Shown here: one piece after another, positions 1 through 50,999 of the stretch
Layout: each line of letters begins with the position of its first letter
How positions within the stretch are numbered: the first letter of the stretch is position 1
Assembly (NCBI GenBank): GCA_017510725.1
Contig: JAFWMD010000061.1
Location: 1 to 50,999, forward strand
Direction: 5' to 3'
Source: Mogibacterium sp.
GTDB lineage: Bacteria > Bacillota > Clostridia > Peptostreptococcales > Anaerovoracaceae
Length of the DNA: 50,999 nucleotides
Made by a program: the position numbers and the translations under genes
The notes under the pieces: generated by a model
Database searches by the model: none
What the model was told of the DNA's origin: nothing
The model's input: the letters and a program-made list of their open reading frames with translations, nothing else

Positions 1-284
1 GTGTAGTCGTCCCTCATGGGAGTAGAGTGTTCCTGAGTAGATCTTGCTCTGTATCTGTCCACAAGAGCTTTGGTCATCTTCATTGCCTGATCTTCAGTTA
101 GGGTGATGCCACGACTCATGCGGTCGTGTGAGCTATTCCAATCCCTTACATCGATCTTTGGCTTGCCGCCATTCCATGCGACTACGTTGACCTCCTTGGT
201 CCACTTTTCGTCTCTGTTGCTGATCTCGTCTATCACTCCAATGTGTTCCATGATCTCAAAAGTAATATCGTTTTTGTCTGCCAT
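1..284 (-). CDS. PC4/YdbC-like ssDNA-binding protein (3' end beyond window)
   Basis: About 94 codons are visible, starting at the ATG at 284-282 behind AAAGGA at a good distance; no stop is reached before base 1. The product begins MADKNDITFEIMEHIGVI and contains VVAWNGGKPKIDVRDW and GITLTEDQA. This is the layout of the Firmicutes YdbC proteins, small PC4-fold proteins that bind single-stranded DNA. Usual length is 70-80 residues, so this copy carries a C-terminal extension (the arginine-rich DRYRARSTQE stretch). Such genes occur both on chromosomes and in mobile elements. Here it lies on the mobile-element side of the attachment-site remnant at 990, so cargo of a neighbouring element is likely. 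Family assignment is from motif recall. Confidence 0.7.
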   Translation of the reverse strand, partial: MADKNDITFEIMEHIGVIDEISNRDEKWTKEVNVVAWNGGKPKIDVRDWNSSHDRMSRGITLTEDQAMKMTKALVDRYRARSTQEHSTPMRDDY

Positions 285-350
285 ATGAAATCCTTTCTGT
301 TCATTTGTATTTAATCATTCCTTCCTGCCGGTCTTTCCGGTCTTATTCAA

Positions 351-381
351 ATAAAAGATCCTGCCCGTTATTGAGCAGGAT
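351..381 (-). terminator. Rho-independent terminator after the 48-aa ORF
   Basis: ATCCTGC (358-364) pairs with GCAGGAT (375-381) around a 10-nt loop. On the minus strand the stem is followed by TTTTATT. It lies just 3' of the 48-aa gene and upstream of the PC4-like gene. Confidence 0.55.
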
Positions 382-406
382 ATGTATGGAAGGAATTTAC
401 TTATTA

Positions 407-553
407 TTATGACAGGAGTTTGATAAGTAGCTCATCGACCGCATCTGTATAACGGCCTTCTTCTATCAGCGAGTTTCTCAATTCATTCAAAGCGAATACG
501 AGAACTCTTATCTCATCATGTGTCATCTTGAGCTTGATAGTATTTCCAAACAT
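407..553 (-). CDS. Small hypothetical protein, 48 aa
   Basis: ATG at 553-551 with a strong ribosome-binding site (AAGGAGG, 7 nt upstream), stopping with TAA at 407. The product starts MFGNTIKLKMTHDEIRVLVF and is predicted to be mostly helical, with no Cys and no membrane segment. Very similar small ORFs are, as I recall, frequent in integrated elements of gut Firmicutes; no function is known to me. The near-perfect Shine-Dalgarno and the following terminator support a real gene. It sits alone between the PC4-like gene and the attachment remnant, and belongs to the mobile part of the window by position. Confidence 0.65.
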   Translation of the reverse strand: MFGNTIKLKMTHDEIRVLVFALNELRNSLIEEGRYTDAVDELLIKLLS

Positions 554-989
554 GTCTCGTACCTCCTTGTTACTGCGATACTATAACAAATGCTTGCAAA
601 CTGCTATTGTGCGATCTTTTCCGCATTTTGAGCCAATCGCACATTGGGTCTGCTTTTTTGCGAAGTCTATTCTGGAGTGAAATTCCAGTTCAGTCATAAA
701 TCTCTGTATCCGTTGGAATATCTTCTTCGGAGAGTTTTTCTGCATCATCGATTCTTTTACCGCGAAACCCACCATAAAAGCCGATTTTTATGGCGAAAAA
801 CACGGGACTCAGTCCCAATCTCCCTTCTCTCATCCCCTAAATGAGCTCCAATTCTGGTTCTCTGAGCGACCCGGCTACGACCCGCAGGTACCCGTCAAAA
901 ATTCGCTGTGAAAATTGGAATTTCAAGGAAAATCACTGTACATGTTGCAATAAAAGTGCCCCGGGACTTTCGTCTCGAGGCAAAAATTC
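554..989. other. Gene-free stretch with inverted repeats
   Basis: No convincing gene: reading frames here are short, without ribosome-binding sites, and overlap on both strands. It holds an inverted repeat GTGCGAT (609-615) / ATCGCAC (636-642) about 60 nt upstream of the 48-aa gene, possibly an operator. Near its right end is the hairpin that belongs to the attachment module. Confidence 0.4.
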
Positions 990-1088
990 TGGCGGAGGAC
1001 ATGGGACTCGAAGAAGTCAGAATCGTACAAACGTTGAAATTCCAAGGAGGAAACACGCCGTCCACGTTTGTACCCGGGATTGTACCCG
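958..1088. repeat. Attachment-site remnant 1 (hairpin plus att core)
   Basis: A 10-bp hairpin (about 959-982, GCCCCGGGAC / GTCTCGAGGC, TTTC loop) is followed by the core TGGCGGAGGACATGGGACT (990-1008). Sixty bases further on lies a doubled TGTACCC (about 1068-1087). The same hairpin-core arrangement recurs at 16.2, 41.5 and 49.6 kb. The stretch GCCGTCCACGTTTGT resembles the sequence right of the core in copy 3. Read on the minus strand, the core ends like a tRNA 3' terminus (GTCCTCCGCCA), but no tRNA body can be folded. It marks a past integration next to hydE. Confidence 0.6.
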
Positions 1089-1112
1089 AAAAATGAAAAC
1101 AGCCCTCAATTA

Positions 1113-1784
1113 TCAATAAAGCAATCGCTCTCTTCGGTTATTTATTGTTATTCCTTCACATTTAATACCTAAAGCATCACAAATCCCCTGATAAAGGAAG
1201 CATCGTATTCCATCATAATAAAGTGTTGGTATTCTGTTTAATATACTTGCTGCAAAAATCTCTCCTGATAATATGTGCTGTAAACCTCGTTCTTTCTCAA
1301 CTTCAGAAAAATCTGTTGATAAGTTATCAGCATATCTGATATAGCTTTCTTTTTCATATTCTCCAATCGACAGGGTAACAGCGCAGTCTGGGTGTCTTTC
1401 TTTTATTCCGCTTACGATAGATACGATTCTGTCATCTGTAAAATAAGAATCTTCTCCGCCCTGCAGTACGAATGTCCTGAATCCAAGTTCATATCCTATA
1501 TCGCTGCAGGACATGATGTCTTCTTCGCTTAGTCTGTAACGGTCAGCTTTCTTATTATCCCTTCGGATTCCGCAGTAGCGGCAGTAATTTTTGCAGTAAT
1601 TTGTAAATTCGATCAGCCCCCGCAGGTAAACATCCTTCCCGTAATACTGCTCGCGGACAGCGCGCGCTTTTTCTGCCAGATATTCACCGAACTCAGGCTC
1701 TTCGCCCAGCAAAATGCCAGCGAATTCATCGTCGGTCAGATTCTTTTCCTTTTCGAGTTTATCGGCCAGTTCAAAATGATCCAT
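1113..1784 (-). pseudogene. hydE: [FeFe]-hydrogenase maturase HydE, truncated and chimeric at the C-terminus
   Basis: HydE is a radical-SAM enzyme that helps build the H-cluster of [FeFe] hydrogenase. The start chosen is the ATG at 1784 (MDHFELADKL), which follows AGGGAG; an ATG 30 bases upstream has no such site. The radical-SAM motif NYCKNYCRYC (Cys64, 68, 71) and the GYELGFRTFVLQGGED region are intact. HydE-like sequence ends at about residue 154 (near base 1322). The next 69 residues do not resemble the expected barrel sequence, and the ORF stops at 223 residues against about 350 for the family. The break lies beside attachment remnant 1, so an integration or deletion probably removed the 3' half. 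Activity is unlikely because half of the barrel is gone. Confidence 0.7.
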
Positions 1785-1791
1785 TTCAGCT

Positions 1792-1847
1792 CCCTGTACA
1801 TCAGTACAGGGCAAAGCGGTTATGGCTGTCCCCCGCCTTACCCTGTA
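1792..1847 (-). promoter_or_regulatory. Three-part repeat able to form alternative hairpins before hydE
   Basis: On the minus strand TACAGGG (1847-1841), CCCTGTA (1811-1805) and TACAGGG again (1798-1792) occur in order. The first two form a stem extended by AAGGCGG/CCGCTTT. The third covers the hydE Shine-Dalgarno and could compete for the same partner. It may be the cysK 3' hairpin or a translational control element; function is inferred. Confidence 0.35.
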
Positions 1848-1872
1848 TGTAAAATGTTTTTCAGACTCTTGA

Positions 1873-2805
1873 TCAGTCTGTAAAGAGAGCTGTCGAATAG
1901 TATCTGTCTCCGCTGTCAGGGAGCAGTGCCACTATAGTCTTTCCTTTGTTCTCAGGCTTCTTTGCATATTCGATTGCTGCGTGAAGCGCCGCTCCGGATG
2001 AAATGCCTACCGAGATACCTTCTTTCTTTGCCAGATACTTAGCTGTATCGAACGCATCCTGATTGGTCGCTCTGAACACCTCGTCATATACTGCCGTATC
2101 GAGCACATCAGGTACAAATCCTGCGCCAATGCCCTGGATTTTATGCGATCCAGCCTTTCCTTCGGAGAGCACCGGTGAATCATCCGGCTCAAGAGCTACC
2201 ACCTTCACCTCAGGCTTCTGCTCCTTAAGATACTCGCCTGTTCCCGTCACTGTGCCGCCTGTACCTACGCCTGCGATGAAGATGTCTACAGCACCGTCAG
2301 TATCGTTCCAGATTTCCGGACCTGTAGTTGCCTTATGTATCGCCGGATTTGCAGGATTCACGAACTGTCCCGGAATGAAGCCGCCCGGGATCTCCTTTGC
2401 GAGCTCTTCAGCTTTTGCGATCGCGCCCTTCATTCCCTTCGCTCCTTCGGTCAGGACTATCTCTGCGCCGTATGCCTTGAGGATATTCCTTCTCTCCACG
2501 CTCATCGTCTCAGGCATTGTCAGGATGGTCCTATAGCCCTTGGCAGCTGCTATTGATGCAAGACCGATTCCAGTATTGCCCGATGTAGGCTCTATGACGA
2601 CTGCCCCTTCCTTCAGCAAGCCCTTTTCCTCCGCATCCTCTATCATCGCCTTGGCGATTCTGTCCTTTACGCTGCCTGCCGGGTTGAAGTATTCAAGCTT
2701 GACAAGCACTGTCGCTTCAAGTCCGAGATCCTTCTCGATATTAGTTACCTCTACGAGCGGTGTATTTCCGATAAGTCCGAGTGTTCCTTTATAGATATTT
2801 GCCAT
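1873..2805 (-). CDS. cysK: O-acetylserine sulfhydrylase (cysteine synthase A)
   Basis: PLP enzyme that makes cysteine from O-acetylserine and sulfide in the cytosol. The start chosen is the ATG at 2805 ([20 protein letters not shown]) with AGAAGG 8 nt upstream, giving 310 residues, the usual family length; an in-frame upstream ATG adds an atypical KCRKKVNT tail. The PLP lysine lies in NPAGSVKDR (Lys47), and the substrate loop TSGNTG is at about 74-79. GVGTGGT and the C-terminal SSGAALHAA are also present. It is transcribed divergently from the Rrf2 regulator, from a promoter whose -35 sits inside an Rrf2-type operator. Its mRNA carries a leader peptide with Cys codons, so feedback by cysteine is likely. 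Confidence 0.95.
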
Positions 2806-2870
2806 TGTATTTACCTTCTTTCTGCATTTCATGCGAATAATGCTGTATGTTCGATTTTGATATTTCTTAA

Positions 2871-2899
2871 GGGGAACGTGTCACTCCTGATAGTTCCCC
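2871..2899 (-). promoter_or_regulatory. Hairpin overlapping the end of the cysK leader ORF
   Basis: GGGGAAC (2871-2877) and GTTCCCC (2893-2899) form a perfect 7-bp stem. On the minus strand it begins 6 nt after the second Cys codon of the leader peptide and spans its stop codon, so a ribosome paused on the Cys codons would mask it. There is no clear U-tract, so it may act on translation or RNA stability rather than as a terminator. Confidence 0.5.
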
Positions 2900-2985
2900 G
2901 TCATACATCGACATCGTGTGCGCATGCCTTTCGCAATGTATTCATCGCTCATTATTTCTTTTTCAATATGTAAATCGATTGTCAT
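2881..2985 (-). CDS. Cys-codon leader peptide of cysK, 34 aa
   Basis: Starts at the ATG at 2985 with AAGGAG about 9 nt upstream, stops with TGA at 2881, and lies wholly inside the cysK 5' leader. The last third reads RTRCRCMTGNYQE: two Cys codons (TGT at 2913-2911 and 2907-2905) separated by one Arg codon, just ahead of the GGGGAAC hairpin. Position, strong ribosome-binding site and Cys codons in front of a Cys biosynthesis gene are the hallmarks of a ribosome-mediated attenuator. The metY operon in this window has an analogous leader. The peptide itself is probably not functional. I know no named family; the call rests on arrangement. Confidence 0.6.
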   Translation of the reverse strand: MTIDLHIEKEIMSDEYIAKGMRTRCRCMTGNYQE

Positions 2986-3012
2986 TTTCGTCTTTTCTCC
3001 TTGTTAAAATGT

Positions 3013-3045
3013 ATATTAATCATATTCACCTACTTTGTCAATAGG
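3013..3045 (-). promoter_or_regulatory. cysK promoter with embedded Rrf2-type operator (site 1)
   Basis: On the minus strand the -35 TTGACA (3041-3036), a 17-bp spacer and the -10 TAATAT (3018-3013) are clear. The 17-bp element CCTACTTTGTCAATAGG (3029-3045) has CCTA/TAGG ends and contains the -35 box. The same element recurs at 9418 and 16087, with relatives at 3061 and 3707. Confidence 0.65.
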
Positions 3046-3060
3046 TTTTATGTATATTCG

Positions 3061-3098
3061 CCTATTTTATTGATAGGTTAAAGGATTTATAGTATTAT
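3061..3098 (+). promoter_or_regulatory. Rrf2 gene promoter with operator (site 2)
   Basis: TTGATA (3070-3075), a 17-bp spacer and TATTAT (3093-3098) form the plus-strand promoter. The palindrome CCTATTTTATTGATAGG (3061-3077) overlaps the -35, suggesting autoregulation. Its start lies 32 bp (about three helical turns) from that of site 1. Confidence 0.6.
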
Positions 3099-3142
3099 TG
3101 TATTAGCATAAACACTCATTTGATAGGCGGGGGGGCAGGAAT

Positions 3143-3565
3143 ATGATCTCAACAAGAGGAAGATACGCGCTCAGAGTGATGCTGGATCTGGCAGAGAATG
3201 ACAACGGATCTTATATTCCTCTGAAGGACATTGCCGAAAGACAGGAGATATCTAAAAAATACCTTGAAATAATAGTAAAGGATCTTGTCCGTGGCGGACT
3301 GCTTACCGCTGTCAGCGGCAAGGGCGGCGGATACCGCCTTTCTCGCGATCCAGAAGACTATCCGATTGGCGAGATAATTGAACTCATGGAGGGTCCTCTT
3401 GCTCCAGTCGCATGTCTTGCAGATGACGCTGCCGCATGTTCACGTTCGGAAAACTGTCTCACTCTACCTCTCTGGAAAGAGTACTACCAGCTCATCCATG
3501 ATTTTTTCTACAATAAAAAACTGAGTGATCTTCTCGTAGACCGCTCACCTGTATACTATATCTGA
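3143..3565 (+). CDS. Rrf2-family transcriptional regulator (CymR/IscR-like)
   Basis: 140-residue winged-helix repressor of the Rrf2 family. MISTRGRYALRVMLDLA at the N-terminus, the recognition helix region around EISKKYLEIIVKDL and the wing SGKGGGYRLSR are typical. Cys91, Cys99 and Cys105 are spaced as in members that bind Fe-S clusters, although CymR-type cysteine regulators keep the same fold without a cluster. ATG start with a G-rich purine tract upstream. It is divergent from cysK, and operator-like palindromes lie in the shared promoter region and at three other sulfur- or thioester-related promoters in the window. Control of a cysteine regulon is therefore likely. Which ligand it senses cannot be read from sequence. 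Confidence 0.9.
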   Translation: MISTRGRYALRVMLDLAENDNGSYIPLKDIAERQEISKKYLEIIVKDLVRGGLLTAVSGKGGGYRLSRDPEDYPIGEIIELMEGPLAPVACLADDAAACSRSENCLTLPLWKEYYQLIHDFFYNKKLSDLLVDRSPVYYI

Positions 3566-3646
3566 TCGATATCCTGCTTCATTTATGAGATATGTTGCTA
3601 CGTTTGAGTCAACACCTCCGCTCATAACCACTGCTGTCAGCTTCAT
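3545..3646 (-). pseudogene. 5' remnant of an MnmA-like PP-loop gene
   Basis: The minus strand encodes 33 residues from the ATG at 3646 with AGGAG upstream. They include AVVMSGGVDSNVATYLINEAGY, i.e. the PP-loop (SGGVDS) and first helix of the tRNA 2-thiouridylase MnmA or a close N-type ATP pyrophosphatase. The frame then ends with TGA inside the 3' end of the Rrf2 gene. MnmA is about 360 residues, so only the start survives. In many Clostridia an Rrf2 regulator, cysteine desulfurase and mnmA are neighbours, which makes a deleted operon plausible. Decay rather than a functional mini-protein is the simplest reading. Confidence 0.5.
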
Positions 3647-3685
3647 TTCCCGGTTCTCCTATGTTATCTATCACTTTGTATATTA

Positions 3686-3723
3686 TTGACAAATTAAAAA
3701 TATAAGCATATAAACATAGTAGG
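3686..3723 (+). promoter_or_regulatory. Promoter of the dehydratase pair with operator-like element (site 5)
   Basis: TTGACA (3686-3691), 17-bp spacer, TATAAA (3709-3714). Overlapping the -10 and start region, 3707-3723 matches the CCAATTGACATAGTAGG form of the operator at 13 of 17 positions, including the whole ACATAGTAGG half. Confidence 0.5.
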
Positions 3724-3777
3724 TTAATTGGGGTTAAAATTTCCAATCACTGACTTTTCCTGTAAAGAATCCTGATT

Positions 3778-4971
3778 ATGAAAGATCTGCTTCACATCCG
3801 ATACTATGAAAAACTGCTGGAGCAGGCTAATAACGAGCTGGTGCAAAAAGCAAAAGAAGAAGGCGGTATCGCTGTCGGCTTCACATGCTACTATCTGCCG
3901 GAGCCGCTCCTGAATCTTGACAGTGCTTTTTCAGTACGCCTGCGTGCGCCCGGCACTGGTTCTCTTGATATCAGCCAGTATTATATGTCCAGCTTCGTCT
4001 GCGGATATGCCCGGGCTATTTTTGAACGAGCCTTTGAAGGCGGCTTCAACTTCCTTGACTTTTATGCATCTTCTGATACATGTCAGCAAATGGTGCGTGT
4101 AATTGAGAACATTCGTGAACTGGATCTTATATCCAGCCCCGGATTCTCATACGGCATTATCGACGCCCCGTTAAAGGTGTCCGAACACGGCAGAAAGCTG
4201 TACTCTCAACAGATTAGAGATCATATACTTAGTCCGCTGCACGAAAGATACGGCATAGATATCAGTGACGAGAGTATACGCAGAGCAGTCCTCGAGCACA
4301 ATGAAATGTGTGCTTTATTCGAAGAGATCAGCAACTTCAGGAAATCTGAAAATCCGATCATCACACCAAGGGAATTCCACATATTGTGTCTTGTCAGCTA
4401 TGCCTGCCCTTCCTCGCTTATACTCCCGTATCTCAGGGAAACGCTTGAGGATCTCAGGCAGCGCAGACCGGATGCCGTATCGCCTTGGCGCGCAAGGATA
4501 GTTGTAGTTGGCGGCGAGCTGGATGACTATGTATTTTCTGAGATCCTCGAGAACTGCCGCTGCTATGTCGCAGCAGACCGCTACTGTTTCGGATCATTCC
4601 CCGGCAGGCAGCAGATCCCTTTGACCGACAGCACTCCTGCCCTGGATCAGGTCTGTGATTTCTATCTTGAAAGCAATCAATGTCCGCGTTTCATGTCACA
4701 GGACAAGATAATACAGCGCAGGGAAACGGTAAGGGATCTGGTAAGGGAATACAAAGCGGACGGGATACTGTATGAACAGCCCAAATTCTGCGATTTCTGG
4801 GGATATGAGCGCACTTTAGCAGTACAGGTGATGAATGAGGAATACGGCATACCTACTCTGGGCATCGACCGTGAATATGTGGTCAGCGGCTCGGGACAGT
4901 TGTCCACGAGGATACAGGCATTCATGGAAAGCCTTGAGATCAAGAAGATCAGAAGGACCGGATCAGCATGA
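3778..4971 (+). CDS. 2-hydroxyacyl-CoA dehydratase subunit D family protein (HgdB/BcrB-like), 397 aa
   Basis: Belongs to the family of oxygen-sensitive [4Fe-4S] proteins that dehydrate 2-hydroxyacyl-CoA or reduce benzoyl-CoA. Family-like positions are GFTCYYLPEPL (Cys37), SSFVCGYARA (Cys75), the central RIVVVGGELDD strand and the late NQCPRFM, matching the usual cysteine-ligand layout. The length (397) is normal for one subunit. The start lacks a good Shine-Dalgarno and is taken from the family length. It overlaps the next gene by 4 bases (ATGA), so the two are co-translated. No ATP-dependent activator (HgdC type) is in the window, and the substrate cannot be deduced. An operator-like element at the promoter ties it to the sulfur regulator. 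Confidence 0.8.
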   Translation: MKDLLHIRYYEKLLEQANNELVQKAKEEGGIAVGFTCYYLPEPLLNLDSAFSVRLRAPGTGSLDISQYYMSSFVCGYARAIFERAFEGGFNFLDFYASSDTCQQMVRVIENIRELDLISSPGFSYGIIDAPLKVSEHGRKLYSQQIRDHILSPLHERYGIDISDESIRRAVLEHNEMCALFEEISNFRKSENPIITPREFHILCLVSYACPSSLILPYLRETLEDLRQRRPDAVSPWRARIVVVGGELDDYVFSEILENCRCYVAADRYCFGSFPGRQQIPLTDSTPALDQVCDFYLESNQCPRFMSQDKIIQRRETVRDLVREYKADGILYEQPKFCDFWGYERTLAVQVMNEEYGIPTLGIDREYVVSGSGQLSTRIQAFMESLEIKKIRRTGSA

Positions 4972-6545
4972 AAATAAAGCAAGCCAGTGTGCCTTCAGGC
5001 AAGTCAAATAATAAAGGAGCCGCGGATAATCTTATGCTGGGAACAGCTTTGCTGCGTCACAGAGAGTGGCGCGGGCCGGCCGACACTCTTTACGACTATA
5101 CAAAGTGGGCAGAGCTGTGGGGCATACTGATAAGATGGTTCATCAGACACCCCCTGCAGAACTCAAAAGCATTGCTCAGATACCGCTGGATGTTCACATA
5201 TGTGACTGTGCCCGCATTTTTTGACAGGCTCTGCGCCGGTCAGAAAGGCGCAGGCCTTAAGGCATCCCGCTGCAATCTGAATCACATGGCTTCGAGCGTC
5301 ACAGACGTCCTCACTACAATATTCTCCGCTGATCTTCATCTGCACCCGGGCAGCCGCAAGGCAGCAGATCTCAGTCAGAAGATCATACTCTTCGATGAAC
5401 TTCTCCCGGCGCTTATCGGTAAAGGATTTCCGGGTCACAAAACGATCCTGCTTCAGATGTACCCTATGTTCATACCTTCGCTTATCAATCAGCATACACC
5501 GGTACACTACATCACTCAGACCGAATCTTACGGACTCCCGGCCGATGTATGCCCTCTGCCTTCATTTGAGGCAGGGCTCGCTATAGATGACGATTATCCG
5601 AAGATCGGCTGCTGTATGGTAACGTCAAACATGCCGTGTGATGGAAGCATAATGACAACGATGCTGCAGGACCGCCGCATAGGGCTGCCGACTCATCCTC
5701 TGAATGTCCCTCTCCGCTGGAAACGTCCCGAAGTCCAGAGCTATGCTGTTGACGAGATTCTTTCCGCAATAGAGTTCATAGAGAAACAGACCGGAACAAA
5801 GTGCGACTGGGATGCTCTCAGGGAAGCTTGCGAGGTATGGAATGGGCAGAACGAGTCCAAATTCGAGAAATGGGAAATGAATTTGACAGATATACCTCCT
5901 CACACAGGTGCATCCGTATGGATGTACAGAGTCTATGAGCATCAGGCCGCATGCGGTGATCCTAAAACACTGAAAAATAGCCGCAAAGTAAACAGGATTC
6001 TTCAAAAGCAGGTCGCGGCCGGCAAATGTCCCAAGGACATACGCTATCGTGCAGTCATATGGAATACGCCTGCAAATAATTTTGCGAACTTCAACAACTG
6101 GCTTCTTGACTGCTGGGGCGTGGATTCTGTCTGTGAGATGTTCGATATCCATGGCAAAGGACTGATCGACACCTCGTCGCGTGAGAGCATGCTGCTCGGC
6201 ATTGCGGATATGTATGAGACATCTACCATGCGCGCTCATACCAAGGGTGGCTATGAAATAATACTGTACGATCTGTGGGAGAAATACCGTGAATACAGAG
6301 CGGACATGATAATCCTGTTCGACCAGATATCATGCAAAGGCGTGGGTGCCATAAACGGACTCTTTCAGGAGGGAGCTCGCGAGCGCGGCATACCGATGTG
6401 CATAGTGCATCAGGATCTGCTGGATCCTACATCGATATCCCGAAAGGATATGCGCGATGAGGTCAATCGTTTCATGCAGACTGTCATGAAAGCTGATCCG
6501 CTTGATGTATCGCTTGTAGAATTCGACGACGATGAAAGCTGGTAA
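4968..6545 (+). CDS. 2-hydroxyacyl-CoA dehydratase-like large subunit, 525 aa
   Basis: Second subunit of the pair, overlapping the upstream gene by 4 bases. The C-terminal half carries the double Rossmann-like layout of the family, with strands around RYRAVIWNTPANN and RADMIILFDQISCKG and a final helix region NRFMQTVMK. The N-terminal 100 residues, including WAELWGILIRWFIRHP, extend beyond the standard 400-480-residue subunits. CNLNHMASSVTDV resembles the family's first cysteine region. Overall it is more divergent than its partner, so a non-standard substrate or a role outside amino-acid fermentation is possible. A terminator follows directly. Family placement is moderate to good; the reaction is unknown. 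Confidence 0.65.
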   Translation: MKIKQASVPSGKSNNKGAADNLMLGTALLRHREWRGPADTLYDYTKWAELWGILIRWFIRHPLQNSKALLRYRWMFTYVTVPAFFDRLCAGQKGAGLKASRCNLNHMASSVTDVLTTIFSADLHLHPGSRKAADLSQKIILFDELLPALIGKGFPGHKTILLQMYPMFIPSLINQHTPVHYITQTESYGLPADVCPLPSFEAGLAIDDDYPKIGCCMVTSNMPCDGSIMTTMLQDRRIGLPTHPLNVPLRWKRPEVQSYAVDEILSAIEFIEKQTGTKCDWDALREACEVWNGQNESKFEKWEMNLTDIPPHTGASVWMYRVYEHQAACGDPKTLKNSRKVNRILQKQVAAGKCPKDIRYRAVIWNTPANNFANFNNWLLDCWGVDSVCEMFDIHGKGLIDTSSRESMLLGIADMYETSTMRAHTKGGYEIILYDLWEKYREYRADMIILFDQISCKGVGAINGLFQEGARERGIPMCIVHQDLLDPTSISRKDMRDEVNRFMQTVMKADPLDVSLVEFDDDESW

Positions 6546-6550
6546 ACATC

Positions 6551-6575
6551 AAAGAGCCGGTCACCCGGCTCTTTT
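6551..6575. terminator. Bidirectional terminator between converging genes
   Basis: AAAGAGCCGG and CCGGCTCTTTT form a stem with a 3-4-nt loop. T-tracts lie on both sides, between the plus-strand dehydratase gene and the minus-strand gene ending at 6589. Confidence 0.85.
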
Positions 6576-6588
6576 CTGTCTGCTGTCG

Positions 6589-7521
6589 CTATCCTCCGAA
6601 TCCCTTGCAAGGATTCTTTCCGTACCCTGTCTGCAGATAATGCAGTATCTTTTCTATCTTCAGCGCACGCGTCACTCCGCCTTTGAGGCCGGCATGGCTG
6701 AAGCTCAACAAAAACAAGCCAGTCATCGAAGGCCAGTTGGAAAATCTGATCCTCCCCACGAGTCCGTAATATGCCTTCTCTTCATGCTGGCATTTTGAGA
6801 ACAGTCTGTTGAGTTGCGCATAGACCCCCTCAAAATCCGAAGCTTTAAGCTCCTCTGTAATTGCGATCTCACCGTTGTGATTGACCTTCACCACGGCATC
6901 TATGCTTTCCGCAAGGTTTTCTCCATTCAGCACAGGAGCTTTGTTGTGATCCAGCCTTATACGCGCCTCATCCGTCCTGCTTAGTATCTCATGGGTCGTG
7001 CGTGCTGTAAGACCCTGTTTATCTGGAGCTATTGCGATATATTCCTGCTCGGTACCCTCCTGCAGACCCTGAATATCAAGGTATGTATAAAAAGATGCGC
7101 ATGCACTCAGTATCTCGAACAGATGCAGGCACTTCACATCCGGAGCTGAATTCACTCTGGTCCTAAGCTCACTGATCCGTATCCCGCCGAGCTTTTCATT
7201 GCATAGGGTTTCAAGGCACGGGAAATCGCAGCGCTTTCCCTGGCTTCCCCTGCTCTGCTCATCAATTTCTGTCTTTTTAATTATTCCGTCCGGGTCGAGA
7301 GTAATTGTCACAACAATAGGCACTTCGCGGTTCATCCCTCCGAAATGATATATGCTCTTCTGCCATCCGGTTATTATCTGTCCAGCTTCATTCTTCTGAA
7401 TGACAGTGCCTCGATAGCGAGTGATAAGCTGCTTCATATCATGATTGTGGGCATCAAATACCAATCCGTGATCCTTCTCTATCTCTTTTGGCTCTATCCC
7501 TGGTATCGCTGTAAGTTCCAT
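6589..7521 (-). CDS. Conserved hypothetical protein, possibly DUF2889-like, 310 aa
   Basis: Last gene of the AMP ligase-ACP unit; its ATG overlaps the ACP stop codon by one base (TAATG), implying translational coupling. Residues 20-160 include FDAHNHDMKQLITRYRGTV, then a CDFPCLETLCNEKLGG stretch and CLHLFEILSACASF. This order (acidic/His strand, Cys-centred helix, C-x-HL-x-E) resembles DUF2889 proteins, but I cannot verify this. There is no signal peptide and no membrane segment. Coupling to an acyl carrier protein suggests it acts on, or downstream of, the carrier-bound acyl group. No function should be assigned. Confidence 0.45.
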   Translation of the reverse strand: MELTAIPGIEPKEIEKDHGLVFDAHNHDMKQLITRYRGTVIQKNEAGQIITGWQKSIYHFGGMNREVPIVVTITLDPDGIIKKTEIDEQSRGSQGKRCDFPCLETLCNEKLGGIRISELRTRVNSAPDVKCLHLFEILSACASFYTYLDIQGLQEGTEQEYIAIAPDKQGLTARTTHEILSRTDEARIRLDHNKAPVLNGENLAESIDAVVKVNHNGEIAITEELKASDFEGVYAQLNRLFSKCQHEEKAYYGLVGRIRFSNWPSMTGLFLLSFSHAGLKGGVTRALKIEKILHYLQTGYGKNPCKGFGG

Positions 7522-7748
7522 TAACCACTCACCTCCACTGCTATTCTCAGAACATCCGCGACAGTCTCCATCTCCTGGAAACGTTCATCGGGTATGCGTA
7601 TCCCATATTCCTGTTCTACCATAACGGCAGCGTCTGCAACATCAAATGAGCTGAGACCAAGATCTGCTATGAGCCTTGTGTCGACTCCTATGCTTTCAGC
7701 CGGCACCCCCGCAACTTCTGCCAATATGCTTATTATTTTTTCCTCCAT
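7521..7748 (-). CDS. Acyl carrier protein
   Basis: 75 residues with the carrier-protein fold. The phosphopantetheine attachment serine is Ser34 in DLGLSSFD, which replaces the usual DSL with SSF. It is acidic throughout and ends with a typical ETVADVLRIA helix. The gene lies between an AMP-dependent ligase and a coupled hypothetical gene, so it is likely a dedicated carrier loaded by that ligase rather than the fatty-acid synthase ACP (no fab genes nearby). A ribosome-binding site (AAGGAG-like) precedes the ATG at 7748. Confidence 0.9.
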   Translation of the reverse strand: MEEKIISILAEVAGVPAESIGVDTRLIADLGLSSFDVADAAVMVEQEYGIRIPDERFQEMETVADVLRIAVEVSG

Positions 7749-7766
7749 TTCATCCGCTCCTTATCG

Positions 7767-9353
7767 TTATTCTGCTGCACTGTAGCGTTTTATCTTTCTG
7801 GTAACTGTTTTCTCAAACTCGCTTTCTCTCAGTATGATGTCGCTTATCTGCTTGAAAGACGCAAGTCTCCTGTTGACACGGCTCACTGTTCCCCACGCGG
7901 CAGTTTTGTCTGGTATCACTTCCCTGTCCACAAACATTTCCGCCGTGATCCTGCCTGCTTTTTCATATACTATGGCATCTATGACTCCGTCTTCTCTGTA
8001 GAGGTGCTCTTCAAGTTCCTCAGGCGATACGTTCTCGCCGTTCGAAAGTATTATCAGATTCTTCTTTCTGCCCGAAAAATACAGAAACCCTTTTGCATCC
8101 ATGTATCCGAGATCGCCCGTATGGAACCATCCGTCCCTGAAGGCGGTCCTGTCAGCGTCTTCACCTTTATAGTAGCCCGGTGACACACTGTCTCCCCTGA
8201 CACATATCTCCCCATCGATCAGTTCGACTTTACAGCATGAAAGCACGCGCCCTATCGAACCTGCAATATTATGTCCGGGGCTGTTTGTCGAGACCACAGG
8301 GGAGCATTCCGTAATACCATAGCCCTGCAGCACCTCGATTCCAAGAGCGCTGAAGAATGATATCAGTTCAGGGTCAAGCGACGCACCTCCGCAGATAATG
8401 GTCCTGAGTCTTCCTCCCATGACATCACGTACTTCTTTGAGCAGCATGCCACTAAGGTCTATGTTGACCTTACGCGCCATGCGATTCAGCCTGATCGCTT
8501 TTTCAAGCTGCTCCATACGTCCCTGCCTGCGTGCAGTCCTGACTATCTCTTTCTGCAGGGTCTGAAGCACAAGTGGCACCGCGACAAGTATTGTCGGCTG
8601 TTTGTCTTTCAGATTGTTTTTTACTGTGCGTATGCTCTCGTTCAGGTACAGTGTCCCCCCGCAGTGCAGAGCGCCTGCGACATTGGTCATCATCTCAAAA
8701 GTGTGGCTCAAAGGCAGGATCGAAAGGCCGACATCCGACTGCTTAAGTGGCAGTGCCTCAAATACCGCACTGAGCTGACTGCCCATGTTGCGATTGGTCA
8801 GTTTCACACAGCGGCTCCTTGCTGTGGTACCTGAAGTGAAGTACAGAGCAGCCGTGTCATCGGACTGTAGCACAGGATATGAAAGACTGACTGATGCATC
8901 TTCGCCCTCAAAAAAATCATGCAGCTCTGTAATGCGGATGCACGGTATCGCTTTTGCTATGCGTCTTGCTGTATCGCCGCACCTTTCGTCATAAAGCAAC
9001 ATCGCGCAGTCCGCCTGTCTGATGCATTCCATAAGCTCATCTGGATTCATACCATCATGCAGGGGCACTGCGACATGGCCAGATGATATAATTCCGAAGT
9101 ACGCGGTTATCCACACTGCGCTGCCGGGTCCGAGTATCGCTATATGACTGTGTGGAGGCAGCGAAGAAAAATAATCCGGAGCTTTGCCGCACATCTCATA
9201 CAGCTTTTCTCCGCTTATATACGGAAGATGATCGTCATTGCATAAAAAGAACTGCGTGTCCGGGAAGCATTCCGCAGCATGTGCCGCCAGTTCACGCATG
9301 TTGTCATATCTATATCGCCTGATTTCCTTATTTGTGTTTTTGGTATCTGACAT
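7767..9353 (-). CDS. AMP-dependent acyl-CoA/acyl-ACP synthetase (long-chain ligase-like)
   Basis: Adenylate-forming enzyme that activates a carboxylic acid with ATP and passes it to CoA or, here probably, the adjacent ACP. Visible motifs in order: YFTSGTTARSR (the A3 loop, with Ala-Arg where Gly-x-Lys is usual), GYGITECSPV, DGWFHTGDLGYMD, GRKKNLIILSNGENVSPEE and a C-terminal TVTRKIKRYS carrying the late lysine. I chose the ATG at 9353 (MSDTKN); a TTG at 9383 in the same frame is also possible, and neither has a strong ribosome-binding site. First gene of a three-gene unit whose promoter contains an Rrf2-type operator. The substrate is unknown. Confidence 0.85.
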   Translation of the reverse strand: MSDTKNTNKEIRRYRYDNMRELAAHAAECFPDTQFFLCNDDHLPYISGEKLYEMCGKAPDYFSSLPPHSHIAILGPGSAVWITAYFGIISSGHVAVPLHDGMNPDELMECIRQADCAMLLYDERCGDTARRIAKAIPCIRITELHDFFEGEDASVSLSYPVLQSDDTAALYFTSGTTARSRCVKLTNRNMGSQLSAVFEALPLKQSDVGLSILPLSHTFEMMTNVAGALHCGGTLYLNESIRTVKNNLKDKQPTILVAVPLVLQTLQKEIVRTARRQGRMEQLEKAIRLNRMARKVNIDLSGMLLKEVRDVMGGRLRTIICGGASLDPELISFFSALGIEVLQGYGITECSPVVSTNSPGHNIAGSIGRVLSCCKVELIDGEICVRGDSVSPGYYKGEDADRTAFRDGWFHTGDLGYMDAKGFLYFSGRKKNLIILSNGENVSPEELEEHLYREDGVIDAIVYEKAGRITAEMFVDREVIPDKTAAWGTVSRVNRRLASFKQISDIILRESEFEKTVTRKIKRYSAAE

Positions 9354-9400
9354 CTTTCGATCGTTCGTAAACGGCAATTGCAATATCAGTTTCCGGCATT

Positions 9401-9434
9401 ATAATATTATATATTTGCCTACTATGTCAATTGG
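9401..9434 (-). promoter_or_regulatory. AMP ligase operon promoter with Rrf2-type operator (site 3)
   Basis: Minus-strand -35 TTGACA (9430-9425) lies inside the element CCTACTATGTCAATTGG (9418-9434). A -10 candidate TATTAT (9406-9401) follows at 18 bp. The element is nearly identical to those upstream of cysK and metY. Confidence 0.6.
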
Positions 9435-9480
9435 TTGTTAAGACGACCTTCCAATCAGTTCACGGTATAAAAATGCATTT

Positions 9481-9516
9481 AAAAGACCTGCAAAAATCAT
9501 TATCTCTGCAGGCTCT
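9481..9516 (-). terminator. Terminator of the metY-larE operon
   Basis: AGACCTGCA (9484-9492) pairs with TGCAGGCTCT (9507-9516, one mismatch region). On the minus strand the stem runs into TCTTTT. It follows the stop codon of the 121-aa gene. Confidence 0.7.
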
Positions 9517-9519
9517 GAC

Positions 9520-9885
9520 TTATAGGTTGCACTTATCAATCACATATTGCCCGAACGATGTAAGGGCCATGCTGCCATGATACCGGTAGTCTCTATACAG
9601 TTGATAATCATAATTTGAAAGCGGTATGTCATAGTCGATGCTGATCAGATGTTTTTGCTGTAACACAGAGAAAACGACAGCACACGGAGCATTTGTATAG
9701 AGATCATTCTCCAGATACACCGAATCGCCATTACCATCCGATGCGACAGGCAAAAATGGTATCTGAGCAAATTTTCCCAGCACTGTTACCTCATCCTCTG
9801 TGAGGACGATATCTGTCAGGCAGCCCTGGCATGAACCGCAGCAGCAGCTACCGCAATGATTATGATCACACTCGATACTGCTCAT
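9520..9885 (-). CDS. Cys-rich small protein, 121 aa, function unknown
   Basis: The first 22 residues hold six cysteines and two histidines (CDHNHCGSCCCGSCQGC), a likely metal-binding segment. The rest looks like a small winged-helix-type domain (LTEDEVTVLGKFAQIPFLPV, a short hairpin, then MALTSFGQYVIDKC). The start codon overlaps the end of larE by 4 bases, so the two are co-translated. Proteins of this layout next to larE are, as I recall, common in Clostridia. A role in metal or sulfur handling for the LarE product is conceivable but unproven. Confidence 0.7.
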   Translation of the reverse strand: MSSIECDHNHCGSCCCGSCQGCLTDIVLTEDEVTVLGKFAQIPFLPVASDGNGDSVYLENDLYTNAPCAVVFSVLQQKHLISIDYDIPLSNYDYQLYRDYRYHGSMALTSFGQYVIDKCNL

Positions 9886-10721
9886 AGCACTTCGTTCATG
9901 CTCCCTGTCCTGTAACCGCCCAGATCCATCGTTATATAATCAAATCCAAGGCTCTTTAACATCCGGTTTATCTCACTTCGAATATCGTCACTGATCAGCT
10001 TTTCAAATTCAGACGGCATGATCTCTATACGGGCGATAGTTCCATGGATACGCACGCGCACCTGATGAAATCCGAGATCCAGAAGCAGCTGCTCTGATTT
10101 ATCCACCATTCCGAGCTTCTTTTCGGTTATCTCTTCACCATACGGGAACCTGCTTGACAGGCACGCAAATGATTGCTTGTTCCATGTAGGCAATCCGAGA
10201 TATTTCGACAGTATACGGATCTGTTCTTTTGAAAACCCGATCTCTCTAAGAGGGCTTTTCACACCGAGCTCTGCGACTGCAATAAGTCCAGGCCGATAAT
10301 CTCCGTTGTCGTCAAGATTGGAGCCTTCCGCAACTTCTCTGATACCCTCCCCTTCGGCAATGCCTCTTATTTTTTCAAACAGTTCACGCTTGCACAGATA
10401 GCAACGGTTTTTCGGATTATATGAAAACCCCTCTATTTCCAGTTCCTCTGATGGCACTACCTCGTGCCGGATTCTGTGCTTTACACAGAATTCTTCCGCC
10501 TCATTTAGTTCCCGTGCAGGGAATGAACAAGATGATGCCGTAACCGCAAGGACATTATCACCCAATGCTTCTTTTGCGGAATACAACAAGAAAGTGGAGT
10601 CCACTCCACCGGAGAAAGCGATCGCCACGCTTCCAAGAGAGAGCAGATATTCTTTCAGTTCCTCGTACTTTTCTGTCAGCAAATCATTTGGTTTTTCATT
10701 TTTTACCATTTTCCTGTCCAT
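9882..10721 (-). CDS. larE: ATP-dependent sacrificial sulfur transferase LarE
   Basis: LarE adenylates and thiolates the pyridinium dicarboxylate precursor of the nickel-pincer cofactor. The 279-residue protein has the PP-loop SGGVDS (37-42). Cys107 and Cys110 lie in NRCYLCK and Cys187 in SFACLSSRFPYGEEIT. The last matches the sacrificial cysteine of Lactobacillus LarE. Three such cysteines are what is expected of the variant that holds an Fe-S cluster and can turn over. larA, larB and larC are not in the window. It lies in the operon led by metY, which would place a sulfur-consuming enzyme under cysteine-responsive control. The ATG at 10721 has no clear Shine-Dalgarno; an alternative start lies 12 bases downstream. 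Confidence 0.9.
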   Translation of the reverse strand: MDRKMVKNEKPNDLLTEKYEELKEYLLSLGSVAIAFSGGVDSTFLLYSAKEALGDNVLAVTASSCSFPARELNEAEEFCVKHRIRHEVVPSEELEIEGFSYNPKNRCYLCKRELFEKIRGIAEGEGIREVAEGSNLDDNGDYRPGLIAVAELGVKSPLREIGFSKEQIRILSKYLGLPTWNKQSFACLSSRFPYGEEITEKKLGMVDKSEQLLLDLGFHQVRVRIHGTIARIEIMPSEFEKLISDDIRSEINRMLKSLGFDYITMDLGGYRTGSMNEVL

Positions 10722-10747
10722 TATTCAAATCATTTCACAAACAGTAC

Positions 10748-10969
10748 TCATAGGATCTGTCTGTCCTGACGGTATTTCCCCATGTATTCCATATTTATCT
10801 CACGGATCTCCTTTTTGCCGTCAATATAGTCCTGGTATATACTCCATGGATTTCCGCCGCCAAGCCAACATGATGAACAGTTTTCACATCCGCCTCCGCA
10901 GTCAAGTGAAGACTTCACTATCTGTTCGCGCTCTTCTTTTGTCGTATCCTTTATCAGAATAGATTTCAT
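10748..10969 (-). CDS. Small Cys-rich protein, 73 aa
   Basis: The central motif CGGGCENCSSCWLGGGNP gives four cysteines within 11 residues (C-x3-C-x2-C-x2-C), suggesting a bound Fe-S cluster or zinc. It is flanked by helical segments (TTKEEREQIVKSSLD and REINMEYMGKYRQ). I recall it as a conserved small protein of Clostridia without assigned function. It lies 26 bases upstream of larE in the same operon, so it may serve the same sulfur- or metal-related process. Confidence 0.75.
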   Translation of the reverse strand: MKSILIKDTTKEEREQIVKSSLDCGGGCENCSSCWLGGGNPWSIYQDYIDGKKEIREINMEYMGKYRQDRQIL

Positions 10970-11060
10970 ATCGGTTTATCCTTCCCTCTGCTTCCCTAAA
11001 CACCGTTCTCGTTCTGTAATAAGTGCTGTGATAAGTTCAGAGCCTCCATCTAATGTTTCT

Positions 11061-11831
11061 TTAGTCATCATGTAATATTTCTGCTGTGAGGTCTTTTATT
11101 ACTTCACCGGCTATAATGAGGCCGACTACTGACGGTACAAAGGCGGTCGAACCAGGAATATCCCTACGCTCTGTGCACTTTCTTGCTGTTCCCGGTGGGC
11201 AGATACAGTGCTGCCTGCAGCTGATGGACATATCTTCCAACGGTCTTGTGGGCACTTCTCTGGAATACACGACCTTAAGCGATTCGATGCCTCTTTTCCT
11301 GCATTCCTTGCGCATCACCTTAGCCAGCGGACAGATTGAGGTCTGATAAATGTCCGCAACTTCAAAAGCAGTCGGATCCATTTTATTTCCCGCACCCATG
11401 CTGCTTATTACAGGGGTTCCGGCAGCATTTGACCTCATTACCAGTTCGATTTTCCCCGTAACGGTATCGATAGCATCAACGATATAATCATAATCGCTGA
11501 AATCAAACTGCGATGCGGTATCCGGCATGAAAAAAGTCTTGTGCTTTTTGACTACACAGTCCGGGTTGATCTCATGTATCCTTTCCTCCGCAACATCCAC
11601 CTTATACTCCCCGACAGTCTTTCTGGTCGCATGTATCTGACGGTTGAGATTAGTCAGGCAGACCCGATCATCATCAATCAGGTCTATTGCTCCGACCCCG
11701 CTTCTTACCAGTGCTTCTACAGCATATCCTCCCACGCCACCAATACCGAAGACTGCGACCCTTGACTGCATGAGTTTATCGATTCCTTCCTGTCCTATAA
11801 GGAGCTGTGTCCGTGAAAATTGATTAAGCAT
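11061..11831 (-). CDS. tcdA: tRNA threonylcarbamoyladenosine dehydratase (TcdA/CsdL)
   Basis: E1-like ThiF-family enzyme that uses ATP to cyclise t6A37 to ct6A in ANN-decoding tRNAs. The nucleotide-binding GIGGVGG (29-35), the DDDRVCLTNLNRQ motif and the VDAIDTV strand are present. As in many Firmicutes copies there is a Cys-rich insert (CRQHCICPPGTARKC) followed by GSTAFVPSVVGL. 256 residues, normal length. It sits between the B3/B4 gene and the small Cys-rich gene on the same strand. Confidence 0.88.
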   Translation of the reverse strand: MLNQFSRTQLLIGQEGIDKLMQSRVAVFGIGGVGGYAVEALVRSGVGAIDLIDDDRVCLTNLNRQIHATRKTVGEYKVDVAEERIHEINPDCVVKKHKTFFMPDTASQFDFSDYDYIVDAIDTVTGKIELVMRSNAAGTPVISSMGAGNKMDPTAFEVADIYQTSICPLAKVMRKECRKRGIESLKVVYSREVPTRPLEDMSISCRQHCICPPGTARKCTERRDIPGSTAFVPSVVGLIIAGEVIKDLTAEILHDD

Positions 11832-11865
11832 TTCTTAAGTTTATCCTTTTCGTGATGCTCCTTTT

Positions 11866-12552
11866 TTATTCAAAGCTGACTGTCCGTGGAATAATGACTT
11901 CTCCGCTGCCACCGCAGTATTTTGTGGTGAGCTGTATTATCCTCTCCGCCGTCTCCTGTAAAAGAGACTCCTCTGTCGCGGCATTACCCTGGACTATATA
12001 GAATATATTTTCTGCCTCTTCCGTTACCTTGGTTTTTTCGACCTGTCTGACCTCTAGCCTGCAAAGCACTTCACCGGAGTCATCACAATATGAGTATTCG
12101 CCAGGGTTTGAAAGACCCGGTTCGCTTTGTCCGATCGGCTGGAACCTCTCTGTACCATTCGTGAAACGCAGCGTTACATTTCCATCTGTTTTGTCTATAT
12201 CATGCGCTCCGAGAGCAAGCTTGCTTTCGAGCGAAATGATGTTGTAGATATCCACCGCCTGATTGATAAATGGCATCCCTTCATGTTTCACCAGAAGCTT
12301 TATCAGGTTCTCACTTGCCGGGATGTTCTTCCTGCGCTTTACTCCACTTCTGTCATGCAGGATATTAAAGCCTTCAAGAATCGGATCCAAATGCACATCA
12401 AGTCCTTTGTATTTGCCAAGCAAATCCATTATCCTGTTATTCCTGTACTCTTCCCATTCCCTGCTGACTCCATGATTATCGATATCACGGACGACAGCAA
12501 ACATTATTTTTACACCGATATAAAGCACTTTATCTTCTACATAGAAATCCAT
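11866..12552 (-). CDS. B3/B4 tRNA-editing-like domain protein
   Basis: 228 residues that match the stand-alone B3/B4 domain of phenylalanyl-tRNA synthetase beta chains, a fold linked to amino-acid or tRNA editing. Family-like stretches are KRRKNIPASENLIKLL, INQAVDIYNIISLESKLALGAHDID and NVTLRFTNGTERFQPIG. No catalytic or anticodon domains are attached. It is 6 bases from the ECF gene and translationally close to it. Specific substrate unknown. Confidence 0.8.
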   Translation of the reverse strand: MDFYVEDKVLYIGVKIMFAVVRDIDNHGVSREWEEYRNNRIMDLLGKYKGLDVHLDPILEGFNILHDRSGVKRRKNIPASENLIKLLVKHEGMPFINQAVDIYNIISLESKLALGAHDIDKTDGNVTLRFTNGTERFQPIGQSEPGLSNPGEYSYCDDSGEVLCRLEVRQVEKTKVTEEAENIFYIVQGNAATEESLLQETAERIIQLTTKYCGGSGEVIIPRTVSFE

Positions 12553-12558
12553 TTATCC

Positions 12559-13065
12559 CTACCAAATTACCCTCTCTTTGACTGCAGCCGACAGCATGAG
12601 CGAGATCGCTGTGCCGACTGCAAACTGTGCAACATTCCATGGTATCCCAATCAAAGCAACCGCAGGATTGCCATACATGACAGTCTCGGCAGCAAAATAG
12701 CATGCTGTCATAAACAGGCCTCCTGCAGCCATACCGATGATTTTCCCGGGTATATCAAACTTATGGTCTGCTTCAGTCCTGTGCATAATCGATCCGGCTA
12801 TGAATGCCATGCCCGACTTTATTACCAGTGACCACGGCGCCCATACAGCGAATCCTCCAAGGACATCCGCCAGGGCTGATCCTAGGCCTGCCGCGATTGA
12901 TCCGTTCCTTCGCCCCAGAAAGATAACCCCCAAGTAGACCATTGCATCTCCAAGATGGATATATCCCTGTGTGAGCGGGATAGGTATCCTGATCGCAATG
13001 GTGACCGCCAGGATCAGCGCTGTCATAAGCGATGTCAGTGCAAGCTTTTGCGTATCCATTCTCAT
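12559..13065 (-). CDS. ECF transporter substrate-binding (S) component
   Basis: 168-residue membrane protein with about five to six hydrophobic helices. Characteristic S-component motifs are GYIHLGDAMVYLGVIFLG and ADVLGGFAVWAPWSLVIKSGMAFIAG. S components bind a vitamin or precursor and work with a shared ATPase/EcfT module, which is not in the window. The start chosen is the ATG at 13065 (MRMDTQKLALTS) with AGGA 6 nt upstream; a longer reading adds a non-family N-terminus that overlaps the symporter gene. The ligand cannot be deduced. Its place in a cysteine-controlled operon suggests a sulfur-containing or sulfur-dependent vitamin (inference). Confidence 0.8.
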   Translation of the reverse strand: MRMDTQKLALTSLMTALILAVTIAIRIPIPLTQGYIHLGDAMVYLGVIFLGRRNGSIAAGLGSALADVLGGFAVWAPWSLVIKSGMAFIAGSIMHRTEADHKFDIPGKIIGMAAGGLFMTACYFAAETVMYGNPAVALIGIPWNVAQFAVGTAISLMLSAAVKERVIW

Positions 13066-13081
13066 TTCTTGTCCTATCCTT

Positions 13082-14485
13082 TCACTTATGCATCGGATCG
13101 ATGTAATCCTTAGTATCTTTTGCAATTAAACCTGCAAATATGATCAGTGAAAACAGGTTCGGTATGCACATTACACCGTTGCAGAAGTCGGCAGCATCCC
13201 ATAGTACCTGAGCAGATACCACACAGCCTATAAATGTAAATGCAACGTGTATGATACGGAACACTATCAATGATTTGGAGCCGAAGAGATACTCCCATGA
13301 AGTCTCACCATATGTACACCATCCGATTATCGTTGAGAAACAGAACAGTGCCAGAGATATTGTTACTACAAAGTCTCCGATACCGCCAAGTGCAAGTTTC
13401 CATGCAGTGTTGGAAATAACAGCCGTCTGAGCTGCATCGAGTGTGCCGTTCGCTACCAGATCGCCAACGCCGGAGCAGAGGATGACCAGCGCTGTGAATG
13501 TACAAATGACGATAGTGTCAAAGAATACTTCTACGATACCATATAGGCTCTGATGTGCAGGAACCTCGATGTCAGATGTAACATGTACCAGCGGAGCTCC
13601 GCCGACACCGGCCTCATTGGAGAAGATGCCGCGTGTAACACCCTTTGAAATTGCTGTCTTGATCGTGATGCCAGTGATGCCTCCCCATGCAGCCTGGTTG
13701 CTGAACGCACTCTTGAAAATAAGCCCGATCGCTGCAGGGATAGCTCCGATGTTGAGAAGCAATATGATGAGTCCGAAGAATACATAGATGCATGCCATGA
13801 TCGGTGTCAGGAAAGTACAGACTTTACCGATCTTCTGGATACCACCCATGATACAGAGTGCGGACAGAATGCAGATGATCACGCCCCATACCCATCCGGG
13901 AACTGAAGGGAATGTCGTTCCCATTACGCCTGCAACGGAGCTTGCCTGGACGGCGTTACATGAAATGTACGAAACCATTACGCAGCATACTGCGAATAAT
14001 CCGCCGAGAAACTTGGCAAGCCATTTCCAGTTCGCACTCATGCCGCGTGTAAGGATGTACATGACGCCGCCACGCCAAATGCCGTTTTCGTCTTTTTCAC
14101 GGAAATGCATCGCCAGCAGGATCTCAGCGTATTTTGTTGCCATGCCGGTGATCGCTGCGATCCACATCCAGAAGATAGCTCCCGGGCCGCCGGATACCAG
14201 CGCTGCTGATACGCCGACAACGTTACCGTTTCCTACACAGGATGAAAGTGCCGTTGCCAGTGCCTGATATGGTTTAAGCTGCCCGTCACCCTTACCGTCT
14301 CCCTTTTTCCTTAATGCTCCGAATACCGTACGGATGGCTACTCCGAACTTACGGAACTGAACTCCGCGTGTCACGATGGTCATCAGGATACCGGTACCGA
14401 AGAACACACACAGCATGATTGGCCCGAACAGGAATCCTGTTCCTGTGTTAAAGAAATTGTCCAGCAATGTTAGGAAATTATTCAT
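13082..14485 (-). CDS. Sodium:alanine (AGCS-family) symporter
   Basis: 467 residues with about ten or eleven transmembrane helices. Family signatures: GVQFRKFGVAIRTVFG near the N-terminus, ALATALSSCVGNGNVVGVSAAL, and GIFSNEAGVGGAPLVHV in the middle. AGCS proteins import alanine, glycine or related small amino acids with sodium. Here it follows metY by 32 bases, in an operon concerned with sulfur amino acids, so the physiological substrate could be a related small amino acid. Length and motif set look intact. Confidence 0.92.
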   Translation of the reverse strand: MNNFLTLLDNFFNTGTGFLFGPIMLCVFFGTGILMTIVTRGVQFRKFGVAIRTVFGALRKKGDGKGDGQLKPYQALATALSSCVGNGNVVGVSAALVSGGPGAIFWMWIAAITGMATKYAEILLAMHFREKDENGIWRGGVMYILTRGMSANWKWLAKFLGGLFAVCCVMVSYISCNAVQASSVAGVMGTTFPSVPGWVWGVIICILSALCIMGGIQKIGKVCTFLTPIMACIYVFFGLIILLLNIGAIPAAIGLIFKSAFSNQAAWGGITGITIKTAISKGVTRGIFSNEAGVGGAPLVHVTSDIEVPAHQSLYGIVEVFFDTIVICTFTALVILCSGVGDLVANGTLDAAQTAVISNTAWKLALGGIGDFVVTISLALFCFSTIIGWCTYGETSWEYLFGSKSLIVFRIIHVAFTFIGCVVSAQVLWDAADFCNGVMCIPNLFSLIIFAGLIAKDTKDYIDPMHK

Positions 14486-14517
14486 TTATAGCCTCCATTG
14501 GATAATCCTTTTTAGGT

Positions 14518-15798
14518 TTATTTCAGCGCTGCAAATCCCTTCTCAAGATCAGCGATTATATCATCTACATGCTCAGTACCTATAGAGAGCCTGATCGTGC
14601 TCGGATGAATATCCTGATCCTCCAGTTCTTCTTCCGTCAGCTGTGAATGAGTCGTGGATGCCGGATGGATCACCAGGCTCTTTACGTCAGCAACGTTAGC
14701 AAGCAGCGAAAAGATTTGCAGGTTGTCGATGAATTTCCACGCTTCCTCCTGTCCGCCCTTTATATCGAATGTGAAAATAGATGCTCCACCGTTCGGGAAG
14801 TATCTTTCATACAAATCATGCTGCGGGTGGTCAGGCAGCGATGGATGATTGACTTTAGTAACCAATGGATTATTTGCCAGATACTCAACTACTTTCGCCG
14901 TATTCTCCGCATGCCTTTCGAGTCTCAGCGACAATGTCTCAACACCCTGAAGCAGCAGGAATGCATTGAATGGCGATATAGCTGCCCCTGTATCTCTCAG
15001 TAATATGGCTCTTACATATGTCACGAACGCAGCCGGACCTGCGGCAGCTGTAAAAGATACTCCGTGATAACTCGGGTTAGGTGCTGCGATTCCCGGATAC
15101 TTTTCAGGATTCCATTCAAATTTTCCTGAGTCAACTATGATTCCTCCGAGAGTAGTTCCGTGTCCGCCTATGAACTTAGTAGCCGAATGGACTACTATGT
15201 CTGCTCCATGCTCTATCGGCCTGATAAGGTACGGAGTTCCGAATGTGTTATCCACTACTACCGGGATCCCGCGGGAATGAGCTATTTCCGCGATCGCGTC
15301 TATATCAGGAATGTCGCTGTTCGGGTTCCCGAGAGTTTCGATATACACCGCTTTGGTCTTTTCATCGATTGCCGCTTTTACCTCGTCTGGGTTATGAATG
15401 TCGACAAATTTTGTATCCACGCCATAGTTTGGAAGAGTGTGGGCCAGAAGGTTGTAACTGCCGCCGTAGATGGTTTTCTGCGCCACAACATTCTCACCCT
15501 GTTTTGCAAGTGCCTGAATGGTGTAGCTGACTGCTGCAGCTCCTGATGCCAACGCGAGTGCTGCAACACCGCCCTCCAGTGCGGCCAGCCTCTTTTCAAG
15601 CACATCCTGCGTACTGTTAGTCAGTCTGCCATAGATGTTGCCTGCATCTCTAAGACCAAATCTCGCAGCTGCATGCTCAGAGTTATGGAATACATAGGAT
15701 GTAGTCTGATAAATAGGTACCGCTCTGGAGTCTGTTGCCGGATCGGCCTGTTCCTGCCCTACATGGAGCTGTAATGTTTCAAATCTATAGTCACTCAT
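14518..15798 (-). CDS. metY: O-acetylhomoserine sulfhydrylase (MetY)
   Basis: PLP enzyme of the Cys/Met gamma family that makes homocysteine from O-acetylhomoserine and sulfide. 426 residues, as usual for MetY. Visible signatures: [42 protein letters not shown], and the PLP-lysine segment [16 protein letters not shown]. The C-terminal [13 protein letters not shown] is also present. The ribosome-binding site AAGGAGAAGG precedes the ATG. It heads a probable eight-gene operon down to 9520 with gaps under about 90 bases. Expression is probably controlled twice: an Rrf2-type operator at the promoter, and a leader peptide with tandem Cys codons plus mutually exclusive hairpins. Confidence 0.95.
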
Positions 15799-15844
15799 TG
15801 TCCTTCTCCTTTTTTATCTGTATATCTGGTACGTGATTTGATTA

Positions 15845-15981
15845 GTTGGTAAAAAAATACCGGAAGCTTTGATTTTAGCTCCCGGGCAAATGGCATAAAC
15901 TGATGTATGTCTTTCAACATCGCGTTATATTAAGGCGCACCGTCGCAGCAAAGCGCCCCAGCCATACTGTATGCCCGGGAG
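15845..15981 (-). promoter_or_regulatory. metY leader: antiterminator helix and overlapping terminator
   Basis: Perfect 10-bp pairing of 15972-15981 with 15879-15888 (CTCCCGGGCA), extended inward by GCCAT/ATGGC, encloses a hairpin GGCGC/GCGCC whose loop contains the two Cys codons. A second stem, 15877-15883 with 15862-15868 (GGGAGCT/AGCTTCC on the RNA), is followed by seven U and overlaps the first helix at 15879-15883. The two cannot coexist, which is the logic of an attenuator. Confidence 0.6.
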
Positions 15982-16040
15982 TTAAGCATTCGACAGCTCA
16001 TGATGTTATTTCTTCTTACTGCTGTATTTTTCAACACCAT
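15930..16040 (-). CDS. Leader peptide of metY with tandem Cys codons, 36 aa
   Basis: Starts at the ATG at 16040 behind AAGGAGG (6 nt upstream), ends with TAA at 15930, and lies wholly in the metY 5' leader about 25 nt after the predicted transcription start. The last residues are AGALCCDGAP. The two adjacent Cys codons (15950-15945) fall in the loop of a hairpin, while residues 20-23 are encoded by the 5' arm of the long antiterminator-like helix. A further Cys is at position 16. A ribosome waiting for Cys-tRNA would alter the folding. The peptide itself need not be functional. The evidence is arrangement and ribosome-binding site; I know no named family. Confidence 0.65.
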   Translation of the reverse strand: MVLKNTAVRRNNIMSCRMLNSRAYSMAGALCCDGAP

Positions 16041-16070
16041 CTGTGCCTCCTTCAGATTTGCATTGATCAT

Positions 16071-16103
16071 AATGTACTACTATTCACCTACTATGTCAAT
16101 ATG
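16071..16103 (-). promoter_or_regulatory. metY operon promoter with Rrf2-type operator (site 4)
   Basis: Minus-strand -35 TTGACA (16099-16094), 17-bp spacer, -10 TACATT (16076-16071). The operator element CCTACTATGTCAATATG (16087-16103) contains the -35 box, exactly as upstream of cysK and the AMP ligase. Confidence 0.6.
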
Positions 16104-16133
16104 TTTTTACAAATATTCCGGCCTCCTAATACA

Positions 16134-16163
16134 CAAAACCCGGGAGTATCTATCTTCCGGGTA
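16134..16163 (-). terminator. Terminator upstream of the metY promoter
   Basis: ACCCGG (16138-16143) pairs with CCGGGT (16157-16162), and the minus strand continues TTTTGT. It would stop residual transcription from the purB operon before the metY promoter. Confidence 0.6.
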
Positions 16164-16202
16164 TCAGAATAGATGATGAATCGTCTCTCCCTTCTCTGCA
16201 AG

Positions 16203-16350
16203 AAAAAAGCCTTGAAGCTCAGTGTTTTCAAGGCTTTGGGCTGGCGGAGGACATGGGACTCGAACTCCGAAGGCTGTTAGCTCAAACCGTTGAAATGAAA
16301 GGAGGCCTCTCACTCTACTCCGACGGAATGTAACAGTTAGTGTAACAGCA
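16203..16350. repeat. Terminator plus attachment-site remnant 2
   Basis: A strong hairpin (AAAAAAGCCTTGAA 16203-16216 / TTTTCAAGGCTTT 16225-16237, T6 on the minus strand) ends the purB operon. It is directly followed by the att core TGGCGGAGGACATGGGACT (16242-16260). About 70 bases on lies a doubled GTAACAG (about 16330-16348), the spacing seen for TGTACCC in remnant 1. The two remnants also share a CAAAC...GTTGAAAT...AAGGAGG block after the core. No recombinase is nearby. Confidence 0.6.
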
Positions 16351-16489
16351 TTTTTGCTAGTTCCTCTACAGATTCCATTACAGCCTTATAGGTTATTCCC
16401 GATGCAAAGGTATACTCTGTCATATAGTCTTCCCACAGTTTAGATATAGCAGAAGAACTATTGAATTTCTTGACTCTTTTACCATACAT
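16337..16489 (-). CDS. Small hypothetical protein after purB, 50 aa
   Basis: ATG at 16489, TAA at 16337, starting 5 bases after the purB stop. The product starts MYGKRVKKFNSSSAISKLWE and ends with VMESVEELAKMLLH; it is basic at the N-terminus and helical, without Cys. I do not recognise it. Its stop codon lies inside the doubled GTAACAG of the attachment remnant, so it may be the end of a former element gene, or a small ORF created by the integration, rather than part of the purine operon. Confidence 0.4.
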   Translation of the reverse strand: MYGKRVKKFNSSSAISKLWEDYMTEYTFASGITYKAVMESVEELAKMLLH

Positions 16490-16494
16490 ATTAT

Positions 16495-17913
16495 TCAAAT
16501 CTCTATGTCTTCTTCATCTGACACCGCAACATTTGTTATCAGATGGCTTATCCTTTTCAGATAGGATTCGACCTGACTACTGCATCTCCCTGTATACAAA
16601 TCTGCATAGAGGACAGCACTGATTTCTTCTTCTGAAAGGCCTAGAGCCTTCTCTTTTGAAAGCATTTTAAGGAGGTCGCAATCTTCCCCCTTTTTCATAA
16701 ATTCTGATGCCTCCATGGATTTTCTTCTAATGAGTTCATGAAGTTCCTGCCTGTTCCCGCCACTTTTCACACCCGCCATGAGGATGTTTTCAGTAGCCAT
16801 AAAGGGAAGATACTGCTGAAGCGTTTTCTCTATTACTTTCTCATTAACATTGAGACCTTTTACAACACTAAGTACGGTTCGTAGGATAGCATCTGCACAC
16901 AGGAATCCTTCAGGCATTGATATACGCCTGTTAGCGGAGTCGTCCAGAGTTCTTTCAAGCCACTGAGAGGATGCTGTTAAAGGAGCATTTATCGCATCGA
17001 CCATAAGATACCTCGCAAGAGAACATATGCGCTCACATCGTATAGGATTACGCTTATAAGCCATTGCCGATGATCCGATCTGATCTTTTTCAAAAGGTTC
17101 CTCCAGCTGACGATCATGCTGCATCAGACGAATGTCCCCGGCCATGCGGTAGCAGCTCTGTGCTATTGACGAAAGCGTGTTGAGAATTCTGGTGTCCGTC
17201 TTACGCGGATATGTCTGCCCGCAGATGTCATAGCATTCACTGAATCCGAACTCTGCAGCAATTGCCCGGTTCATACTGTCGATCTTACTTTCATCTCCAT
17301 CGAAGAGCTCCATAAAACTTGCTTCCGTTCCGGTAGTACCCCTGCAGCCAAGGAATTTGATATTGCTGAGTGCGAAATCTATCTCGCTGACGTCAGATAC
17401 CAGATCCTGTATCCACAGCGTGGCGCGCTTGCCGACTGTAACAGGCTGCGCAGGCTGGTAATGTGTGTAGCCCAGCACCGGCAGCGACTTATACTTATCC
17501 GCAAATCGAGTCAGGCCAGCGATAACTGTAAGTAGCTTTTCTTTCAGATGTACTAGCGCATCCCTGTATATGATAAGATCTGCGTTATCTGTCACATAAC
17601 AGCTGGTTGCCCCAAGATGAATTATACCCTCTGCTGATGGGGCAGCCTTGCCATATGCATATACATGAGCCATTACATCATGCCTTACTTCTTTTTCCCT
17701 TTCTCTGACACATTCATAATCTATATCATAAATATGTGCTTCAAGGTCCGCTACCTGCTCCTCTGTGATAGGCAGTCCCAGATTCATTTCCTCCCGCGCC
17801 AGCGCTGTCCACAGTTTCCTCCAGGTCTGGTATCTGTTATCAGGTGAAAACAGCTTCAGCATGTGATCCGAAGCATATCTGGAGGCAAAAGGAGTTTCAT
17901 ATACGTCTCTCAT
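16495..17913 (-). CDS. purB: Adenylosuccinate lyase
   Basis: Catalyses two fumarate-releasing steps of purine synthesis (SAICAR to AICAR, adenylosuccinate to AMP). 472 residues, normal length. The superfamily signature is GSSAMAYKRNPIRCE; the catalytic region GYTHYQPAQPVTVGKR and HLGATSCYVTDNADL are intact. It follows purA by 12 bases as the last biosynthetic gene of a long minus-strand run. The protein ends in an acidic EEDIEI tail. Confidence 0.95.
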   Translation of the reverse strand: MRDVYETPFASRYASDHMLKLFSPDNRYQTWRKLWTALAREEMNLGLPITEEQVADLEAHIYDIDYECVREREKEVRHDVMAHVYAYGKAAPSAEGIIHLGATSCYVTDNADLIIYRDALVHLKEKLLTVIAGLTRFADKYKSLPVLGYTHYQPAQPVTVGKRATLWIQDLVSDVSEIDFALSNIKFLGCRGTTGTEASFMELFDGDESKIDSMNRAIAAEFGFSECYDICGQTYPRKTDTRILNTLSSIAQSCYRMAGDIRLMQHDRQLEEPFEKDQIGSSAMAYKRNPIRCERICSLARYLMVDAINAPLTASSQWLERTLDDSANRRISMPEGFLCADAILRTVLSVVKGLNVNEKVIEKTLQQYLPFMATENILMAGVKSGGNRQELHELIRRKSMEASEFMKKGEDCDLLKMLSKEKALGLSEEEISAVLYADLYTGRCSSQVESYLKRISHLITNVAVSDEEDIEI

Positions 17914-17925
17914 GTTCTAATTCTC

Positions 17926-19200
17926 CTATCGTATTATTATGCTGTCACGCTCTGCTCCAACCGAGATGTACTTCACGGGAATCCCGACCACTCTCTCGAT
18001 CATGTTGATATAATCCTGTGCTTCCTTTGGTAAGTCATCCCAACTGCGGACTCCTGAAACATCGGTTTTCCATCCCGGCATCCATTCTATGACGGGTTCA
18101 GCTTTATCCAGCGCGGCAGGAAACGGAAATTTATCTGTTTCTTTCCCATTGACAATATATTTAGTGCATACCGGAATGCTGTCCATATATCCGAGAATAT
18201 CGAGCTTGGTTACTGCTATCCCGGTAGCATTCTGCATTGCTGCGCCATATCTGGTAGCAACCAGATCGAGAGGACCTACTCTGCGAGGTCTGCCTGTTTT
18301 GGCGCCATATTCAGCTCCTGCATTTCTGAGAGTCTCTGCATCAGTTCCATGCATTTCACACACAAATGGGCCCTCGCCTACACATGTAGAATATGCTTTA
18401 ACTACTCCGATTATCTCGCTTATATCTGCTGATGGAGCCCCTGCCCCGACAGGCGCATACCTTGCAAGGGTTGTGGATGAAGTAGTGTAAGGACAGATAC
18501 CGTAATCCAGATCTCTCAGAGCTCCCAGCTGCGCTTCAAACAGGATTCTCTTTCCTTCTTCCTGTGCTTCTTTAAGATAAGAGACCGTATCGCATATATA
18601 TGGGATGATTGGCTGACAATAATTCCCGACCCACTCCATAAGCATTTCCATAGTGTAAGGTCTGGCACCATATACTCCCGAAAGGGTGAGATTCTTCCAC
18701 TCAAGCAGATCCTTAAGATGAGCCTGCAGGTATTCGGGATACAAAAGTTCCCCTGCAAGTATGGTCTTCTTCTGATACTTGTCTGAATAAAAAGCTGCTA
18801 TACCCTGTTTTGTTGATCCGTATTTCTTGTCAGCAAGCCTATTTTCCTCCAGCTCATCAAGTTCTCTGTGCCACGGCATCAACAGTGATGCTCTCTCGCT
18901 TATTTTCAGATTGTTTGGACTGATTACAACACCCTTACTCTGAACTTCTTTTATTTCTATTAACAGGTTTTCAGGGTCAAGGGCAACACCGTTTCCCAAA
19001 ATGTTGACAATGCCCTCTCTAAGTACTCCTGACGGGAGCAGATGCAATGCAAATTTCCCCTTGCTGTTGACAACTGTATGCCCTGCGTTTCCGCCTCCCT
19101 GGAACCTTATTACAATGTCATGATCCTCAGTTAGGAAATCGACCATCCTGCCTTTTCCCTCGTCTCCCCAATTAACACCTACAACTGCACAATTACTCAT
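17926..19200 (-). CDS. purA: Adenylosuccinate synthetase
   Basis: Joins IMP and aspartate with GTP to form adenylosuccinate. 424 residues. The P-loop-like N-terminal GVNWGDEGKGRMVDFL, the catalytic GNAGHTVV segment and the late DLVATRYGAAMQNATGIAVTK region are present. It is paired with purB, giving the complete IMP-to-AMP branch. The gap to carB is 59 bases and holds no terminator. Confidence 0.95.
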   Translation of the reverse strand: MSNCAVVGVNWGDEGKGRMVDFLTEDHDIVIRFQGGGNAGHTVVNSKGKFALHLLPSGVLREGIVNILGNGVALDPENLLIEIKEVQSKGVVISPNNLKISERASLLMPWHRELDELEENRLADKKYGSTKQGIAAFYSDKYQKKTILAGELLYPEYLQAHLKDLLEWKNLTLSGVYGARPYTMEMLMEWVGNYCQPIIPYICDTVSYLKEAQEEGKRILFEAQLGALRDLDYGICPYTTSSTTLARYAPVGAGAPSADISEIIGVVKAYSTCVGEGPFVCEMHGTDAETLRNAGAEYGAKTGRPRRVGPLDLVATRYGAAMQNATGIAVTKLDILGYMDSIPVCTKYIVNGKETDKFPFPAALDKAEPVIEWMPGWKTDVSGVRSWDDLPKEAQDYINMIERVVGIPVKYISVGAERDSIIIR

Positions 19201-19259
19201 ATCCCTGACCCCCTTTGATTGTCGATATGTCTCAGCACAGGTACGAACATATTATTGTT

Positions 19260-22200
19260 TCATTTAACATACTCTGCATCTATAGTAGATATACCTATAG
19301 TACTTTCCTCTAGGACATCTAAAATGATTCTTACGGTATCCAGTGATGTCAACATCGTTATCCCATTAATGGCCGCGCAGTTGCGAATTGCGGTTCCATC
19401 ACCATAATGAGCAGCCGATAAGATTGTCCTTGTGTTTATCACATAACTGACATACCCGGATCTTATTGAATCAAGCAACTGGCTGCTTCCTTCACTCGGC
19501 TTAAGAAGCACTCTTGTCCTGATACCATTTTTCTTCAGCATCGCGGCTGTTCGTGTCGTAGCCTCTATATTAAAACCCATATCGTAAAAGCGTCTGATAA
19601 GCGGTATCGACTCATCTTTATCTTCATCAGCTATGCTTGCTATTATGGTTCCATATTTTTTCAGCTTTATGCCCGCAGAAGCCATGGCTTTATATACCGC
19701 GCGATGGAATTTGTCATCGTAACCGATTGCTTCTCCTGTTGATTTCATTTCAGGCGACAGATAAGCGTCAAGGCCTTTGAGCTTAGTAAATGAAAAGACC
19801 GGAACTTTTACATAAAAGCGATCTTTTTCATCTGCTATTGCATCGAATATGCCCTGTTCCTGCAACGACAGTCCGAGCATTACCATAGTCCCTATGTCGG
19901 CCAGACTGTACCCTGTCGCTTTTGAAAGGAACGGTACTGTCCTTGATGAGCGTGGATTTACTTCAATGATGTACACCACATCGTCATCATCAACTATATA
20001 CTGGACATTGAAAAGCCCTATGATTCCTATGCTTAATCCCAACCTTACCGTGTAATCAAGTATGGTATCTTTGACCTTGTCCGAAAGGGTTACCGGGGGG
20101 TATACACTTATTGAGTCTCCCGAATGCACACCTGTGCGTTCCACAAGCTCCATAAAGCCGGGAACAAATACCCGGCGGCCGTCACATACTGCGTCAACTT
20201 CCACTTCCTTGCCTCTTATATATTTATCGATCAGAACCGGCTTATCGATATCTATTTCAACAGCAGCTTTGAGGTAGTTTTTCATTGACTGGTCAGATGC
20301 AACGATTTGCATCGCCCTTCCCCCAAGCACAAAGCTCGGCCTTACCAATACAGGGTATCCAATGCGCGACGCGGTCTTCAGCCCTTCATCTATACTCGTT
20401 ACTGCTTCTCCTGCAGGCTGTGGTATATCTAACTCTTTAACCAGTTTTCCAAAAAGATCTCTGTTTTCTGCACGATAGATCGCGTCACAGTCCGTGCCTA
20501 TTATTTTTACACCTCTTTCCTTTAATGGCCCGGCAAGGTTGATGGCTGTCTGGCCTCCAAGCGACACAATGACACCCTCAGGCTTCTCCATTGCGACAAT
20601 ATTCATGACATCTTCCATGTACAGCGGCTCAAAATAAAGCTTATCGGAACAAGTATAGTCAGTTGATACCGTTTCCGGATTGTTGTTAATGATTATCGCC
20701 TCATAGCCCATCCGTTGTATGCTCTGAACCGCATGTACCGTTGAATAGTCGAACTCCACGCCCTGGCCTATGCGTATAGGTCCGGATCCGAGAACTATGA
20801 TCTTCTTTTTGTCAGATATTACAGACTCATTCTCAGTTTCATATGTTGAATAAAAATATGGTATGTAACTATCAAATTCTGAAGCACATGTATCGATCAT
20901 TTTATATACAGGCTTTATATCATTTTCCAGCCTCAAATCCAGGACATCTTTCTCCTCTACTCCCCAAAGGAGCGCAATAGTCTTATCTGAAAAACCCATT
21001 CGTTTTGCGGTATAGAGTGTCCGAATATTCCCAGATTCAGATTTCAGGCTTTTCTCCATTTTCGTTATCCGCTTGACTCCACGTATGAAAAATCTGTCTA
21101 TATCTGTATTTTCAGCAATAAAGTCCTCGCTGCACGATCGTCTAAGTAACTCCGCAACAGCGTATATGCGGTCATCCATGGCATTGAGGATATATTCAGA
21201 AAGTGCTTCTGTGCTCATGCTCTCAAATTTCTGTAGATAAATATGAAATGCTCCTGTCTCAAGTGACCTGATTCCTTTGAGCAGGCTTTCCTCAAAAGTT
21301 CTACCCACACTCATGACCTCTCCGGTTGCCTTCATCTGCGTGGACAGTGACGGGTCCGCATCTGTGAACTTGTCGAACGGGAACCTCGGCAGTTTTGTCA
21401 CCACATAGTCCAAAGAAGGTTCAAATGCTGCCGGTGTATTAGCAATTCTTATTTCTTCAAGTGTCATTCCGATGCTTATCTTGGCAGATACCCTGGCTAT
21501 TGGATAACCGCTGGCTTTTGATGCCAAAGCTGAAGATCTGGATACTCTGGGATTTACCTCTATCAGGTAATATCTGAACGACTTAGGGTCAAGTGCAAAC
21601 TGTATATTGCAACCGCCTTCAATTTTCAGTGCTCTTATGATTTTCAGTGCGCTGTCTCTCAGCATCTGATACTCCTTATTTGTAAGAGTTTGCGAAGGAC
21701 ACACAACTGTTGAATCCCCGGTATGTATCCCTACCGGATCAAGATTTTCCATATTGCAGACAACTATAGCGGTATCAGCACTGTCACGCATTACCTCATA
21801 CTCGATTTCCTTATATCCTTTAACGCTTTTCTCGATCAGAACCTGATTTGCAGGTGAAAGCTCAAGGGCTTTTTTCATAAGATCTTCGAACTCTGTGCCA
21901 TTATATGCAAATCCACCTCCCGTACCGCCTAAAGTAAAAGCTGGACGAAGCACTACAGGGAATCCTATTTCTTCTGCTATTCTGATGCCATCTTTTAACG
22001 ATGAGACTGTAGCAGATGGCAGTACCGGCTCTCCAAGGCTTTGACATAGCCTTTTAAACCTTTCCCGATCCTCTGCCTGCTCTATAGAGTCACAGCTCGT
22101 CCCAAGGAGTTCAGTTCCGCATTCTTTCAGAACTCCTTTTCTTTCAAGCTGCACTGCAAGATTGAGTCCCGTCTGCCCTCCAATACTTGGCAAAATGGCA

Positions 22201-22451
22201 TCCGGCCTTTCATATCTTATTATTCTGGCTAGGTATTCCAGTGTCAGAGGTTCCATATATATCTTATCGGCAATACTTGTATCCGTCATGATCGTTGCCG
22301 GATTCGAGTTGCAAAGAATCACCTCATATCCCTCCTCTTTCAGCGCAAGACATGCCTGCGTGCCGGAATAATCAAATTCTGCAGCCTGCCCGATGATTAT
22401 TGGCCCGGATCCAATAAGTAATATTCTCTTTAGATCAGTTCTTTTAGGCAT
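19260..22451 (-). CDS. carB: Carbamoyl-phosphate synthase large subunit
   Basis: Makes carbamoyl phosphate for pyrimidines and arginine from bicarbonate, ATP and ammonia channelled from CarA. 1063 residues, full length, with the two homologous ATP-grasp halves. SGPIIIGQAAEFDYSGTQA opens the first and GSGPIRIGQGVEFDYSTVHA the second. EVNPRVSRSSALASKA and EVNPRSSRTVPFLSKATGY are the matching Mg/ATP regions, and an allosteric C-terminal domain follows. The start overlaps the end of carA by 8 bases, so the subunits are translationally coupled. The flanking pur genes make this a mixed nucleotide operon. Confidence 0.97.
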   Translation of the reverse strand: MPKRTDLKRILLIGSGPIIIGQAAEFDYSGTQACLALKEEGYEVILCNSNPATIMTDTSIADKIYMEPLTLEYLARIIRYERPDAILPSIGGQTGLNLAVQLERKGVLKECGTELLGTSCDSIEQAEDRERFKRLCQSLGEPVLPSATVSSLKDGIRIAEEIGFPVVLRPAFTLGGTGGGFAYNGTEFEDLMKKALELSPANQVLIEKSVKGYKEIEYEVMRDSADTAIVVCNMENLDPVGIHTGDSTVVCPSQTLTNKEYQMLRDSALKIIRALKIEGGCNIQFALDPKSFRYYLIEVNPRVSRSSALASKASGYPIARVSAKISIGMTLEEIRIANTPAAFEPSLDYVVTKLPRFPFDKFTDADPSLSTQMKATGEVMSVGRTFEESLLKGIRSLETGAFHIYLQKFESMSTEALSEYILNAMDDRIYAVAELLRRSCSEDFIAENTDIDRFFIRGVKRITKMEKSLKSESGNIRTLYTAKRMGFSDKTIALLWGVEEKDVLDLRLENDIKPVYKMIDTCASEFDSYIPYFYSTYETENESVISDKKKIIVLGSGPIRIGQGVEFDYSTVHAVQSIQRMGYEAIIINNNPETVSTDYTCSDKLYFEPLYMEDVMNIVAMEKPEGVIVSLGGQTAINLAGPLKERGVKIIGTDCDAIYRAENRDLFGKLVKELDIPQPAGEAVTSIDEGLKTASRIGYPVLVRPSFVLGGRAMQIVASDQSMKNYLKAAVEIDIDKPVLIDKYIRGKEVEVDAVCDGRRVFVPGFMELVERTGVHSGDSISVYPPVTLSDKVKDTILDYTVRLGLSIGIIGLFNVQYIVDDDDVVYIIEVNPRSSRTVPFLSKATGYSLADIGTMVMLGLSLQEQGIFDAIADEKDRFYVKVPVFSFTKLKGLDAYLSPEMKSTGEAIGYDDKFHRAVYKAMASAGIKLKKYGTIIASIADEDKDESIPLIRRFYDMGFNIEATTRTAAMLKKNGIRTRVLLKPSEGSSQLLDSIRSGYVSYVINTRTILSAAHYGDGTAIRNCAAINGITMLTSLDTVRIILDVLEESTIGISTIDAEYVK

Positions 22452-23538
22452 TGGTTTTTCTCTCCATCAGTCCTATAAAGCGCTCAAAAAGGTATTTGCT
22501 ATCATGTGGTCCAGGTGCGCTTTCCGGATGATACTGCACACTGAAGACCAGATCCCGTTCACAACTTACACCTTCAACTGTGCCATCTAGTAAATTTATA
22601 TGAGTTACCTCAAGAGGTGTTCTCCTGATGCTCTCCCTATCTACCGCGTATGAATGATTCTGAGAAGTCATGACTGTTTTTTCGGTCACCAGATCCTTTA
22701 CAGGATGATTGCCTCCTCTGTGTCCGAACTTCAACTTATATGTCTCAGCTCCATATGCAAGAGATATCAGCTGGTGACCAAGGCATATTCCAAAGATAGG
22801 GATCTTTGCCCGTATACCTTTAATCGTTTCTATAATTTCAGGTACATCCCTCGGGTCCCCCGGACCATTTGAGATAAAAACGCCATCAGGCTTCATTCCG
22901 AGTATAGTTTCAGCTGTTGTATTCCATGGGACTACTGTAACGCTGCATCCTGCGCTATTGAAGCATCTTACTATATTTCTCTTTATCCCACAGTCAATGG
23001 CTGTCACATGATATCTCTCATTATCCGAAGGTGACTCCCATGCTTTTTTGCAGCTGACCTTTCTGACAAGATCCTTCGGAATCATTTCTGAACGGAGCAG
23101 CTTAAGCCCATAATCTATAGTCGTTGACGCGTCTGTGATAAGCACCTTGCGGCTGCCTTTATCACGTATCGATCTTGTCAGCTTTCTCGTATCTACACCG
23201 CTTATGCCTGGTATGTTGTGCTTCTTCATCACTTCACCAAGAGAAGTTACCGATCTATAATTAGAGGGTTCATCATTATATTCCCTCACTATAAGTGCTC
23301 CAATAGTTGGACTCTCGGTTTCATAATCATCCTCTGCTATTCCATAGTTCCCAATCAGAGGATATGTCATAACTACTGCTTGTCCTGTATAGGAAGGATC
23401 CGAAAGTATTTCTTGATATCCCGTCATGGATGTGTTAAAGACGATTTCAAGGACTGCCTCCGTTGAGGCTCCGAAAGCGCTTCCGTAAATCTCAAGGCCG
23501 TCCTCAAATATTATTTTTCTGTTGTTGGGTGTTTCCAT
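22444..23538 (-). CDS. carA: Carbamoyl-phosphate synthase small (glutaminase) subunit
   Basis: Class I glutamine amidotransferase that supplies ammonia to CarB. 364 residues. The nucleophile is in GICLGHQLISLAYG, and the His/Glu pair of the triad is in VQYHPESAPGPHDS. The N-terminal CarA domain with FNTSMTGYQEILSDPSY is complete. It is 16 bases downstream of purF and overlaps carB. Confidence 0.97.
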   Translation of the reverse strand: METPNNRKIIFEDGLEIYGSAFGASTEAVLEIVFNTSMTGYQEILSDPSYTGQAVVMTYPLIGNYGIAEDDYETESPTIGALIVREYNDEPSNYRSVTSLGEVMKKHNIPGISGVDTRKLTRSIRDKGSRKVLITDASTTIDYGLKLLRSEMIPKDLVRKVSCKKAWESPSDNERYHVTAIDCGIKRNIVRCFNSAGCSVTVVPWNTTAETILGMKPDGVFISNGPGDPRDVPEIIETIKGIRAKIPIFGICLGHQLISLAYGAETYKLKFGHRGGNHPVKDLVTEKTVMTSQNHSYAVDRESIRRTPLEVTHINLLDGTVEGVSCERDLVFSVQYHPESAPGPHDSKYLFERFIGLMERKTNA

Positions 23539-23554
23539 TTTTCACCTTTTGCTC

Positions 23555-24964
23555 TTACTTATCTGAAAGATGTCTTTCAAATCTATCTCTTCCCATATCC
23601 GGAAATGTTTTTGTTGGATAGCTACCGTCAAAGCAGGCCTGGCAGCACCCTCTGCCTTCTGACAGAATGTCAAGGGCATGTATCGGGAGATATCCCAGTG
23701 AATCCGCTCCTATGTGACGCGCTATCTCGTTATTTTCCATTTTGCAGGCAATGAGGTTTTCTTTCGAGTCTATATCCGTGCCATAGTAACATGGGTAGAG
23801 GAATTGAGGTGCAGATACCCGCATGTGCACTTCTAACGCTCCAGCTTCTCTTAAAAGCCTTACGATCCTTCCACTCGTGGTTCCTCTTACGATAGAGTCA
23901 TCTACAAGCACCACTCTCCTGTTCCTGATAACCTCTTCAATAGCTGAGAGTTTGATTCTTACCTGGTCGAGTCTGCCTTCAGGGGATATAAAAGTTCTTC
24001 CAATATATTTATTCTTTATGAGCCCTATTTGGTATGGGATTCCGGATTCATAGCTGTATCCAAGCGCAGCATCCAGCCCTGAATCCGGCACACCGACAAC
24101 TATGTCGGCATTTACAGGGTGCGATTTCGCAAGTATACGCCCTGTTTCTATGCGTGATTTATGCACAGATATACCGTCTATTACCGAATCCGGCCGCGCA
24201 AAATATATATATTCAAATACACACAATCTTCGCTCTTTTGTATTGCAGTGTCCCCGCATTGATTCTATCCCGTTTTTACTGAAAACAAGTATTTCCCCTG
24301 GGTCTACATCTCTTATGAACTCAGCACCCACCGATTTTAAAGCACAGCTTTCAGATGCTATCACATATATCTCATCCTCCGTCTTACCATAGCACAAAGG
24401 CCTGAAACCAAATGGATCCCTTGCGCATATGACCTTCTGCGGTGACATAAGGATCATTGAGTATGCACCTTCAATCAGATCCATAGTGCTGCTAACAGCT
24501 TCCTCTATCGCCTGTTTTCTCAATCTTTCCCTGGTTACTACATGCGCTATTATTTCTGTATCACTTGATGTATGGAAAATCGCTCCGCTCAGCTCCAACT
24601 CGCTCCTGAGTTTCTCTGCATTTGAGAGATTTCCATTATGTGCAATAGCAAGGCTACCTTTCTGATGATTGACTACAATAGGCTGACAATTGCTGCGCCG
24701 GTTACCGCCGGTGGTACTATATCTCGTATGAGCAACTGCCATACATCCACGTGGAAACGAGCTCAGTCTTTCCTTGCTGAAGACTTCATTAACAAGTCCT
24801 ATATCTTTATATGAAGTGAAGACTCCATCATCATTGACAGTGATCCCGCAGCCTTCCTGCCCTCTGTGCTGGAGGGCATAAAGACCATAATAGGCTATTT
24901 CAGCAGCATTAACTGGTTCAGCTGCATATATACCGAGCACACCGCATTCTTCGTGAATACTCAT
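23555..24964 (-). CDS. purF: Amidophosphoribosyltransferase
   Basis: First committed step of purine synthesis, PRPP plus glutamine to phosphoribosylamine. 469 residues. The N-terminal nucleophile Cys7 in HEECGVLGIYA would be exposed after propeptide removal. The glutaminase domain has HTRYSTTGG and AHNGNLSNAEKLR, and the PRPP loop is VVLVDDSIVRGTTSG. Conserved C-terminal cysteines (GCCQACF) suggest the Fe-S-containing Bacillus-type enzyme. It overlaps purC by 4 bases. Confidence 0.96.
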   Translation of the reverse strand: MSIHEECGVLGIYAAEPVNAAEIAYYGLYALQHRGQEGCGITVNDDGVFTSYKDIGLVNEVFSKERLSSFPRGCMAVAHTRYSTTGGNRRSNCQPIVVNHQKGSLAIAHNGNLSNAEKLRSELELSGAIFHTSSDTEIIAHVVTRERLRKQAIEEAVSSTMDLIEGAYSMILMSPQKVICARDPFGFRPLCYGKTEDEIYVIASESCALKSVGAEFIRDVDPGEILVFSKNGIESMRGHCNTKERRLCVFEYIYFARPDSVIDGISVHKSRIETGRILAKSHPVNADIVVGVPDSGLDAALGYSYESGIPYQIGLIKNKYIGRTFISPEGRLDQVRIKLSAIEEVIRNRRVVLVDDSIVRGTTSGRIVRLLREAGALEVHMRVSAPQFLYPCYYGTDIDSKENLIACKMENNEIARHIGADSLGYLPIHALDILSEGRGCCQACFDGSYPTKTFPDMGRDRFERHLSDK

Positions 24965-25686
24965 TGTTTATCCTGTCTTGCCTCCGTCAACCTTCTCATG
25001 ACCTCAATATACGCGTCCTCCACGCCACCAAGATCCCGCCTGAATCTATCCTTATCAAGTTTCTCGCCCGTGTTGCTGTCCCAAAGTCTTGATGTATCGG
25101 GACTTATCTCGTCTGCAAGTACTATTGTCCCATCTAGGAGCCTTCCAAATTCAAGTTTAAAATCCACCAATGTAATACCGCACCTGACCCAGAATGCCTT
25201 AAGTTCATCATTCACTTTAAACGCGTATTCTTTGATCGTCGCAATCTCCTCGCAGGTTGCAAGGCTCAATGCAAGCGCGTGATACTCATTCAAAAGCGGA
25301 TCTCCGAGTTCATCATTTTTATATGAAAATTCTATCGTAGGAGAATCAAATACTACGCCCTCTTCAACTCCATAATTCTTTGCAAATGACCCCGCTGAAA
25401 TATTCCTTATTATTACCTCAAGAGGTACTATTTCGACCTTCCGGACAAGTGTGTCTCTGTCGCTAAGTTCTTCAACATAATGTGTAGGTATCCCTCTCTC
25501 TTCAAGCGTTTTCATAAAGAAATTACTCATCCTGTTATTGATTACCCCTTTTCCGGAGATGGTGCCTTTTTTTAGCCCATTAAAAGCTGTTGCATCATCT
25601 TTGTAAGAAACAATCAAAAGCTCTGGATCGTCCGTTTTATAGACTTTTTTTGCCTTCCCCTCGTAGACTTGTTCCCTTTTAATCAT
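24961..25686 (-). CDS. purC: SAICAR synthetase
   Basis: Ligates aspartate to CAIR in purine synthesis. 241 residues, typical bacterial length. Family stretches: YEGKAKKVYKTDDPELLIVSYKDDATAFNG, then PLEVIIRNISAGSFAKNYGVEEG and LADEISPDTSRLWD. It is the first purine gene in the run; an 84-base gap separates it from dapF without an obvious terminator. purD, purE, purH, purL and others are not in the window. Confidence 0.96.
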   Translation of the reverse strand: MIKREQVYEGKAKKVYKTDDPELLIVSYKDDATAFNGLKKGTISGKGVINNRMSNFFMKTLEERGIPTHYVEELSDRDTLVRKVEIVPLEVIIRNISAGSFAKNYGVEEGVVFDSPTIEFSYKNDELGDPLLNEYHALALSLATCEEIATIKEYAFKVNDELKAFWVRCGITLVDFKLEFGRLLDGTIVLADEISPDTSRLWDSNTGEKLDKDRFRRDLGGVEDAYIEVMRRLTEARQDKQ

Positions 25687-25770
25687 TTTTCCTTTTCTCC
25701 CTATACAAACTGCTAATAACCTTCTATTATTATGGGCTCATCGTTCCCGTATCCACATCGTTTCTTCACC

Positions 25771-26685
25771 TCACTCCGGCCTTTCTGTCTCATGCGGCTC
25801 ACCTGTAATAGTTCCTTCGAACACTTCTTCTGCCGTTCCTGTCATGAACCAATGCCCGGAGTCAGGGTCATAGGAGATGTCCAAATCTCCTCCATTGAGA
25901 TGAACTTTTACTTCCGTATCCAGCTTGCCCGAAATGTATCCTGCGGCAGCTACAGCGACTGCGCCGGTGCCGCAGGCCATCGTTTCTCCGGAGCCTCTCT
26001 CCCAGACACGCATCCTTACTTCTCTTCTGCTTATAACCTCAGCGAATTCCGCATTCACACGTCCCTGAAATGCCTCGTGATTTTCTATATGTGGACCAAT
26101 CAAGAAAAGACCCAGACTATCTATAGAATCTGTAGTCATATATCCGTTCACCCGCAGGCATGGATTATCTTCAATGAAAAAGACTGCATGCGGATTTCCC
26201 ACATCTTCGCGAGTCATTTTCAGCTCCATTCCTGCAACAGTGATGACCTCAGCAGCGGTACCTGATACGACAGCACCCATATCAACTTTTGCCATACTGA
26301 CCTTCCCGCTCTCTTTGTATAAGAATATCCTCTTAAGTCCGGAACCGGTCTCTATCAGAACATTTTCACGTTCAGCGGGTACTAATCCGTGATCATATAT
26401 ATACTTGGCTGTGCACCTGATGCCATTACCACACATCATGCCTTCAGATCCATCTCTGTTGAACATATGCATATATGCATCTGCTGCTTTTGATGGTTCT
26501 ATCAGGATCAAACCGTCTCCGCCAATTCCGTAATGTCTGTCAGAAAGCCTCAATGCCATCTTCGATGGGTCTCTGATCGTTTCTTCAAAGCAATTGATAT
26601 AAATGTAGTCATTCCCGCAGCCATGCATTTTTGTAAACTTCATTGTACTCTCCATTTGTCCATATATGTCCGCTCTTCCGGTCAA
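25771..26685 (-). CDS. dapF: Diaminopimelate epimerase
   Basis: Interconverts LL- and meso-diaminopimelate for lysine and peptidoglycan. 304 residues; the two catalytic cysteines lie in MMCGNGIRCTAKY and ETMACGTGAVAVAAAG. The N-terminal FTKMHGCGNDYIYIN is typical. The start follows directly on the stop of the deacetylase gene. With the three genes upstream it completes an acetylase-branch set from tetrahydrodipicolinate to meso-DAP. Confidence 0.95.
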   Translation of the reverse strand: MTGRADIYGQMESTMKFTKMHGCGNDYIYINCFEETIRDPSKMALRLSDRHYGIGGDGLILIEPSKAADAYMHMFNRDGSEGMMCGNGIRCTAKYIYDHGLVPAERENVLIETGSGLKRIFLYKESGKVSMAKVDMGAVVSGTAAEVITVAGMELKMTREDVGNPHAVFFIEDNPCLRVNGYMTTDSIDSLGLFLIGPHIENHEAFQGRVNAEFAEVISRREVRMRVWERGSGETMACGTGAVAVAAAGYISGKLDTEVKVHLNGGDLDISYDPDSGHWFMTGTAEEVFEGTITGEPHETERPE

Positions 26686-27837
26686 TCACTTTAGAAACGT
26701 AGCTGCAACAGCAACATGTACTGCGGCTGTTGTCAGTACAGCTTCATCTGCGGGCAGGAATTCAGAACTATGAAGCGGCATGTCACAGCCTGCTCCGACA
26801 TAATAGAAGCTACCCGGCAACTCGTTGAGATAGCACCCGAAATCCTCAGTCATCATTGTCGGGCTGGAGATGCGTATCACATTCTCTTTGCCAATCAGCT
26901 TTATGGCTGCGTTTTCAACAAGAGAAGTCATGGCATCTTCATTGCAAATCCCCGGATAACCTCTTACATATCTGACTTCCGTTTCAGTGCTGTACTCCTT
27001 ATCAGTTTCCGTTACTATTCTATAGAACGATTCTTTTATCTTTTCCCGCTCTGCCTGTCCGTGTGACCTGACGATCCCTGTTATCATTGCTTCATCAGCA
27101 AGGATGTTCCTTGCATTTCCTGAGTGAAAAGTCCCTACAGTCAGTACACTCTTCCCATCGGAAAGAGCGTGCGGTATCCTGAGCAGCCTTGATGTCATTT
27201 TTGCGCCAGCAGCTAGGGCATCCGCACCCTTCTCACGCTCTGCAGCATGAGCGCCTTTTCCAATTATCCTGACGTCAAAGGTATCTGCTGCCGCATAGAA
27301 GTCTCCAAATCTGATTCCGACTGTTCCAACTGGGATATCTGGAGATACATGCGCTCCGAATACAGCATCTGCACCTTTAAGAGCTCCTATTTTTATCAGT
27401 CTGGCTGCGCCTCCATCGCCCTCTTCATCTGGCTGAAAGATAAACACCGCGCTTCCTCTCATCTCATTCCGATGATCTGCGATCACCCTTGCAGCAGCAA
27501 TCAGTGCGGCGGTATGCACATCATGGCCACATGCATGCATCGTCCCGGGTATCCTGGAAGAAAACTCTGAACCTGTCTTCTCATCAACAGGAAGAGCGTC
27601 CATATCCGCGCGGAAAGCTATTGTCCTGCCCGGATATGCGCCTTTTATCACCCCTACGACGCCTGTATCAAGTACTCTGTGTATCGGTATACCTGCTTTC
27701 TTCAGTTCCTTTTCCACTATCTCCGCAGTTTTATACTCATTGTTACCGAGTTCAGGGAACATATGAATGTTACGGCGTATCGACAGTATCTCCTCGGCGA
27801 TTTTTGAAAACTCTTCTTTAATATCTATCTGCATCAT
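26686..27837 (-). CDS. dapL: N-acetyldiaminopimelate deacetylase (M20 amidohydrolase)
   Basis: M20-family metalloamidase, 383 residues. Metal-binding motifs MHACGHDVHTAAL and FQPDEEGDGGA, and the late THE-type region (PTMMTEDFGCYLNELPGSFYYVGAG), are in place. M20 enzymes of this group deacetylate various N-acyl amino acids. The position between an N-succinyl/acetyl-DAP-type aminotransferase, dapH and dapF makes N-acetyl-LL-diaminopimelate the likely substrate. The symbol follows the Bacillus acetylase branch (dapL); it should not be confused with LL-DAP aminotransferase, which shares the name. Confidence 0.88.
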   Translation of the reverse strand: MMQIDIKEEFSKIAEEILSIRRNIHMFPELGNNEYKTAEIVEKELKKAGIPIHRVLDTGVVGVIKGAYPGRTIAFRADMDALPVDEKTGSEFSSRIPGTMHACGHDVHTAALIAAARVIADHRNEMRGSAVFIFQPDEEGDGGAARLIKIGALKGADAVFGAHVSPDIPVGTVGIRFGDFYAAADTFDVRIIGKGAHAAEREKGADALAAGAKMTSRLLRIPHALSDGKSVLTVGTFHSGNARNILADEAMITGIVRSHGQAEREKIKESFYRIVTETDKEYSTETEVRYVRGYPGICNEDAMTSLVENAAIKLIGKENVIRISSPTMMTEDFGCYLNELPGSFYYVGAGCDMPLHSSEFLPADEAVLTTAAVHVAVAATFLK

Positions 27838-27838
27838 A

Positions 27839-28996
27839 TTATCTGCCTTCCGAACTGATCTTCCGAATAAACCCCTCCAGTCTCAAGATCCCTTCTTTTA
27901 TATCATCCATGCTACAGCAGTAGGATATACGTATATGGTCATCCAAACCAAAGGCTCCGCCAGGAGTCACCGCTACACCGGCTTCAGTTATCAGTCTGGT
28001 GCAGAATTCCTTTGACGTTATGCCATATTTCTGTATCGACGGAAATACGTAAAATGTACCTTCAGGTACTGTGAAATCAAGGCCTGCACCGGACAAAGCG
28101 CCGCAAATGTAATCCCTGCGGCCCCTGTAAGTACCAATCATGATGGACGGGTCATACGACAACGCCTCTATACAGGCTTTCTGGAACAGTGAGGGCGTGG
28201 ACACGATATCATACTGATGGATCAGTTCAAGTCTTTCTGTTATGGAGCGGTCCGCCATGAGATAGCCCATTCTCCAGCCTGTCATTGCATATGGCTTTGA
28301 AAAACTCTGAATCACCACTATTTGCTCACGCAACTCCTCGAATTCCGCGAAGCTATGATATTCACCAGTGAAACACAGTTGTCTGTATACATCGTCACAC
28401 AATACGAAGATCTCTTTCCCTGCAACAAAATTACGGACAGCATTCAGGCTTTGTGCGTCGTACACACACCCTGTTGGGTTGTTAGGTGAGTTGAGTATTA
28501 TTGCCTTAGTTCTATCCGTAATCAGTTTATTCAGACGATCACTTCTGATCTGAAATTCACAATCCGAGGTATCAAGCGGGACAACTGTCCCGCCGCAGAG
28601 ATGAACGATTTCTTCGTACAGCACGAAGGCCGGATATGGGATTATCACCTCATCCCCCTGCTCTATTATTCCAAGGAGGGATATGAACAGAGCTTCTGTC
28701 GCTCCGGCTGTTATTATCACTTCATTCATTTCGTACACAAGTCCATTGCGAGATTTTTCGTATCTTGAGACCTCCTGTCTCAGGTCTGCTGATCCACTGT
28801 TTGAAATATAATGTGTCTCACCATTTTTCAGCGATGAGATTGCCGCGTCAGAAATGTTGCCTGGTGTCGTAAAATCAGGCTCTCCCAGTGTCAGCCTGAT
28901 GCATCCTGGGGTATCTGCCGCCAGTTTCGAGAATTCACGTATGGCGCTCCTTTTAAGTGAATGTACATTGGGATTCAGTTGTTCTCTCATTGCCAT
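27839..28996 (-). CDS. patA: Aminotransferase class I/II, probable N-acetyl-LL-diaminopimelate aminotransferase
   Basis: PLP fold type I enzyme, 385 residues. Motifs: LTLGEPDFTTPGNISDAA, NSPNNPTGCVYD, and the PLP lysine in VIQSFSKPYAMTGWRMGY. The gene sits one base from the deacetylase and 16 bases from dapH, which together define the acetylase branch of DAP synthesis and support this substrate. By sequence alone it could be an aspartate/aromatic aminotransferase. Confidence 0.85.
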   Translation of the reverse strand: MAMREQLNPNVHSLKRSAIREFSKLAADTPGCIRLTLGEPDFTTPGNISDAAISSLKNGETHYISNSGSADLRQEVSRYEKSRNGLVYEMNEVIITAGATEALFISLLGIIEQGDEVIIPYPAFVLYEEIVHLCGGTVVPLDTSDCEFQIRSDRLNKLITDRTKAIILNSPNNPTGCVYDAQSLNAVRNFVAGKEIFVLCDDVYRQLCFTGEYHSFAEFEELREQIVVIQSFSKPYAMTGWRMGYLMADRSITERLELIHQYDIVSTPSLFQKACIEALSYDPSIMIGTYRGRRDYICGALSGAGLDFTVPEGTFYVFPSIQKYGITSKEFCTRLITEAGVAVTPGGAFGLDDHIRISYCCSMDDIKEGILRLEGFIRKISSEGR

Positions 28997-29012
28997 AAGC
29001 CGCCCTATCCCT

Positions 29013-29705
29013 TCATATAGCTCTCAACTCCGGTTCAAGTGCAGTTTTTATCGAAGTTGTCTCATCCTTTTCCTTTATAATCCTTGCAGGGCATCCTGCA
29101 GCTACCATGTTGGCTGGGATATCCCTGGTTACCACTGCTCCCGCTGCTATAACAGCTCCCCTTCCAACATGTATGCCTTCAAGAATGACTGCATTTGCCC
29201 CGACAAGCACATCATCTTCCAGTGTTACAGGAACTGCAGAGGCGGGCTCTATGCTGCCGGCAAGGACAGCCCCTGCTCCTATATGACAGTTGCAACCGAC
29301 CGTTGCTCTTCCTCCCAGCACCGCATTCATATCTATCATTGAGCCCGCCCCTATACTTGCACCGATATTTATCACTGCCCCCATCATCACAATGGCATTG
29401 GCTCCGATCTCTGTCTTTTCACGTATAATGGCGCCGGGCTCTATCCTTGCGGGAATATCCTTGATGTCAAGCATTGGGAGCGCGCTGTTCCTGCAGCAAT
29501 TTTCGATTATGATGTCCTCTATTTTTTCAATATTAGACTCTACCACCGACCGAAGATCTTCCCAGTCACCGAAAACAACTTTATCAGTACAGCCAAAGAC
29601 TCTGGCATTGCCATAATCTATGTATCCCTTTTCCTTTACATATATCTTTACCGGAGTCTTTTTTTCAGATTTTCCTATGTACTCAATCAGCTCACGAGCT
29701 TCCAT
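29013..29705 (-). CDS. dapH: Tetrahydrodipicolinate N-acetyltransferase
   Basis: Acetyl-CoA-dependent left-handed beta-helix enzyme, 230 residues. The N-terminal helical domain ends around [27 protein letters not shown]. The hexapeptide-repeat core ([20 protein letters not shown] onward) and the extended loop [16 protein letters not shown] are typical of DapH rather than succinyl-type DapD. It begins the dapH-patA-dapL-dapF block. Confidence 0.95.
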
Positions 29706-29759
29706 ACGGGTCTCCTAATCAGTATTGTTCAAATTGTTATTTCATATCGAGCATTCGTA

Positions 29760-30842
29760 TCAGATTCTTACTATCCAACCGTCCATCTCGTCCGGGAGCC
29801 TGCCGATCTGCATACCATAGAGATTATCGTACAGCCGCTGGCTTACCGCTCCTACCTCTTCATTGTTGATAACATAGTCTTTGCCTTTATAGTTCAGAAC
29901 ACCAATCGGTGAAATCACACATGCAGTCCCTGTTGCCCATGCCTCTTTGAGTGTTCCGTCCTTAATGGCTTCAAACAATTCCTCAAGTTCAATGCGGCGT
30001 TCCTCGACTTCATAGCCCCATTTGCGAAGCAGCTGAATTGTGCTGTCACGTGTAACTCCCGGAAGGATCGACCCGGTAAGCGACGGTGTTACTATCTTAT
30101 CGTCGATCATGAAAAACGCATTGGAAGTACCGACCTCTTCAACATAACGGCGCTCCTTTGCGTCCAGCCACAGTACTTCCTCGCATCCGAATTCATGTGC
30201 TTTGTATGAAGCAATCATTCCGCAGGCATAGTTTCCTGCGCACTTCGCAAAACCGGTGCCGCCCACAGCAGCGCGGATGTACTCCTCTTCAACGAGGATG
30301 CGGCTTCCGTGAAGCTTTGTCTCATTGCCGGCATAGTAAGCGCCTACTGCACACAGAATGATGATGAACCAGTATTTCTTAGCCGGGAGGACAGAAAAGC
30401 TTACCTCAGGCGAGATTATGAACGGTCTTATATAGAGAGCTGTGCCCGGATCTGTCGGAGTCCAGTCCTCGTCGACCTTTACTATTGCCTTGACAGCAGC
30501 GAGGAACAGGTCCTCATCCATAGGAGGAATGCACATACGCTCATTGGTGCGGTTAAGACGTTTTGCATTCATGTCCGGCCGGAAAAGGTTAAGTCCGCCT
30601 TCAGGGTTGCGGTATGCCTTGAGTCCTTCGAACATCATCTGGCCATAGTGTAATGTAGTAGAGCCCGGATCCATTGAAATAGGACCATATGGAACTATGC
30701 GTCCGTCATGCCATCCCTGCCCTTCATCATAGTCCATGATGAGCATATGGTCTGTAAAGTACTTACCGAATCCCAGGTTGCTGCAGTCTGTCGGTTTTTG
30801 TTTTGGTGTTGTTGTTCTTGTTACCGGAAAACTATAATCCAT
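29760..30842 (-). CDS. ilvE: Branched-chain amino acid aminotransferase
   Basis: PLP fold type IV enzyme, 360 residues, of the eukaryote-like subgroup (BCAT type II). GFGKYFTDHMLIMDYDEGQG is at the N-terminus; GGTGFAKCAGNYACGMIA and the cofactor segment EVLWLDAKERRYVEEVGTSNAFF follow. It starts 17 bases after glnA. It uses glutamate as amino donor, which fits its place behind glutamine synthetase. Length and motifs are intact. Confidence 0.93.
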   Translation of the reverse strand: MDYSFPVTRTTTPKQKPTDCSNLGFGKYFTDHMLIMDYDEGQGWHDGRIVPYGPISMDPGSTTLHYGQMMFEGLKAYRNPEGGLNLFRPDMNAKRLNRTNERMCIPPMDEDLFLAAVKAIVKVDEDWTPTDPGTALYIRPFIISPEVSFSVLPAKKYWFIIILCAVGAYYAGNETKLHGSRILVEEEYIRAAVGGTGFAKCAGNYACGMIASYKAHEFGCEEVLWLDAKERRYVEEVGTSNAFFMIDDKIVTPSLTGSILPGVTRDSTIQLLRKWGYEVEERRIELEELFEAIKDGTLKEAWATGTACVISPIGVLNYKGKDYVINNEEVGAVSQRLYDNLYGMQIGRLPDEMDGWIVRI

Positions 30843-30859
30843 CTCTTGTTCCTCCTTCC

Positions 30860-32950
30860 TTACTTTTCCCCGAACAGCAGCAGTCCATAGTTAGGAAGCG
30901 GCCAGAATTTCTTGGATGTCAGCCTTTCAGCAGCATCACTGTCTTCTCTCAGCCTGGTCATCTCCGGCAGCAAACTGTCGCGAATGATCTCAGCATCGCG
31001 GAAATAGTCCTCGCCGCTGAGTGAGTCAAGCACGCTTACCATTTTCTGTACATCGCTGTAGATCCTGTCTGTTCTGCCTGACATTTCAGTGATTATTTCT
31101 TTCTCAAAACTGCACTCGAGTTCAGGTATCGCCTTCTTTTTCTCATTCATATTGGCCGATAGCTCTGCTGTATAGCCCTCCAGAGCAGGTGCTATCCTCT
31201 TTATCGCCATGGATCTCATCGTCCGGGCTTCTATACATATGGTCTTGCAGTAGTTCTCAAGCATGATCTCGCATCTTGACTCGAGTTCTGACCTGCTGAA
31301 TACACCATGTCTTGTCAGCATATCCACGTTCTTTTCATCAAGAAGATGCGGCACACAATCCGGAGTTGTCCTGTAATTCGACAGTTTCCTCTTTTCGGCT
31401 TCTCTCAGCCATTCATCTTCGTATCCATTGCCGTTGAAGATGATCCTCTTATGATCACGTACGGTCTCTCTTATAAGGGAATATACCGTCTCATTGAGAT
31501 GCTCTGCTTCCTCAAGTCTCTCTGCGTAGTATTCGAGAGCATCAGCAACTGCGCTGTTCAGTATGACGTTCGGGAAAGCCAGACTGCTCATCGAGCCCGG
31601 CATCCTGAATTCAAACTTGTTTCCGGTGAAAGCAAAAGGAGATGTGCGGTTTCTGTCAGTATTGTCTCTCCTGAATCTCGGCAGGACTTTTGAGCCGAGC
31701 TTCATCAGTACTCCTGCGCTTTCTTCATAAGGAATATCTTCTTCTATCGAGTGCAAAACAGCTGTAAGCTCATCTCCGAGGAATATAGAGATCACTGCAG
31801 GCGGAGCTTCATGTGCTCCGAGACGGTGATCATTACTGGCCGAGGCAACAGATATCCTCAGCAGATCCTGATATTCGTCCACAGCTCTTATCACTGCACA
31901 CAGGAACAAGAGGAACTGCGCATTATCGTGAGGTGTGTCCCCCGGCGCCAGAAGGTTGTCGCCTGAATCAGTGGCAAGCGACCAGTTGTTATGTTTACCG
32001 CTGCCGTTCACTCCTTCAAAAGGCTTTTCATGGAGAAGCGCGACAAAACCGTGTCTCTCAGCGACCTTCTTGATCATCTCCATGACGAGCTGGTTCTGGT
32101 CGACAGTAACATTTACCTTGGTGTATATACACGCGAGTTCATGCTGCGAAGGAGCTACCTCGTTGTGCTCTGTCTTGGCAAACACGCCAAGTTTCCAGAG
32201 CTCCCTGTTGAGCTCTTCCATGAATCGCGATATCTCAGGCTTTATCGCCCCGAAATAGTGGTCATCGAGTTCCTGCCCCTTAGGAGGCATCACTCCGAAC
32301 AGGGTCCTCCCGGTAAATCTCAGGTCAGGTCTCTTGTCATACAGATCGCGCGGCACCAGAAAGTATTCCTGCTCCGCTCCTGCGACCGCGTATACTCTTC
32401 TTACGCTGTCATTTCCCATAAGCCTCAGTACCCGCACGGCCTGACGGTTGAGGGCATCCATCGACCTGAGAAGTGATGTCTTTTCATCCATTGCCTCGCC
32501 GCTATACGAACAAAATGCAGTCGGTATGCACAGTGTCTTGTCCCTGATGAACGCATATGACGTCGGATCCCATGCGGTATAGCCTCTTGCTTCAAAAGTG
32601 GCTCTCAGACCGCCTGAGGGGAAAGATGATGCATCAGGTTCACCTTTTATAAGTTCCCTGCCGGAAAAATCCATTATTACCCCGCCGTCAGGCGAAGCCT
32701 GTATGAAGCTGTCATGCTTCTCGGCAGTCACACCGTTGAGGGGCTGGAACCAATGTGTGAAGTGGGTCGCCCCCTTGGACACAGCCCAGTCTTTCATCGC
32801 CTGCGCCACGGCATTAGCCATGTCCTGATTCAGAGGATCACCCTGATTAATCGTCTTGCGCATGGAATGATATACGTCAGCTGGCAGCATGGACCTCATA
32901 ACTTTGTCATCGAAGACCATCGAGCCGAAATAGTCAGATACTCTACCCAA
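30860..32950 (-). CDS. glnA: Type III glutamine synthetase (GlnN type)
   Basis: Makes glutamine from glutamate and ammonia. At 696 residues it belongs to the long type III enzymes (about 700) found in Bacteroidetes, cyanobacteria and some Clostridia, not the 440-residue GSI. Typical stretches: THFTHWFQPLNGVTAEKHDSF, SSFPSGGLRATFEARGYTAWDPTS, and HNEVAPSQHELACIY. ASNDHRLGAHEAPPAV and NRTSPFAFTGNKFEFRMPGS are also present. The start is TTG at 32950 behind GAGGGGG. It heads the long minus-strand run that includes the two glutamine-dependent amidotransferases carA and purF. Confidence 0.95.
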   Translation of the reverse strand: MGRVSDYFGSMVFDDKVMRSMLPADVYHSMRKTINQGDPLNQDMANAVAQAMKDWAVSKGATHFTHWFQPLNGVTAEKHDSFIQASPDGGVIMDFSGRELIKGEPDASSFPSGGLRATFEARGYTAWDPTSYAFIRDKTLCIPTAFCSYSGEAMDEKTSLLRSMDALNRQAVRVLRLMGNDSVRRVYAVAGAEQEYFLVPRDLYDKRPDLRFTGRTLFGVMPPKGQELDDHYFGAIKPEISRFMEELNRELWKLGVFAKTEHNEVAPSQHELACIYTKVNVTVDQNQLVMEMIKKVAERHGFVALLHEKPFEGVNGSGKHNNWSLATDSGDNLLAPGDTPHDNAQFLLFLCAVIRAVDEYQDLLRISVASASNDHRLGAHEAPPAVISIFLGDELTAVLHSIEEDIPYEESAGVLMKLGSKVLPRFRRDNTDRNRTSPFAFTGNKFEFRMPGSMSSLAFPNVILNSAVADALEYYAERLEEAEHLNETVYSLIRETVRDHKRIIFNGNGYEDEWLREAEKRKLSNYRTTPDCVPHLLDEKNVDMLTRHGVFSRSELESRCEIMLENYCKTICIEARTMRSMAIKRIAPALEGYTAELSANMNEKKKAIPELECSFEKEIITEMSGRTDRIYSDVQKMVSVLDSLSGEDYFRDAEIIRDSLLPEMTRLREDSDAAERLTSKKFWPLPNYGLLLFGEK

Positions 32951-33111
32951 ATTGATACCCCCTCATATTATTAGCTTTGAGCTTTGATACACATGATGAC
33001 CTGCTCAAATTATGAATTTGTATTTTAAATAACATATTTTAAAAATACTGCCTCTCTGATTCAAAATGAAATACATATAGCATTAGCGTTTTTATACTTA
33101 AAACATATGAA

Positions 33112-33147
33112 AAGAGGCTAAGAATCACTCACCAACTCCCGCCTCTT
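33112..33147 (-). terminator. Terminator of the flavoprotein operon
   Basis: AAGAGGC (33112-33118) pairs with GCCTCTT (33141-33147); the minus strand continues TTTTC. It separates the operon ending at 33198 from glnA. Confidence 0.6.
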
Positions 33148-33197
33148 ATGTATATTTCAATCCTTACTTATCTTTTTGATCTCAAGATAAGATTTTG

Positions 33198-34310
33198 TCA
33201 TATTCGGCCTGCAAACGCCTTTGCCCTTACATCTATGTCAGGAACATCGAGTATGCTGAACGGATCGTTTGCAGTCTCAACCATCGCAAACCTGCCGGGG
33301 AGAACGAAGCCTTTGTTAAAATTCAGAGCTCCGATTATTTGCTCCGATACGATATCTCCTCCGCTGTATCCGGATACTACAATAGCATATATACGCTTTT
33401 GGCGGAATTCATGAACACGGAAGAGTGCCGTAAGTCTATTGATGAAGGCCGTCAGATGAGCATTGAGAGCGTCATTATAATTAGGGCAAATCATAATAAG
33501 CGCATCACATTCAAGCATTGCCGGATATACCTGCTCTGTCATTATTCCACCATAGAAACATCTTCCCTGTTCTCCGTAATGCAAACAGTCTTCATATTTG
33601 CAACCTATACAATCCCTGATAGCCCCCTCTCTCAGCGATATTTCGGTGATATCTGCCCGGTGCTCAAGATCTTTTTTCACCTTATCCCACAGGAGAAGCG
33701 TATTCGATGTTTTCCTGATGCTGGCATGTACCGCCAATATCTTCTGTTGATTCCGGCTTATGTTTACATCTGGAAAATTGAATCCAATGATCCTTCTTGT
33801 AAGGTCTTTTGCCTGCTGGCGATACACTTCATATGGTTCCACGCCTCTGACACCTGACAATACATGAAAATTACCGAGCGATCCGGTTGCTTCTACCAAC
33901 GGCTTTCCCGGAAATGTGCATCCGGCCATATTTGCGGAGAAGGCTAACCTCCTTGCCAGAGCCTTAGTAAAAAGTTCACTCCCTCCGTCTACTATAATTC
34001 CCCCGACTGATCCCTCCAGGCAGTCAGGATGCTTTCTGAAACCTTCCAGAAGGTGATAGTATTCAGTATTAACTCCGGCCTCTGAAAGGCATATCGCAAA
34101 CAGCACCCTCTGTCCCTTCATATGAATATTGTCCAGTTCAGAAACTTTTTCAACTACAGTTATATGTACCCCTTCAGATGAGATATCACCAAGAACATAA
34201 GAAAGGATGTCATCCATTCTTTCGGTCCTGCTGTCTAACTCACATTTCGGTTTGATTACAAGCAGGCCGGGCTTTTTTGAAGCCTGCCTACTCCCCTTGC
34301 TATCTAACAT
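33198..34310 (-). CDS. Flavodoxin-fold NAD(P)H-dependent oxidoreductase with Cys cluster, 370 aa
   Basis: The C-terminal half (about 190-365) reads as an NADPH-dependent FMN reductase/iron-sulfur flavoprotein. It opens with KILAVHASIRKTSNT, has Cys234, Cys237, Cys242 and Cys251 (CIGCKYEDC...C), then DALIMICPNYNDALNAHLTAFINRL. The cysteine spacing suggests an Fe-S cluster or a redox switch. Residues 1-180 form an extra domain with GGIIVDGGSELFTKALARRLAFSANMAGCTFPGKPLVEA spread over about 104-141; its shape recalls shikimate-dehydrogenase-type or flavodoxin-like folds, but I cannot name it. Last gene of the LysR-led unit. Substrate unknown. Confidence 0.65.
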   Translation of the reverse strand: MLDSKGSRQASKKPGLLVIKPKCELDSRTERMDDILSYVLGDISSEGVHITVVEKVSELDNIHMKGQRVLFAICLSEAGVNTEYYHLLEGFRKHPDCLEGSVGGIIVDGGSELFTKALARRLAFSANMAGCTFPGKPLVEATGSLGNFHVLSGVRGVEPYEVYRQQAKDLTRRIIGFNFPDVNISRNQQKILAVHASIRKTSNTLLLWDKVKKDLEHRADITEISLREGAIRDCIGCKYEDCLHYGEQGRCFYGGIMTEQVYPAMLECDALIMICPNYNDALNAHLTAFINRLTALFRVHEFRQKRIYAIVVSGYSGGDIVSEQIIGALNFNKGFVLPGRFAMVETANDPFSILDVPDIDVRAKAFAGRI

Positions 34311-34328
34311 CTAATTACCCTTTTGTTA

Positions 34329-35357
34329 TTACCTTATCTTACAGAGATTGATATATGCCCTTTTTATGCGTTCATATAATGTTTCAGGCAGTGGAATGTC
34401 CTCATACTCCCATCCATCTGCGGTCATTCTGTTCCTGATACCAAGAAATGCTCCACACTCCCTGCTGCCGAAGTATATTGACCCGTAATGCCACTCTCCT
34501 CTAAGAGTAAGCAATATCGGGATTGCTGCAGATGACAGTGCAGGAGCTATATAAGGCTTGAATCCCAGGTCCCTGACTCGAATATTTGCCTTAACAGCAA
34601 GATCAGTGAGGATACATGAAAATTCTTCATCATAATTATCTATGCTGTTTGCAATGACAAGGTCCTTTCCGTGCGGACCATAAGCTCTTCCTTCACTGGC
34701 GTACAGTGCTGCCTTTTCCCTCACTTCAGGTGTTACAGATGCACCATCTGACAAAGGATATTCTCCCGATGCTATCCTGTTCGCATAATACTCAGCTCTC
34801 TTGTTCATGACGCCTAGTCCGTATCCGTGTATCTGCCAGGGCTCAAGACCGGAGGAATCGAGAAATGCCGCCGCCAGATTGTCTACAGGGTCACTGACTA
34901 CAGCGATCATGCCTTTATACTCTGCCGTACGGGCAAGCCCGGCATAGTGTGCTATGATTTTCCTGTTGGCCTCCAGTTGTGCCATGCGCACATCTGTAAT
35001 ATCTGACTCCAGCGGAGGTATTCCCTTACTCGCGCAGAAGATCATCAAATCACAGTCGAACAATGTATCCTCGGTTACAATATGGACCGGCGGCAGGTTT
35101 TTGATTCCAAAAGGATACCCAACTTGGTTCATTTCCATCTCAAGGCGTTCCAGATTTTCAAGGCGGATATCCATAATTCCGATATCTGAGATAACATCTC
35201 CACCAAGCAGGAGCAGTCCTGTCAGCATAGTCATCCCTACATCCCCAAGCGCAAGAATATTCACTTTATTCAAGCCTCCTGGTTTCACCGGGCATCCTGA
35301 AACCGGTAAGGCATCAGTTATTTTTAAATCGTCTAGTATTTCATGTATATATTTCAT
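34329..35357 (-). CDS. Lactate/malate dehydrogenase-like Rossmann protein, 342 aa
   Basis: The N-terminal nucleotide-binding motif ILALGDVGMTMLTGLLLLGG (GxxxxG-like, with GDVG) is followed by DIGIMDIR with an acidic residue at the strand end, and by CDLMIFCAS and AVVSDPVDNLAAAF. These parallel the NAD site and the SNPVD segment of LDH/MDH. The catalytic region is altered: GPHGKDL stands where GEHGDS is usual, and a catalytic Arg pair is not obvious. I therefore call it LDH-like rather than a lactate dehydrogenase. It lies between the flavoprotein and the 1628-aa gene. Confidence 0.6.
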   Translation of the reverse strand: MKYIHEILDDLKITDALPVSGCPVKPGGLNKVNILALGDVGMTMLTGLLLLGGDVISDIGIMDIRLENLERLEMEMNQVGYPFGIKNLPPVHIVTEDTLFDCDLMIFCASKGIPPLESDITDVRMAQLEANRKIIAHYAGLARTAEYKGMIAVVSDPVDNLAAAFLDSSGLEPWQIHGYGLGVMNKRAEYYANRIASGEYPLSDGASVTPEVREKAALYASEGRAYGPHGKDLVIANSIDNYDEEFSCILTDLAVKANIRVRDLGFKPYIAPALSSAAIPILLTLRGEWHYGSIYFGSRECGAFLGIRNRMTADGWEYEDIPLPETLYERIKRAYINLCKIR

Positions 35358-35396
35358 ATTATTTCTTCCTGTTAAAAGTCATTCATCCGATTCTGT

Positions 35397-38300
35397 TTAG
35401 CAATTAGATCTGAGCATAAACAGTCTTTTGGTCCTTCGAATCTCGTTCTCGACATAAACTGACGGAGCGATGTGGTCATCGTACTGCAGACCGAATCCAA
35501 GCACCGGTCTGCGCGGGTTAGTCAGCACTGCGCCAAGTCTCCTGACTGTCAGCTTCTTTTCAAAAGTACTCTGATACTCTTGCTCCAGAACATGCAGGAT
35601 ATCTGCGGCATTCTCAAGACAGGTTATCGAATACTTTCGCATGCTCTCTGCATCTCCGTCATCTATGAAGCAAGGCTCTGCATATGGCAATATCAGATTT
35701 ACAGAAGCATTGCCCTCTTTCGCAGGCGCATCCGGCCTTCTCTTTACAGCATACCATCCTGCACCCGCAGCGCTTGCTTCATGGTTTCTCTCAGCTGAAT
35801 GTCCTGTTTTTTTAATGTCCCTGTCATCTTCCGGGTTATCTATGCTGTCGCCTCCGATGAAAGGATAACAGTCACGTTCATTGACCCACATGCTGATTGA
35901 AGGAATAAAGTATGCGCCTCGAACATCTCTTCCTCTAAGCCGCATGCTATCAAGCGCCTTACCTGTAAGAAGACCGACTATAACTTTGCGGACTTCTACA
36001 TCATGCTTTCTGAGTATAGGATCTATCTTGTTGAGTCTCTGACCTGAATGGAGCAGATCGTCGATGAGCACAACCGGCCTTTCAAAAGACTTTATCGTTC
36101 TGGCCTGATCATCAAGTGTCTGGTACCCTCTTGACTCCCTGACATCAAAGCCTTTGAGGTCATTACGAAAATACTTCTCTGTTCTCATGGCTTTAGTGAC
36201 AGTATTAGGCACCACAATGTCTGCGAGTGCCTTGCCGAAAGGTACAGCAAGATAAGGACCGCGCTTCCTATGCGGGTCAGGTAAGACAGACACTCCGTTC
36301 TCTTCCGCTACAAGATCGGCTATCTTGCTGTAGACAGCGCTTGTGTTGAAAGATAGAAGCAGCCTGCCAGGGTATATTTCTCTGAAAGTTCTAAGCAGTT
36401 TGGCATGTGCCTTGTCAAAAGCCCTCTGGACCCTCGGATTCTTATTTAGCGGAGATTTTACGACTGTATCGGCATCCTTGAAAATGGCTATAGGGTTCTT
36501 CATATCTACTGCATATACCGGATTATCAGCGTCAGAAGAAATATTGACAAACCCCTGATCCATCATTGTCTGTACTGCAAGAGGATCTGCTGCATTTCCG
36601 CACACAGGATGGAAAACAGCATAGGTGTAGTCTCTGGCCATAAGAGAAGTCAGAAGCTCTGTCAATAGTATCTGACGTATATATGAAACACGTTCTCCGC
36701 CTGAAACAAAAAACGCTCCGATTACAGCTATCTCCCCTCCGGCATTACTTCTTATATGCGATGCGACTTCAATATCTCTGAATTCTTCGAGCAGGTCACT
36801 GGTCTTCAGTCTTCTTGCTCCAGCTACAGCTGACAGCCTTCCGTCCGCTGTTTCTATGATGACTTTTCTGAGATCCGGCCTTGTAAGATACTCTATAATC
36901 CTTTCCGAATTATCACTTATGCCACCGAGAGCAGAAGAGAAATATCCGCGCTTAGTCATTTCACCCGGATCATATGCTCTGATATTGAGTTCTCTGGCCT
37001 CCATTACGTATTTATCTGCCGGTTCCCTGACATACAGGTTCATATCATAAATATAGTTCTGTACAACAGGATCCACCAGACTGGACACATCCCTGCCAAG
37101 ATCTACATTCTCACGTATTTTAGTAGAGCTGATGTCTTCATAATACTTACCCAACTGCAGCTGCAGCACTTTAGCTGATATAGGGAATCCTTCTCCATCA
37201 GCTTCGATACGCTTAGCCTCACGTTCAAAAACTATGTGATTGAAGCCATGAATGGAATTCTCCTGCGGTTTTTTCTTATAAGCAGATGCATTCATTACTA
37301 CATCAGATCCGACCGCAATATATAGTTCCCTGCCTTCAAACAATTCTCTCAAACACCTTAGATCTGACGGGCTGGCAATATTTACAGATATGTCATCAGG
37401 GAATATGTATAATCCCTCTTCATCAGCAACTGACATGGCAAGAATGTTTCTTCTGACCATATGCGGTAATGTCTTTTTGGACCATGAAAACTCATCGATT
37501 GCAAGATAAACATCAATTCCCATATCCCTGATCGTAGTTGCGATTGCTTTATGCCCCAGACTGAATGGATCAAAAGTGCCCGGGAAAAACGCTGCAGGCT
37601 TCTCTGGCGCAGCAGCCATGTCTCCCTTCTCGGCCCTGTATTCCGAAATGAAACTGTAAACTGCTCCTATCGCTGATGCGTTATTGTAAAAGTCGAGTTC
37701 CTCGGCACTTGCCGCCTCAGGAAGGAATGTAAGCAACCTCTTAAAGCAGCATGCAGCCACATCAGCTTTATCATCAAGAGAAAGCATCTCACTTGCAAAA
37801 ACATGCACGCAGAAAGTTCTAACTGCCTCTCTGGAAATGCCTTTTTTGTAATAAGCGCATCCTTTCATCAGCAGTCCAAGGATCCTGTCTCTTCTCTTTG
37901 TTTTTATTCCGTCATCTTCGTCAAAGCCGTATGTACCGTAATTCTCCGTCAGGACAGCTAAAGTATTAAGCGCAGCAGATGCAGTCCTGTCGCTTCCTGA
38001 ATTGAAGAGTCTTTCAAATTCACCCAGCGTCTCATCAAGCTCTTCAGGAGGCAAGTGCAGCATGACTCTTCCAAGATAGTCCGGGATCATCCCTGAGAAT
38101 TGATAGTCCTCTATCTCCAGTCCGTTGTAAAGTTCGATAACGAGTTCATTAATCTGATCAGGACCCATCTTCTTTACAACCTCGAGCAATGCTTCGCCGG
38201 CGGATTTACGTACAGTCACAGTCTCACTGACTTTGATCATGTTGGAGAAATGCGTAGCTATCTGCATCAATGTTCCATGAGCAGACACGCCTTCAGCCTC

Positions 38301-40283
38301 CTTACGCAGGATCGAGATGTTCGCCATTTTTATCACCCATGGGATATGGACCTTAAGGTCATCAAGAAAAATAGAAGAAAGTTTCTCATCGGAAATGACC
38401 CCGTTATCAATCCTGAGCAGATTTCTTTTGCGGGTATTGTATTCCGGCTCTTCAATAAAGCCATAAGCTCTTTCAACAGCAAGTGTTATAAGATCGGTAC
38501 TTTGTCCGAACTTATTCCTGACGTTGCTGCAAAAAGATTTGACAGTATTAATAAAACTCTCGCTACATATCAATGGGTCTATTCTGAGCACCGTGATCAT
38601 AAGAACGGTAAGTTTTTCTTCATCGCAGTTCTCTGCCAGGAGATATCCGGCAAGAATATCCAGATACCTGTGTCTGCAGGATACCTTGCAATTCTTTACA
38701 ACAGAACGCACAAAGAAATCCGTGCTGCCTATGATCCACTTGCGGTGTATATCTGTAAACTTATGGTCAGGTTCGAGAAGCAGCTTTATATACTGCTCAA
38801 ACATGCTAAGGTTGGTTACATTGTCATCAGGAGCAGGTATATCTTCCGGAAGTTCCTTTTTGTACTCCTTGCGATATTTTGCCACTATATACCCCATAGC
38901 ATCAGCCGTCTGCTCGCGCAGATCGCTCTCATTATGAGCAAGCATCTCATAGAGAAATCTCAGCGCCATTCCCTTCTGACTGTCTGTCATATATGTAGAA
39001 TACCTCTTGAGGATATCTATATATGTACGGACATTTTTCCAGTCATGCTCACTGCGTGCAGCTTCAAGGAGACTCCCGAACTGTCTGTCATCACTGAACC
39101 TGCTCATGACCCTGATGTTGTGATCTATGGCTCTGTATGATAACTGCCTTATGACTTCATCAGCCGGCAGCATCACTGTCTCCCGTTTGACAGGTATTGT
39201 TTTTCCCTCATATTCACGGGAATATTCATCAGTTTCATCTTCAATATTTGTACTGACTCCGTGCTCAGTCATATAGCCTTCGAAGTCCTTCAGTTTCCGG
39301 TATACCTTTAAATATCTCTGCCTCTTGGCTTCGTCAACATTATCAAGTTTATTCAGTATGATATCGAAAGCCTCTTTCAGACTATAGAAGTGTATTATCT
39401 CTTTACCATTTTCGCGCGTGCTTTTGGTTCTGAAATCCGCATATATAAGCAGCAGTGACTCAACAGAAAGATTGTCCAGTTCGAGATCCCATGTCGAATG
39501 ATTAGCGGCTATATGAGCTATCTGCATGAGCCCATACCGCTCCAGGCAACGGTCTGTATAATAGTAATGAAGATATGGAACACGTCTCTCTTCACGTTTA
39601 CGGCATCCATACTTGCCAATATCGTGGGTAGCTGCAGCTGCGGAAACCAGTCCAAGATCTACTGGCACCCCAGACCTGTGTAACTGTCGGGCAATATACA
39701 TCGCAACATAATGAACACCGCTCACGTGTCCCAGTGTATTGAAAGAAGTGATCTCCGCGCCTATACGCATAAACTCGTAGATATAATTATCACGTATTAC
39801 CCTCTTCATTCTCAGGTATTCACGAGTAAATCCATTTTCATCGATCTCGCTGTCTGAGAGAATCAGCATGTCACGTCTAGGGTCAAACGGGCAATTCTTT
39901 CTTTCATACTCATATACGCCGCGCAGGAATCTCAGCAAGCATATTCTACTGACTGTTATTCTTTCATTTGTGTGTGGCGCTTCGAGATGAGGAAAAAGCA
40001 CACTTCTGAGATACAGATATGTATTCATGAGCCATCCCTCATCAGGCTCATCCTCATCCACATCAAAAAAGCATTTTCCCGCAGTCTTTTTCCAAACTAC
40101 AAGAATGTCCTCTGCTCTGATTCTTCCCCTATCATCTGTAAGCTCAAGAAGCATGGAAGCTGCATCATAAAACACAGGCCTGAAATTTCTGATATCTTCT
40201 CTGCTGATACCTGCAAGCCTGAGCCAGCTCCGGTCACAATAAGACTTAACTAGTTCCTGCTGCAACAATTCAAAATTACTCAT
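35397..40283 (-). CDS. Giant multidomain protein: HD - helical repeats - NadD-like - acetyltransferase-like - phosphoribosyltransferase-like
   Basis: 1628 residues in one frame. Residues about 180-290: HD-type phosphohydrolase-like domain (GHVSGVHYVAMYIA, THDIGKYG at 219-226, HIAANHSTWD). About 370-880: alpha-helical HEAT-like repeats. About 897-1085: nucleotidyltransferase of the NadD/cytidylyltransferase fold, with FPGTFDPFSLGHKAI (900-914) and the ISSTKIR motif (1051-1057). About 1100-1260: GNAT-like segment (VIGAFFVSGGERVSYIRQIL). About 1330-1470: phosphoribosyltransferase-like segment with PVVLIDDLLHSGQR (1403-1416). NadD alone is about 200 residues. The domain set suggests PRPP- and nucleotide-linked metabolism, perhaps NAD-related, but no reaction can be assigned. 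Its start overlaps the end of the LysR gene by 8 bases. Confidence 0.7.
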   Translation of the reverse strand: MSNFELLQQELVKSYCDRSWLRLAGISREDIRNFRPVFYDAASMLLELTDDRGRIRAEDILVVWKKTAGKCFFDVDEDEPDEGWLMNTYLYLRSVLFPHLEAPHTNERITVSRICLLRFLRGVYEYERKNCPFDPRRDMLILSDSEIDENGFTREYLRMKRVIRDNYIYEFMRIGAEITSFNTLGHVSGVHYVAMYIARQLHRSGVPVDLGLVSAAAATHDIGKYGCRKREERRVPYLHYYYTDRCLERYGLMQIAHIAANHSTWDLELDNLSVESLLLIYADFRTKSTRENGKEIIHFYSLKEAFDIILNKLDNVDEAKRQRYLKVYRKLKDFEGYMTEHGVSTNIEDETDEYSREYEGKTIPVKRETVMLPADEVIRQLSYRAIDHNIRVMSRFSDDRQFGSLLEAARSEHDWKNVRTYIDILKRYSTYMTDSQKGMALRFLYEMLAHNESDLREQTADAMGYIVAKYRKEYKKELPEDIPAPDDNVTNLSMFEQYIKLLLEPDHKFTDIHRKWIIGSTDFFVRSVVKNCKVSCRHRYLDILAGYLLAENCDEEKLTVLMITVLRIDPLICSESFINTVKSFCSNVRNKFGQSTDLITLAVERAYGFIEEPEYNTRKRNLLRIDNGVISDEKLSSIFLDDLKVHIPWVIKMANISILRKEAEGVSAHGTLMQIATHFSNMIKVSETVTVRKSAGEALLEVVKKMGPDQINELVIELYNGLEIEDYQFSGMIPDYLGRVMLHLPPEELDETLGEFERLFNSGSDRTASAALNTLAVLTENYGTYGFDEDDGIKTKRRDRILGLLMKGCAYYKKGISREAVRTFCVHVFASEMLSLDDKADVAACCFKRLLTFLPEAASAEELDFYNNASAIGAVYSFISEYRAEKGDMAAAPEKPAAFFPGTFDPFSLGHKAIATTIRDMGIDVYLAIDEFSWSKKTLPHMVRRNILAMSVADEEGLYIFPDDISVNIASPSDLRCLRELFEGRELYIAVGSDVVMNASAYKKKPQENSIHGFNHIVFEREAKRIEADGEGFPISAKVLQLQLGKYYEDISSTKIRENVDLGRDVSSLVDPVVQNYIYDMNLYVREPADKYVMEARELNIRAYDPGEMTKRGYFSSALGGISDNSERIIEYLTRPDLRKVIIETADGRLSAVAGARRLKTSDLLEEFRDIEVASHIRSNAGGEIAVIGAFFVSGGERVSYIRQILLTELLTSLMARDYTYAVFHPVCGNAADPLAVQTMMDQGFVNISSDADNPVYAVDMKNPIAIFKDADTVVKSPLNKNPRVQRAFDKAHAKLLRTFREIYPGRLLLSFNTSAVYSKIADLVAEENGVSVLPDPHRKRGPYLAVPFGKALADIVVPNTVTKAMRTEKYFRNDLKGFDVRESRGYQTLDDQARTIKSFERPVVLIDDLLHSGQRLNKIDPILRKHDVEVRKVIVGLLTGKALDSMRLRGRDVRGAYFIPSISMWVNERDCYPFIGGDSIDNPEDDRDIKKTGHSAERNHEASAAGAGWYAVKRRPDAPAKEGNASVNLILPYAEPCFIDDGDAESMRKYSITCLENAADILHVLEQEYQSTFEKKLTVRRLGAVLTNPRRPVLGFGLQYDDHIAPSVYVENEIRRTKRLFMLRSNC

Positions 40284-41166
40284 AATACTCTTCCACCAGT
40301 TCTTTCACAAAGTCTATAAAGTATTCTTCTATGGAAGGAAGTGGATGCCCCTTTCTCCACACGAACAGATACTCAATTGTTTTATCCTCTCCCTCAAGCT
40401 CTCTGAAAACGAGATAATCATTAGGAATATACGCCGTTCTCGGAAAAATGCTTATCCCTACCATTTTCCCGGCGAGAGCCGCAGCATCCAGGTAACTGTC
40501 CATCTCGCAGACGATTCTCGGTTCAGCTCCCACCTCCCTGAACCACCTGTATATAGTATCAATAAACGCTTTTCTGCTTGGGACGATGAGGCTTTCACCT
40601 TCCAGATCCGTAATTTTTATCTCATTGCCTCCGTACTCTGCAAGAGGATGGGATTTATTCATTAGTGCTGCAATACGCTCTTCTCCTACATGGAAACTGT
40701 GAAGGAGCGACTGATCACATGGCGAAGTTATGACAGCAAGGCTAATAAGCCCGCTCCTCATTTTTTCAAGCAGATCATCTGTGCTTCCATCCAGTATGCG
40801 GAACCTGATATTGGGATGGATGTTGAGGAATCCAACGAACCACTCCGCCGCGATGTCAGGAGCCATACCCTCTACAAGACCTATAGATATAGTGCCTCTC
40901 ACGCCTTCACCCATAGAATGTATCTCTGACTTAGTCTTATCTGTCAGACTGATTATTTCTTTGGCTCTCCTGTAAAGAAGCTGTCCGCACTCAGTCAGCT
41001 TTAACCGTCTATTGCCTCTAATGAATAATTGTGTGCCGAGTTCTGCCTCAAGACCTTTGATCTGCGCACTCAGCGGAGGCTGGCTCATATGCAGTTTTTC
41101 TGCGGCTTTTGTAATGTTCAGTTCCTCTGCAACAGTAATGAAATATTGTAAAGATCTTATATCCAT
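40276..41166 (-). CDS. LysR-family transcriptional regulator
   Basis: 296 residues from the ATG at 41166 (MDIRSLQYFITVAEEL), preceded by AAAGGG; a GTG/ATG further upstream gives an atypical tail. Winged helix with ITKAAEKLHMSQPPLSAQIKGLEAELGTQLFIR spread over about 18-50, then a periplasmic-binding-protein-like effector domain (ISIGLVEGMAPDIAAEWF onward). It overlaps the giant downstream gene by 8 bases, so regulator and target are co-translated, unlike the divergent layout usual for LysR. The effector is unknown. Confidence 0.92.
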   Translation of the reverse strand: MDIRSLQYFITVAEELNITKAAEKLHMSQPPLSAQIKGLEAELGTQLFIRGNRRLKLTECGQLLYRRAKEIISLTDKTKSEIHSMGEGVRGTISIGLVEGMAPDIAAEWFVGFLNIHPNIRFRILDGSTDDLLEKMRSGLISLAVITSPCDQSLLHSFHVGEERIAALMNKSHPLAEYGGNEIKITDLEGESLIVPSRKAFIDTIYRWFREVGAEPRIVCEMDSYLDAAALAGKMVGISIFPRTAYIPNDYLVFRELEGEDKTIEYLFVWRKGHPLPSIEEYFIDFVKELVEEYYE

Positions 41167-41313
41167 TCCGTTATCCCTTTTTATTTTGTTCACTTACTTA
41201 TCTCATCACTTTACAAAAACATCGTGAGTTAAAGATACAATCGTATTTTTACCCTTTAAAATACATATTACATTGGTGCTACTATACGAATTTCATATGA
41301 TTTGACTCTATGC
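41167..41313. other. Region upstream of the LysR gene
   Basis: AT-rich stretch that must hold the LysR-operon promoter on the minus strand; no single pair of boxes stands out. Its right end marks the break to mobile-element sequence. Confidence 0.3.
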
Positions 41314-41418
41314 TGCTCATTCATCGATGGTAAAAAGTTCAACGACAACAAAGGAGCTTACGCCAGATTCCGCAGATTATCTGATGAGATCTGCATCGAG
41401 AATGCACTGTCTTCTTAG
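41314..41418 (+). pseudogene. Relaxase (MobA) fragment of a decayed element
   Basis: In frame 41314-41418 the plus strand encodes CSFIDGKKFNDNKGAYARF followed by RRLSDEICIENALSS and a TAG. The intact relaxase has the matching stretch SFIDGKKFNDNKAAYSRLRRL at about 47260-47340, and the two DNA segments are also alike base by base. Only 34 codons remain, without start or catalytic histidines. It lies just outside the left end of the intact element, so it is a relic of an earlier related insertion at the same place. Confidence 0.8.
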
Positions 41419-41465
41419 TTCTATTCTCGAATGCCCATGGGACTTTTCAGGGCAAATCTTAAAAA

Positions 41466-41557
41466 TGTAACAGTTCAGATCCCATCTGTAACAGAAAATT
41501 CCACGAAAAAAGCCCGAAATCATTGAAATCTCGGGCTTTCTATGGCGGAGGACATGG
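41466..41557. repeat. att site 3, left boundary of the intact mobilizable element
   Basis: Hairpin (AAAGCCCGA.../...TCGGGCTTT, about 41506-41540) followed by the core TATGGCGGAGGACATGG (41541-41557). Together with the CCACG leader (41501) it forms an imperfect 56-57-bp direct repeat with 49634-49689. A doubled GTAACAG lies on its left, so it also looks like the right end of the decayed element. Confidence 0.75.
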
Positions 41558-41662
41558 GACTGCCGTCCATGTTTGTGCCGGGAACATCTAAACAAATCAA
41601 CATAGTCATTTATTGGCAAAATGACTATGTTGATTTATAAAATGACGTAATTGAAAGCACTT

Positions 41663-42553
41663 TTACGAGTCGCTCTTCTCCTTCCACCCTTCAGAGCATT
41701 CTTTGCTACAGAACTTATCTCTGTACCGCCTGGCTATAAATGCTTTGCCACAATTCTTGCACATTCTTATCGGTCTGGACTCGTCAGTCAGCATCATGCT
41801 GAACATGAGCTGTATCCCCTGAAGCAACGAGTTGAAGTTCCAGATAAGATAAGGTCTGTCATCCATAAGCCCGATATGGTACGTCGGAGTCAGTCCATCA
41901 AACGCTGCCATACTTTGCTTATGGAATTCCTTCTGTTTTTCCGTAAACCCGTCCTTATCTTCGTAATAGAAGAATATGACCATGAGATTGAACGCCCAGT
42001 CCTTAAACTGCTCTTCCATCCAATCCAGTCTCTCTGCATACTCGCGCTGAAAGGTCATATGTGTTTCGTCAGGCCTGCCATCCCTCAGCATTCCCAAAAG
42101 CACTACTTCTTTGCCACCTTCAATATCCCAGATATATTCAGACCCCTTCTTCCGGATATTCGGTTTTTTGAAAGGAAAGAACTCATCCAGGTATTTCTCT
42201 ACTGTCATCGATTCTTCCCTGATAAAGTGATTCTTCGGGAAAAACACATTCTCATATGGCAGGAATCTCGGAGTAGTCGGAATCGCTGTCATAATGCCCA
42301 GCAGGCCGTACTTAAGTGCAAAGCTTCGTATCGCTTCTTGCTTCTCGCCTTCGGTTGCTTCCTGGCTCATGCAAAGCTGTCCTACACTAACAGCGTCCAG
42401 AGCGATATTCTCAAACTCATCTACAGGATCGTACGGCTTAGGCATGGCATTAGGTGCTGGCTGAAGATACTTTATACCATCCGAAGTCTCAGTGATAACA
42501 TAATCACTGTACCTCACCCATATTGAATTGGAGTATTTAAAGAGTTTGTTCAT
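41663..42553 (-). CDS. Mobile-element protein with C-terminal zinc ribbon, 296 aa
   Basis: The C-terminus holds CKNCGKAFIARRYRDKFCSKEC, a four-cysteine ribbon of the kind that ends many Firmicutes proteins (C-x2-C ... C-x3-C). The N-terminal 240 residues are mixed alpha/beta with no motif I recognise; an acidic/aromatic stretch (EEQFKDWAFNLMVIFFYYED) precedes a region rich in Met and Leu. The ATG overlaps the stop of the RhuM-like gene by 4 bases. It is the first gene inside the left boundary. Similar proteins are common cargo of gut-Firmicutes elements; the role is unknown. Confidence 0.7.
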   Translation of the reverse strand: MNKLFKYSNSIWVRYSDYVITETSDGIKYLQPAPNAMPKPYDPVDEFENIALDAVSVGQLCMSQEATEGEKQEAIRSFALKYGLLGIMTAIPTTPRFLPYENVFFPKNHFIREESMTVEKYLDEFFPFKKPNIRKKGSEYIWDIEGGKEVVLLGMLRDGRPDETHMTFQREYAERLDWMEEQFKDWAFNLMVIFFYYEDKDGFTEKQKEFHKQSMAAFDGLTPTYHIGLMDDRPYLIWNFNSLLQGIQLMFSMMLTDESRPIRMCKNCGKAFIARRYRDKFCSKECSEGWKEKSDS

Positions 42554-43563
42554 AATTCACCTTTTAAATACTTCTCTGTTTGGCGGTCAAACTCAGAAAT
42601 GTATTCCTGATCCTGTCGTATGCGGAATGTCTCATATTCCTGCTCAGCCTTTTTAATGGCATCATCATGAGATATCCTGCCTCTGTCATCGAGGACTTTT
42701 CGTCTGTTGTTTTCAAGGAACTGATTCGTCTGGTCCAGCCAGTCCTGCATGCTCATAAGGATCTCATCCTCTGCCATAAGTTCAGCATAGTCTATAAACA
42801 TAGTTACAAGACGGTTAAGTCTGGACAATTCCTTTTCACTCAGGTAATTCTTGGCAATAGTTATATCTCTTTTCAGGATCTTTCCATCCGGTGCACCCTT
42901 CCAGGTAGTCAGGCCCATCGTTGGCTTTTCTGCATCTGCACGGTCATAAATGATTTCTGCAGCTGTCTTTCCAGTGACAGCATAATGAAGCTTATTCTGC
43001 ACAAATGCATAGAAAGCTTTTGTTGTATCGCTGTTCTTATCATAGTCATAACTGCACTGCTCAAACACGTCTGCTATTTTCTGATATGCTCTTCTTTCGC
43101 TTGCACGTATCTCACGTATCTTTTCAAGCAGCTCGTCAAAGTAGTCCCGGCCAAAAGGTTTTCCGTTCTTAAGCATCTCATCATTAAGGACGAAACCTTT
43201 TGTAATATATTCTTTCAGGGTTCTTGTTGCCCACTGACGGAACCGTGTAGCTTTCTTGGAATTGACTCTGTATCCCACAGCGATGATAGCGTCAAGATTA
43301 TAATAATCCTTTTTTCTCCTGACAAATCTGCCGCCTTCATTCTGAACTATTTCCATTTTGGAAACAGTTGGATTCTTTTCCAATTCGCCTTCCGAATATA
43401 TATTAGACAGATGCTTTGAAATATCTGGAATATTTACACCAAACAGCTCTGCCATTCCGTTTTGAGAAAGCCAGAAAGTCTCATCTTTGAAGATAACGCT
43501 GACGCATACATTATTATCATCTATCTGATATAAAACAATTTCATGCTCCTGACTATTCTGCAT
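42550..43563 (-). CDS. RhuM-family protein
   Basis: 337 residues matching the RhuM family (named after a Salmonella pathogenicity-island gene). N-terminal ATLxR-like segment (FWLSQNGMAELFGVNIPDISKHLSNIY), then RRKKDYYNLDAIIAVGYRVNS, FRQWATRTLKEYITKGFVLND, and a C-terminal helical part with KGELCDG-like acidic turns. The ATG at 43563 follows GGAGGATG. RhuM proteins are widespread in mobile elements and often sit with restriction or toxin systems, and some have Fic-like or nucleic-acid-related neighbours. A function is not established. It is coupled to the zinc-ribbon gene by a 4-base overlap. Confidence 0.88.
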   Translation of the reverse strand: MQNSQEHEIVLYQIDDNNVCVSVIFKDETFWLSQNGMAELFGVNIPDISKHLSNIYSEGELEKNPTVSKMEIVQNEGGRFVRRKKDYYNLDAIIAVGYRVNSKKATRFRQWATRTLKEYITKGFVLNDEMLKNGKPFGRDYFDELLEKIREIRASERRAYQKIADVFEQCSYDYDKNSDTTKAFYAFVQNKLHYAVTGKTAAEIIYDRADAEKPTMGLTTWKGAPDGKILKRDITIAKNYLSEKELSRLNRLVTMFIDYAELMAEDEILMSMQDWLDQTNQFLENNRRKVLDDRGRISHDDAIKKAEQEYETFRIRQDQEYISEFDRQTEKYLKGEL

Positions 43564-43650
43564 TTTTCATCCTCCAGTATGAATGATCCAGTAACTATAT
43601 TTATTGTATCACATATTTAATATGCCTTTGCCAAGGTACGGCATATGACC

Positions 43651-44463
43651 TCAGTTCTTGAATTCATACTCCTCCCGGCAGGTATCAAAGAATCGCTGCT
43701 CATCACCTGTAAAAGAGAAGTCTTTATCGCTTCTGAAGATCAGCACGCCCATGGTTCTTTGTTTTAGGTGGAACTGTAGATCCTTCCATGCTTTTCTTAC
43801 ACCCCTGTCAGTCTGATTCCGCATCTCAGCGATCTCTTTGGAAGACAGCTCTTCCAGCACCTTATAATAGAAAAGTTCTCTATCTTCCTTATCCAAAGCC
43901 CGCATGAAATGTATCATGTAGTCTTTTGTCACGAGCTGATCTATGGTGCCCGGCTTGCAGTATAGAAAGTCCAGGAAATCCCCTTTACGCATCTGTCTGG
44001 CTATAACACTGCTCAGGCTGCCTGCGAAAAGCTTACTGTCCTCGTTCTCACCATATTCAAGCGGGAAATCATCACCATTCCTGAGGATCTCATGTTTTCT
44101 TACCCGTGATCTTTCATTCTCTTCCAGGTAGTCATACCAGCCGTTGAGGTTCTGGAAGTCAATAACAGTCCTTGCAGCTTGCTCAAGCCTTCTGAGCATC
44201 TCAATTCTCACATCTCGTTTGCGTTTCTTGACGCCTTCAGGCACTTTTATGTCTCTGAGTCTGATGACTTCAGCAGGTACGCTGCACTCCTCGTCGTTAT
44301 CGCTGACTATAACATACTTTTTTACAGGCTCACTTTCCTCTTCTTCCTCCAGCGCAAGCTCCTCAAGAATTATCGGATCATCCCTGAAACCATAGTCCCC
44401 ATATTCTTCATCCATCATGAGCATGTATTCTTCATACCATGCTTCGCGAGATAATCTAGTCAT
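43651..44463 (-). CDS. Sigma-70 region 4-like regulator of the element, 270 aa
   Basis: The C-terminal half resembles sigma-70 region 4: LDKEDRELFYYKVLEELSSKEIAEM and RNQTDRGVRKAWKDLQFHL form a helix-turn-helix at about 195-235. The N-terminal half is acidic (LALEEEEESEPVKK) and then strongly basic (VKKRKRDVRIEMLRR). No clear region 2 is seen, so it may be a sigma-like activator rather than a complete sigma factor. It is divergent from the repA-mob-int genes, across a regulatory gap with LexA-like boxes, and is a good candidate for the element's expression switch. Confidence 0.65.
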   Translation of the reverse strand: MTRLSREAWYEEYMLMMDEEYGDYGFRDDPIILEELALEEEEESEPVKKYVIVSDNDEECSVPAEVIRLRDIKVPEGVKKRKRDVRIEMLRRLEQAARTVIDFQNLNGWYDYLEENERSRVRKHEILRNGDDFPLEYGENEDSKLFAGSLSSVIARQMRKGDFLDFLYCKPGTIDQLVTKDYMIHFMRALDKEDRELFYYKVLEELSSKEIAEMRNQTDRGVRKAWKDLQFHLKQRTMGVLIFRSDKDFSFTGDEQRFFDTCREEYEFKN

Positions 44464-44871
44464 CTATATATCCTCAAAAGATTTTTTTACGATTTCAGAA
44501 TTTTTAGTTCCGTTTTACCCCTCAGATTTTCCCTATTAATAGAGGGAGGATAGGAGTCTTCATTTTCTCATTGCGAAAAACAAAACATTTGTTCCGAACA
44601 TGTGTTTATTATAAGGCCTGTACTGCCCTGTTTCAATATGTTTTTCACCGCACTGAAATGTGAGGGAAATAAATGGGACAGCTCAAATCGACCCTGTCAT
44701 CGCTCAACGAAATATGAGTCGACATATGTATTTCATCTGCAAAAAACAATGTTTACACGTAGGAAAAACGCCTTTTTTCGCCCCGAGATCATACATCTCA
44801 GCACGGGGTACAGAGGCGTTATTGTTTTGCACGTTATTGCTAAGTATCAGTTATCTCAATGAAGATCGGAG
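44464..44871. promoter_or_regulatory. Divergent control region of the element with LexA-like boxes and a large hairpin
   Basis: Overlapping LexA-like boxes: AAACATTTGTTCC (44583-44595) and CGAACATGTGTTT (44595-44607), next to a TATAAG (44610-44615). Further right is a long composite hairpin at 44765-44820. Its outer stem is AACGCC/GGCGTT, its inner parts are CCCCG/CGGGG and GAGAT/ATCTC, and ATTGTTTTG follows. It would form in the RNA just ahead of the small basic protein gene. No gene is evident in between. Confidence 0.5.
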
Positions 44872-44889
44872 GTGAGACCAATACCACGG

Positions 44890-45060
44890 ATGTCTAAGCG
44901 CGACAAGGAAGAATGGAACTTCTTCCTGAATGATCGCGGACGCATCACATATAACGAGCTATGCCGTAAATGTGACCGCGACTGTAAGCAGAGTTTCAGA
45001 GCAGTGATAGTGCAATGCCCTGAGTACAACTCCAAACGAAGTAAGAAGAAACGGCAATAA
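44890..45060 (+). CDS. Small basic protein of the element, about 57-62 aa
   Basis: Encodes MSKRDKEEWNFFLNDRGRI..., then four cysteines (LCRKCDRDCKQSFRAVIVQC) and a lysine/arginine-rich tail. Similar small proteins precede repA in many such elements, as I recall. The start is unclear. GTG at 44872 overlaps the Shine-Dalgarno GGAGG (44868-44872) and is unlikely. ATG at 44890 lies 17 bases from it. An ATA at 44881 has ideal spacing and would restore the MPR start I recall for relatives. DNA or RNA binding is plausible from charge and cysteines; no function is known. Confidence 0.6.
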   Translation: MSKRDKEEWNFFLNDRGRITYNELCRKCDRDCKQSFRAVIVQCPEYNSKRSKKKRQ

Positions 45061-45079
45061 TGCCGGGAAAGGAGGCTTT

Positions 45080-46177
45080 ATGCCGGAAAACAAACAAGTT
45101 ATTTCTAATTTTAAAAGCGCGGAAGAGCTCTTCTATAACCCTGTCGGCGGAAGCAAGCCTGACATGATAGTCGAAGGACTCATCCCAACAGGTCTGACCA
45201 TAATAGCAGGTGCACCGAAGTCGTGTAAAAGCTGGCTGATGCTGAGACTGGCATTATCAGTCAGCCTGGGCGAGACGTTCCTGGGACATGATGTCAGGAA
45301 GTGTGATGTAGCATACTACGCACTTGAAGACACAGATGCAAGGCTCAAGAGCAGATTGCTGGATATAGGTACTGCCCCGCCCCCGGGTCTGCTATACGCA
45401 ACCTCAATAAAGGATCCGTGCGAAGAATTCATCAGCGACCTTGAGAGATGTCTGGACAGCAATCCCGGTGTCAGGCTCGTGATCGTAGACACACTGCAGA
45501 AGATCCGAAACAGTGATCCAACTTCGAATGCCAACCAATACGCATGCGAATATGAAGAGCTTGCGAGACTCAAGGAGATTGCTGATCGCCGCAGGATAGC
45601 TATCGTGTTTGTACACCACACACGCAAGAAGCACGATCCAAAGGACGGGAATAACGATGTACTTGGCTCATCAGCAGTCACAGGAACAGCCGACATGATA
45701 CTCATACTCCGCAAGAACCGCGGAGGCACTGCCGGCACACTAAGCGTTAGCGGACGTGACGCTCCGGATATCGAACTCGTAATGCAATGGCAGCACCCCG
45801 AGTGGCAGGTCATCGAAGAGAAGTCCGAAGAAGATATCGCAAGAGAGAATGTCCCTGAAGTCGTATACAAGGTGGTCGACTTCCTGATGGCCGAGGGAGG
45901 ATTCACCGGCACCATGTCAGCTCTGCTTACAGAGATCGGTCTTCCTCATGTCAAGCCACACGCACTCAGCAGAGCACTCTCAAAGTTCCATGACGAAGTG
46001 CTGCTCCCTCTCGGGATCACATACGATAGCGCACGCGTATCCAGTGAGCGTAACTATGTGTTCACAGTATCTGAAGAGTCTGGCGCAGAAGCAGACGAAC
46101 AGTCCTGCTCTGCTGCAAATCAGGACACTGGCAATAGTGATGACGCTCATGACGCTTATGACGCTTCCCTGCTCTAG
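45080..46177 (+). CDS. RepA-like AAA/RecA-fold ATPase, 365 aa
   Basis: Hexameric-helicase-type ATPase of the RepA/DnaB-like group. Walker A GAPKSCKSW (44-52), EDTDARLKSRL (about 83-93), Walker B VRLVIVDTLQK (131-141), and VHHTRKKHD with GSSAVTGTADMI further on. The C-terminal third is a variable winged-helix-like part. ATG at 45080 with AGGAGG upstream. The gene's 3' end itself encodes the first half of a mirrored iteron array (DDAHDAYDA). It probably unwinds the element's DNA during excision or transfer-coupled replication. Confidence 0.8.
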   Translation: MPENKQVISNFKSAEELFYNPVGGSKPDMIVEGLIPTGLTIIAGAPKSCKSWLMLRLALSVSLGETFLGHDVRKCDVAYYALEDTDARLKSRLLDIGTAPPPGLLYATSIKDPCEEFISDLERCLDSNPGVRLVIVDTLQKIRNSDPTSNANQYACEYEELARLKEIADRRRIAIVFVHHTRKKHDPKDGNNDVLGSSAVTGTADMILILRKNRGGTAGTLSVSGRDAPDIELVMQWQHPEWQVIEEKSEEDIARENVPEVVYKVVDFLMAEGGFTGTMSALLTEIGLPHVKPHALSRALSKFHDEVLLPLGITYDSARVSSERNYVFTVSEESGAEADEQSCSAANQDTGNSDDAHDAYDASLL

Positions 46178-46212
46178 GAGCGATATATCGTCATTAGCGT
46201 CATTGCCGTCAT
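46140..46212. repeat. Mirrored 9-bp iteron array, putative replication origin
   Basis: ATGACGCT starts at 46140, 46149 and 46158, exactly 9 bp apart. The complement CGTCAT starts at 46189, 46198 and 46207, again 9 bp apart. The centre holds the palindrome GCTCTAGGAGC (46171-46181) and CGATATATCG. The first half is inside the repA coding end, the second just after the stop. The layout (three direct plus three inverted repeats beside a RepA-like gene) fits a replication origin or cruciform binding site. Confidence 0.6.
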
Positions 46213-46382
46213 ATCTGCAGCTTATAAGTATTGCCATACTGTATTGCCTGCTACAAAAAGGATCAACATCCGTGTATCGCCACGGGTGTTGCCGCAGGGA
46301 CAGACCGAAGGTGTGTCCTTAGGAGTAGCGAGCATAGGCTATGTATCGCCAGCCGGATACTCCGTCAGTGATAATAGCCGCG

Positions 46383-46430
46383 GCACTGCCACATGTGGCA
46401 ATACCGGGAGGGGCTCCCGCCCCTGCAACC
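46383..46430 (+). other. oriT-like region upstream of mobC
   Basis: Palindrome GCCACATGTGGC (46388-46399), then CGGGAG-GGG-CTCCCG (46405-46419) followed by CCCCTGCAACCCC. Inverted repeats immediately before the mobC-mobA pair are where the transfer origin of MOB-type elements usually lies. No nic site can be assigned by eye. The upstream gap 46213-46382 shows no gene. Confidence 0.4.
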
Positions 46431-46493
46431 CCTATCAGTTATTACAGGATCAACTATGTGCGAAAACATATGACTAAGGAAAGGATTTTTTAT

Positions 46494-46847
46494 ATGACAA
46501 ACAGGCAAAGGAATCTCGGGATCAACATCAGAGTGACCCCGGAAGAAAAGAAAAAGATAGAACGTAACGCAAGAAAATGCAGACTGAATGTCTCAGAATA
46601 CCTCAGGCAGATCGCTATGAAAGTCGTGCCTAAGGAACTTCCCGCAAAAGAAATTGAAGATAGTTTTCTCAGAATCAATGAAGTGATCAGGACTGTTAGC
46701 GACTTGAAGCGACAGTCACCGGATCCCGTCACCCAGAAATTCTGTGATGAGATCTATGCAGATCTGCTCAGGATCATGGTCGAGACACTGCAGCTTATGC
46801 GGCATATTTATCCAAAGCCGGAGGTGAAATCAGATGGCAACGACTAA
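46494..46847 (+). CDS. mobC: MobC-like relaxosome accessory protein
   Basis: 117 residues from the ATG at 46494 (MTNRQRNLGINIRVTPEEKK) behind AGGA at 8 nt. A ribbon-helix-helix-like N-terminus (INIRVTPEEKKKIERNARKCRLNVSEYLRQ) is followed by a helical tail, as in MobC proteins that open oriT for the relaxase. Longer upstream readings cover the oriT-like repeats and lack a ribosome-binding site. It overlaps mobA by 14 bases. Confidence 0.8.
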   Translation: MTNRQRNLGINIRVTPEEKKKIERNARKCRLNVSEYLRQIAMKVVPKELPAKEIEDSFLRINEVIRTVSDLKRQSPDPVTQKFCDEIYADLLRIMVETLQLMRHIYPKPEVKSDGND

Positions 46848-48207
46848 AATATGGCCTGTCAGAGACAGCCTTAAGCGTGTCGTTGATTATGCATCCAACC
46901 CTGAAAAAACATCAGAAGATGATCTTGCTTCTGTCATCAGGTACGCTATGAATGGAGATAAAACAATCGCAGATACTACAGAGAAAACCGAAAAAGCATG
47001 TTATGTCACGGGTGTGAATTGCTCTGCAGATACAGCACTCGAGGAGATGATCAATACTCAGATGCTTTTCGGAAAGACCGGTGGCAATGTCGCCTATCAC
47101 TGTTACCAGTCATTCAGGCCGGGCGAAGTAACGCCTGAGCAATGTCATCAGCTTGGAGTAGAACTCGCACGCAGGATGTGGGGAGACAAATACCAGGTGC
47201 TGGTCGCTACCCATCTGGATCGTGATCATCTGCACAACCACCTTGTATGTTGTTCAGTCTCATTCATAGATGGGAAGAAATTCAATGATAATAAGGCTGC
47301 ATACAGCAGACTGCGCAGATTATCTGATGAGATATGTCGTGAGGAAGGCCTTTCTGTTATAGAAAAACCGCGCGGGAAAACTCCGAGGCAGATCCACTTT
47401 GCCGAGAAGAACGGAGAGCCTACCAGATACAATCTGATGCGTGAAGCCATAGATAATGCTGTTTCACTCAGTACCAATTTCCCTACTTTCATCAGTCTGA
47501 TGAAGCAGCAGGGATATATCATCAGCTACAGTTATGCAAGGAAGTATCCGACAATCAGATCTGTAAATTCTCAGAAGGCCGTAAGGCTTTACCGGCTTGG
47601 CGAAGATTATGAGCTCGATAGGATCGCTCAGAGAGTCAATGACAATCATTACGAAACTGTAGCAGCTAATCGCGAAAGACATATCATGTCCATGAAGCCT
47701 CCGAAGCATAAACGCGTCCATGTCAATGGTACGAAGAAGACAGCGCGAAAGATCGGAGGACTTTACGGACTTTATCTTCATTATCTGTATCTGCTCGGAT
47801 ACCGCCCGAAGAAAAAGCACCGGCCGCTGTCACCTGAGATGCGTGAGGCCGGCCGGATGTGTGATAAGTACTCCGCCTGCGCTATGCTTATGGCACGGGA
47901 ACATCTCAGAACGGATGAAGATGTGAACACTTTCATATCTGATTCAAAACATAAAATGGAATATCTTTCCGAAGCCAGAAACAAGGTAAGAAACAAACTG
48001 AGGCGAGCTTCAGAGCCTGAGCAGATAGAACAATTGAAGGCTGAAAGAGACAGGCTTACTGCAGAGATCGGTAAGCTGCGTAAGGATATCAAAACTGCTG
48101 AATTTACACTTGAGCGAAGTCAGCAGGTACAAAAGGACATAGAAATAGAACTCAATGCCTGCGGAATTATCCGCAGCAGAAATCACAGAGATCGAGACGG
48201 GAGGTGA
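46834..48207 (+). CDS. mobA: MobA-type relaxase
   Basis: Nicks oriT and pilots the strand into the recipient. 457 residues. The metal-binding three-histidine motif is in ATHLDRDHLHNHLV (His127, 132, 134, 136). An upstream tyrosine in the N-terminal region (YASNPEKTSED, about Tyr19) could be the nucleophile. The C-terminus after 370 is a long coiled coil (EQIEQLKAERDRLTAEIGKL). It matches the MOBP-like relaxases of gut-Firmicutes mobilizable elements, which lack a helicase or primase domain. The decayed copy at 41314 derives from a relative. Confidence 0.88.
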   Translation: MATTKIWPVRDSLKRVVDYASNPEKTSEDDLASVIRYAMNGDKTIADTTEKTEKACYVTGVNCSADTALEEMINTQMLFGKTGGNVAYHCYQSFRPGEVTPEQCHQLGVELARRMWGDKYQVLVATHLDRDHLHNHLVCCSVSFIDGKKFNDNKAAYSRLRRLSDEICREEGLSVIEKPRGKTPRQIHFAEKNGEPTRYNLMREAIDNAVSLSTNFPTFISLMKQQGYIISYSYARKYPTIRSVNSQKAVRLYRLGEDYELDRIAQRVNDNHYETVAANRERHIMSMKPPKHKRVHVNGTKKTARKIGGLYGLYLHYLYLLGYRPKKKHRPLSPEMREAGRMCDKYSACAMLMAREHLRTDEDVNTFISDSKHKMEYLSEARNKVRNKLRRASEPEQIEQLKAERDRLTAEIGKLRKDIKTAEFTLERSQQVQKDIEIELNACGIIRSRNHRDRDGR

Positions 48208-48267
48208 TAACTAAGTTCATCACTTTATTTTTTTGCTGTAATTATGAGTACGACAGGAGGTGGTTAG

Positions 48268-49605
48268 ATGACTGACAGCAAGAAAGAATTCCTGCTGAAG
48301 GCATCAGCACCTTCTGACGCTGAAGTACTGGAATTCATCACTAGTTGCCCGGACGAATGTTTACAATTCAGAAATGATGATGGTAGTATAAGTCTGGACG
48401 GCGTGAAAGAATATATGAGAAAAGCACGCAAGAACAAGATCCTTGACAATTACAGAGGACAGATAAAAAAGCTTAACGGCAAGGACCAGCGATACTATAT
48501 CAAGTTAAAGGATAGCAGCCGCAGTGACGGCAGATATACCATCAAGGCACCTACCGAAGAAGAACTGCTTGAGAAAGTGTTTCTGTGGCATCTTGAGAAC
48601 GTTGAAAAGATCAAAGAGCCTACACTTGCCAGCATTTTCCCCGAGTTTCTTGAGTACAAGAAGAAAACGACATGGAGCGAGTCCACTGCCAAAAGGAATC
48701 TGTCAGTATGGAAGAATCACTACAAAGATACTGATATCATCAATGTTCCTATAAGAAAGATCAGACTGAAGCAGCTTCAGGAGTGGGCATATGGTCTGAT
48801 CAAAGATCATGACCTGACCCAGAAGGAATTCGGTAATATCGCCACATGGATGAAGCAGATGTTTGAATATGCTGCCATGGAGGAGATCATTGACAGAAAC
48901 CCTTACACGATGCTCAAGATCACCAACCGTAATGTATTCCGTCAGCCGGAGATCAAGTCGGACGAGAACAAAGTTCTCTCGCCAGATATGGAACTTGCAC
49001 TCTATAAGAAGTGCTGGGAACACTTCGAAAACAGCTACTACCCGGTTCATCAGCTCCTGCCGCTTGGCATAATAATGCTGTTTCAGGCAGGTCTCAGACC
49101 AAGTGAGCTCGCTACTCTGCGGTATTCTGACATTGATGGTGATGAGATCATCATCAGGAGGTATTACTCAGATAAGGCGAATGTCATCAGGGAAAACCGC
49201 ACCAAAGCCGGTCACGGCTTCAGGCGGATCATCCTGACTTCACTGGCCAAAGAGATAATTGAAGCTGCGAGACAAAGGCAGCTGGAAGAAGGTATTGAAA
49301 ACCCTGAATATATCTTCATGATGAACGATCGCTTCAAGAGTTTTTATGACAGACTCCGCAAGACATTTCCTGTCATCTGTAAGAGCATAGGAATCCCGCA
49401 AAACACTCCGTATTCTGGCCGGAGAACGTTCATTTCATCGCTTATTGACGCGAATGTGAACATCAGGACCATACAGAATTATGTTGGTCACAATGACGCC
49501 AGAACTACTCTAAACAATTACTGTTATGACAGATCTGCACGGGAAGAAAGAGCCAGACAGCTTGAAAATGCTCGTGTTCAGATCTCTTTCACCGGGGCAG
49601 CATAG
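48268..49605 (+). CDS. int: Tyrosine recombinase (element integrase)
   Basis: 445 residues; integrates and excises the element. SAM-like core-binding domain about 115-220 (EFLEYKKKTTWSESTAKRNL). The catalytic domain has Arg277 (AGLRPSELATLR), Lys313, Arg385 (YSGRRTF), His408 (VGHNDARTTL) and the nucleophile tyrosine in NNYCY (418 or 420). The usual His of box II (HxxR) is a Tyr here (YSGR). ATG behind AGGAGG. It is the last gene before the right att, the normal place for an integrase acting on its own end. Confidence 0.93.
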   Translation: MTDSKKEFLLKASAPSDAEVLEFITSCPDECLQFRNDDGSISLDGVKEYMRKARKNKILDNYRGQIKKLNGKDQRYYIKLKDSSRSDGRYTIKAPTEEELLEKVFLWHLENVEKIKEPTLASIFPEFLEYKKKTTWSESTAKRNLSVWKNHYKDTDIINVPIRKIRLKQLQEWAYGLIKDHDLTQKEFGNIATWMKQMFEYAAMEEIIDRNPYTMLKITNRNVFRQPEIKSDENKVLSPDMELALYKKCWEHFENSYYPVHQLLPLGIIMLFQAGLRPSELATLRYSDIDGDEIIIRRYYSDKANVIRENRTKAGHGFRRIILTSLAKEIIEAARQRQLEEGIENPEYIFMMNDRFKSFYDRLRKTFPVICKSIGIPQNTPYSGRRTFISSLIDANVNIRTIQNYVGHNDARTTLNNYCYDRSAREERARQLENARVQISFTGAA

Positions 49606-49608
49606 CTG

Positions 49609-49689
49609 TACCCGGCTGTACCCAATTCTCAGGCCACGAAAAAAGCCCGGGATCGTTCAAATCTCGGGCTTTTATGGCGGAGGACATGG
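49609..49689. repeat. att site 4, right boundary of the element
   Basis: Doubled TGTACCC (about 49610-49626), hairpin AAAGCCCGGGAT / ATCTCGGGCTTTT (about 49643-49674) and the core TATGGCGGAGGACATGG (49673-49689). From CCACG (49634) on it repeats 41501-41557 with few differences. The hairpin can serve as integrase terminator. Beyond it, 49690-49805 shows no gene. Confidence 0.75.
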
Positions 49690-49805
49690 TAAAAAATTGA
49701 ACGTGTATCCCTTGCAATTACTGCGTTTCAGAGATCTGTTTTTCCGTCAGCCCCATACCCGGACCCAACTGATTAATAATGTACTTGCTTAATGCAGCAA
49801 GATTT

Positions 49806-50459
49806 TCACTCATCATCGACTTTATTGTCAGTGAATGCCTTTATTACATCTTCAGATAATAGTTTTTTAATTCTGTTAGGTATAACAAAGCTTCTGTATT
49901 TTTCGTTCCTTGTCTTATGAACCATCGCATCATAAAGTGGCTGCGTATGCTGTTTTTTGAAGATGGCAACAATTGGGCGTTTCTTAGTGACAAGATCTCC
50001 GATATCTCCGCTTCTTGTAGTGTTCGGAAAGAAATAACCTTTAGAACTACGCAGTACGCCAAGGCACGCGTAAACCCCTCCTACCAGCTTATCTGTCTGT
50101 AATACTGGCTGAGAATAATTGTAGTCACCAATAGTTCTTGCTGACATATCCTCTGCGAATAAATATTCAATTACATTAAGCTTGAGTTCTGCAAATCCGC
50201 TATCATCGAATTCAAAATCCGATTCTTTTAGTCTCTTCTTCAGACATAAGTCAAAGAACTGGTTTGAGTTTCCACCTTTCTTTGTGAACAAAAGTCCGGT
50301 CAAATGAAGGAAGCTTGCTTTATAGAATACAATCTCAATATAGTCAGGCTTTCTATTTTCATCAATATAAAGAACCAGATACTTATTGCCCAAAAAGTTC
50401 TGTTTATATAGCGTGGCCGCCTTAAACAGGGTGGCAAGGCATTCTTTCTTTGTAATCAT
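49806..50459 (-). CDS. PBECR4-domain-like protein, putative RNase toxin, 217 aa
   Basis: The sequence follows the PBECR4 pattern (phage-Barnase-EndoU-ColicinE5/D-RelE-like nuclease): NKYLVLYIDENRKPDYIEIVF, then KASFLHLTGLLFT, ELKLNVIEYLF, IGDYNYSQPVLQTDKLVGGV and GYFFPNTTRSGDIGDLV followed by PIVAIFKKQ. Catalytic residues cannot be pinned down by eye. ATG at 50459 behind GAGG. Immediately upstream in its own direction lie a Rho-independent terminator, two 52-nt direct repeats and a strong promoter, an arrangement known from type III toxin-antitoxin loci. The family call is from memory; toxin function is inference. Confidence 0.55.
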   Translation of the reverse strand: MITKKECLATLFKAATLYKQNFLGNKYLVLYIDENRKPDYIEIVFYKASFLHLTGLLFTKKGGNSNQFFDLCLKKRLKESDFEFDDSGFAELKLNVIEYLFAEDMSARTIGDYNYSQPVLQTDKLVGGVYACLGVLRSSKGYFFPNTTRSGDIGDLVTKKRPIVAIFKKQHTQPLYDAMVHKTRNEKYRSFVIPNRIKKLLSEDVIKAFTDNKVDDE

Positions 50460-50479
50460 TTCAAATACCTCATAACATA

Positions 50480-50519
50480 AAAGGGAGATTACAACACGAA
50501 TGTATCATAATCTCCCTTT
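50480..50519 (-). terminator. Terminator between the 52-nt repeats and the PBECR4-like gene
   Basis: Perfect 12-bp stem AAAGGGAGATTA (50480-50491) / TAATCTCCCTTT (50508-50519) with a 16-nt loop; the minus strand ends CCCTTTTATG. It lies 20 nt before the PBECR4-like start codon. In type III systems such a terminator sets the antitoxin-to-toxin ratio. Confidence 0.8.
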
Positions 50520-50532
50520 GTGACTAATTTTA

Positions 50533-50636
50533 TCGATGTCCGCCATCCTCAGGCCCTTGTGTCCTGCATCAGTTTCGGATTTTATCGTTGCCCGCCAACC
50601 TCAGGCCCTTATGTCCTGCATTAATTTCGGATTTTA
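50533..50636 (-). ncRNA. Two tandem 52-nt repeats, candidate RNA antitoxin
   Basis: Repeat A 50585-50636 and repeat B 50533-50584 (minus-strand order) are each 52 nt with 6 differences. A partial third copy (TAAAAT) follows B. Each can form a small hairpin (CAGG...CCTG with a 9-nt loop). They lie about 35 nt after a predicted transcription start and just before a terminator. No open reading frame of note crosses them. No spacers, so not CRISPR. Confidence 0.55.
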
Positions 50637-50677
50637 CGTGTTAGCCACACGGATGGAGATGTCCATCACCCAATATT

Positions 50678-50706
50678 CTTATACCATGACAACCTTCATT
50701 TGTCAA
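50678..50706 (-). promoter_or_regulatory. Strong promoter of the repeat-toxin unit
   Basis: On the minus strand TTGACA (50706-50701), exactly 17 bp, TATAAG (50683-50678). It fires into the 52-nt repeats and lies just after the terminator of the second integrase gene, so the unit is transcribed independently. Confidence 0.75.
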
Positions 50707-50731
50707 TTGCTGACTGCCATCCGATCAAACA

Positions 50732-50752
50732 AAATGACGGGTATTCCCCGCC
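50732..50752 (-). terminator. Terminator of the second integrase gene
   Basis: GACGGG (50736-50741) pairs with CCCGCC (50747-50752, one G-U) around a 5-nt loop; the minus strand continues ATTTTGTTTG. Confidence 0.55.
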
Positions 50753-50771
50753 ATTCACACTGCCTGAACGT

Positions 50772-50999
50772 TTACATCATATCCAGATGTGCATCGAATT
50801 TATTGATTGCATCGTTGTCCATCGACTTGAACACATCTGTGTATGTATCTAGTGTAACGTGTATGTCTGTATGACCAAGCCATGTCTTAAGGACTACAGC
50901 CGGAACTCCTGACTCAATACATCTCGTCGCGAATGTGTGTCTCAGTGCATGCTGCCCATCTGAAGTGATTCCAGCAATATTGCAGATCCTCTTATAATA
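50772..50999 (-). CDS. Second tyrosine recombinase, C-terminal part (5' end beyond window)
   Basis: 75 residues are visible. They include box II HALRHTFATRCIESGV (His and Arg present), then LGHTDIHVTLDTYTDVF with the histidine and the nucleophile tyrosine, ending in a short tail. The motif set is that of a standard phage/ICE-type integrase and differs from the YSGR variant of the first recombinase, so it belongs to another element extending to the right. The toxin-antitoxin-like unit lies directly beyond its 3' end. Confidence 0.9.
   Translation of the reverse strand, partial: YYKRICNIAGITSDGQHALRHTFATRCIESGVPAVVLKTWLGHTDIHVTLDTYTDVFKSMDNDAINKFDAHLDMM

What the first reader, a model, noticed from the sequence alone, without database searches (positions are those of the whole stretch)
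49806..50706. Type III-like toxin-antitoxin locus with a PBECR4-like protein in the toxin position
Read on the minus strand, the order is promoter (TTGACA-17-TATAAG), two 52-nt tandem repeats, a perfect 12-bp terminator, a ribosome-binding site and one ORF. This is the defining order of ToxIN/AbiQ, CptIN and TenpIN loci, where the repeats are the RNA antitoxin and the terminator meters toxin expression. The protein here does not look like ToxN; it resembles the PBECR4 group of the barnase/EndoU/RelE-like nucleases. If it is functional, this would be a further type III family. The location between two integrase-bearing elements fits a stabilising or anti-phage cargo.
Basis: partly seen in the sequence, partly recalled or inferred. 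Interest (0 to 1): 0.88.

Follow-up and report, generated by a model that had tools for sequence, protein, structure and literature searches.

The report
RNA-antitoxin system and phage RNA decoys
A bacterium carries a probable toxin gene with a built-in RNA antidote, related pairs sit in phages and plasmids, and some large phages carry just one copy of the antidote, perhaps to disarm the toxin.

Summary
In detail: at 49806-50706 (minus strand) lie a promoter-like site, two 52-nt RNA units, a strong terminator, an RBS and a PBECR4 ORF (Pfam PF18813, E 2.9e-24). The order is close to a rule: 28 of 31 non-redundant protein-first PBECR4 loci have a terminator-like hairpin just upstream (comparison ORFs 26 of 123). 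Of those 31, 13 carry the window's RNA class, 1 a weak match to it, 6 the orphan Rfam RNA drum, 10 an unclassified stretch (by eye) and 1 nothing. The unit covaries strongly from Clostridia to Streptococcus and Enterococcus. In one L. salivarius plasmid type the RNA lies downstream, convergent, so it is not a leader there. New: four large phage contigs without detectable PBECR4 carry a single 52-nt unit (three exact, one with two substitutions) within regions of 24-25 tRNA genes; two of these regions share no other megablast match. Best reading: a type III-like toxin-antitoxin family with a BECR-class toxin, met by phage RNA decoys. It fits type III organisation but does not match ToxN by sequence.

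The parts
50701..50706 (-). -35 hexamer TTGACA
   Evidence: read from sequence
50678..50683 (-). -10 hexamer TATAAG, spacer 17
   Evidence: read from sequence; not listed by the promoter scan
50652..50667 (-). leader hairpin 1 (GATGG/CCATC)
   Evidence: read from sequence; counterparts by eye in relatives
50637..50651 (-). leader hairpin 2 (CGTGT-GGCTA-ACACG); its GGCTAA can pair with the tail TTAGTC
   Evidence: 64 of 66 pairs over 11 distinct loop/tail combinations from 20 loci
50573..50624 (-). unit 1: the 52-nt piece found exactly in three phage contigs and with two substitutions in a fourth; hairpin A 50618-50615/50605-50602, hairpin B 50599-50596/50590-50587
   Evidence: TRF; covariation; phage copies
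50521..50572 (-). unit 2; hairpin B differs from unit 1 by a compensatory change (GATG/CATC for GTTG/CAAC)
50522..50527 (-). 3' tail TTAGTC, partner of leader hairpin 2
50480..50519 (-). intrinsic terminator between RNA and ORF
50468..50471 (-). ribosome-binding site GAGG
   Evidence: read from sequence
49806..50459 (-). PBECR4 ORF, 217 aa, predicted RNase toxin
   Evidence: Pfam PF18813 E 2.9e-24; invariant H52 and G55

Best explanation
A type III-like toxin-antitoxin system whose toxin is a PBECR4 (BECR-class) predicted RNase instead of a ToxN-family protein. Shown from sequence: a promoter-like site, two covarying RNA units closed by a leader-loop/tail pairing, a terminator, then the ORF; the RNA keeps company with PBECR4 across Bacillota. 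Inferred: most transcripts stop at the terminator and give RNA in excess; read-through makes a little toxin mRNA; each ~52-nt unit, perhaps cut out by the toxin itself, folds into two hairpins and blocks the PBECR4 active site (H52 and a C-terminal S/T). When a phage stops host transcription the RNA decays and the freed RNase arrests the cell. Some large phages make one unit, rarely more, from within their tRNA arrays as a decoy that keeps the toxin inhibited.
For: PBECR4 match. Terminator-like hairpin upstream of 28 of 31 protein-first loci (37 of 41 with those reached through RNA) against 26 of 123 other ATG-started ORFs of 100+ aa in the same loci, p 1.9e-15 for 37 of 41. Unit structure: 96.8% of cells paired (shuffles 76.4), 8 of 9 pairs with changes on both sides (shuffles 4.8), slid versions at most 51.6%. 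Leader-loop/tail pairing 64 of 66, none of 20000 permutations as high. RNA convergent downstream of PBECR4 in an L. salivarius plasmid. drum RNA directly upstream of PBECR4 at six loci. Single 52-nt units in four phage contigs without PBECR4. dN/dS 0.04-0.10 in four pairs, crude count. Invariant H52, and S/T near the C-terminal proline in 20 of 20 by eye, as described for PBECR RNases.
Against: No toxicity, binding or processing data. No fold: prediction switched off; no PDB sequence match. The minimum-energy fold of the single window RNA pairs unit 1 with unit 2 in a rod rather than the local hairpins. The count of further pair types is no better than shuffles: 13 against 12.3, and the structure was read from the same sequences. 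L016 has neither RNA nor terminator; L061 has no terminator before the gene. Two drum RNAs stand without PBECR4. A single pseudo-ToxI repeat of phage phiTE did not neutralise ToxN in an over-expression assay, so one unit need not suffice.
Confidence: 0.74

Rival explanations
1. The RNA is a cis-acting leader (attenuator) that tunes PBECR4 expression by terminator read-through; it is not an antitoxin.
For: It lies upstream of the gene with a terminator between them in most loci.
Against: RNA convergent downstream in L061; complete RNAs with terminators and no PBECR4 after them; single units in phages without the gene.
Confidence: 0.12
2. The RNA is an activator or guide for the PBECR4 RNase (crRNA-like), and phage copies sabotage it as RNA anti-CRISPRs do.
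For: Strongly structured repeat unit tied to a predicted nuclease; Racr precedent in passages of PMC10651486.
Against: No variable spacer: units are conserved along their length; the terminator-limited order is that of RNA antitoxins.
Confidence: 0.08
3. The phage units are neutral passengers captured by recombination in tRNA arrays, not decoys.
For: tRNA arrays are recombination-prone (general knowledge); all four exact or near-exact copies lie in them; a GIY-YIG-like ORF lies in the array of L074 (my reading of the sequence). Three of the four regions are partly related to each other.
Against: Each holds one unit with both stems intact; L073 differs from the window at two unpaired positions; diverged, still foldable units occur in further phages.
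Confidence: 0.2

Closest known systems
Type III toxin-antitoxin systems ToxIN/AbiQ, CptIN, TenpIN
   Same: Order repeats - terminator - toxin gene; repeat length like TenpI and CptI (50 and 45 nt, 2.1 copies, passages of PMC12373285)
   Different: Toxin is PBECR4; profile comparison with two ToxN sequences gives no match
AbiF / RCd22 of C. difficile
   Same: An orphan Rfam RNA motif, in two copies with a terminator, before a gene; the RNA neutralises the protein directly (passages of PMC12373285)
   Different: Protein is Abi_2/AbiF and the RNA is RF03085; here PBECR4 with type A, drum (RF02958) or unclassified RNA
AvcID
   Same: RNA antitoxin with a toxin that is not ToxN (abstract in a search listing, PMC10511110)
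   Different: AvcD is a deoxycytidylate deaminase
Phage pseudo-ToxI (phiTE) and Racr solitary CRISPR repeats
   Same: Phage-borne copy of a defence-system RNA repeat (passages of PMC3475682 and PMC10651486)
   Different: Here exact or near-exact single units of another RNA family, in tRNA-rich regions; wild-type phiTE has 1.5 diverged repeats and must expand them to escape
PBECR domains of phage polyvalent proteins
   Same: Predicted BECR RNases with H and C-terminal S/T (passages of PMC5512222)
   Different: Here mostly stand-alone genes behind an RNA and a terminator; none of the passages seen speaks of an RNA antitoxin

Membership tests
[quoted passage not shown]
   window; 28 of 31 protein-first homologues
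Type III TA (as defined by organisation) | tandem array of short repeats before the terminator | tested here: met
   window: 52 nt, 2.1 copies; among 19 distinct homologous loci tested, 6 exceed all shuffles
Type III TA (as defined by organisation) | RNA neutralises the toxin by direct binding | not testable with these tools
   needs an experiment
Type III TA (as defined by organisation) | antitoxin processed into monomers by the toxin | not testable with these tools
   phage copies of exactly one period hint at a monomer
ToxIN/CptIN/TenpIN | toxin homologous to ToxN | tested here: not met
   by sequence only: Pfam gives PBECR4, no ToxN; hhalign probability 0.1 per cent against a two-sequence ToxN profile
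ToxIN/CptIN/TenpIN | toxin structurally homologous to ToxN | not tested
   structure prediction switched off
PBECR4 (PF18813) | score over the curated cut-off | tested here: met
   86.9 bits, cut-off 27
PBECR4 (PF18813) | conserved histidine and C-terminal S/T | tested here: met
   H52 invariant in 16 and 20 sequences; S/T in 20 of 20 read by eye; their structural positions not tested
drum RNA (RF02958) | covariance-model match of the window RNA | tested here: not met
   49700-50999 searched up to E 10: four sub-threshold hits to other families, none over the units; drum does match upstream of six other PBECR4 genes

The most novel reading that the evidence does not exclude
PBECR4 is the toxin of a sizeable, unrecognised type III-like toxin-antitoxin family with several RNA antitoxin classes, one of them the orphan Rfam RNA drum; it rides on enterococcal plasmids and in phages of lactic acid bacteria. 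Large tRNA-rich phages have captured single monomers of the antitoxin as dedicated RNA decoys, so their tRNA arrays also hold RNA counter-defence.
Probability: 0.62. Interest if true: 0.92.

Novelty: new variant of a known kind. Interest (0 to 1): 0.85.

Why it matters
If true, it adds a BECR-class RNase to the type III-like systems, gives the orphan RNA family drum a partner and a testable function, and shows natural one-unit RNA antitoxin decoys in phages, beyond the phiTE pseudo-ToxI case and parallel to RNA anti-CRISPRs. The phage copies suggest a 52-nt minimal antitoxin, which makes binding, structure and escape directly testable.

Tried and rejected
Rfam on 49700-50999 up to E 10: four sub-threshold hits, none over the units. 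PADLOC: none. NCBIfam, 10 proteins: two hits far below cut-off. PHROGs, 6 proteins: families of unknown function only. Scans of viral contigs with the window, L009 and L011 proteins found no relative; with the Javan100 protein, one; the one genome-contig scan found two copies. tblastn with L011 and L020 proteins found no phage; the window protein found no plasmid.

A pseudoknot between the loop GGG and a linker looked possible by eye in some units, not in others; not counted, not claimed. The streptococcal leader/tail helix (TAGTCGG/CCGACTA) reaches 4, 12 and 16 of 200 shuffles in three loci; in L058 and L060 the best pairing was a different one, and in L061, L057, L009, L013, L036 it was not significant locus by locus.

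Drum in viral contigs: the pattern gave 4 loci, repeat-like or coding-looking, none with PBECR4; no phage drum decoy was shown. blastn of the window RNA in the phage collection found only Javan100, E 0.03; of the L100 unit, nothing. ToxN control: of 3 loci found two were examined; one has repeats beside the gene, one does not.

Rows dropped before the 41-locus count: L008 (contig edge), L025 (fragment), L064 (broken gene; it is in the 42), and copies L002, L003, L014, L037 (window), L015, L026, L048, L059, L062, L065, L066. Ten of the 41 (L049-L052, L076, L091, L092, L094, L096, L097) came through an RNA hit and are left out of the 31; L049 was also found by protein. In one search, L083 (E 0.0066, looks coding), hits above E 0.02, and L098 and L044 (copies) were left out. 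L086 was left out (leader outside the printed slice). The comparison ORFs are ATG-started frames, not annotated genes.

Unresolved: the genome search gave a PBECR4 match at L017, yet hmmscan of its long ORF listed ArdC-N, LPD25 and peptidase domains and not PBECR4.

Full report
What is there. On the minus strand 50706-49806 holds TTGACA-17-TATAAG, two leader hairpins, two 52-nt units, an intrinsic terminator, GAGG and a 217-aa ORF. The repeat score is 44.8 against at most 12.0 in 40 shuffles. The ORF matches Pfam PBECR4 at E 2.9e-24 and nothing in the PDB by sequence, alone or as a profile. ORF and RNA occur once in the window's own genome. Identical proteins lie in two MAGs of uncultured Clostridiales, RUG321 and RUG11951 (that RUG stands for rumen genomes is recalled). 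Integrase genes flank the locus; a relaxase (46834-48207) and a NikA-like gene lie to the left.

Is the arrangement a rule? PF18813 is uncommon: 4 of 398 genomes across the phylum, 17 of 393 in the order, 14 of 349 in the family (the sets overlap). tblastn with the Javan100 homologue finds 91 of 72,556 plasmid records, 76 of them Enterococcus, and 13 of 50,697 phage records. I kept 31 non-redundant protein-first loci with upstream sequence, and 10 more reached through an RNA hit. A terminator-like hairpin stands just upstream of 37 of 41 (28 of 31) against 26 of 123 other ATG-started ORFs in the same loci (p 1.9e-15 for the 41). A stricter rule gives 28 of 42 against 18 of 125. The four misses are L016 (no RNA seen), L034 (a hairpin is visible by eye), L061 (RNA elsewhere, see below) and L076.

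RNA classes among the 31. The window-type unit (type A) is at 13: the window, L009, L010, L012, L013, L034, L035, L036, L057, L058, L060, L061, L063 (units of L057 and L063 were picked by eye and are in the model). L054 has a weak match (E 9e-4). drum is at 6: L005, L007 (43.0 bits, exactly at the gathering score), L011, L033, and in G740 and G674. Ten have an unclassified stretch before the terminator, by eye: L006, L017, L018, L019, L020, L022, L023, L053, L055, L056. L019 has a 33-nt unit three times. One, L016, has nothing. Exact-register tandem repeats exceed all shuffles in only 6 of 19 distinct loci tested. Read the other way, drum was found in 4 of 393 and 2 of 398 genomes (sets overlap in part): within about 70 nt before the PBECR4 match in four (G740, G781, G674, G029), without PBECR4 in G069 (88 bits, with a terminator) and G733 (46.5 bits, looks decayed).

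The type A unit. Thirty-four units (33 distinct) from clostridial genomes, Streptococcus phage Javan100, an Enterococcus plasmid and phage, a Macrococcoides and a Pediococcus plasmid, Erysipelothrix phage phi1605 and viral contigs align as hairpin A (loop often ACAUAAGGG), hairpin B (GNUG-gcrgr-CANC) and an A-rich tail. Of the cells 96.8% are paired, 8 of 9 pairs change on both sides, slid structures fall to at most 51.6%; the number of further pair types is no better than shuffles. The window's two units differ by a compensatory change in hairpin B. In 20 loci the loop of a leader hairpin can pair with the six bases after the last unit: 64 of 66 pairs over 11 distinct combinations, none of 20000 permutations as high (the register was chosen by eye). 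Against this, the minimum-energy fold of the window RNA alone (z -3.5) pairs the two units with each other.

Acting in trans. In L. salivarius plasmid pCTN1046 (L061) PBECR4 is the second gene of an operon with no RNA before it; two units (E 1.8e-7 and 0.0068) and a terminator-like hairpin lie downstream on the other strand. There the RNA cannot be the leader of that mRNA. In a streptococcal viral contig (L043/L052) a complete two-unit RNA stands just before a second PBECR4 module with a different RNA, as if an old antidote had been kept.

Phage-borne units. An RNA-pattern scan of viral contigs gave 10 loci. Three have PBECR4 right after the RNA (L042, L046, L047). L039, its copy L044, and L043 have two-unit RNAs without PBECR4 of their own. 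Four (L038, L040, L041, L045) have a single unit. Window unit 1 is matched exactly over 61, 52 and 52 nt in three of these and with two substitutions in 52 in the fourth. In wider slices (L072-L075) each lies in a 13-14 kb region with 24-25 tRNA genes. PF18813 finds nothing in these four contigs of 44-137 kb (they may be fragments). L072 and L073 have no megablast match at E 1e-5 except exactly this 52-nt unit (96.2%), so what they share is one repeat period; the other pairs are partly related (L072/L074 over 7222 nt, L074/L075 2537, L072/L075 2240, L073/L074 1233, L073/L075 300). Two wider patterns gave 35 and 4 loci, 29 of them new; the covariance model gives 33 matches at E up to 0.5 in those 29. 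Six of the 29 are toxin-linked (L076, L091, L092, L094, L096, L097). Others are diverged units without PBECR4 in large phages, some between or beside tRNAs (L086, L095, L099, L101). PF18813 finds nothing in seven such contigs (0 of 7). Toxin-less RNAs lie within 1 kb of a tRNA in 8 of 19 loci, toxin-linked ones in 0 of 9 (p 0.029); slice lengths differ, four of the eight were looked at in wider slices, and only 11 of the 19 contigs were searched whole for PBECR4.

The protein. H52 and G55 are invariant in 16 and in 20 aligned homologues, and an S or T follows the C-terminal proline region in 20 of 20 by eye. That fits the description of PBECR RNases (passages of PMC5512222). Four pairs show dN/dS 0.04-0.10 by a crude count. 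Profile comparison shows no relation to ToxN, but the ToxN profile had two sequences. In Lactococcus phages D4840, phiLC3 and 50101 and Latilactobacillus phage TMW 1.1447 P1 the gene lies downstream of the lysin or amidase gene, a usual place for lysogeny cargo (general knowledge). In PLgT-1 it is split into two ORFs.

Comparison with the known. The criteria used for type III systems were a ToxN homologue, a Rho-independent terminator before it and tandem repeats before that (passages of PMC5086642). The organisation is met; ToxN homology is not, by sequence. AbiF/RCd22 (passages of PMC12373285) and AvcID (abstract in a listing, PMC10511110) show RNA antitoxins for other proteins, so this is a new variant of a known kind. 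Pseudo-ToxI (passages of PMC3475682) and Racrs (passages of PMC10651486) are precedents for decoys.

Novelty in print. No held paper contains 'PBECR4'; two contain 'PBECR' (PMC5512222, passages seen; PMC9403866, listing only). Searches for drum RNA gave listings and one passage in PMC7657543 on its structure, no function. Searches on type III systems, RNA antitoxins and phage mimics listed nothing on this pair; only the top rows of long lists were seen. Most subscription papers and all preprint servers are outside the library; the paper I recall as the source of drum (Weinberg 2017) was not held.

Verdict. The most interesting part is outside the given coordinates: one-unit copies of the antidote in tRNA-rich regions of phages. 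Shown: sequence, conservation, covariation, linkage, phage copies. Inferred: toxicity, neutralisation, processing, decoy function.

Noticed in passing
L043 / L052 (IMGVR_UViG_2548877064_000002): A complete two-unit type A RNA without its own toxin stands directly upstream of a second PBECR4 module with a different, twice-repeated RNA motif (AGCTATCAAGATGGGTAGCGAGC).
   Followed up: partly
L019 (G459:C22), upstream of the PBECR4 ORF: A 33-nt unit repeated three times almost exactly, unlike type A and drum, before a terminator and PBECR4: perhaps a further RNA class.
   Followed up: no
L072, L074, L075 (tRNA-rich regions of large phages): Other recurring hairpin-like stretches (for example GCGTGATTGAAACTGCACGC) lie beside the unit; perhaps further small RNAs.
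   Followed up: no
terminators of L009, L050, L091, L094, L096: Terminator hairpins before PBECR4 often carry UNCG-type loops (CTTCGG, CTACGG, CTGCGG), seen by eye.
   Followed up: no
L017 (G595:C15): PBECR4 match at the start of a long ORF with ArdC-N, LPD25 and peptidase domains (polyvalent-protein-like), behind a terminator; hmmscan of the whole ORF did not list PBECR4.
   Followed up: partly
L026 and L034 (Erysipelothrix phage phi1605, MF172979.1): The 90-kb linear record holds two similar copies of the PBECR4 region near its two ends, each after a resIII-type helicase gene; the ORF is shorter in one copy.
   Followed up: no
L031 (G069:C21) 1501-1609; L030 (G733:C9) 1501-1599: drum RNAs without PBECR4: one with a terminator before an unrelated-looking gene, one that looks decayed.
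   Followed up: partly
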